Part shown: positions 1 through 33,985 of the stretch, piece after piece
Numbering within the stretch: position 1 is the first letter of the stretch
Layout of the letters: each line of letters starts with the position of its first letter
The notes under the pieces: generated by a model
Seen by the model: the letters and a program-made list of their open reading frames with translations, nothing else
What the model was told of the DNA's origin: nothing
Database searches by the model: none
Source of the DNA: Chitinophaga pinensis
GTDB taxonomy: Bacteria; Bacteroidota; Bacteroidia; 2-12-FULL-35-15
Reading direction: 5' to 3'
Length of the DNA: 33,985 nucleotides
NCBI GenBank assembly: GCA_945865315.1
Contig: CAMBDK010000019.1
Location: 1-33,985, forward strand
Translations under genes and position numbers: made by a program

Positions 1-37
1 TATCTGTTTTGTCGAAATTATTTTGAAAGCTTTACTT
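1..37 (-). repeat. Edge of dispersed repeat, copy A (truncated by window)
   Basis: Read on the minus strand this stretch gives AAGTAAAG followed by CTTTCAAAATAATTTCGACA and AAACAGATA. The same block opens two longer repeats at 20453 and 28833 on the plus strand. The body of this copy must lie to the left of the window, so only its end is visible. It lies 36 bp beyond the stop codon of the secreted protein gene at 74-1789. Confidence 0.7.
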
Positions 38-73
38 GGTTTCTCTTGAATAAATATTATTTGAAATAAATAT

Positions 74-1789
74 TTAGTGCTGGCTTGCATTATTCATAAA
101 GAGAATACGAGTAGTATACAATTTATTGTCGACCATAATTTTCCCAAAATATAAGCCATCAGGTAAATTATTTCTGCTAATTACAATTTGTTTTTTATTG
201 GAAAAACTTTTTAACTCGGATATAATTACTTTATCAGTAACTAATTTTCCCAGTACATCGTATAATTCTATATTTATTTGAGCCTTTGTTTTATTTAATT
301 CAAATTGAATGGTAACATCCAAATTGGAAGGATTTGGAAAAACATCCAAGTTATCCAAAATTAAAGCTGCAGCGTCATTGATATTATTCGGTTGGTTAGC
401 AATGAATGCACTATCGATTTTAGCTATGAACAAATCATTATCACCACTACTAATTAAAGGTATGCTGCCAAAAGATACGGTGCCATTAAAATAACCTGTA
501 GTATAACAGCTTCCAAAAAGGCTGGTAGCGATACCAGAACCTACATCAGCATTAGCACCGCCCCCCTGAACTACAAACTTAGCTTTCCCTAAATTATCAA
601 GTCCTGCTACAAAAGCATCATCTTGGTTGGAGCTGATTGCAGTGATTGTATCAAACTGAGCTGTACCAAAAAATGAGCCTGCAATATAACTATGTCCGGC
701 AGTATCGATGCTAATTGCGAAGGCTTTATCACTTAGAGTGCCGCCATAATTTTTGACCCAAACTATATCCCCTTTATAATCGAATTTTCCTACAAAAATA
801 TCTTCACTACCATAACTAGTGAGGGTAACCGTATTAGAGCCACTGCCAAACAATGCTGAGCCCCCAAAATATCCTGTCATGAAAGAATTACCTGCTGCAT
901 CGGTAACTAAATACTTGCCTTCATCGGCTTGGTTGCCACCCGCCTGTTTCGCCCAAATGAAATTCCCTGCGTTGTCGTATTTTGCTAGCCATATATCACT
1001 ATTGCCACTACTTATAAGCGTAGCAGTCCCAATAGTAGCTGTGCCATTAAAAAAACCAGAAACATAGCAGTTCCCGGTTATATCAGTTCCTATGCTTAGT
1101 GCTTTATCTTCCAATGTTCCACCAGCGCTTTTTGCCCATAAAAAAGTACCATTACTATCATATTTGGCAACAAAAGCATCATAATTCCCTGCGCTAGTAA
1201 AAGATGTAGTTCCAAAAGTTCCTGTATTTCTGTAGGATCCTGTAATAAAACAGTTCCCTGCATTGTCAATAGTAACTCCGCTTCCAACGTCCCATCCACT
1301 TCCTCCGCCTTTATTCACCCAAAGGGCAGTTCCTGTAGGCGAGTATTTAGCTATAAAAACGTCATAATCAGTAGTTGAGCTAGTGATACTAAGCGTACCA
1401 AACGTTGCTGTACCAGTAAAAAGACCTGTTACATATACATTTCCAACAGCATCGGTAGCTATCCCTGTTCCATAGTCATAATTATTACCACCAGCTTTTT
1501 GGGCCCATACAAAATTACCATTGATATCATATTTTGCTATAAAAATATTACTAACAAATGGATTGCTGCCTGAACTGAATAAGGTAGTGGTGCCAAATTT
1601 TAATGAGTCTTCAAAATAGCCTGTGATATAACTGTTGCCAGCATTGTCAATAGCTATTGCATAGGATTCTACTTTCATTGCGCCGCCGGCGCTTTTTGCC
1701 CAAGCCCAATTTTGGGCATATGAAAAATATGGAACACTAATAAATAAAAATAAAAATAGGATGATTTTAACTGATGTAAATTTTTTCAT
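74..1789 (-). CDS. Secreted SBBP beta-propeller-repeat protein with T9SS type A sorting domain
   Basis: The protein has 571 residues. Residues 1-26 form a signal peptide (MKKF, a hydrophobic stretch, then SYAQ). From about residue 46 to 460 there are seven repeats of about 50 residues, each with a GN-x-Y/F-x-TG-x-F block, a TFGT-like block, a D/A-x-FIAKYD block and a W-x-K-x-GG block; this is the SBBP (Pfam beta-propeller repeat) pattern. The last 90 residues begin with a VFPNPS motif and match a Por secretion (T9SS type A) C-terminal sorting domain. The known role of such a tail is export across the outer membrane and attachment to or release from the surface. The ligand or substrate is unknown, and no catalytic motif is visible. 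A TAnnTTTG box lies upstream at 1852-1859. The gene appears monocistronic. Confidence 0.9.
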   Translation of the reverse strand: MKKFTSVKIILFLFLFISVPYFSYAQNWAWAKSAGGAMKVESYAIAIDNAGNSYITGYFEDSLKFGTTTLFSSGSNPFVSNIFIAKYDINGNFVWAQKAGGNNYDYGTGIATDAVGNVYVTGLFTGTATFGTLSITSSTTDYDVFIAKYSPTGTALWVNKGGGSGWDVGSGVTIDNAGNCFITGSYRNTGTFGTTSFTSAGNYDAFVAKYDSNGTFLWAKSAGGTLEDKALSIGTDITGNCYVSGFFNGTATIGTATLISSGNSDIWLAKYDNAGNFIWAKQAGGNQADEGKYLVTDAAGNSFMTGYFGGSALFGSGSNTVTLTSYGSEDIFVGKFDYKGDIVWVKNYGGTLSDKAFAISIDTAGHSYIAGSFFGTAQFDTITAISSNQDDAFVAGLDNLGKAKFVVQGGGANADVGSGIATSLFGSCYTTGYFNGTVSFGSIPLISSGDNDLFIAKIDSAFIANQPNNINDAAALILDNLDVFPNPSNLDVTIQFELNKTKAQINIELYDVLGKLVTDKVIISELKSFSNKKQIVISRNNLPDGLYFGKIMVDNKLYTTRILFMNNASQH

Positions 1790-1851
1790 AAAGATTGATT
1801 TTTTATTATGTAATTTTCTTTTGAGAGATGGCTCTTAACTAAATTATAAAA

Positions 1852-1859
1852 CAAAAATA
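1852..1859 (-). promoter_or_regulatory. Putative -7 box (TATTTTTG) for the SBBP protein gene
   Basis: On the minus strand the bases read TATTTTTG, an exact match to the Bacteroidota TAnnTTTG -7 consensus, about 62 bp before the ATG at 1789. I see no clear -33 TTTG at the usual spacing. Confidence 0.45.
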
Positions 1860-2215
1860 CTAAAATATAAATTTCCATTTTAATAATTGTTCAATAAATT
1901 ATTTAAATGTAACAATTATTGTACATTAAATTTCATGTTTCCATTGTCCTCAAAATTTTGATGAATAGTTTAATTTAACTATGTAACCATTTATTTTATG
2001 AGTTAATGAGATAATATACTATTCCAAAAGAATGTTGTGGCATTAAGAAACCATCGCAGCTATTTCGACAGGCTGGATATGAGCAGCGCACTGCCAGTAT
2101 GAGCATTTCGAAGACCTTTCTCTTGCGTTTTTAAAAAATAACCCTCAATTCAACTACATTATTTTATAAAAGGTAAATCAGAGAGAAAAAGTTTTTATTT
2201 TGCTTCTTAAATTAC

Positions 2216-2223
2216 TAAATTTG
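2216..2223 (+). promoter_or_regulatory. Putative -7 box (TAAATTTG) for ffh
   Basis: TAAATTTG matches the Bacteroidota TAnnTTTG -7 consensus and lies 24 bp before the ffh ATG, implying a very short leader. No good -33 TTTG is present; a T-rich run lies around 2192-2200. Confidence 0.5.
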
Positions 2224-2247
2224 CAGTTCATAAAAAAATAGAAAAAA

Positions 2248-3582
2248 ATGTTTGATAATTTAAGTAACAAATTGGAGAGGGCCTTTAAATTATTAAAAGG
2301 TCAAGGAAAGATTACAGAAATTAATGTTTCCGAAACAATTAAGGAAATACGAAAAGCTCTATTGGATGCCGATGTTAACTATAAAGTAGCAAAACAATTT
2401 ACGGATAGTATTAAAGAAAAAGCAATAGGACAAAATGTGCTTACAGCTATTTCACCAGGCCAATTAATGGTGAAAATAACCCAAGAAGAGCTTTCTAATT
2501 TAATGGGCGGCGAAACTGCTGAAATTAAACTATCAGGGAGTCCTACTGTAATATTGATGAGTGGCTTACAAGGTTCTGGTAAAACAACTTTTTCGGGTAA
2601 ATTGGCGAATTATCTAAAAACTAAGCGAAATAAAAAACCACTGTTGGTAGCTTGTGATATTTATCGTCCTGCAGCGATACAGCAATTACAAGTATTGGGT
2701 GCACAAATAGGGGTAGATGTTTATGCTGAAACTGAAAATAAAGATGCTGTGTCTATTGCAAATAATGCTATACAATATGCAAAAGATAATGGCAATACTG
2801 TTGTAATTATTGATACAGCAGGTCGTTTAGCAGTGGATGAAGTAATGATGAAGGAAATAGCAGCAGTTAAAAAAGCTGTAAACCCTCATGAAATATTATT
2901 TGTTGTGGATGCTATGACCGGCCAAGATGCCGTAAATACAGCAAAGGCATTTAATGATATCCTTGATTTTGATGGCGTAATTCTAACAAAATTAGACGGA
3001 GATACAAGAGGTGGAGCGGCACTTTCTATAAAATCAGTAGTAAATAAACCAATTAAATTTGTTGGGACTGGTGAAAAGATGGATGCTATTGATGTATTTC
3101 ATCCAAGCAGGATGGCGGATAGGATTTTAGGGATGGGTGATATTGTAACTTTTGTGGAACGTGCCGAGGAGCAATTCAATGAAGAAGAAGCGAGAAAACT
3201 TCAAAAGAAAATTGCTAAAAATCTATTTAATTTTAATGACTTTCTTAATCAATTGCAGCAAATTAAAAAGATGGGAAATATCAAAGATCTGGTTGGGATG
3301 ATACCGGGTGCAGGAAAGGCTTTAAAGAATGCTGATATCAATGAAAAAGCATTTGTAAATATTGAATCAATTATATCCTCCATGACTCCTGCTGAAAGAG
3401 GGAATCCTGAATTGCTTAATGGTAAACGTAGAGAGCGTATTGCCAAAGGTAGCGGCAGAACGGCACAGGATGTAAATAGATTGATAAAACAATTTGACGA
3501 TACACGTAAAATGATGAAGATGATGTCGAACAAGCAGGATATGGCTAAGTTGATGTCACAAATGAAAAATATGCCAAAATAA
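2248..3582 (+). CDS. ffh: Signal recognition particle GTPase Ffh
   Basis: Ffh binds 4.5S RNA and hydrophobic signal sequences and delivers ribosomes to the membrane through the receptor FtsY. At 444 residues it has the usual length. The N domain is about residues 1-95. The G domain carries the P-loop GLQGSGKTT (106-114), DTAGRL (189-194) and TKLDGDTRGG (247-256). The M domain follows from about 300 to the end and is methionine-rich at its C-terminus (MMKMMSNKQDMAKLMSQM). The start ATG follows a short A-rich leader with a -7 box at 2216. It is transcribed alone and converges with the proline dehydrogenase gene, with an 80-bp gap. The identification is secure. Confidence 0.98.
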   Translation: MFDNLSNKLERAFKLLKGQGKITEINVSETIKEIRKALLDADVNYKVAKQFTDSIKEKAIGQNVLTAISPGQLMVKITQEELSNLMGGETAEIKLSGSPTVILMSGLQGSGKTTFSGKLANYLKTKRNKKPLLVACDIYRPAAIQQLQVLGAQIGVDVYAETENKDAVSIANNAIQYAKDNGNTVVIIDTAGRLAVDEVMMKEIAAVKKAVNPHEILFVVDAMTGQDAVNTAKAFNDILDFDGVILTKLDGDTRGGAALSIKSVVNKPIKFVGTGEKMDAIDVFHPSRMADRILGMGDIVTFVERAEEQFNEEEARKLQKKIAKNLFNFNDFLNQLQQIKKMGNIKDLVGMIPGAGKALKNADINEKAFVNIESIISSMTPAERGNPELLNGKRRERIAKGSGRTAQDVNRLIKQFDDTRKMMKMMSNKQDMAKLMSQMKNMPK

Positions 3583-3662
3583 AATACGATTTAATTTACA
3601 ATATTTTATTTTTTACGCAGGAAGGTCCTTGCAGGTATAAGGCGGATACAATGCGATATATA

Positions 3663-4835
3663 CTATTTTTTTGAAATTCTTCTTCTTTTTTTCTCGCTCA
3701 TTATCAAACTTAATTCACGACCTGTTTGGCCTTTAACAGAAGTGTTTTCCTGAGCTCTTCTTATTAAATAAGGTAAAACTTCATCTACAGGTCCATAAGG
3801 CACATATTTAGCCACATTATAACCTGCATTAGCTAAATTATAACTTATATGATCACTCATGCCAAGTAGTTGCGAAAAATAAATTTGTTTGTTATTATTT
3901 AGGATATTTTTTTCTCCCATTAATTTGGCAAGGTACATAGAGCTATTTTCATTATGGGTACCAGCACAAATTGCTATTTGGGTGTAATTTTCGACACAAA
4001 ATAATAATGCAGCGTCATAAGCAGCATCTGTATCCTCTTTTTTGTTTTGTATGGGCGAGAGGTAGTTTTTTTGAACAGCACGAGTACGTTCTTTTTCCAT
4101 GTATGCGCCACGTACTATTTTGGCACCTAAAATGTATTTATTTTTTTGGGCTACTTTAAGTGAATGTTTTAAAAACTCTAATTTATCTTTACAATACATC
4201 TGAAATGTATTGAAAATAATGGCTTTTTCAATATTATAAGTTGCCATCATATTATTAGCTATGTCATCAATTGCTTTTTGGATCCAACTTTCTTCAGCAT
4301 CAATAAAAATAGGTGTATTTGCCTCATGTGCCGCTTTACAAATTTTATCCACACGCTGCTTTATACGATCAAATTCCTCCTGTTCTTTAGCTGTCAAATT
4401 ATTATTTGCAGTAACTTTTTCCAGCAAATTAAAACGTGCGAGGGCAGTTACCTTAAATACACAGAAAGGTATAAGTTTGTCGGTTTTAGCTTTATTAATG
4501 GTAGCAATGGTTTCTAACGCACAATTGTCAAAATCCTGCTCATTTTCTTTACCCTCTACCGAAAAATCTAAAATAGTACCTATGTTAAATTGACCTAATG
4601 TTTTTATAGTATTATCACATTCTTGAATAGTTTCTCCACCACAAAACTGTTTAAAAATAGTCGATTTTATTATTCCTTTTATAGGCAAATTAATTTTAAT
4701 GGCAAAGTTGGTAAAAACCTTTCCTATGTTTACAAAAAATGGATTAGAAACCATTTTAAATAGCCAGTAGGAGCGATTTAAGTCTTTGTTTGTCTTGCCT
4801 GAAAAAGCAATTTCAGTATTATTGAATGATAGCAT
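3663..4835 (-). CDS. putA: Proline dehydrogenase (FAD-dependent, monofunctional)
   Basis: The enzyme oxidises proline to pyrroline-5-carboxylate with FAD and passes electrons to the respiratory quinone pool. The 390-residue protein is a single PRODH barrel without the P5C dehydrogenase half of long PutA proteins. Diagnostic motifs are K-I-VRGAYMEKE (239-249), GTHN (292-295) and the substrate-binding YGPVDEVLPYLIRRAQEN block (347-364), whose paired arginines (359-360) hold the proline carboxylate. The C-terminus is very basic (KKRRRISKK). The family symbol could equally be prodh. A -7 box lies 99 bp upstream at 4934-4941. No P5C dehydrogenase gene is in the window. Confidence 0.95.
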   Translation of the reverse strand: MLSFNNTEIAFSGKTNKDLNRSYWLFKMVSNPFFVNIGKVFTNFAIKINLPIKGIIKSTIFKQFCGGETIQECDNTIKTLGQFNIGTILDFSVEGKENEQDFDNCALETIATINKAKTDKLIPFCVFKVTALARFNLLEKVTANNNLTAKEQEEFDRIKQRVDKICKAAHEANTPIFIDAEESWIQKAIDDIANNMMATYNIEKAIIFNTFQMYCKDKLEFLKHSLKVAQKNKYILGAKIVRGAYMEKERTRAVQKNYLSPIQNKKEDTDAAYDAALLFCVENYTQIAICAGTHNENSSMYLAKLMGEKNILNNNKQIYFSQLLGMSDHISYNLANAGYNVAKYVPYGPVDEVLPYLIRRAQENTSVKGQTGRELSLIMSEKKRRRISKK

Positions 4836-4933
4836 TCGTTACATTTAATTTAATAAAACTTTCCTATATAAAGTAGCCGTTTTTTTTACATTATTACCAA
4901 AAATAAGGATTGGCCTATTCAAGGGAATAATTG

Positions 4934-4941
4934 CAAATATA
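4934..4941 (-). promoter_or_regulatory. Putative -7 box (TATATTTG) for proline dehydrogenase
   Basis: The minus strand reads TATATTTG, an exact TAnnTTTG match, 99 bp before the ATG at 4835. That implies a leader of about 90 nt. Confidence 0.4.
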
Positions 4942-5054
4942 ATAAAGTTTTACATGATTGTAAGTGGATTAAAATCAGATGAATCTTTGAAAGCTTTTGT
5001 TGCATTCCAATCAAATGAGTTATTGGTATTATTAATATTATAATAGGGCTAATT

Positions 5055-5072
5055 TTTATATAGCTATATAAA
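5055..5072. repeat. Perfect 18-bp AT-rich palindrome (TTTATATAGCTATATAAA)
   Basis: Each 9-base half is the exact reverse complement of the other, centred on AGCT. It lies 110 bp upstream of the fabI -7 box. It could be an operator, or chance in AT-rich DNA. Confidence 0.4.
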
Positions 5073-5181
5073 TTACAGGCAGTTGTGTTATATTTTCAAA
5101 TTATTTACCCTTAACTCTCAAGTGATGAAATTATCACCATTAAATCAAAACTAAACTTAGATGGTAATTTAAATATATTGT

Positions 5182-5189
5182 TACATTTG
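5182..5189 (+). promoter_or_regulatory. Putative -7 box (TACATTTG) for fabI
   Basis: TACATTTG matches the Bacteroidota TAnnTTTG -7 consensus, 41 bp before the fabI ATG. No clear -33 element is present. Confidence 0.5.
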
Positions 5190-5230
5190 TGAATTAATTT
5201 TTTTAAAAGTGTTAATCTATAATTTTAAAC

Positions 5231-6046
5231 ATGTCGTATAATTTATTAAAAGGTAAACGTGGCATTATATCAGGTGCACTAGATTCAAATTCAATTGCCT
5301 GGAAGGTTGCTGAAAAAGCACATGAAGAAGGTGCTATTTTTGTATTAACCAACGCTCCCATCGCTATGCGAATGGGTGAAATTAAAATATTAGCAGAAAA
5401 AACAAAATCGGAAATTATTCCTGCCGATGCTACCAATGTTGATGAATTGACAAATTTATTTACAAAATCTCAAGAAATTTTGGGTGGCAAAATAGATTTT
5501 GTTTTACATTCAATAGGCATGAGTGTTAACATAAGGAAAAACATACCCTATACTGAATTAAATTACGATTATTTCATGAAGGGTATTGATGTTTCTGCAA
5601 TGTCCTTGCATAAAATGTTGAGTGTTGCAAAAAAAATGGATGCCATTAGTGAATATGGTAGCGTAGTGGCATTAACATATATGGCAGCGCAACGCACCTA
5701 CCCATTTTATACCGATATGGCTGATATTAAAGCAATGTTAGAATCAATAACACGTAGTTTTGGTTACCATTATGGTAAGGATAAAAAAGTGAGAATTAAT
5801 ACCGTTTCACAATCTCCAACTAAAACTACAGCTGGTACTGGTATTAAAGGCTTTGGTGACTTTTATAGCTTTGCCGACGCTATTGCTCCATTAGGAAATG
5901 CCAGCGCCGAATCTTGCGCCGATTATTGCATCACATTATTTTCAGATTTAACGCGCATGGTAACGATGCAGAATTTATACCACGACGGTGGTTATTCTTC
6001 TACAGGAGTAAGTATGGAGGCCATGTCAAAATTTGCTATTGAATAA
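5231..6046 (+). CDS. fabI: Enoyl-[acyl-carrier-protein] reductase (NADH), FabI
   Basis: FabI reduces trans-2-enoyl-ACP in the last step of each round of fatty-acid elongation, and it is the triclosan target. The 271-residue protein is a short-chain dehydrogenase-type Rossmann fold of usual FabI length. The nucleotide-binding start is GKRGIISGALDSNSIAW (8-24). The catalytic pair is Tyr160 and Lys167 with the FabI Y-x6-K spacing, and Tyr150 sits ten residues earlier, as Tyr146 and Tyr156 do in E. coli FabI. Motif RINTVSQSPTKT (188-199) corresponds to the loop that follows. The gene stands alone and converges with the fibre-like gene at 6382-8373. Confidence 0.95.
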   Translation: MSYNLLKGKRGIISGALDSNSIAWKVAEKAHEEGAIFVLTNAPIAMRMGEIKILAEKTKSEIIPADATNVDELTNLFTKSQEILGGKIDFVLHSIGMSVNIRKNIPYTELNYDYFMKGIDVSAMSLHKMLSVAKKMDAISEYGSVVALTYMAAQRTYPFYTDMADIKAMLESITRSFGYHYGKDKKVRINTVSQSPTKTTAGTGIKGFGDFYSFADAIAPLGNASAESCADYCITLFSDLTRMVTMQNLYHDGGYSSTGVSMEAMSKFAIE

Positions 6047-6196
6047 ATAATTTGCTTCTATTTTTCGATTTTTTTATTAATCTATTCCTCAATTTTAAGA
6101 GCTGAGTTTTCTGTGCCTTTATGTAATTTAAAGCAGCAAAATTAATTAAGGGGAAATTGCAAATAAAATATCTTCTTGGTTTTTAGCCCTGCTATA

Positions 6197-6376
6197 TCAA
6201 TTCACTAGATGTACAAATCCGTTTTTAGTATAAATATTAGCATCAGTACCAGTTGTGCTAATTAAATAAAAGTATACTCCCGCCGTACATTTTAATCCGC
6301 CATCAGCACCATCATTTGTTCTAACCCATTGCCATATAACGGCATTTGACAATTTTGCGAGAAAACATAATAAATT
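6197..6376 (-). pseudogene. Relic C-terminal sorting domain of gliding-motility-associated (CHU_C, type B) kind
   Basis: On the minus strand a 59-codon open stretch ends at a TGA (6197-6199) and reads, after a short hydrophobic start, AKLSNAVIWQWVRTNDG, then GLKCTAGVYFYLISTTG and NIYTKNGFVHLVN. The C-x-AG-x-YFY and K-x-GFV-x-L spacing is what I know from the end of Bacteroidota gliding-motility-associated C-terminal domains. It has no start codon. An in-frame TAA at 6377-6379 closes it off, and the rest of the parent protein is absent. It lies just beyond the stop codon of the fibre-like gene on the same strand. The best reading is the leftover 3' end of a deleted or replaced secreted-protein gene. 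Confidence 0.65.
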
Positions 6377-6381
6377 TTATA

Positions 6382-8373
6382 TTAGCGTACCCAATCTATA
6401 ATTACAATGCCGGCTGCACCATTGCCTCCAGCAGAAGAACAGCCAGACTGAGCTCCACCGCCACCGCCGCCACTACCGATGGATGTTGCTGAACCTCCTG
6501 CGGTGCATTGGTTAGTATTAATACCAGAACCTCCGGACACTCCGCCACCCATAATAGATGGCCCGCCAGCACCTCCCCAGGCCCATTGAAAGGCTGCATT
6601 TATAAATGGACCTCCAGAAGTTCCATTTAAATTGATGTCTCCATTTATGCCAGCTCCCCCTGCGCCCCCGGTACTAACTCCTCCTCCATTGGCCCCCGAG
6701 GCAATAATAGTTGTACCAGGCCCTGCAAAAGAGCTAGTACCTCCTGAATTGCCAAATGCCTGAGCTGCACCGCCTGATCCTCCAGTGCCCACCGTTACGG
6801 TGTAGCCTGTATTTGGACTAAGTCCCGAATAATATTTAATAGCAACTCCACCAGCTCCGCCTCCACTGCCTGTTACGTTACCTATTTGGCCGCCTCCACC
6901 ACCACCACCGCCACCAATCACTGTAACTTTAAATACTGTGCTTGTAGTAATGTTTGCAGGAGTTGTAAATGTTCCTGAAGAAGTAAATTTTTGAAATTGT
7001 AAATTGGGTAATCCCACCAAGTCATTCCAAACACCAGAAGCAAATCCTTCCAGTTGGGGGACTGTAGTATTGTATCTGATATCCCCATTTACGGGAGTTA
7101 CAGGACGTTGTGCAGAAGTGCCAGATGGTAAACGGACAGCATCTGTTTTTGAGCCTATATCCAGAGCTGTTGCGGGTGATGTTGTACCGACACCTACATT
7201 AGTTCCATTATCAAAAATGCTGCTATTTCCTAAAGTAGTACCATTAGGCGTCCATTTAGTTACATAATTAAGAGTGCCGGAACCAGCTACTGTTCCAGCA
7301 TTTGCGGCGCTCCATGCAGCCAAGCCAGAGGCATCAGAAGTTAATACTTTGCCAGCACCTGGCGCTCCACCTGTTATTTTTATTTGACCCGCTATTTCTA
7401 ATTTTGCAGCAGGGCTGGTGGTTCCGATACCCACTTGTGTACCATTATCGAATATAATAGAATTACATATAGAAGATGGACTTGTAAACTTGGTCACAAA
7501 GTTTGTAGTTGCAGCATTGCAAATTAAATTGTGAATGGAAACTCCATTAACCACAAGTGAATCAAAGTTTGCATACTTTGCAAAGAGGCTATCTACATTT
7601 ATATATTTAGAAAAAATGGAATCAAAGTTTGCATACTTTGCAAAGAGGCTATCCACATTTATATATTTAGAAAAAATGGAATCAACGTTTGCATACTTTG
7701 CAAAAAGGCTATCTACATTTGTATATTTAGAAAAAATGGAATCGATATTAGCATACTTTGCAAAAAGGCTATCCACATTTATATATTTAGAAAAAATGGA
7801 ATCAACGTTTGCATAATTTGCAAAAAGGCTATCTACATTTATATATTTAGAAAAAATGGAATCGAGGTTTGCATACTTTGCAAAAAGGCTATCTACATTT
7901 ATATATTTAGAAAAAATGGAATCGATATTTAGGTAATTTGCAAACAGGGAATCAATGTTAACATAACTCGCAAAAAGACTATCTAAATTTACATAGTTGG
8001 CTATAATGGAATCGATGTTTATATAATTTGCAATAAGAGTATCAATGGATGAATAGTTTGTATAAATAGTATCTGTAGAATTATTTGAAGGGAGGGCACA
8101 CATTGAAATCCAGCTTGTAGTTGGCTGTCTGTAAAAGAAATAACACATTGAATCAGTATTATATACCAATAAAGAGTTTGCAGGACTGGGAATAGCAAAC
8201 ATTCCTAATGTGTTCATTCTAGGGACTAATAAACCTTTATTTGCAGATACCAACTCCAAAATTGATGTAGCATCGGGTAAATTAGTACCAATACCAACAT
8301 TGTTTTGTGCCTGAATAGAAAAATTTAAATGTAGACAAATACAAGTAAAACTTAATATCAAAATTTGTTTCAT
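6382..8373 (-). CDS. Secreted fibre-like protein with decapeptide repeats and glycine-rich C-terminal domain
   Basis: The 663-residue protein starts with a signal peptide (residues 1-22, ending SIQAQ). An NNVGIGT block (24-30) and LLVPRMN (48-54) are typical of Bacteroidota tail-fibre-like surface proteins. Residues 109 to about 278 hold roughly 16 decapeptides alternating NVDSLFAKYA and N-x-DSIFSKYI. Two further VGIGTTSPA-type blocks follow (about 315 and 390), which in phage tail fibres lie near trimeric beta-structured regions. From about 470 to the end there is a glycine-rich domain with long G runs, ending IVIIDWVR. I cannot assign a function. Surface fibre or adhesin is an inference from composition. 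No T9SS tail is seen on this protein, although a relic sorting domain lies directly downstream. Confidence 0.8.
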   Translation of the reverse strand: MKQILILSFTCICLHLNFSIQAQNNVGIGTNLPDATSILELVSANKGLLVPRMNTLGMFAIPSPANSLLVYNTDSMCYFFYRQPTTSWISMCALPSNNSTDTIYTNYSSIDTLIANYINIDSIIANYVNLDSLFASYVNIDSLFANYLNIDSIFSKYINVDSLFAKYANLDSIFSKYINVDSLFANYANVDSIFSKYINVDSLFAKYANIDSIFSKYTNVDSLFAKYANVDSIFSKYINVDSLFAKYANFDSIFSKYINVDSLFAKYANFDSLVVNGVSIHNLICNAATTNFVTKFTSPSSICNSIIFDNGTQVGIGTTSPAAKLEIAGQIKITGGAPGAGKVLTSDASGLAAWSAANAGTVAGSGTLNYVTKWTPNGTTLGNSSIFDNGTNVGVGTTSPATALDIGSKTDAVRLPSGTSAQRPVTPVNGDIRYNTTVPQLEGFASGVWNDLVGLPNLQFQKFTSSGTFTTPANITTSTVFKVTVIGGGGGGGGGQIGNVTGSGGGAGGVAIKYYSGLSPNTGYTVTVGTGGSGGAAQAFGNSGGTSSFAGPGTTIIASGANGGGVSTGGAGGAGINGDINLNGTSGGPFINAAFQWAWGGAGGPSIMGGGVSGGSGINTNQCTAGGSATSIGSGGGGGGAQSGCSSAGGNGAAGIVIIDWVR
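7561..7920 (-). repeat. Six near-identical 60-bp tandem repeats (with degenerate half units to about 8070)
   Basis: Six consecutive 60-bp units are almost identical, differing mainly at the first dozen bases of each unit. From 7921 to about 8070 the array continues as increasingly divergent 30-bp half units. The period keeps the reading frame and encodes two decapeptides per unit. The sharp gradient from near-identical to degenerate suggests recent expansion by slippage or unequal crossing over at the low-coordinate side of the array. Confidence 0.95.
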
Positions 8374-8799
8374 AAAAAAGTATATAAATTTTAATAAATT
8401 TAATCTTTTCTTATTAATATCAGCTTTTAAAAATGAAAATAAAGTATTTATTTTCTATATAGGTTTTTTTTATTGCTTCCTCAGCCAAATAGTATTTTAT
8501 TTTTTTCTAGAGCTACAACTATTCTTTACATAAAATATTTATGCTCAATATTTTTTAGATAGATTAGTCTGTTATTTTCTGTGTTAATTTTATCAGCTTT
8601 AAATGACTTTCTGGAAGATTTTGTCAATTGGTATTGCTGTAGTTTATAGCAAAATAAAAATATTTTATTTGTCAAATTGATCCATATTATTTGTTATTGC
8701 TTTTTTTAAACAAAAGTCTATTTGCTTTTTCTAGTTTTTTTCTTGATTTTTTTATTTAAGTGTTTTTTAAATTCAATTTGTTATTTTTAAAAAATTAAG
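8374..8799. other. AT-rich intergenic region between pbpC and the fibre-like gene
   Basis: This 426-bp gap separates two minus-strand genes. It is extremely AT-rich with many T runs. I see no ORF with coding character, no TAnnTTTG box on either strand and no strong palindrome. Confidence 0.6.
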
Positions 8800-11178
8800 T
8801 TATTCTTTTTTTTTGTTAACAATTTCAAAATTTAAAGCAATTGTTTCTCCTGATTCATCTAGCAAGGTGAGGGTATGAATGCCCTCATCTGGAGATAATC
8901 CCATTTTATGATTTCCTTGGGTACTACCAATAAATAGCTTGTCTAAATGCCAATAAATAATGCTTTTACTATTGCGATGTGCGGCATGAAAAATTGTTTT
9001 TCCCATGCTGCCATCTAATTCTATAGGAACAAATATTTTGCTTAATTGCTTTGGATAAATTATTTCCATAGAATTTAATCCAATTGTTTCACAATCCTTC
9101 CTGAATTCTGGTAATTCTTTATAACTAGTATTTTTTGATTTGTAGTATAACTCCATTGCAGGAGGTAAAACAAACCAACTTACATGGTGCATTAAATTTA
9201 CATCCTCACAGTTACTAGTAACCCGGTACTTTTTATCAGCATCTAGGTGAATTATTCTATGATAATTACAAGATTTTGAATTTAATCCGGATTTTTGAAT
9301 CCAAACTAAATCAATAGGTTCACAAATATCCAAAGCTCTACAACCACTTTGCCGACAAATTTTAACTTTATCCATTTCATCGTAGGGTTTTGAAAACCAA
9401 GCAGAAGGTTTTAAGGTGCTGAATATATCAAACATGATAGGTGCAGCAGTTTGAATACCAATAAGTCCGGGCCTGCCTTCCCCATCAGCATTTCCTACCC
9501 AAACAGCCACAACATATTCAGGAGTAACACCAACTGCCCAGCCATCCCGATATCCAAAGCTAGTGCCAGTTTTCCATGCTACTTTATTTGAAGTTGTGAA
9601 ATGTTTCCATGCTGCATCCTCGTCGGGTCGGGAAACTTCAACCATCGCTTCAAATGTTAAATAAATAGCGGCAGCCTTTATGATAGATTCATCTTCTAAA
9701 TCAGGTGCTATTTCATTTTGTTTTAAGTAGGAAGGAGGATGGAAATCCATTTTATCATACTTGCCATTATATTTTGTAAAATGATTAAGTGTTCGTGCCA
9801 TACTTGCATACATGCCTGCTATGTCCCATAATTTAGCTTCGGCGCCACCTAAAATAATTGATAAGCCATAATGATTGGGAGAAAAGTTAAGCGTTGTCAT
9901 CCCCATTTTTTTTAAATTAAAATTAAACTTTTCAATACCGTAATTTTGTAGCATACGCACAGCAGGGATATTTAAACTACGTGCCAATGCTGTTTTTGCA
10001 GGCACGGCACCATCAAATGTCATGTTGTAATTTTGTGGTATATAACCTGCAATTTGAGTTGGTATATCTGGAATCAATGTGGAAGGAAGCAATTCGCCAT
10101 CGTTGAGCATACTCAAAAATAAAAATGGTTTTAAAATACTACCAGTACTGCGGGGTGCAGCAATAACATCAACATCATTTTCATATATGTCCTTTTCATT
10201 GTTATTCGTATTTCCTATATAAGCTAATACATTCCCAGTATTTACTTCCAAAACCAATACAGAGGCATTGTGAATTTCATTGGACTTCAATATTTTATGA
10301 TGGTTTTCGACAATATCATTTAATCGTTCCTGTAACGGCCCATTTATAGTAGATAGGATTCTTTGCCCATTTCTCCCCTCTTTTACTGCTCGTTGTAATA
10401 AATGAGGTGCTATTTGAGGGATTGGGTATGGCTTGCCTGGCAAAGGCTCTAAAATGCTTAAATTACAAGTTTCTCTATCAATAATATTAGTCTTTAACAA
10501 TTGCTCAAGCAAACGATTTCTTTTTGTAAGTAATCGTTCTTGATTTTTACCTGGATAAATTAAGCTAGGAGCATTTGGTAAAATTGCTAATGTAGCAGCT
10601 TCTGCCCATGAAAGTTTTTCTGTATCCCTACCAAAATAACGCCATGAAGCAGCATCTATTCCTACCACATTACCTCCGAATGGTGAATTAGAAGCATATA
10701 AAGTGAGTATTTCAGATTTTGAATATCTCAATTCCAATCGGAGGGCTAATACTATTTCCTTTAATTTTTCTATTACTGTTCTATTCTTATTATTTCTAGA
10801 AAGTCGTATTACCTGCATAGATATTGTACTGCCTCCACTTTTTATTTTTTTTGCTTTTATATTTTGTATGAATGCACGTACAATAGATAATGGGTTAACT
10901 CCAGGATGTATAAAAAAGTGGCGATCTTCAAACTGAATAATGCTCGAAATAAATTTTGATGGAATAGTTTTACTTATAGGGAATCTCCATTGCCCATCCT
11001 CGGCAATTCTTGCAGAAAGTAAATTTCCATTCCTATCTTCTAAAACGGTACATGTTTTATTGCTGAAAAGATTATTTGGCAGGCAAAAAAAGAACCATAA
11101 TCCTAATCCTAAAAAAAATAGAATTAATATTCCTTTTTTACTTTTTATAAATGTTAGTATGTTGTTAAATTGCTTCAG
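8800..11178 (-). CDS. pbpC: Penicillin-binding protein 1C (glycosyltransferase/transpeptidase)
   Basis: This is a bifunctional class A-type enzyme polymerising and cross-linking peptidoglycan at the inner membrane. The first in-frame ATG (10818) lies inside the glycosyltransferase domain, so I extended the gene upstream in the same frame. The extension supplies a membrane anchor (about residues 16-32), TVLEDRNG, the glycosyltransferase motif EDRHFFIHPG (84-93) and GGSTIS (115-120), joining MQVIRLS. Further landmarks (counted from 11178) are SILK (347-350, catalytic serine), SLN (401-403), KTGTS (536-540) and a C-terminal PBP-C domain. There is no ATG, GTG or TTG in frame between the domain and the upstream stop at 11413-11415. 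A CTG at 11176-11178 would give 792 residues, a normal length. The start is therefore uncertain; see the finding on a possible frameshift. The usual alpha-2-macroglobulin partner is not adjacent. Confidence 0.88.
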   Translation of the reverse strand: MKQFNNILTFIKSKKGILILFFLGLGLWFFFCLPNNLFSNKTCTVLEDRNGNLLSARIAEDGQWRFPISKTIPSKFISSIIQFEDRHFFIHPGVNPLSIVRAFIQNIKAKKIKSGGSTISMQVIRLSRNNKNRTVIEKLKEIVLALRLELRYSKSEILTLYASNSPFGGNVVGIDAASWRYFGRDTEKLSWAEAATLAILPNAPSLIYPGKNQERLLTKRNRLLEQLLKTNIIDRETCNLSILEPLPGKPYPIPQIAPHLLQRAVKEGRNGQRILSTINGPLQERLNDIVENHHKILKSNEIHNASVLVLEVNTGNVLAYIGNTNNNEKDIYENDVDVIAAPRSTGSILKPFLFLSMLNDGELLPSTLIPDIPTQIAGYIPQNYNMTFDGAVPAKTALARSLNIPAVRMLQNYGIEKFNFNLKKMGMTTLNFSPNHYGLSIILGGAEAKLWDIAGMYASMARTLNHFTKYNGKYDKMDFHPPSYLKQNEIAPDLEDESIIKAAAIYLTFEAMVEVSRPDEDAAWKHFTTSNKVAWKTGTSFGYRDGWAVGVTPEYVVAVWVGNADGEGRPGLIGIQTAAPIMFDIFSTLKPSAWFSKPYDEMDKVKICRQSGCRALDICEPIDLVWIQKSGLNSKSCNYHRIIHLDADKKYRVTSNCEDVNLMHHVSWFVLPPAMELYYKSKNTSYKELPEFRKDCETIGLNSMEIIYPKQLSKIFVPIELDGSMGKTIFHAAHRNSKSIIYWHLDKLFIGSTQGNHKMGLSPDEGIHTLTLLDESGETIALNFEIVNKKKE

Positions 11179-11532
11179 CTGAAAAAAATTAAATAAAAAA
11201 ATAGAAAAGAAAAAATCATAAAAGGAATTTTTTTTTGTGCCTTGTATTTCTAACTGATTTATGGAACGGTATATATTATTGAAGATGGTGTGGTAAATCT
11301 CACAAATATCAGAAGGTGAAAAGAATTTAAGTTGAAGAATAATTGTTTGGATTTCGTTTATAGTAATTCTGTTACTACCGTTTTGCGTTAAAAGAAAGTT
11401 TTGTAAACACCCCTAAACAATAACCGAATAATACCGTGTATGTGGTTGGGTATTATTACAAAAAGTATAATTCCAATTTTTTTCGTTATTTCTAAATACA
11501 TTTCAACTTTGTTTTAAAAAAGCATCAATTAA
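11179..11532. other. Region upstream of pbpC, including an unassigned open frame and a hairpin
   Basis: The pbpC frame stays open from 11178 up to a TAG at 11413-11415 but has no usual start codon and reads as low-complexity, phenylalanine-rich translation. A short ATG-initiated hydrophobic frame (11219 leftward, MIFSFLFFYLIFF) runs into a stop just before the pbpC anchor. A 9-bp hairpin at 11427-11457 sits between the TIGR00266 gene and pbpC. Confidence 0.5.
11427..11457 (-). terminator. Candidate hairpin terminator after the TIGR00266 gene
   Basis: AATAATACC (11427-11435) and GGTATTATT (11449-11457) are exact reverse complements around a 13-nt loop. In minus-strand reading the hairpin is followed by CGGTTATTGTTTAGG, which is only moderately T-rich. 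It lies about 76 bp beyond the stop codon of the upstream gene. Termination is an inference. Confidence 0.4.
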
Positions 11533-12321
11533 TTAGCTATTGTCCCCATCAAACATTCTTCCTAAGCCTCCCAAAACACTACCTTCTTCTTTTCCATTAT
11601 TGGCATATGCCATCATGCGGCCAGCTAAACGACTAACAGGAAGCGACTGAATCCAAACAGTACCGGGACCTTTTATGGTTGCAAAAAATAATCCTTCTCC
11701 ACCGAAAATAGTATTTTTTATTCCACCAATAAATTGTATATCATAATCAATATCATAAGTAAATGCAACGATACAGCCGGTATCTACTTTAATTAATTCA
11801 CCCGACAATAATTTTTTTTCAATAATCATACCACCAGAATGTACAAAAGCCATTCCATCACCTTCCAATTTTTCCATTATAAAACCTTCGCCACCAAACA
11901 AGCCAGTTCCCAATTTTTTTTGGAATTCTATGCCAATAGAAACACCTTTTGCTGCGCATAAAAAAGCATCCTTCTGACAAATAATTTTCCCATTAAGCTT
12001 ACTTAAATCCATAGGGATAATTTTTCCAGGATAGGGTGAAGCAAATGTAATGCGTTTCTTAAAATTACCAGTATTGGTGAATGCAGTCATAAAAAGGCTT
12101 TCACCAACTAATAAACGCTTACCGGCAGAAAATAATTTATCCATAAAACTACTCTGCTGCCGAGAGCCATCTCCGAAAATTGTATCCATATGTATGCCAT
12201 CATCCATCATCATAAAATTGCCTGCTTCGGCTATAACAGTTTCGTTAGCGTCCAGCTCAATCTCTACACATTGCAATTCTTCACCTAAAATTTTAAAATC
12301 TATTTCGTGATTTGTTTTCAT
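11533..12321 (-). CDS. TIGR00266 / AIM24 family protein
   Basis: The 262-residue protein reads throughout as the TIGR00266 (AIM24-like, formerly DUF124) family. Recognisable blocks include the early ETVIAEAGNFMMMDDGI (about 23-39), the FMTAFTN strand, the PGKIIPMDL block and a glycine-rich FGGEGFIMEKLEGDG segment, then FGGEGLFFATIKGPGTVWIQS near the C-terminus. These proteins form a beta-sandwich. Their biochemical role in bacteria is not established, so I give no function. It is soluble, with no signal peptide or membrane segment. The gene lies 98 bp downstream of icmF on the same strand and might be co-transcribed with it. Confidence 0.85.
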   Translation of the reverse strand: MKTNHEIDFKILGEELQCVEIELDANETVIAEAGNFMMMDDGIHMDTIFGDGSRQQSSFMDKLFSAGKRLLVGESLFMTAFTNTGNFKKRITFASPYPGKIIPMDLSKLNGKIICQKDAFLCAAKGVSIGIEFQKKLGTGLFGGEGFIMEKLEGDGMAFVHSGGMIIEKKLLSGELIKVDTGCIVAFTYDIDYDIQFIGGIKNTIFGGEGLFFATIKGPGTVWIQSLPVSRLAGRMMAYANNGKEEGSVLGGLGRMFDGDNS

Positions 12322-12419
12322 AAATATTGTCTTTTTTTATTTGCCTTTGTAATTATACATTTACTTAAAAAGTGTATTTTAAAATGGTGAAAATATAAAT
12401 TGAAATATTTTTTTAAAAA

Positions 12420-15400
12420 TTACATATTTCTTCTGTATTGCCCACCTACTTCAAAAAGTGCATTGGTAACCTGCCCCAGTGAACAATATTTTGTAGCTTC
12501 CATAATACTATCGAACATATTATGGTTTTTTATTGCAACTGTTTGCAACTGGTGTAACAATTCAGTAGCATTTACAGCATTAATTTTTTCCAATTCGACA
12601 AGCATTTCAATTTGATATTGCTTCTCTTCTTCAGTTGCGCGAATTACCTCTTTCGGTATTATTGTGGGGGATCCCTTTGATGAAAGGAAAGTATTTACAC
12701 CAATAATAGGGTATTCTCCTGAATGTTTTAATGTTTCGTAATACAAACTTTCTTCCTGTATCTGACTTCGCTGGTACATGGTTTCCATAGCGCCTAATAC
12801 TCCACCTCTTTCACTGATACGATCAAACTCTTTTAAAACAGCCTCTTCCACAATGTCGGTTAATTCTTCAATAATAAACGAACCTTGTAATGGATTTTCA
12901 TTATTCGCTAAGCCTAATTCACGGTTAATTATTAATTGAATAGCCATTGCTCTGCGAACAGAATCCTCGGTAGGGGTAGTAATAGCTTCGTCATAAGCGT
13001 TTGTATGCAATGAATTGCAATTGTCATAAATAGCATATAGAGCTTGCAATGTGGTGCGGATATCATTAAAATCAATTTCCTGGGCATGTAAGGATCTACC
13101 GCTGGTTTGAATATGATATTTTAACATTTGAGAACGTTCGTTAGCATTGTATTTTAGCTTCATTGCTTTTGACCATATTCTGCGCGCTACACGGCCAATT
13201 ACAGAGTATTCAGGATCTATGCCATTACTAAAGAAAAAAGATAAATTAGGAGCGAATTTATTAATATCCATTCCTCTACTTACATAATATTCAACAAATG
13301 TAAAGCCATTAGATAAAGTTAAGGCCAGCTGTGTGATAGGATTAGCACCCGCTTCAGCAATATGATAACCAGATATGGATACCGAATAAAAGTTTCTAAT
13401 ATTTTTCCTGATAAAATATTCCTGCATGTCACCCATCAAACGCAAGGCAAATTCAGTAGAAAAAATACAAGTATTTTGTGCCTGATCTTCTTTAAGAATA
13501 TCAGCCTGCACGGTACCTCTTATAGCAGCCAGGGTATCCGCCTTAATTTTTTCATACACTTCTTTTGGTAGCACTTGGTCGCCTGTAATACCTAGTAGCA
13601 TTAGTCCTAAGCCGTCATTTCCTTTTGGTAAATCTCCTTGATAACGAGGCCTTTTAGATTTTTTTGAATTGTATATTTTTTGAATTGTAGCTTCAATTTC
13701 TTTTTCTATACCTTGTTGTTTAATATAAATTTCACATTGTTGATCAATAGCTGCATTCATATAAAAGCCTGCAATAATAGCAGCAGGGCCATTAATGGTC
13801 ATGCTAACGGATGTTTTTGGATTGGTAAGATTAAAACCGCTATATAATTTTTTTGCATCATCCAAACAACAAACAGAAACTCCGGAATTGCCAATTTTCC
13901 CGTAAATATCGGGCCTTATTGCAGGGTTTTGTCCATATAAAGTAACACTGTCAAATGCAGTGCTTAAGCGATGCGCTTCCATTCCAAAACTAACATAATG
14001 AAACCGTCGATTTGTTCTCTCTGGTCCACCTTCACCAGCAAACATACGCGTAGGGTCTTCTCCTTCCCGTTTAAAAGGGAAAACGCCGGCTGTATAAGGG
14101 AACTCCCCTGGTACATTTTCTTGCAAACTCCATTTTAATATGTCGCCCCATCCTTCAAACCGAGGGGTAGAAATTTTCGGAATTTGTGTATGTGAAAGAG
14201 ATTCATAGTGCGTTTTTATTTTCACTTCCTTATCACGAACTTTAAAAATATAATTTTCATTTTTATACCGCTGTACTTTTTCTTTCCAGTTTTCAATTAT
14301 TTTTGTATTGCGCCAATCAAAACCCAATTGAATTTCGCTATAAACTTTTTCTAATGAATTAATTAAATCATTTTGAGAGTTTCCTTCATACTTGTTATTA
14401 GCTGAATTATCACTTTTATTATTACTGGTGTGTTCAAAATCAATTTGTTTATTTTTTTCTATCTCTGCAACTGCTGCAATAGGTTCATTATCATTTATTT
14501 GCTTAAGGCTATCAATAGTTTTACGGATAGAGTATAATTTTTGAGCAATTTCTTTTTGTTCATTTACCCATTTATCATATCCCCGATTATTCTCTGTAAT
14601 TTCAGATAAATAGCGAATTCTGTGAGGTGGAATAATATATATTTTTTCACTCATCTCATCGGTAACAGCAAAATCAGATTTTAAATCGGCACCTGTTTTT
14701 TCAGCTAATTTATTTATTACTGATTTATATAATTTATTCATGCCAGGATCATTGAACTGAGAAGCAATAGTTCCATAAACAGGGATAGCAGCGTCATCGA
14801 TGTCCCATAATTGATGGTTGCGCTTATATTGTTTTTTTACATCACGCAGTGCATCCAAAGCACCTCTTTTATCAAATTTATTTAATGCAATGATGTCAGC
14901 AAAATCTAACATGTCAATTTTTTCAAGTTGTGTAGCAGCACCAAATTCAGGGGTCATCACATATAAACTCAAATCACTATGTTCAGTAATTTCAGTATCA
15001 CTTTGACCGATGCCTGATGTTTCTAAAATTACTAAATCATAATTTGCTGCCTTCACTATTTCAATGGTCTCTTTTACATATTTAGATAAGGCTAAATTAC
15101 TTTGACGAGTAGCTAATGAGCGCATGTATACGCGTTCATTATTAATGGAATTCATACGAATACGGTCGCCAAGGAGCGCGCCGCCAGTTTTCCGTTTCGA
15201 AGGATCCACCGAGATAATAGCTATTGTCTTATGTTTAAAATCAATTAAAAACCTACGCACTAGTTCATCCACTAAGCTAGATTTTCCAGAACCACCTGTT
15301 CCTGTTATTCCTAGTACAGGAGGTTCCCCATTTTTTGTAGTAGAATTAGAGCTAAGCTTCTTTGAAAATATTTTCGCTGCAATTTTAGAATACTCTAGCG

Positions 15401-15959
15401 GCATATTTTCTGCAAAAGAAATTAACTGCCCTATTGTTTTCCAATCTTTTGTATTTAGAGGGTTTTCCGAATTATTAATTAAGCTGCTTAACTGCTCATT
15501 TACTTCCTTCTCATATTTATTAGTCCTATCGCATTTCTTCAACATATCATTAATCATACCTTGCAATCCCATTTCTCTTCCATCATCGGGAGAATAAATA
15601 CGAGTGATGCCATAGGCATGCAGCGCCTCAATTTCGGTGGGTAAAATAGTGCCGCCGCCACCACCAAAAATTTTAATATGTGAGCAATTTTTCTCTCTAA
15701 GGAGATCAAACATATATTTAAAAAATTCATTATGACCACCCTGGTAGGAGGTAAGTGCAATTGCACTAGCATCCTCTTGAATGGCGCAATCCACAATTTC
15801 CTTAGCACTACGGTCGTGACCAAGGTGAATAACTTCAGCACCGCTAGACTGAATAATTCTGCGCATAATATTAATTGCTGCGTCATGTCCATCAAATAAA
15901 GATGCTGCTGTAACAATTCTTATTTTATTTTGCGCCTTATAAGGTTCTTCTTTTGTCAT
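12420..15959 (-). CDS. icmF: Fused isobutyryl-CoA mutase IcmF (B12-binding, G-protein chaperone and mutase domains)
   Basis: IcmF is a coenzyme B12-dependent radical enzyme interconverting isobutyryl-CoA and n-butyryl-CoA, with its own GTPase chaperone. Counting from the ATG at 15959 (1179 residues): the B12 domain has D23-G-H25 (the cobalt-ligating His) and a GGGGG run near 99. The G domain has [10 protein letters not shown] (219-228), [11 protein letters not shown] and ALNKFDK. The mutase barrel fills the C-terminal half. The segment [10 protein letters not shown] has Gln where methylmalonyl-CoA mutases carry the CoA-carboxylate Arg, and VFPFKR has Phe where they have Tyr; both favour isobutyryl-CoA. 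An Asn-rich insert ([14 protein letters not shown]) lies between the G and mutase domains. The frame is open 12 codons further to a TTG at 15995, but a -7 box overlaps that codon, so I chose the ATG. Confidence 0.93.
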
Positions 15960-15992
15960 TTTCAATAAAAATGTTTTGTTTGGTATAATATA

Positions 15993-16000
15993 CAAATATA
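15993..16000 (-). promoter_or_regulatory. -7 box (TATATTTG) that fixes the icmF start
   Basis: Minus-strand TATATTTG is an exact match to TAnnTTTG. It overlaps the upstream TTG codon (15993-15995) and lies 33 bp before the ATG at 15959. Transcription should begin a few bases after it, excluding the TTG as start. Confidence 0.5.
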
Positions 16001-16198
16001 ATAAAATGAAATCAGCTTATTTTAACAAATGGGACTTCTTTCTTAGCTAGTTTGTAATATTCCCATTTTCTTATTTTCTACTTAGCTTTTAATTCATTTT
16101 ATCAATTTTAAATTAGAAGATTTTCTAATTTTTATTTAATTGCCTTCATAGGTAAAGAAATTAAAAATGTAAAAATTATTTAGTTCAAAAAAGTTAAA

Positions 16199-18589
16199 CT
16201 ATACGATTATTTTCAAATCGAAATTTCCATCAAATTTTAATATTCCATTTACTTTTATTTCATTCATAAAAAATCCATTTATTAAAGCTGTTTCACCATT
16301 TTTTATTAAGGATTGAATATTTTTAGCGCTTAATTTTTTTTTCATAAATTGAAATGGTAATCGAAAGGAGCACCCCATTTTCCAATCACCACATCCGTAA
16401 GCATTATTACCCTTTATGATGTTTGATTTTTTACATTTGGGACAGCTAAGTAATTTATTATCTTCAGCTTCATCTTTTTGAATGGGTTTAATTTTATGAT
16501 CTTCGGAATCAATTTTTTTAAAATCGATATTAAATAAAGAATTTAGTTGCAGCGTGCCATCAATCTTAATTCCATCTTTGGAAAAGCCTTTTATAATATT
16601 AGTTTTACCTTTTTCAATTAACAATAATATTTGATTATCGTTTAATTTTTTTTCCATCACGGTAAATGAAATTTTAAAATCGCATCCATTTTTATAACTG
16701 CTACAACCAAAAGCAGTTTTACCCTTCAATATATTTCCGTTTTTACATTTTGGACATTTAACTATTTCAGATTTTTTTGGTTTTAAATTTGTTTCTGCAC
16801 TAGCAATAGCAATTCGTTTATAACTTTCGCCACTCACTTGGGTAACCATATCACCCACCATTATTTTCATCTCCTGTATAAAATCTTCTGCCTGATAGGC
16901 TTTTTTTTCTATCTGCCTTAGTTTATATTCCCAATTACCTGTTAACTCAGCCGATTTTAATAATTCATTATTTATTACTCCTATTAGCTCCATACCAGTA
17001 GCGGTAGGAATAATATTTTTACGTTCCCTACGGATATAATCTCTACGAAACAAGGTTTCAATTATTGCTGCCCTGGTTGATGGTCGACCAATTCCATTGT
17101 CCTTCATAACTTCCCTTAGTTCCTCGTCATCTATTTGTTTACCAGCTGATTCCATAGCACGTAAAAGTGTAGCCTCCGTATATGCTTTAGGTGCTGAAGT
17201 TTTACCTTTTGCTAAAAAAGCTTTGTGTGCGCCTGTTTCGCCTTTAATAAAAATAGGTAACAGCTGTGCCTCATCAGCTTCATCCTCGGCACGGGAGTCT
17301 TTATTGTATACAATTCGCCAACCTAAGTCTAAAATTTGTTTACCTAAAACTTTAAATTCAATTTTATTAACGCTGGCTAATACAATAGTATTTGAAACTT
17401 CGCAATCGTGATAAAAGGCTGCAATGAATCGTTTTGCAATAACATCATAAACCAGTGCCTCATTACCAAAAAGCCCATTTGCTACTATATTAGTTGGGAT
17501 TATGGCATGATGGTCAGTAATTTTTTTATCATCAAATATCCTATTTGATTTACGGATAGGTGAACTTAACAATGGTTTTACTAATTGATCATAGCCGACC
17601 ATGCTTTTTAAAATATTTGAAATTTTAGGGTAAACATCATTGGGCAAATAGTTAGTATCAACACGTGGATAGGTTACTAATTTTTTTTCGTATAAAGTTT
17701 GAATAATTTTTAAAGTATCTTCAGCAGAGTAGCCAAATTTTTTATTGCACTCTACTTGTAATGAAGTTAAATCAAATAACCTAGGTGCTGTTTCTTTACT
17801 TTTTTTAGTTTCAATAGAAATAATCTCCAAAGCTGCGTTTTTTATTGATGCCAAAATATTTTCTGCTTCAATAATATTTTTTTCATAAAAACGGTCAATA
17901 GTAGCAATAAATACTATATCCCGATAAATCGTTTTTAACTCATAAAACACATTGGATATAAAATTATTTATTTCTATTTGACGGTTCACAATCATTGCTA
18001 ATGTGGGTGTTTGAACCCTTCCAACCGATAAAACTTGTTTCCCATTGCCATATTTAATGGTAAATAACCGAGTTGCATTTATTCCTAATAACCAATCAGC
18101 AACAGCACGTGAATAGCCTGCATAATAAAGGCTGTCGTAATTTTTACCATCTTTTAACTTTTTGAAACCATCGCGAATAGCCTCTTCGGTAAGTGATGAA
18201 ATCCACAATCGTTTAAGAGGCTTTTTGCAATTAGTTTTTGAAATAATCCAACGCTGAATTAACTCCCCTTCTTGCCCGGCATCACCGCAATTAATAATCT
18301 CTTCAGCATTTGCAAACAAAAAATTAATTGTATTAAATTGTTTTTCTATTCCTTTATTTTTTTTTAATTTTATCCCAAATTTTACTGGGAGAATAGGAAG
18401 CATATTTATATTCCATTCTCTGTATGCCGAATCATATTCATGCGGCTCTTTCAGCTCGCATAAATGCCCGAAGCTCCAGGTTACTTGGTAACCATTGCCT
18501 TCATAATAACCATCTTTTCTGCTATTTGCACCCAAAACATCCGCGATTTCTTTCGCAACACTTGGTTTTTCTGCAATGCAAACTTTCAT
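16199..18589 (-). CDS. topB: DNA topoisomerase III (type IA)
   Basis: This enzyme passes single strands through a transient break and resolves recombination and replication intermediates. At 796 residues it is longer than E. coli TopB because of two C-terminal Topo_C repeats. The Toprim domain has E7 (AEKPSVAKE) and D103-A-G-Q-E107. The catalytic tyrosine is Tyr307 in LVTYPRVDTNYLP. A KDNGIGRPSTRAAII block lies near 510-525. The tail carries two zinc-ribbon-like units, CPKCKNGNI...GCSSYKNGC and CPKCKKSNI...GCGDWKMGC. The second acidic residue of the usual Toprim D-x-D is glycine here (DAGQEG). The gene stands alone, divergent from the permease, with a -7 box at 18647-18654. Confidence 0.95.
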   Translation of the reverse strand: MKVCIAEKPSVAKEIADVLGANSRKDGYYEGNGYQVTWSFGHLCELKEPHEYDSAYREWNINMLPILPVKFGIKLKKNKGIEKQFNTINFLFANAEEIINCGDAGQEGELIQRWIISKTNCKKPLKRLWISSLTEEAIRDGFKKLKDGKNYDSLYYAGYSRAVADWLLGINATRLFTIKYGNGKQVLSVGRVQTPTLAMIVNRQIEINNFISNVFYELKTIYRDIVFIATIDRFYEKNIIEAENILASIKNAALEIISIETKKSKETAPRLFDLTSLQVECNKKFGYSAEDTLKIIQTLYEKKLVTYPRVDTNYLPNDVYPKISNILKSMVGYDQLVKPLLSSPIRKSNRIFDDKKITDHHAIIPTNIVANGLFGNEALVYDVIAKRFIAAFYHDCEVSNTIVLASVNKIEFKVLGKQILDLGWRIVYNKDSRAEDEADEAQLLPIFIKGETGAHKAFLAKGKTSAPKAYTEATLLRAMESAGKQIDDEELREVMKDNGIGRPSTRAAIIETLFRRDYIRRERKNIIPTATGMELIGVINNELLKSAELTGNWEYKLRQIEKKAYQAEDFIQEMKIMVGDMVTQVSGESYKRIAIASAETNLKPKKSEIVKCPKCKNGNILKGKTAFGCSSYKNGCDFKISFTVMEKKLNDNQILLLIEKGKTNIIKGFSKDGIKIDGTLQLNSLFNIDFKKIDSEDHKIKPIQKDEAEDNKLLSCPKCKKSNIIKGNNAYGCGDWKMGCSFRLPFQFMKKKLSAKNIQSLIKNGETALINGFFMNEIKVNGILKFDGNFDLKIIV

Positions 18590-18646
18590 AATTTATGTTT
18601 ATAATTTCTCGAAAAAAAGATATTTTTTTCTCTTAAAATGTTCATG

Positions 18647-18654
18647 CAAATATA
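18647..18654 (-). promoter_or_regulatory. Putative -7 box (TATATTTG) for topB
   Basis: Minus-strand TATATTTG is an exact TAnnTTTG match 57 bp before the topB ATG at 18589. No clear -33 element is seen. Confidence 0.45.
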
Positions 18655-18727
18655 ATACAATACAATCATAAGATAATATATCCTGCTACATAGTTTCTGA
18701 ATAAATATCTTTAATCAATAATTTTTC

Positions 18728-18735
18728 TATTTTTG
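18728..18735 (+). promoter_or_regulatory. Putative -7 box (TATTTTTG) for the permease
   Basis: TATTTTTG matches TAnnTTTG, 22 bp before the permease ATG at 18758, which would leave a leader of about 15 nt. Confidence 0.4.
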
Positions 18736-18757
18736 TTTATATATATATAAAATCACC

Positions 18758-20446
18758 ATGAGTTTCAAAAGTTTATTCCGAAAAAAGTCATTAAGTTTAA
18801 TTGTACAGCAAGAAAAACAAGGAGAATCTGTTATTCTCAACAAAGTATTATCTGTCAAAGATTTAACATTTTTTGGAATTGCTGCTATCATTGGTGGTGG
18901 GACCTTTAGTGCTATAGGCAATGCTTGTTTTTCTGGCGGTCCTGCTGTAATATTATTATATATAATTTGTGCTATTGCATGTGGTTTTACTGCATTGTGT
19001 TATGCCGAATTTGCTGTAAGAGTGCCTGTTTCAGGAAGCGCCTATACTTATGCTTATGTTTCTTTTGGTGAATTATTTGCATGGATAATTGGTTGGGCAC
19101 TGCTTATGGAATACTCTATTGGCAATATTTACATTGCATTTTCCTGGAGCGGTTATTTTACTAATTTATTGGATGGCTTCGGCCTGCATCTTCCAGAATG
19201 GTTAACTATTAATTATAGGGCGGCGCATACGGCATTTTTAAATGCAGCAAAAGATCCAGTTCAAAAAGTAGGGGAGGGCTTGATAGCTTGGAATAATGCT
19301 CCGCAATTTATTGGTTTACGAATAATTTTTGATCTTCCTGCCGTATTGATAAATATATTTATTACATGGTTAGTTTACAAAGGAACCAAAGAGTCTAAAA
19401 ATATAAGTAATATAATGGTTATGATTAAATTAGCTGTTATTCTATTAATTATTATTGTTGGGCTTTTTTATGTTGATATTGAAAATTGGGTTCCTTTTAT
19501 GCCTAATGGCTTTGGAGGTGTTATGGCAGGAGTTTCGGCTGTGTTTTTTGCATACATTGGTTTTGATGCAGTTTCTACCCTTGCTGAGGATTGTAAAAAC
19601 CCTCAACGTGATTTGCCTCGTGGGATGATTTATTCTCTTATAATTTGTACTGTAATTTATATTGTTTTAGCACTTGTTCTTACTGGTATGGTATCCTATT
19701 CACTATTAAGTGTTACTGATCCCCTTGCCGAAATATTTAAAATAAAGGAAGTGAAATGGATGATTTTTATTGTTTCTATTGCAGCAGTGGTTGCCATGAC
19801 CAGTGTTCTAATTGTTTTTCAGATGGGGCAACCCAGGATATGGATGACAATGAGTAGAGATGGTCTTCTACCAAAACGATTTTCCTCCATACATCCAAAA
19901 TATAAAACCCCTGGATTTGCCACTATTATTACAGGATTTGTAGTGGGTATCCCTATGTTTTTTACTGATGAGAATTTTATTCTTGACTTTACAAGTATCG
20001 GAACATTATTTGCATTTGTGCTAGTTTGCGGTGGAGTATTAATGCTGCCCCAGCGCATTAAGGATGAAAATAACATTGCAACTATAGGTAAATTTTACTT
20101 GCCCTATATAAATGCCAAATGGATATTTCCCTCAATAGTAATATTTGCATTCTTTTCAATACAATTTTTTATTCCTGATTTTTTTATTTCTAAACTCTCT
20201 TTCGCCTCTGATGCTATAGCAGCTAATATTCCAATGCTTGTATTTTTTATTTTATGCGTTATTATGAGCATTTTATCTTTCACTAAAAATTTATCACTTA
20301 TTCCTGTTTTAGGGTTAATTTCTTGTTGTTATCTTCTTACTGGAATGGCGGTATCAAATTGGATTTGGTTTTCTATTTGGCTTGCAATTGGCTTGGCTGT
20401 TTACTTTTTATATAGCTATAAAAATAGTAAGCTGGCAATTAAATAA
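18758..20446 (+). CDS. APC-superfamily amino-acid permease (cationic amino acid transporter-like)
   Basis: The 562-residue protein has about 14 hydrophobic segments, consistent with an inner-membrane APC-family transporter of the longer CAT/YfnA type (TC 2.A.3.3). A short basic N-terminus (FRKKSLSLIVQQEK) precedes the first helix. That helix carries the family's unwound glycine motif AAIIGGGTFSAIGNA (about 37-51). Other family blocks are YAEFAVRVPVSGSAYTYAY (87-105), FFAYIGFDAVSTLAEDCKNP (about 266-285) and RDLPRGMI. A soluble-looking insert (YRAAHTAFLNAAKDP and the following residues, about 150-185) is typical for this subgroup. The substrate cannot be read from sequence; a cationic or broad amino acid is an inference from family resemblance. 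Confidence 0.88.
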   Translation: MSFKSLFRKKSLSLIVQQEKQGESVILNKVLSVKDLTFFGIAAIIGGGTFSAIGNACFSGGPAVILLYIICAIACGFTALCYAEFAVRVPVSGSAYTYAYVSFGELFAWIIGWALLMEYSIGNIYIAFSWSGYFTNLLDGFGLHLPEWLTINYRAAHTAFLNAAKDPVQKVGEGLIAWNNAPQFIGLRIIFDLPAVLINIFITWLVYKGTKESKNISNIMVMIKLAVILLIIIVGLFYVDIENWVPFMPNGFGGVMAGVSAVFFAYIGFDAVSTLAEDCKNPQRDLPRGMIYSLIICTVIYIVLALVLTGMVSYSLLSVTDPLAEIFKIKEVKWMIFIVSIAAVVAMTSVLIVFQMGQPRIWMTMSRDGLLPKRFSSIHPKYKTPGFATIITGFVVGIPMFFTDENFILDFTSIGTLFAFVLVCGGVLMLPQRIKDENNIATIGKFYLPYINAKWIFPSIVIFAFFSIQFFIPDFFISKLSFASDAIAANIPMLVFFILCVIMSILSFTKNLSLIPVLGLISCCYLLTGMAVSNWIWFSIWLAIGLAVYFLYSYKNSKLAIK

Positions 20447-20839
20447 GACATTAAGTAAAACTTTCAAAATAATTTCGACAAAACAGCTATATTAATAAAA
20501 ATAAATGATTTCATTTTTTTGCAAAAAAAACATGCTTATTAAAACGCGCTTGAGGAATGAACAAACATAATGAAGGGTTGCAGGTGGGAAGGATTTTTTT
20601 ATCAAGACAAAAGAAAAACACACAGTTTTTGAATCATTTAATTTGCGGATTTATTTCGAAAACTTCGTTAAGCTAATGTTAATTAATGCTTATTACTTGG
20701 AGCAATTGAAGGTAATACTTTTTAAATAGCTATTTTTAAAAAAAATAAAAATTCAAAAAATCATAATTTAGCATTAATTTATATTCAAAAAAACATCTCA
20801 TTTTCTTAATTTCATTTATAAAAACAATATTTTAAAATA
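20447..20839. other. Intergenic region carrying dispersed repeat copy B
   Basis: Most of this 393-bp gap is the repeat annotated at 20453-20673. The remainder (20674-20839) is AT-rich leader of the aminotransferase gene with no recognised promoter motif. Confidence 0.6.
20453..20673 (+). repeat. Dispersed repeat of about 220 bp, copy B
   Basis: The block begins AAGTAAAACTTTCAAAATAA and ends near CGAAAACTTCGTTAA. It is similar along its length to 28833-29066, sharing blocks such as GAGGAATGAACAAAC, GGGTTGCAGGTGGG, ATCAAGACAAAAGAAAAACA and TTTGCGGATTTATTT. Compared with copy C it lacks about 25 bases just before ATCAAGAC, which removes one arm of a hairpin. No credible ORF is inside. Confidence 0.85.
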
Positions 20840-22039
20840 ATGCCAAAAATATCTTATAAAGGTAACAAAATGCCTTCTTCTCCAATACGCAAGCTCGTTC
20901 CATTTGCTGAAGCCGCTAAAAAACTTGGTAGAAAAATTTATCATCTCAATATTGGACAGCCCGATATAGAAACGCCAAAAATTATGTTAGATGCAATTAA
21001 AAATGCAGATATTAATGTTTTGGAATATTCACATTCGGCAGGGTTTGAATCGTATCGAAAAAAATTAGCCAATTATTATAAGAGTTTTAATATTAATATA
21101 GATTCTAGTGAAATTATTATTACTACTGGTGGTTCTGAAGCTATTCAAATTGCTATTTTGGCTTGCTTTAATCCAGGAGACGAAATAATTGTTCCCGAGC
21201 CATTTTATGCAAATTATAATGGCTTTGCTTGCGCTGCTGATGTAATAATAAAGCCTGTAAAATCTTATATCGAGACAGGATTTGCATTGCCTGTAATTTC
21301 TGAATTTGAAAAATTAATTACGCCAAAAACAAAAGGGATAATGATTTGTAATCCTGGAAATCCTACAGGATATTTATATTCAAAGGAGGAACTTAATTTA
21401 TTGAAAGAATTGGTAATAAAGTACGATTTGTTTTTGCTGTCGGATGAAGTATATAGAGAATTTTGTTACGATGGTAAAGAATATATTTCGGTGATGCATT
21501 TGAATGATTTAAATGAAAATGTAATTTTATTAGACTCTATTTCAAAACGATATAGTGCTTGCGGAGCAAGAATTGGAGCGATGATTTCTAAAAATAAAGA
21601 AGTTATGAATGCTGCTATGAAATTTGCACAAGCAAGATTAAGCCCCCCTACCTTCGGACAAATAGGAGCAGAGGCTGCTTTAAATACTCCTAAAGAATAC
21701 TTTGTTAAAGTACAAAAAGAATATGTAGAACGAAGAGATTTTATTATTGATGCTTTAAATAAAATGGAAGGTGTATTTTGTCCTAAACCAAGTGGCGCCT
21801 TCTATTGTATTGCACGTTTGCCAATTGATAATTCTGATAAATTTTGTCAATGGTTACTCGAATCTTTTGAATATAATGGTGAAACTTTAATGTTAGCTCC
21901 TGCAACTGGATTTTATTCAACTCCCGGTTCTGGCATCAATGAAGTTAGGTTAGCCTATGTATTAAACGTGGAAGATTTGAAAAAAGCAATGCTATGTTTA
22001 GAAAAAGCATTGAAAGTGTATCCTGGAAGGACATTGTAA
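20840..22039 (+). CDS. Pyridoxal-phosphate-dependent aminotransferase, class I (aspartate aminotransferase-like)
   Basis: The 399-residue cytosolic enzyme belongs to fold-type I aminotransferases, subgroup I. Visible motifs are NIGQPDIETP (37-46), TTGGSEAIQ (95-103, phosphate-binding turn), NPGNPTG (171-177, with the asparagine contacting the cofactor), SDEVYREF (201-208, Asp202 pairs with the pyridine nitrogen) and SISKRYSACGARIG (233-246, Lys236 forms the Schiff base). The carboxylate-binding arginine is in EVRLAYVL near the C-terminus. Aspartate or a broad-range amino acid donor is likely, but the substrate cannot be fixed from sequence. The gene follows a dispersed repeat copy and is 112 bp ahead of the Nudix gene on the same strand. 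Confidence 0.92.
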   Translation: MPKISYKGNKMPSSPIRKLVPFAEAAKKLGRKIYHLNIGQPDIETPKIMLDAIKNADINVLEYSHSAGFESYRKKLANYYKSFNINIDSSEIIITTGGSEAIQIAILACFNPGDEIIVPEPFYANYNGFACAADVIIKPVKSYIETGFALPVISEFEKLITPKTKGIMICNPGNPTGYLYSKEELNLLKELVIKYDLFLLSDEVYREFCYDGKEYISVMHLNDLNENVILLDSISKRYSACGARIGAMISKNKEVMNAAMKFAQARLSPPTFGQIGAEAALNTPKEYFVKVQKEYVERRDFIIDALNKMEGVFCPKPSGAFYCIARLPIDNSDKFCQWLLESFEYNGETLMLAPATGFYSTPGSGINEVRLAYVLNVEDLKKAMLCLEKALKVYPGRTL

Positions 22040-22151
22040 ATATTGAAATTTAATCTTCAATATATTTTAAAAACAGAATAAAGTTTACTTTTATCGGCTC
22101 TCTGCTTCCGTGTCATTTATATTCCTTAATGACTATTATTAAAATATTATT

Positions 22152-22802
22152 ATGCATACGCATCTTCCATTTATAGAGCAATTGAAAAGACGTTTTCAGA
22201 AACCTTTACCCGGAGAAAGTACTCAATTTCTGATGGCACCATTTTCACGTCAGCGAATTCATCAAATTGATCCTGAAAATTATAGTCCCCAAAAGAGCGC
22301 TGTTTTAATATTGTTATATCCAATAAAAAATAGCATATATACATTACTTATTCAAAGGCCCTTATATGATGGAGTACATAGTGGCCAAGTAGCCTTCCCT
22401 GGTGGTAGGTTTGAAGAATCCGATATCAACTTAAAAACTACCGCTTTGCGTGAAGCATATGAGGAAGTAGGTATTCCTATTAAGGAGGTTGAAATTATTG
22501 GTCAGCTTACAGATTTATACATTCCTCCCAGTAACTTTTTGGTAACACCTTTTATAGGGTATGTAAACTTACAACCCGATTTTATTTTAGAGAAAAAGGA
22601 GGTTGAAAAAATTATACCTGTCGATTTATTTAGTTTAAATGATATTGGGATTAAATTCGAAAAAATAATAACACATAGCAGCGGAAATAATATAAAAACT
22701 CCCTTTTATGATATTGATGGCTTAACAGTATGGGGAGCAACAGCAATGATAATTAGTGAACTAAATGTAATTGTTAAGGAATCTAAACAGGATGGTTTTT
22801 AG
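22152..22802 (+). CDS. Nudix hydrolase, CoA pyrophosphatase (NudL) type
   Basis: The 216-residue protein carries a Nudix box, GGRFEESD followed by REAYEEVGI (84-108). Just upstream is the extended NudL/UPF0035 signature LLIQRPLYDGVHSGQVAFPGG (65-85, cut here at its ends). That signature marks enzymes which hydrolyse CoA, acyl-CoA or related derivatives to 3',5'-ADP and the 4'-phosphopantetheine part. It has no signal peptide or membrane segment, so it is cytosolic. It may share a transcript with the aminotransferase upstream. Directly downstream is a strong palindrome (22870-22919) before the convergent bestrophin gene. Family assignment is firm; the exact substrate is inferred. Confidence 0.9.
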   Translation: MHTHLPFIEQLKRRFQKPLPGESTQFLMAPFSRQRIHQIDPENYSPQKSAVLILLYPIKNSIYTLLIQRPLYDGVHSGQVAFPGGRFEESDINLKTTALREAYEEVGIPIKEVEIIGQLTDLYIPPSNFLVTPFIGYVNLQPDFILEKKEVEKIIPVDLFSLNDIGIKFEKIITHSSGNNIKTPFYDIDGLTVWGATAMIISELNVIVKESKQDGF

Positions 22803-22869
22803 AATTAAATACTTGTAAATGATTAGACATTATATAAGTTAGGTCGTTAAGCTAAATCATCCGCAATTA

Positions 22870-22919
22870 TCGACAAGCCTCGAAATGGCTGCGCGCATGC
22901 TCATTTTGAGGCTTGTCGA
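22870..22919. terminator. Strong palindrome between convergent genes; bidirectional terminator or REP-like element
   Basis: TCGACAAGCCTCGAAATG (22870-22887) pairs with CATTTTGAGGCTTGTCGA (22902-22919) over 18 bp with a single G-U pair. The loop is GC-rich (GCTGCGCGCATGCT). It lies between the 3' ends of the Nudix and bestrophin genes, the expected place for a shared terminator. Neither side has a clean T tract, so a dispersed REP-like palindrome is an equal alternative. Confidence 0.65.
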
Positions 22920-22956
22920 GAAAAATTTGTAAGAATAACATTTTTCTTTTTTTATT

Positions 22957-23826
22957 TTACCCAACAATCTCCTTTAAATTTTTTTTGATCGTATTTGCCA
23001 ATTCATCTGTAGGTAGATCATTTCTTTCGGTACCAAAAGGATCTTCAATCTCTTCGGCAAGCAATTCCAAGCTGCCAAAGGCATAAAACACAAATAGTAC
23101 TGTTGGAATAGTAGCCCATTTCAGGTCATGAACTAAACCCAAAGGAAGTGTAATAATGTATAAAAAAATGATGCGTTTAATGAAAGAGCTATAAGAATAG
23201 GGTATCGGTGTGTTTTTTATTCGCTCACAGGCACCGGCAATATTGGTGAAAGATCGTAATTCTTCATTCAACACAAGTAGCTTTTCTTCAGAAATTAATT
23301 TTTGTTTAACTAATTCGTCTACTTCAATATATAGTTGCAGCGCAATTTTATTGGGCGTGTGGTTTATATATTTTAGATCAATTATATGAAGGTTTGGATG
23401 CTCTTCTAATTCATCTTCTTTAAAGCCGCCTCTTAAATGATTTTTTAAAGCGAAGGCGTAATTGCTAATTAATATTCTGACATTGTTTTTTAATTTCTTT
23501 TGGTCATCAGGTAAAAAAGCATTGATCTTTAACATTAAATTTCTGCTGTTATTTACGAGGTCGCCCCATAATTTCCGACCTTCCCACCATCGGTCATAAG
23601 CAGTATTGGTTCTGAATACCAGCAGCAACGAGATTACAAATCCCAATAATGAATGCATTACTGTCGTACTTCTAAAAGTTACTAGATCCAGCTCAACATC
23701 CACATAACATAAAATAGAAGATAGAACTGTAAGCCCTCCCATGGCAGGCATAAGCAACCTAAATGTATCACTTTTGTGAAAATTAAAAATAAGACTGAAC
23801 CAGTCTTTCGGGTTGTATGCTTGCAT
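22957..23826 (-). CDS. Bestrophin family (YneE/UPF0187) ion channel protein
   Basis: The 289-residue membrane protein matches bacterial bestrophins. It has an N-terminal amphipathic stretch followed by DTFRLLMPAMGGLTVLSSIL, then the highly conserved block HSLLGFVISLLLVFRTNTAYDRWWEGRKLWG (53-83, cut here into the family's FRTNTAYDRWWEGR core), and a C-terminal membrane pair around IIFLYIITLPLGLVHDLKW. EEIEDPFGTERNDLP near the end corresponds to the family's acidic loop. Characterised relatives are pentameric channels (chloride in eukaryotes, cation-selective in Klebsiella), so ion selectivity is open. The gene starts 35 bp after the DUF2779 gene on the same strand and is probably co-transcribed with it. 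Confidence 0.9.
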   Translation of the reverse strand: MQAYNPKDWFSLIFNFHKSDTFRLLMPAMGGLTVLSSILCYVDVELDLVTFRSTTVMHSLLGFVISLLLVFRTNTAYDRWWEGRKLWGDLVNNSRNLMLKINAFLPDDQKKLKNNVRILISNYAFALKNHLRGGFKEDELEEHPNLHIIDLKYINHTPNKIALQLYIEVDELVKQKLISEEKLLVLNEELRSFTNIAGACERIKNTPIPYSYSSFIKRIIFLYIITLPLGLVHDLKWATIPTVLFVFYAFGSLELLAEEIEDPFGTERNDLPTDELANTIKKNLKEIVG

Positions 23827-23861
23827 ATTTATTTTACTATTTTAAAATTTGTAACTGATTA

Positions 23862-25397
23862 TTATTGCTGTTCAAGAATTTCATATATTTTCACCATCGA
23901 CAAAGTATCCAATTTACAATATTCCAATAAATTTTCTTTTGTTTCTATAATTTTAAATAAATCTGTTTCTGTTTGCAAGGCTTCAAAAGCAATCATTGCA
24001 ATACTTCCACTAGAAATTTTTAAATTTGTATAACTTAATGTTGGAATTAATGCATGTAATATATTTTTTATTGAATGTGAGTTTTTCATTGCCGGATGAT
24101 AATAACTCCTGTTCTGAAAAGGTATCATAAGGTCAACAATTCTCAATAATAGTAAATCAATTTGGGCGGCATGTTCTGGAAATTGTTTTTTCAGACTGTT
24201 CAATATATTTCTCTCCATTAGCGCATCATACACTATGATTGACCCTTTATTTTCGATATGATTTAATAAATTTTCAAGGAAATGTTTCCTTGGATCTGAT
24301 CCTTGTTCAGCTAAAAAATAAAAATGCTCTTCCCTTGTTTCTTTACTTTTTTTATAATGCAATGAATATTGAAATGGTATGTGCTGATAAGGTTTCGTCT
24401 CATTATAAAGAGGAATAGCTGGCATAAAACTTTCAAAATCCATAAAATATAAAGGATATTCAATTTTTTCGATAAAAGTTTTTATAGCAGCAATATCAAT
24501 CCGCGGTGTGCCATTCTTAAATGATTGTATGTGAATATTCGCATTTTTATCCAATAAATTATTATCTGGAATTTCCGCTATTGTTTTAATACCTTGATTA
24601 TATAAAATAAATAGGTCTTTCTTTTGGATTCCCATTATTTCAAAAATCGAATTTTTAGGTGCTTTTTTCCAGCAAGTACCCATAAAATCACAATTGTATG
24701 GGCTAAAGCAATGTTCACCAATATTGACTTCAGGCATATTTAAATTTTCAACTACTAGTTTTGAAAGCATTACTTTTTCACCTACTAACAATTGATTTTG
24801 AAGTGCTTCTTTTTTTACTGAATTGATAGAAAAAAAGTCATCTAATTTTATAGCTCCCTGCTTAATATATTGATTGTTGATTGTAATAATTGAAATATCT
24901 TCCAGTGGAATTCCTGAATTAGTAATAACCCAATATTGAAGCGAAGCATCTAGCAAATAGGATTGCGAAATTTTAGTTGAGCTTTTTACCTCATATGCAA
25001 ACCACTGATTTTGTATTTTGGAATTTTGATTGCCCTCATTGGGAAGTGTATTTTCTATTGCCTCCTTACTAGGTTTTTTTACTAAAACATCAATTATTGA
25101 GAGTACTTGCTCAAATTGAAACGCGGCTTCGTATATTATCTCTACCCCTTCATTTATTAATTGCTGTGTTTTATTTACAGCAGAAATATAATCATAATGT
25201 TTTTGAGGTGTTGCATTAATGCCACCAGGAAAAAGCTTTTGAGCTATTGTACCTACATTATTTCCTCTACTGAAAATTGCCTTTTGTTCGGCTGAAATAG
25301 GGTCACGCTTTTGTATAAAATTTTTATACAAATATAATGATTTAGGACATTGAAGTCCACGCATAAATGTCGACTTACTTAATATATGTTTTTCCAA
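23862..25397 (-). CDS. DUF2779 protein: Cas4/RecB-like nuclease domain fused to a DnaQ-like exonuclease domain
   Basis: The 511-residue protein looks like DUF2779. Its first half has features of a Cas4/AddB-type iron-sulphur nuclease. Cys17 (RGLQCPKSLYLY) plus Cys230, Cys236 and Cys242 (HCFSPYNCDFMGTC) make the one-plus-three cysteine layout. Asp103 (IIDVLV) and Glu136-x-Lys138 (YEVKSS) fit the D...ExK nuclease core. A short helix-hairpin-helix-like stretch follows (about 255-285). The second half has Asp320-x-Glu322 (FMDFESF), Asp391 (VYDALMERN) and Tyr493-x3-Asp497 (YCKLDTLSM), the DEDDy pattern of DnaQ-like 3'-5' exonucleases. Domain assignments come from motif reading, and activity is inferred. 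No CRISPR array or cas gene is in the window. Confidence 0.8.
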   Translation of the reverse strand: MEKHILSKSTFMRGLQCPKSLYLYKNFIQKRDPISAEQKAIFSRGNNVGTIAQKLFPGGINATPQKHYDYISAVNKTQQLINEGVEIIYEAAFQFEQVLSIIDVLVKKPSKEAIENTLPNEGNQNSKIQNQWFAYEVKSSTKISQSYLLDASLQYWVITNSGIPLEDISIITINNQYIKQGAIKLDDFFSINSVKKEALQNQLLVGEKVMLSKLVVENLNMPEVNIGEHCFSPYNCDFMGTCWKKAPKNSIFEIMGIQKKDLFILYNQGIKTIAEIPDNNLLDKNANIHIQSFKNGTPRIDIAAIKTFIEKIEYPLYFMDFESFMPAIPLYNETKPYQHIPFQYSLHYKKSKETREEHFYFLAEQGSDPRKHFLENLLNHIENKGSIIVYDALMERNILNSLKKQFPEHAAQIDLLLLRIVDLMIPFQNRSYYHPAMKNSHSIKNILHALIPTLSYTNLKISSGSIAMIAFEALQTETDLFKIIETKENLLEYCKLDTLSMVKIYEILEQQ

Positions 25398-25505
25398 TTT
25401 TAAATGCCTTTCAGATTCCTTGAATACAGCTGTATGAGAATTTTATTATTAGTAAATAATTATAAGGAAAAAATAGAAAATACTTCCATAAATTTTGTAA
25501 GCCCA

Positions 25506-25662
25506 TCTAATTAGTGTCTGTCCATAAAGTCGAGAGTCTGAACTATAATGTTCGAGTTCGAGGCTTTCGCAGTTTTGAAAATCAGGAGTTTACATTGGTA
25601 AATGACTGATTTTCAAAACAAGAATAACGAAGAAATCGGACATTATAGACAGACTCTAATTA
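25506..25662. mobile_element. MITE-like hairpin element with possible 8-bp target duplication
   Basis: TCTAATTA occurs at 25506-25513 and again at 25655-25662. Between them the ends are imperfect inverted repeats (GTCTGTCCATAAAGTC on the left, minus-strand GTCTGTCTATAATGTC on the right). In the centre GTTTTGAAAATCAG (25572-25585) and CTGATTTTCAAAAC (25606-25619) are exact reverse complements, with a further TTTAC/GTAAA stem in the loop. The whole 141-bp interior can fold as one long hairpin. It encodes no protein. It sits between the DUF2779 gene and the E2 gene. A transposase acting in trans is inferred, not seen. Confidence 0.65.
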
Positions 25663-25672
25663 TTTAATTTAT

Positions 25673-27064
25673 TTAGAATTCGCGTTTAATGTCCCATTGC
25701 TCAAGATAATCAGCAACTCTGCGCACAAACTGTCCGCCCAATGAACCATCAACAACCCTATGATCATAAGAGTGTGAAAGGTACATAAAATGTCGAATGC
25801 CAATTAAATCGCCCGATTCAGTTTCAATTACAGCAGGCTTTTTCTTGATAACACCTACTGCTAATATTGCAACTTGAGGTTGGTTAATAATGGGTGTTCC
25901 CATAACATTACCAAATGACCCTACATTAGAAATAGTATAAGTTCCTCCTTGAATATCATCGGGTGAAAGTTTACCATTACGAGCACGATTGGCCAAATTA
26001 TTCACTTGTTTAGTAAGTCCTACTAAATTTAATGTATCTGCATTTTTTATTACAGGAACAATTAGGTTACCTGATGGCAAAGCTGTTGCCATTCCTATAT
26101 TGATATTTTTGCGTTTGATGATTTTTGTGCCATCTAAAGAAATATTTATCATCGGGAAATCCTTTATAGCTTTAGCTAAGGCTTCAATGAAAATTGGCGT
26201 AAAAGTTAGTTTTTCACCTTCTCGTTTTTCAAATTCTTTTTTTACTCTTTCTCTCCAAAGCACTACGTTGGTAACATCCGCTTCAACAAATGATGTAACA
26301 TGAGCCGATGTATGTTTGCTCATTACCATGTGATCGGAAATTAGTTTACGCATCCTGTCCATTTCAATTACTTCATCACCTGCACTTAAACTAATTGCTG
26401 GTTTTACTGGACTTGATTCTTTGGTAGTACTATTTACTGTTGCAACAGGTGGACTTGTAATTTTTTCTACTGCTATTTTCCCTTTGTTAGGTATGTATGC
26501 TAAAATATCGTTCTTTGTTATTCGTCCGTTAGCTCCTGTCCCATTGATTGATTCCAATTCAGCAGTTGAAATGCGCTCTTCTTTAGCAATATTTCTAACC
26601 AGTGGTGACAAAAACTTTCCTGAGGATAAATTTCTTTCTATTTCCTTGGATTCTTGAATTGTGTTATCAATCAAAATTTCTTCTGGTTTGTTCGAATTAA
26701 TAGGAAGGTTGTTTTCACTTACTGCAAGCGTGTGGTTATTATTAGGTAATTTTTTCTCAGAAGGCTTTTCTTTAAATTCTTCAATAGAAATCGCTACTGG
26801 TGAAACTACTGGTGAATCATTTGTGTCGGTTGATATAATTGCAATTGGGCTACCTACTTGAACAATATCTCCTTCGTTATATAAACGTTTAATGAGCGTT
26901 CCTGAAACAGTTGATGGAATTTCGGTATCAACTTTATCAGTTGCAATTTCTAAAACTGTTTCCTCGGCAGCAATTTTGTCGCCTTCATTTTTTAACCATT
27001 TAATAATAGTTGCCTCAGCAACACTTTCGCCCATTTTAGGCATAATCAAATCTACTTGTGCCAT
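25673..27064 (-). CDS. 2-oxo acid dehydrogenase complex E2, dihydrolipoyllysine acyltransferase
   Basis: This is the acyltransferase core of a 2-oxo acid dehydrogenase complex, moving the acyl group from lipoyl-lysine to CoA. The 463-residue protein has one lipoyl domain (about 3-77, lipoylated Lys44 in EIATDKVDTE), an Asn- and Glu-rich linker, a peripheral subunit-binding domain (152-188, SPLVRNIAKEERIS then GANGRITKNDIL), a second linker rich in Pro, Ser and Thr, and the catalytic domain ending in DHRVVDG (434-440, His435 and Asp439). Whether the complex is branched-chain, oxoglutarate or pyruvate type cannot be settled, because E1 and E3 genes are not adjacent; a single lipoyl domain and the HVTSFVEADVT block make branched-chain or oxoglutarate more likely. 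Confidence 0.93.
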   Translation of the reverse strand: MAQVDLIMPKMGESVAEATIIKWLKNEGDKIAAEETVLEIATDKVDTEIPSTVSGTLIKRLYNEGDIVQVGSPIAIISTDTNDSPVVSPVAISIEEFKEKPSEKKLPNNNHTLAVSENNLPINSNKPEEILIDNTIQESKEIERNLSSGKFLSPLVRNIAKEERISTAELESINGTGANGRITKNDILAYIPNKGKIAVEKITSPPVATVNSTTKESSPVKPAISLSAGDEVIEMDRMRKLISDHMVMSKHTSAHVTSFVEADVTNVVLWRERVKKEFEKREGEKLTFTPIFIEALAKAIKDFPMINISLDGTKIIKRKNINIGMATALPSGNLIVPVIKNADTLNLVGLTKQVNNLANRARNGKLSPDDIQGGTYTISNVGSFGNVMGTPIINQPQVAILAVGVIKKKPAVIETESGDLIGIRHFMYLSHSYDHRVVDGSLGGQFVRRVADYLEQWDIKREF

Positions 27065-27120
27065 TCGATTTTAATAAAATAAGTATAAATAAATAAGGAT
27101 GTGCTTTTTTAAACCTTTTA

Positions 27121-27128
27121 CAAATTTA
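27121..27128 (-). promoter_or_regulatory. Putative -7 box (TAAATTTG) for the E2 gene
   Basis: Minus-strand TAAATTTG is an exact match to TAnnTTTG, 56 bp before the ATG at 27064. Confidence 0.45.
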
Positions 27129-27291
27129 ATCTAATATTTTAGATTTAGCATGTTCGATTATTGCTTGTAAACTATGATAAATATAATTCTAAACAATAAC
27201 ATAAAAATATTCTAGTATAATTGGTTTTAATTGGACATTTAATAATTAAATAAATAGTGATTTTTATATATAATTATAGTATGCAATAAAA

Positions 27292-28008
27292 TTAAATAAT
27301 ATGAAAAATATTATCTACACCAATTGTTCGCTCAACATTATACCCTTCGGCATATTCAAATCCAGATTCCCTTCCAAAAACCTTCATCCTTCCTAATACT
27401 AAATCAAAAAAACTTTCTTTTGAAATAGGCGATTCTGGCTCAGTTGAGTTGGGGTCGTAAAACTGAGATTTGAACGATTTAATAGCCTCCATCTTTTTTT
27501 GTACAACATTAGTTATATCCACAACAAAATCTGGTTTTAAATGTCTATCCTGAATATAATGATATATAGCCTTTGGTCTCCAAGCTTTTTGTTCTATAGA
27601 GTTTAGTTCCGTAGTAATTCGCAATAGCCCGCTGTAATAACAAGCTTCCGAAACTAATGCAGCTGCTCTAGCATGATCTGGGTGGCGATCATTTTTAGCA
27701 TTGCAAAGTATTATTTCGGGTTGATATTCCCGTATTTTTTTTATTAATATTAGTTGATGTTCTTTATCATTTTTAAAAAAACCATCGGCCATTTTTAAAT
27801 TATCACGAACTGTAATGCCTAAAATTTCTGCTGCGTTATTGGCCTCTTTTAGTCGCAATTCACCGCTCCCTCTCGTTCCTAATTCACCACAAGTTAAATC
27901 TATAATTCCACATTTTTTACCGTAAGAAATATGTTTTAATAATGTTCCAGCACAGGATAACTCAATATCATCAGGGTGCGCTCCTATAGCAAGTATATCT
28001 AACTTCAT
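27292..28008 (-). CDS. bshB1: Bacillithiol biosynthesis deacetylase BshB1
   Basis: BshB1 removes the acetyl group from N-acetylglucosaminyl-malate, the second step of bacillithiol synthesis. The 238-residue protein is a PIG-L/LmbE-type zinc deacetylase. The metal-binding AHPDDIEL (10-17) and DRHPDH (107-112) motifs are both present. The block LTCGELGTRGSGELRLKEA (38-56, without a gap) is characteristic of the BshB1 group rather than of general LmbE proteins. The protein is cytosolic. The gene begins 57 bp after the glutathione peroxidase gene on the same strand, which suggests a shared transcript for low-molecular-weight thiol and peroxide metabolism. bshA and bshC are not in the window. Confidence 0.93.
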   Translation of the reverse strand: MKLDILAIGAHPDDIELSCAGTLLKHISYGKKCGIIDLTCGELGTRGSGELRLKEANNAAEILGITVRDNLKMADGFFKNDKEHQLILIKKIREYQPEIILCNAKNDRHPDHARAAALVSEACYYSGLLRITTELNSIEQKAWRPKAIYHYIQDRHLKPDFVVDITNVVQKKMEAIKSFKSQFYDPNSTEPESPISKESFFDLVLGRMKVFGRESGFEYAEGYNVERTIGVDNIFHII

Positions 28009-28065
28009 AAATTTAGAGTATCAATATTTTTATTGAAATATAGAATTGTTTTTTTACAATTTATT

Positions 28066-28614
28066 TTACTTTTTTTTTAGCCAAGTAATAATTTTTTCAC
28101 AATTAGGACTTTCACTGGAATAGGCTATATCTATCAAACTACCATTGCTATCAATCAAATATTTTTGAAAATTCCATTTTACATCTGAATCCATTTTACC
28201 ATTATTTTCTTTTTTAGTTAGCCATTGGTAAACAGCATCCATATCTTTTCCTTTCACCGATATTTTTTCCATTATTTGAAAAGTAACACCATAATTTTTG
28301 GAACAAAATTCTCTTATTTCCAAATTCGTTCCTGGGTCTTGGTGAAAAAAATCATTAGAAGGGAAGCCTAATATTACAAAATTATCGTCTTTATATGTTT
28401 TATATAATTGCTCTAAATCTTTAAATTGTGGCGTATAACCGCATTTAGAGGCAGTATTAACTATCAATACTTTCTTACCTTTTAGCTTAGAAAAACTATA
28501 TTCATTGCCTTCTGTAGTTTTGGCTTTTAATTCGTAGAATGATTTTTGTGCCTTAGCCATGCTTACAATTAAAGTGAAAAGGATAATTAATAAAAAGTTG
28601 ATTTTTGTATTCAT
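28066..28614 (-). CDS. Glutathione peroxidase-family thiol peroxidase (exported)
   Basis: The 182-residue protein has an N-terminal hydrophobic signal (1-22, ending SMAKAQ) that predicts export to the periplasm or a lipid-side location. The peroxidatic Cys58 lies in NTASKCGYTPQF. LGFPSNDF (82-89) occupies the usual FPSNQF position with Asp in place of Gln, a variant I believe is common in this phylum. Cys104 in REFCSKNYGVTF matches the resolving cysteine of thioredoxin-dependent Gpx proteins such as yeast Gpx3. WNFQKYL (148-154) completes the active site. The electron donor is therefore more likely a thioredoxin-type protein than glutathione. It lies upstream of bshB1. Confidence 0.92.
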   Translation of the reverse strand: MNTKINFLLIILFTLIVSMAKAQKSFYELKAKTTEGNEYSFSKLKGKKVLIVNTASKCGYTPQFKDLEQLYKTYKDDNFVILGFPSNDFFHQDPGTNLEIREFCSKNYGVTFQIMEKISVKGKDMDAVYQWLTKKENNGKMDSDVKWNFQKYLIDSNGSLIDIAYSSESPNCEKIITWLKKK

Positions 28615-28675
28615 AATTTTATTTGAGCTTTAATTTGAGATTATAACTTATTAATTGTATTGTTGAAAGTTCTTA

Positions 28676-28683
28676 CAAATGTA
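28676..28683 (-). promoter_or_regulatory. Putative -7 box (TACATTTG) for the gpx-bshB1 unit
   Basis: Minus-strand TACATTTG is an exact TAnnTTTG match, 61 bp before the gpx ATG at 28614. Confidence 0.45.
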
Positions 28684-28832
28684 CAAAAAAGTATAAGTTC
28701 AAGAGATTAAACAAAATAAATTCGATATTTTTAATATTTATCAAATAGAGCCTTAACTTTACAAACGGCATTAAAATATTTTTTTCAATTTTAATAGCTT
28801 TTTTTTTAACAAAAATCTTGTAATAAGCATAT

Positions 28833-29066
28833 CTTTCAAAATAATTTCGACAAAACAGATAAATTAATAAAAACAGATGATTTCTTTATTTTTACAAAAA
28901 TATCCTTATGAAAACGCGCGTGAGGAATGAACAAACGCCATGTAGGGTTGCAGGTGGGGAGGTATCGTTTGTTTTTGATTTTTTGTTTCTTTTGTATCAA
29001 GACAAAAGAAAAACACACAGTTTTTGAACCAATTAATTTGCGGATTTATTTTGAAAACTTCACTAA
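28833..29066 (+). repeat. Dispersed repeat of about 230 bp, copy C
   Basis: This is the longest visible copy, running from CTTTCAAAATAATTTCGACA to about TTTTGAAAACTTCACTAA. It shares most blocks with 20453-20673 and its first 30 bases with the reverse complement of 1-30. It contains a hairpin, TTTCTTTTGT then ATCAAG then ACAAAAGAAA (about 28988-29012), whose left arm is missing in copy B. Its end lies about 57 bp upstream of ccmB. Confidence 0.85.
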
Positions 29067-29123
29067 TTCATTTTCTCTTTATAAAATATACATACAATCG
29101 AAAATTTTAATAAAAACAAATTT

Positions 29124-29780
29124 ATGTTATTTCATCAGATAAAATGCCTTGTTGCAAAAGAAATTAAACTCGAAATACGAAATAAATATGCTTTAGGAGG
29201 TATTTTATTATATGTAGTTTCTACAATATTTGTAAGTTATTTGTCTTTTAAAAAAGTAATCAATCCATCTACTTGGAACGCATTGTTTTGGATAATTTTA
29301 CTTTTTGCGTCGATCAATGGGGTGGCAAAAAGTTTTTTAATTGAAACAAAGGGGAAACTTATTTATCTGTATACATTAGTTAGCCCACAGGCTGTTATAC
29401 TCTCTAAAATTATATATAATTTATTGTTACTCATTGTATTATCTGGCTTGTGTTTATTAGTATACTCCATTTTTATAGGAAATATTATTCAGGATTTATC
29501 CTTGTTTTTACTTACCTTATTTTTAGGAAGTATGGGGTTTTCATCAATTTTAACAATGGTTTCAGCAATATCTTCAAAAACAAACAATAATTTTACATTA
29601 ATGGCAATTTTAAGTTTTCCTCTTTTAATTCCGCTGTTAATGGTTTTAATTAAACTTTCAAGAAATGCAATTGATGGTTTGGAAAATTGGGATATAAATT
29701 TTCTATTGGTTTTAATGTTTTTAAATGTTATAATTATAGCCCTATCTTATATATTATTTCGTTACCTTTGGCGGGATTAA
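29124..29780 (+). CDS. ccmB: Haem exporter membrane protein CcmB
   Basis: CcmB is the membrane subunit of the CcmAB transporter, which powers release of haem-loaded CcmE in System I cytochrome c maturation. The 218-residue protein has about six hydrophobic segments. It begins with the family's cytoplasmic VAKEIKLEIRNKYALGG block (about 10-26), followed by LLYVVSTIFVSYLSF and an FWIILLFASINGVAKSF segment, and ends with the IIIALSYILFRYLWRD helix. It heads the run ccmB-ccmC-ccmD-ccmE-ccmF on this strand, 73 bp before ccmC. The ATPase gene ccmA is not in the window, so it must be encoded elsewhere. Confidence 0.9.
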   Translation: MLFHQIKCLVAKEIKLEIRNKYALGGILLYVVSTIFVSYLSFKKVINPSTWNALFWIILLFASINGVAKSFLIETKGKLIYLYTLVSPQAVILSKIIYNLLLLIVLSGLCLLVYSIFIGNIIQDLSLFLLTLFLGSMGFSSILTMVSAISSKTNNNFTLMAILSFPLLIPLLMVLIKLSRNAIDGLENWDINFLLVLMFLNVIIIALSYILFRYLWRD

Positions 29781-29853
29781 AAAGTAGCTGTTTTATATTC
29801 TCTTATTTTGAATTAATATAATAGTAGTAGTTAAAAGCACCAATAATTTATTA

Positions 29854-30585
29854 GTGAACAATTACCAACAAGATAGTAGTATTGAAGATAAGAAATCCTA
29901 CCCATCCATTAGGTTAGATATATTTTCAAATTGGTGGAAAATAATTTCCATATTGCTAGTATTATATAGCATCATAGCAGGATTGCTTATTAAAGTTCCT
30001 GCCCAGCCTATTCTTCATGAAACTATCCGGAATTTATTTTTCCATGTGCCCATGTGGTTTAGCATGATGACTATTCTTTTCGTTTCCTTATGGCACAGCA
30101 TTAAATTCCTAAGAAATTCAAATGTTTCAAGTGATATAATGGCTTCACAAGCTGCAAGTACCGGAATGTTAGTAGGCGCATTAGGCCTCATTACAGGTTC
30201 TATATGGGCGAAATATACATGGGGCGCTTGGTGGGTAGCCGATACAAAGTTAAATGGTGCAGCCATTACCATGCTTATTTATTTGGCATATTTTATTTTA
30301 CGTGGCTCTATTGATGATATGGAGAAACGTGCTCGCATTGCAGCAGTTTATAACATATTTGCATATATTATGCTAATTGTTTTTTTAATGATATTACCAC
30401 GTATGAGCGATTCCCTGCACCCAGGGAATGGTGGTAATCCCGGTTTTAACGCTTATGATTTAGATAGAAATATGCGTTTTGTTTTTTATCCTGCTGTAAT
30501 TGGTTGGATTTTATTAACAGTATGGATTTTTACTCTAAAAGTTCGGCTTGAAAAAATAACTCAAAAAATATTGAAAAATGAATAA
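29854..30585 (+). CDS. ccmC: Cytochrome c maturation protein CcmC (haem delivery to CcmE)
   Basis: CcmC is a haem-handling membrane protein that presents haem to CcmE. The 243-residue protein has about six membrane segments and the tryptophan-rich WGAWWVAD motif (123-130). Flanking histidines expected to ligate haem are His64 (LFFHVPMWFSMM) and His189 (DSLHPGNGG). The start is a GTG at 29854; no in-frame ATG offers a complete N-terminus. The C-terminal 8 bp overlap the start of ccmD, which indicates translational coupling. Confidence 0.93.
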   Translation: MNNYQQDSSIEDKKSYPSIRLDIFSNWWKIISILLVLYSIIAGLLIKVPAQPILHETIRNLFFHVPMWFSMMTILFVSLWHSIKFLRNSNVSSDIMASQAASTGMLVGALGLITGSIWAKYTWGAWWVADTKLNGAAITMLIYLAYFILRGSIDDMEKRARIAAVYNIFAYIMLIVFLMILPRMSDSLHPGNGGNPGFNAYDLDRNMRFVFYPAVIGWILLTVWIFTLKVRLEKITQKILKNE

Positions 30586-30811
30586 TATATTTAAAAAGTC
30601 ACTAATGTTTTCAGGTAGCCTATTTTTATCTGTGTGTGCTATGGCTCAAGAAAAATGTGAAAGAATTGAAATGGCCGATTCTTTATATCAATCAGGTAAA
30701 ATATATGTTGTTGTGGCTGTTCTTTCTATCATATTTATTGGCATAATTGCATATTTAATTTTGCTGGATAATAAAATTACTAAACTTGAGAAAGAAATAA
30801 AAAATAATTAA
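30578..30811 (+). CDS. ccmD: CcmD-like small membrane protein
   Basis: The 77-residue protein has an N-terminal signal-like segment (FSGSLFLSVCAMAQ, about 11-24), a short exposed linker, one membrane helix (IYVVVAVLSIIFIGIIAYLI, 42-61) and a charged C-terminal helix (KLEKEIKNN). This matches the small CcmD-type proteins of Bacteroidota ccm operons. In other bacteria CcmD stabilises the CcmABC-CcmE complex and helps release haem-loaded CcmE. The assignment rests mostly on context, since it overlaps ccmC by 8 bp and precedes ccmE by 79 bp. Confidence 0.8.
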   Translation: MNNIFKKSLMFSGSLFLSVCAMAQEKCERIEMADSLYQSGKIYVVVAVLSIIFIGIIAYLILLDNKITKLEKEIKNN

Positions 30812-30843
30812 CTGTTTTGTCTTTCATATTTTCAAAATTTTTA

Positions 30844-30874
30844 TTTGAAATTTATAAATTGAAATTTAATTTTA
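30844..30874 (+). promoter_or_regulatory. Putative internal promoter before ccmE (TTTG-N19-TAATTTTA)
   Basis: TTTG (30844-30847), a 19-bp spacer and TAATTTTA (30867-30874, one mismatch to TAnnTTTG) match the Bacteroidota -33/-7 arrangement. The -7 box ends 16 bp before the ccmE ATG. If used, it would let ccmE and ccmF be expressed apart from ccmB-D. Confidence 0.4.
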
Positions 30875-30890
30875 GCAATAAAAAATCAAA

Positions 30891-31334
30891 ATGAAAAAAC
30901 TACACATTGTTGGTATTATAATTATTGCGGTTTCAATAGGGGCCATATTTACAACAATAAACAACACTAGTACCTATGCAAATTTTATTGAAGCGGCAAA
31001 AGATCCTGGGAACGAATTTCATATTGTTGGTAAATTAAATAAAGAAAAAGAAGCTGTTTATGAACCTAAATTGGATGCGAATCTATTTACTTTTTATATG
31101 ATAGATAATAAAGGCGAAGAGCGTAAAGTTATTTTACATAAAAATAAACCTCAAGATTTTGAACGCTCCGAACAAATAGTAATAATTGGTAAAATGACTG
31201 GTGAAGTATTTACTGCTTCTGATATTTTAATGAAGTGTCCATCAAAATATAACGATGGCAAACCACAGAGTACTGCTTTTATTATTTTTCAGTTTCATAA
31301 AATGCAAACACATAGTAGCATTAATAAATGCTAG
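30891..31334 (+). CDS. ccmE: Cytochrome c maturation haem chaperone CcmE, cysteine (CxxxY) type
   Basis: CcmE carries haem from CcmC to the CcmF ligase in the periplasm. The 147-residue protein has one N-terminal membrane anchor (IVGIIIIAVSIGAIF, 6-20) and an OB-fold domain (HIVGKLNKEKEAVYEP, FTFYMIDNKGEERKVIL, IVIIGKMTGEVFTASDILMKC). The haem-attachment site reads Cys116-P-S-K-Tyr120, whereas E. coli CcmE has His in H-x3-Y. A CxxxY form has been described for archaea and Desulfovibrio. The last 20 residues (from STAFIIFQF) look unlike a normal CcmE tail and end in Cys; they may be dispensable or reflect a late frameshift. ccmF follows after 59 bp. Confidence 0.9.
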   Translation: MKKLHIVGIIIIAVSIGAIFTTINNTSTYANFIEAAKDPGNEFHIVGKLNKEKEAVYEPKLDANLFTFYMIDNKGEERKVILHKNKPQDFERSEQIVIIGKMTGEVFTASDILMKCPSKYNDGKPQSTAFIIFQFHKMQTHSSINKC

Positions 31335-31393
31335 CAAGCTGCTTATATCAATAATATTAAAAAATATTTGTTCTCTGATTTTAAATAAATAAT

Positions 31394-33814
31394 ATGGAAT
31401 ATATTTCTGAGCATTTATTGATTGGGAAAGTTGGAAATTTTTTCGTAATTCTTTCTTTTGTTTTTGCATTATTAGCAAGTTTAAGTTATTTTTTCGCTGC
31501 CCGTGATAATGATGAAGCACCCTCCTGGAAGAAAATTGCCCGTATTTCTTTTCAGCTGCATGGCTTATCTGTTATTGGAATTGTAGTTACATTATTTATC
31601 ATGCTTCAAAATCACTATTTTGAATATGAATATGTATGGCACCATAGCAATAAAGAAATGCCCATGCGTTATATATTATCTTGTTTTTGGGAGGGACAAG
31701 AGGGGAGCTTTTTATTATGGACCTTTTGGCATGTTATTCTTGGTTTTGTTTTGCAACGCACTTCAAAAATATGGGAAGCTCCTGTAATGGCCACTATTTC
31801 GCTTGTACAGGTGTTCTTAGCTTCCATGTTATTGGGGATTTATGTTTTTGAATACCGCATTGGTAGTAATCCTTTTACTGTTTTACTTCGAGAACACCCT
31901 GATTTTGCTAAGATTCCACTTTTCGATAATCCTAATTATTTAGAAAAACTAGATGGTAGGGGATTAAATCCATTGCTTCAAAATTATTGGATGACCATTC
32001 ATCCTCCTACCTTGTTTTTAGGTTTTGCATTAACAGTTGTTCCTTTTGCCTATGCTATTGCTGGTTTGTGGAAAAAAAAATACAATGAATGGCTTAAACC
32101 TGCTTTACCTTGGACTTATTTCGGTGTAATGGTTTTAGGTACGGGAATTTTAATGGGTGGGGCTTGGGCTTATGAAGCATTAAGTTTTGGTGGATTTTGG
32201 GCTTGGGATCCTGTTGAAAACGCTTCACTGGTGCCATGGTTAACTTTAGTTGGTGCTGCTCATGTTATGCTTATTAGTCAAAATAACCCCGCCTCCTTAT
32301 TCATTACTTTTCTATTGTCTATAGTAAGTTTCATCCTGATTTTATATGCTACATTCCTTACTAGAAGCGGTATTTTAGGTGATTCGTCAGTACACGCTTT
32401 TACAGATCTAGGTATGTCAGGCCAATTATTGATTTATCTGTTTTCATTTTTGTTATTGGGTATTATTTTAATTGCAATTAATTGGAAAAATTTCCCTAAA
32501 CAAAAGGAAGAGGAAGGGGTTTGGTCTCGCGAATTTTGGATGTTTATTGGCGCTGTTGTATTGCTATTATCCTCTTTTCAGATAATGTTTTATACCTCCA
32601 TGCCGGTTTGGAATAAATTATTCAATTTGAACAAAGCTCCTGCAAAGGACGTAATTGGTTTTTATAATAATTGGCAGTTACCTTTCGCATTTTTAGTAAC
32701 CTTATTAATTGCGGTTGGTCAATATTTTAAATACAAAAATACGGATATTAAAATTTTTATAAGAAAAATTTCATTTTCATTTATTTTCGCCTTATTAATT
32801 TCTATTATAGTTGCTTATTTTTTAAATTTCGATAACCTGTTTTTTTCTTTATTACTTTTCTCCTCCATTTTTGCTGTCGTAGCAAATGCCGATTATATGC
32901 TTCGGATATTAAAAGGAAATGTGAAAAAAGCTGGCGCTTCAATAGCCCATATAGGCTTTGCATTGATTTTACTTGGGGCATTAATTTCTACTTCTAAAAA
33001 AGATATTATTTCCCAAAATACATCTGGCAAAAGTTTGGAAAGTTTAGGAGAAAAAATTTCGAATAATGATAATATTTTATTAACTCAAGGGGATACCTTG
33101 CAAATGGGGAAGTATTTTGTAACCTATATTGGCAAAAGATTTGAAGGTATTAATGTTTATTTTGATGTGATTTATTTCACTAAAAATAAAATGGGAAAAT
33201 TAGAGAAATCATTTTCATTGGCGCCACTTGTTCAAACTAACCCACGAATGGGAAATGTGGCAGAACCAGATACAAGACATTTTTTTACTTTTGATGTTTA
33301 TACCCATGTAACTTATGCTGACTTAGCTAGTTTAAAAGTGAAAACTGATGAATCTATTGATGAATACGCCCCCGCTAAAAATAATATTATTAAACAAGGG
33401 GATACAATTTATTCTTCCAATGCTATAATCATTTTTGATTCGCTTTCTACCCAATTCGATAAGAGTAACTTGAAAATAAATAAAGAGGATATAGCTGTAA
33501 TGGCTAACCTTAGAGTACTTGATATTTTTAAAAAACATGCTGCTAAGCCAGTATTTGTTATACAAAATAATACTGTTCAACCTATCGCATCAACAATTGA
33601 TGAACTTGGCTTGCAATTTACCTTCTGGAAAATAAATCCGAAAGATGGCAGTATTGAAATTTCATTACAGGAAAAAAAGGAAAATGTACGCGATTTTATT
33701 GTTATGCAAGCAATTATATTTCCTTATATCAATATCTTGTGGATGGGTTGTTTCATAATGGTTATAGGTACAGTATTAGCTATATTTGAAAGGATAAAAA
33801 GGAAATTTATTTAA
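31394..33814 (+). CDS. ccmF: Cytochrome c haem lyase subunit CcmF
   Basis: CcmF belongs to the haem-handling family with CcmC and CcsA and joins haem to apocytochrome c. The 806-residue protein has many membrane segments, with the signature FGGFWAWDPVENASLVPWL (265-283, the WWD-type motif). Conserved histidines are visible in QLHGLSV (54-60), IHPPTLFLGF (202-211) and GAAHVMLI (about 287-294). The C-terminal third is a periplasmic domain (about residues 530-780) followed by a final helix. Its length is somewhat greater than E. coli CcmF (about 650). It ends the visible ccm run; 77 bp later the Rossmann-fold gene begins. Confidence 0.93.
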   Translation: MEYISEHLLIGKVGNFFVILSFVFALLASLSYFFAARDNDEAPSWKKIARISFQLHGLSVIGIVVTLFIMLQNHYFEYEYVWHHSNKEMPMRYILSCFWEGQEGSFLLWTFWHVILGFVLQRTSKIWEAPVMATISLVQVFLASMLLGIYVFEYRIGSNPFTVLLREHPDFAKIPLFDNPNYLEKLDGRGLNPLLQNYWMTIHPPTLFLGFALTVVPFAYAIAGLWKKKYNEWLKPALPWTYFGVMVLGTGILMGGAWAYEALSFGGFWAWDPVENASLVPWLTLVGAAHVMLISQNNPASLFITFLLSIVSFILILYATFLTRSGILGDSSVHAFTDLGMSGQLLIYLFSFLLLGIILIAINWKNFPKQKEEEGVWSREFWMFIGAVVLLLSSFQIMFYTSMPVWNKLFNLNKAPAKDVIGFYNNWQLPFAFLVTLLIAVGQYFKYKNTDIKIFIRKISFSFIFALLISIIVAYFLNFDNLFFSLLLFSSIFAVVANADYMLRILKGNVKKAGASIAHIGFALILLGALISTSKKDIISQNTSGKSLESLGEKISNNDNILLTQGDTLQMGKYFVTYIGKRFEGINVYFDVIYFTKNKMGKLEKSFSLAPLVQTNPRMGNVAEPDTRHFFTFDVYTHVTYADLASLKVKTDESIDEYAPAKNNIIKQGDTIYSSNAIIIFDSLSTQFDKSNLKINKEDIAVMANLRVLDIFKKHAAKPVFVIQNNTVQPIASTIDELGLQFTFWKINPKDGSIEISLQEKKENVRDFIVMQAIIFPYINILWMGCFIMVIGTVLAIFERIKRKFI

Positions 33815-33891
33815 ATTAAATTAATGAATTTTTATGAAATGCTACAATAAATTCCTATCAATAATTAATTTATTTTCCCCATTTATTTATA

Positions 33892-33985
33892 ATGAAAGTA
33901 GCTGCTGGTAAAATTGTTATTATTGGTGCTGGTAATGTTGCTACCCAGTTAGGAAAAGCATTAAAAAAAGCAAATTATACTATAA
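33892..33985 (+). CDS. Start of a Rossmann-fold protein, probably DUF2520 family (cut by window end)
   Basis: Only 31 codons are visible. They read MKVAAGKIVIIGAGNVATQL and then a lysine-rich helix, i.e. a beta strand plus the G-x-GN-x-A dinucleotide-binding turn. Bacteroidota ccm clusters are often followed by a DUF2520 (NADP oxidoreductase-like) gene with exactly this kind of start, so I favour that, but the fragment is too short to exclude other NAD(P)-binding families. Confidence 0.55.
   Translation, partial: MKVAAGKIVIIGAGNVATQLGKALKKANYTI

Follow-up and report, generated by a model that had tools for sequence, protein, structure and literature searches.

A dispersed repeat with MITE features in a Bacteroidota genome encloses a structured, covarying module found in many genera

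The window, i.e. the whole stretch of 33,985 nucleotides that was analysed, is one contig of a 3.27-Mb genome assembled in 195 contigs. It contains three copies of a dispersed repeat: one complete, one with an internal loss and one cut by the contig end (Table 1). The three copies and the conserved blocks which they share had been pointed out in an earlier note made from the sequence alone, and both are real, although the outer limits given there for the copies were off by a few bases. It had also been noticed that the left arm of a conserved hairpin is lost in the second copy; this is so, and the right arm of a further stem (P1, see below) is absent there too. Other features of the window include a protein encoded at 74-1789, with a match to the SBBP beta-propeller repeat and a type IX secretion sorting tail, and tandem 60-nt coding repeats at 7559-8047, within an ORF (6382-8373, minus strand) whose protein has a Gly_rich_2 match. 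At 25510-25665 lies a second dispersed palindromic repeat, with 51-nt arms that are 73% complementary and a 4-nt loop. Full or partial copies of it, 86-97% identical, are present on several other contigs (in 696 kb of the genome). Judged by its sequence it is probably another MITE, its ends resembling inverted repeats (AGTGTCTGTC...GACAGACTCT).

Table 1. Coordinates of the repeat copies in the window and of the parts of the complete copy
Feature	Position	Strand	Remarks
Full 237-nt MITE copy	28827..29063	+	Target duplication TAA at 28824-28826 and 29064-29066
5' terminal inverted repeat	28827..28849	+	Family consensus GTAAAGCTTTCAAAATAATTTCG; window copy starts GCATATC; consensus ends equal at 18 of the first 23 positions
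3' terminal inverted repeat	29041..29063	-	
Core module	28890..29021	+	Match to covariance model R1, 141.7 bits (window copy among the sequences used to build R1)
P1 left arm AACAAACG	28930..28937	+	Partner 28966-28973
P1 right arm CGTTTGTT	28966..28973	+	
P3 left strand	28974..28979	+	Consensus CTTGAT, window copy TTTGAT; complementary to P2 loop 28996-29001
P2 hairpin left arm TTTCTTTTGT	28986..28995	+	
P2 loop ATCAAG = P3 right strand	28996..29001	+	
P2 hairpin right arm ACAAAAGAAA	29002..29011	+	
Second copy, 214 nt	20455..20668	+	Without P1 right arm and P2 left arm; target duplication TAA at 20452-20454 and 20669-20671
Third copy, 5' end only	1..35	-	Cut by contig end

The limits of the repeat are abrupt: in an alignment of 66 copies and pieces, column conservation is ~0.9 inside the 237 nt and ~0.45 outside. 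The unit is bounded by imperfect terminal inverted repeats of ~24 nt, and identical 3-bp sequences, mostly TTA or TAA, flank 49 of 64 copies (mean 19.5 and maximum 29 in 300 permutations). By its size, inverted ends, 3-bp target duplication, copy number and intergenic sites, and with no functional ORF (see below), the repeat is a MITE. In the earlier note it had been taken for a structured element, which is correct as far as it goes, but the terminal inverted repeats and target duplications had been missed. Duplications of 3 bp of the TNA type occur in subgroups of the IS5 family, which for the present MITE is a lead only.

The supposition that three copies in one window imply many in the genome was borne out. 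In a whole-genome search the 14-mer GGGTTGCAGGTGGG was found at 106 sites with at most one mismatch and the 23-nt terminal repeat at 296 sites with at most two mismatches, compared with no site for either reversed pattern, which excludes chance similarity of AT-rich DNA. The window copy used as BLAST query gave at least 46 matches in the genome, with 40 of 340 first-look candidates scored. In a spread sample of 509,988 bases (contig C1 plus every fifth one, with no more than 20 kb taken from any contig), 34 copies or pieces (E below 1e-5) make up 1.4% of the bases, which extrapolates to ~220 (218) copies per genome. Short-read assemblies are interrupted by the repeat: of the 69 contig ends in the sample, 12 lie within 60 nt of a copy, so that the true copy number may exceed this extrapolation. 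Copies are intergenic: overlap of more than 60 nt with a predicted ORF was seen in 2 of 87 (simple ORF prediction, ORFs mostly inside the element having been dropped first). Some copies stand head to tail, with one target triplet common to both.

A transposase sharing the ends of the repeat, which the earlier note had proposed as a check, was sought in part of the available sequence. The MITE ends are absent at all five loci of DDE_Tnp_1, the only transposase family searched genome-wide. Scanning of 695,724 bases (~21% of the genome) revealed 28 end-like sites away from the copies, of which two are contig-end fragments with 0-1 mismatches and the others have 3-5 mismatches; no autonomous element with MITE ends was found in these 696 kb. 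Likewise, no parental insertion sequence with the same ends was found among the loci read in genus-mates.

These genus-mates do have the ends. Two versions of the end pattern matched 6 and 5 of 36 genus genomes, the 36 being everything returned by an order-wide search for the pattern. From 32 loci, 15 of them without a complete unit, 17 complete units could be read, 15 with equal flanks; since L429 and L449 are the same, this leaves 16 distinct units (loci of genomes G013, G018 and G022). L369 and L075 are a single locus of the own genome. Identical 3-bp flanks were present in 14 of the 16, all of them in G013 and G018. Fifteen units are 137-198 nt long and one is 512 nt. Their palindrome, around TTCGACAAGCTC...GAGCTTGTCGAA, differs from that of our repeat, and neither of two core motifs occurs in any of the 16. 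The presence of the same ends around a different palindrome means that the cargo is exchangeable and the vehicle separable from it. At loci of G013 and G018 (such as L405, L408, L414 and L436) the arm length of the palindrome varies, and the 512-nt unit holds a further insert.

Inside the MITE of the window lies a core module of ~130 nt, composed of three pairings: 1) P1, an 8-bp stem with a loop of 28; 2) P2, which is the hairpin of the earlier note; and 3) P3, proposed by RNAalifold, in which CTTGAW directly after P1 pairs with the P2 loop WTCAAG. In an alignment of 29 sequences, 96.5% of 687 cells are paired (96-97% for each of P1, P2 and P3), both sides have changed in 11 of 24 pairs, and pairing drops to 53-66% when partners are slid; none of the observed values was attained by more than 1 shuffle in 500. 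All three pairings thus covary across genomes, and the proposal that the repeat is a structured nucleic acid element rather than a coding one is upheld. The hairpin is real, but it had not been recognized that it belongs to a separate module, which many other genomes carry without the MITE ends.

Since the 29 sequences were drawn from relatives of the repeat itself, two further checks of the pairings were made. Firstly, a perfect 8-bp P1 was found at its fixed place at 66 of 183 motif sites (identical 60 upstream bases being counted once) and at 0 of 183 with shuffled upstream sequence. These perfect sites have 30 different P1 arms, and P1 mostly begins with GA and ends with TC. Secondly, an exact pattern in which the bases concerned had been left free matched 83 distinct strings from 47 genomes, the own genome excluded. 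In 79 of these the bases of the sixth P3 pair are complementary (51 at most after shuffling), in 77 those of the loop-closing P2 pair (44 at most), and in all 83 those of the W/W pair of P2.

The minimum-energy fold of the consensus as RNA (z -2.56) contains P2 (8 of 10 pairs) but neither P1 nor P3, and the fold as DNA (z -1.25, with 24 of 200 shuffles as good) contains P1 and P2 without P3. G-T wobble would be expected over A-C mismatch if the RNA strand were the form maintained; the counts were 30 and 27 in the own genome, and 18 and 22 in 56 P1 arm pairs between genomes. As wobble and A-C mismatch are about equally frequent, RNA, single-stranded DNA and cruciform are not distinguishable by this signature. 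Along the strand, CTTGAW is followed by a T-rich linker, the left arm of P2, WTCAAG and the right arm of P2, an order that has the topology of an H-type pseudoknot. Telomerase RNA contains an H-type pseudoknot with a U-rich loop beside an A-U stem. The core differs from this type in that WTCAAG directly adjoins the P2 right arm; the two helices can therefore form completely only under strain or one at a time. Complete formation of both would make a tight pseudoknot, probably strained by its geometry, and P2 and P3 may be alternatives rather than simultaneous.

The module, which is structured, covarying, present in many genera and without an Rfam match, is the interesting part of the repeat. 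BLAST matches were obtained in 39 of 59 relatives (29 of 35 genus-mates, 9 of 23 genomes of other families, plus the own genome); among the matches listed, those to relatives fall within ~53-212 of the 246-nt query and none extends to the ends. Within the class, model R1 gave hits in 74 of the 197 genomes searched and in 52 of the 118 genera; no more than 17 candidates were scored for each genome, and the genomes from which the model was built are included. A stricter exact pattern matched 48 of 392 genomes of the phylum, with no match of the reversed pattern among the rows listed. A GTDB genome scan revealed at least 112 module loci; 77 of 80 listed carry names that we read as Bacteroidota (Chryseobacterium, Pedobacter, Mucilaginibacter, Parabacteroides, Capnocytophaga, Cyclobacterium and others), and the remaining 3 are from MAGs named Neomarinimicrobiota, Patescibacteria and Melioribacteraceae. 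The upstream part differs between forms, some having a closing stem around CTGTTTGA...CGAGTT and ending in the same CTTGA-P2 module. Judged by eye, the repeated unit is the core alone in two genomes (G122 and G040), a longer unit containing the core in another (G032) and the MITE here.

Database searches gave no known counterpart. No match above the gathering threshold was found in Rfam release 15 for the window, nor any at E up to 1 for 28600-29300, and the only families recognized at 20 other loci were an rRNA (one) and tRNAs (two); a known RNA family was therefore rejected. A phage origin was likewise rejected, the generic exact module motif having no match in the viral collection. In open papers the module motif strings were found only as one 15-mer in an unrelated Zymomonas paper, although figures and supplementary motif lists may still hold the module; the accessible part of PMC9723704 contains nothing on the repeat.

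Within the own genome the fold is not preferentially kept. Divergence from the consensus is 4.6% at paired and 5.5% at unpaired core positions and 5.4% and 5.2% in the two outer parts, and only 3 compensated changes were found among the copies. The copies of this one genome decay neutrally after amplification. As the fold is kept between lineages but not among copies, we infer, from this one genome, that it has a role in propagation.

Position and orientation are relevant to the reading that the core is a dispersed putative terminator or 3'-end RNA module kept at gene ends by the hosts, in which P1 and the T-rich linker would stop transcription and P2/P3 would bury the new end. At the GTDB-scan loci, a gene lies upstream in the sense direction at 82 of 102 sites, codirectional gaps contain 54 sense and 16 antisense modules (p 6e-6), and modules are under-represented in divergent gaps (4 of 102 module sites versus 81 of 391 gaps in the same loci, p 1.3e-5); 29 of 131 sites, without a neighbour on one side, were omitted, and Chryseobacterium sites are partly orthologous, so that these counts are not all independent. 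Overlap of more than 15 nt with a predicted ORF was seen at 10 of the 131 sites. In the own genome, codirectional gaps contain 35 sense and 7 antisense copies (p 1.5e-5; 28 of 87 copies, without a neighbour on one side, were omitted). A Parabacteroides MAG with six copies between codirectional genes also agrees with termination, 4 of the 6 being closely followed by a promoter-like TAnnTTTG box. However, among 58 sites whose downstream gene runs in the sense direction, such a box lies within 50 nt at only 7 (antisense: 0 of 44), the own genome shows no deficit of copies in divergent gaps (11 of 59 versus 58 of 358, p 0.7), and the pairs are not preferentially conserved among its copies. A terminator scan of 28700-29200 gave no hit, for loops of 3-8 only, with which P1 (loop of 28) is undetectable. 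We consider it unlikely that the module is maintained by hosts as a terminator.

Somewhat less likely still is that the core is an atypical REP of the Bacteroidota RAYT subclass 2.6, moved by that single-strand transposase. In favour of this reading, the accessible text of PMC6006769 places most of this subclass in Bacteroidetes and describes 'atypical secondary structures' on its flanks, of which further copies exist at other sites of the genome. The own genome has a fragment of such a gene (motifs NHIH, WQ and YIHNNP), and one copy of the repeat (C96:1048-1317) is 2.2 kb from it with another gene between. In genome G041 a core (C86:2436-2566) lies 1.6 kb from a RAYT gene (C86:446-808), just past the fetched flank. 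Y1 matches are also commoner in core-bearing genomes (65 of 74 versus 80 of 123, p 0.0004), an association at genome level that may reflect genome size or kinship. In contrast, the flanks themselves (up to 1.5 kb) do not contain the core at any of 65 Y1/REP transposase loci, 64 of them distinct: none of the 30 top Y1 loci, none of the 5 own Y1 loci and none of 30 subclass-2.6-type loci from 30 genomes (best E 0.39, with a motif search too), where 12 and 17 genomes of the two 30-locus sets have a core match and are informative. Genome G214 has 13 scored core matches and no Y1 match. Nor does the core, with its ~130 nt and a P1 of mostly GA...TC, show a 20-40-nt palindrome with a GTAG/CGTC foot (foot judged by eye). 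An origin from RAYT/REP is thus not supported by three locus sets without the core, within the limits set by the 12 and 17 informative genomes, the 1.6-kb case in G041 and the genome-level association.

No other enzyme recurs beside the module in the neighbour clusters listed (at most 25, each with 3 or more loci), which were made from 573 proteins near motif sites at 166 loci. Judged by eye, no transposase or nuclease is among them, and most represent genes that occupy orthologous positions in Chryseobacterium or ORFs that overlap the module.

That the repeat encodes a small protein is very improbable and was rejected: the consensus and 53 of 80 copies have an open 39-codon frame through the core (MKTRVRNEQTRCRVAGG...), but its dN/dS is 1.02, all three codon positions change at similar rates, and in G041 it is broken while paired changes keep P1.

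We favour, with a probability of about 60%, the reading that the repeat is a MITE whose cargo is a structured module of Bacteroidota, similar to REPs and dispersed independently of the MITE, the fold of which serves the module's own spread. In this process, i) a DDE-type transposase would have acted on the ~24-nt inverted ends to move the MITE, with duplication of 3 bp at the target, ii) the module, as a single strand, would fold into P1 and the hairpin, with the P2 loop able to pair with the upstream CTTGAW, iii) this fold may be required by some enzyme or replication process for spread of the module, and iv) it would be kept in propagating lineages and freely lost in dead copies. Most copies probably do nothing for the host beyond affecting transcripts, to a degree sufficient to bias how the copies are oriented. 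More tentatively, and with the odds somewhat against it, the core could be a new self-dispersing structured element of Bacteroidota and perhaps neighbours, with a single-stranded fold, a freely varying P1, a P2 loop read by the upstream strand (P3) and an enzyme that is neither RAYT nor element-borne, packaged in vehicles such as the MITE.

The MITE resembles known bacterial MITEs such as QMITE2 of Coxiella and ERIC, which, according to the accessible parts of PMC10969869 and PMC9769881, are likewise short and non-coding, have inverted ends, duplicate a short target and occur in high copy number at AT-rich intergenic sites. It differs from them in that it encloses a covarying module found in many genomes without these ends, and in that genus-mates hold another palindrome in the same ends. 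An IS982-derived MITE is described for Cardinium, also Bacteroidota, in the portion of PMC9769881 available; that MITE has a parental insertion sequence, whereas none was found for ours in the sequence examined. With the REP/REPIN and RAYT (TnpA-REP) system the core shares imperfect palindromes, intergenic location, many copies, and likeness within but difference between genomes. REPs are defined, in the accessible passages of PMC3733652 and PMC6006769, as 20-40-nt palindromes with a GTAG or CGTC tag, and CGTC-tagged ones are recorded from Bacteroidetes in those of PMC3733652; the core differs in its ~130 nt, its three pairings and its absence from the flanks of the Y1 genes read. Candidate palindromic structured RNAs of Bacteroidetes, some of them predicted terminators, are among the 3161 HMP2 motifs of PMC8040213, as far as the accessible text of that paper goes. 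They are palindromic and from Bacteroidetes like the core, which could be one of the motifs.

Provided that its members form one family, the module is a structured repeat common between the genes of Bacteroidota (52 of 118 genera), without a match in Rfam, and it suggests a dispersal system. The occurrence of the MITE ends around different palindromes in different species shows a way in which a transposase can multiply modules to which it is unrelated. The module puts non-coding sequence between genes, and its placement and orientation could affect transcripts.

Close groups of modules were also observed. In the Parabacteroides MAG mentioned above (L273), the six modules are near-identical and lie within 6.3 kb, and several neighbouring genes resemble, by eye, nucleotidyltransferase/HEPN-type pairs. 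In Chryseobacterium takakiae (L332), three modules are spaced exactly 288 nt apart, head to tail, adjoining genes that by eye are like those of arginine biosynthesis, a neighbourhood common to other Chryseobacterium loci.
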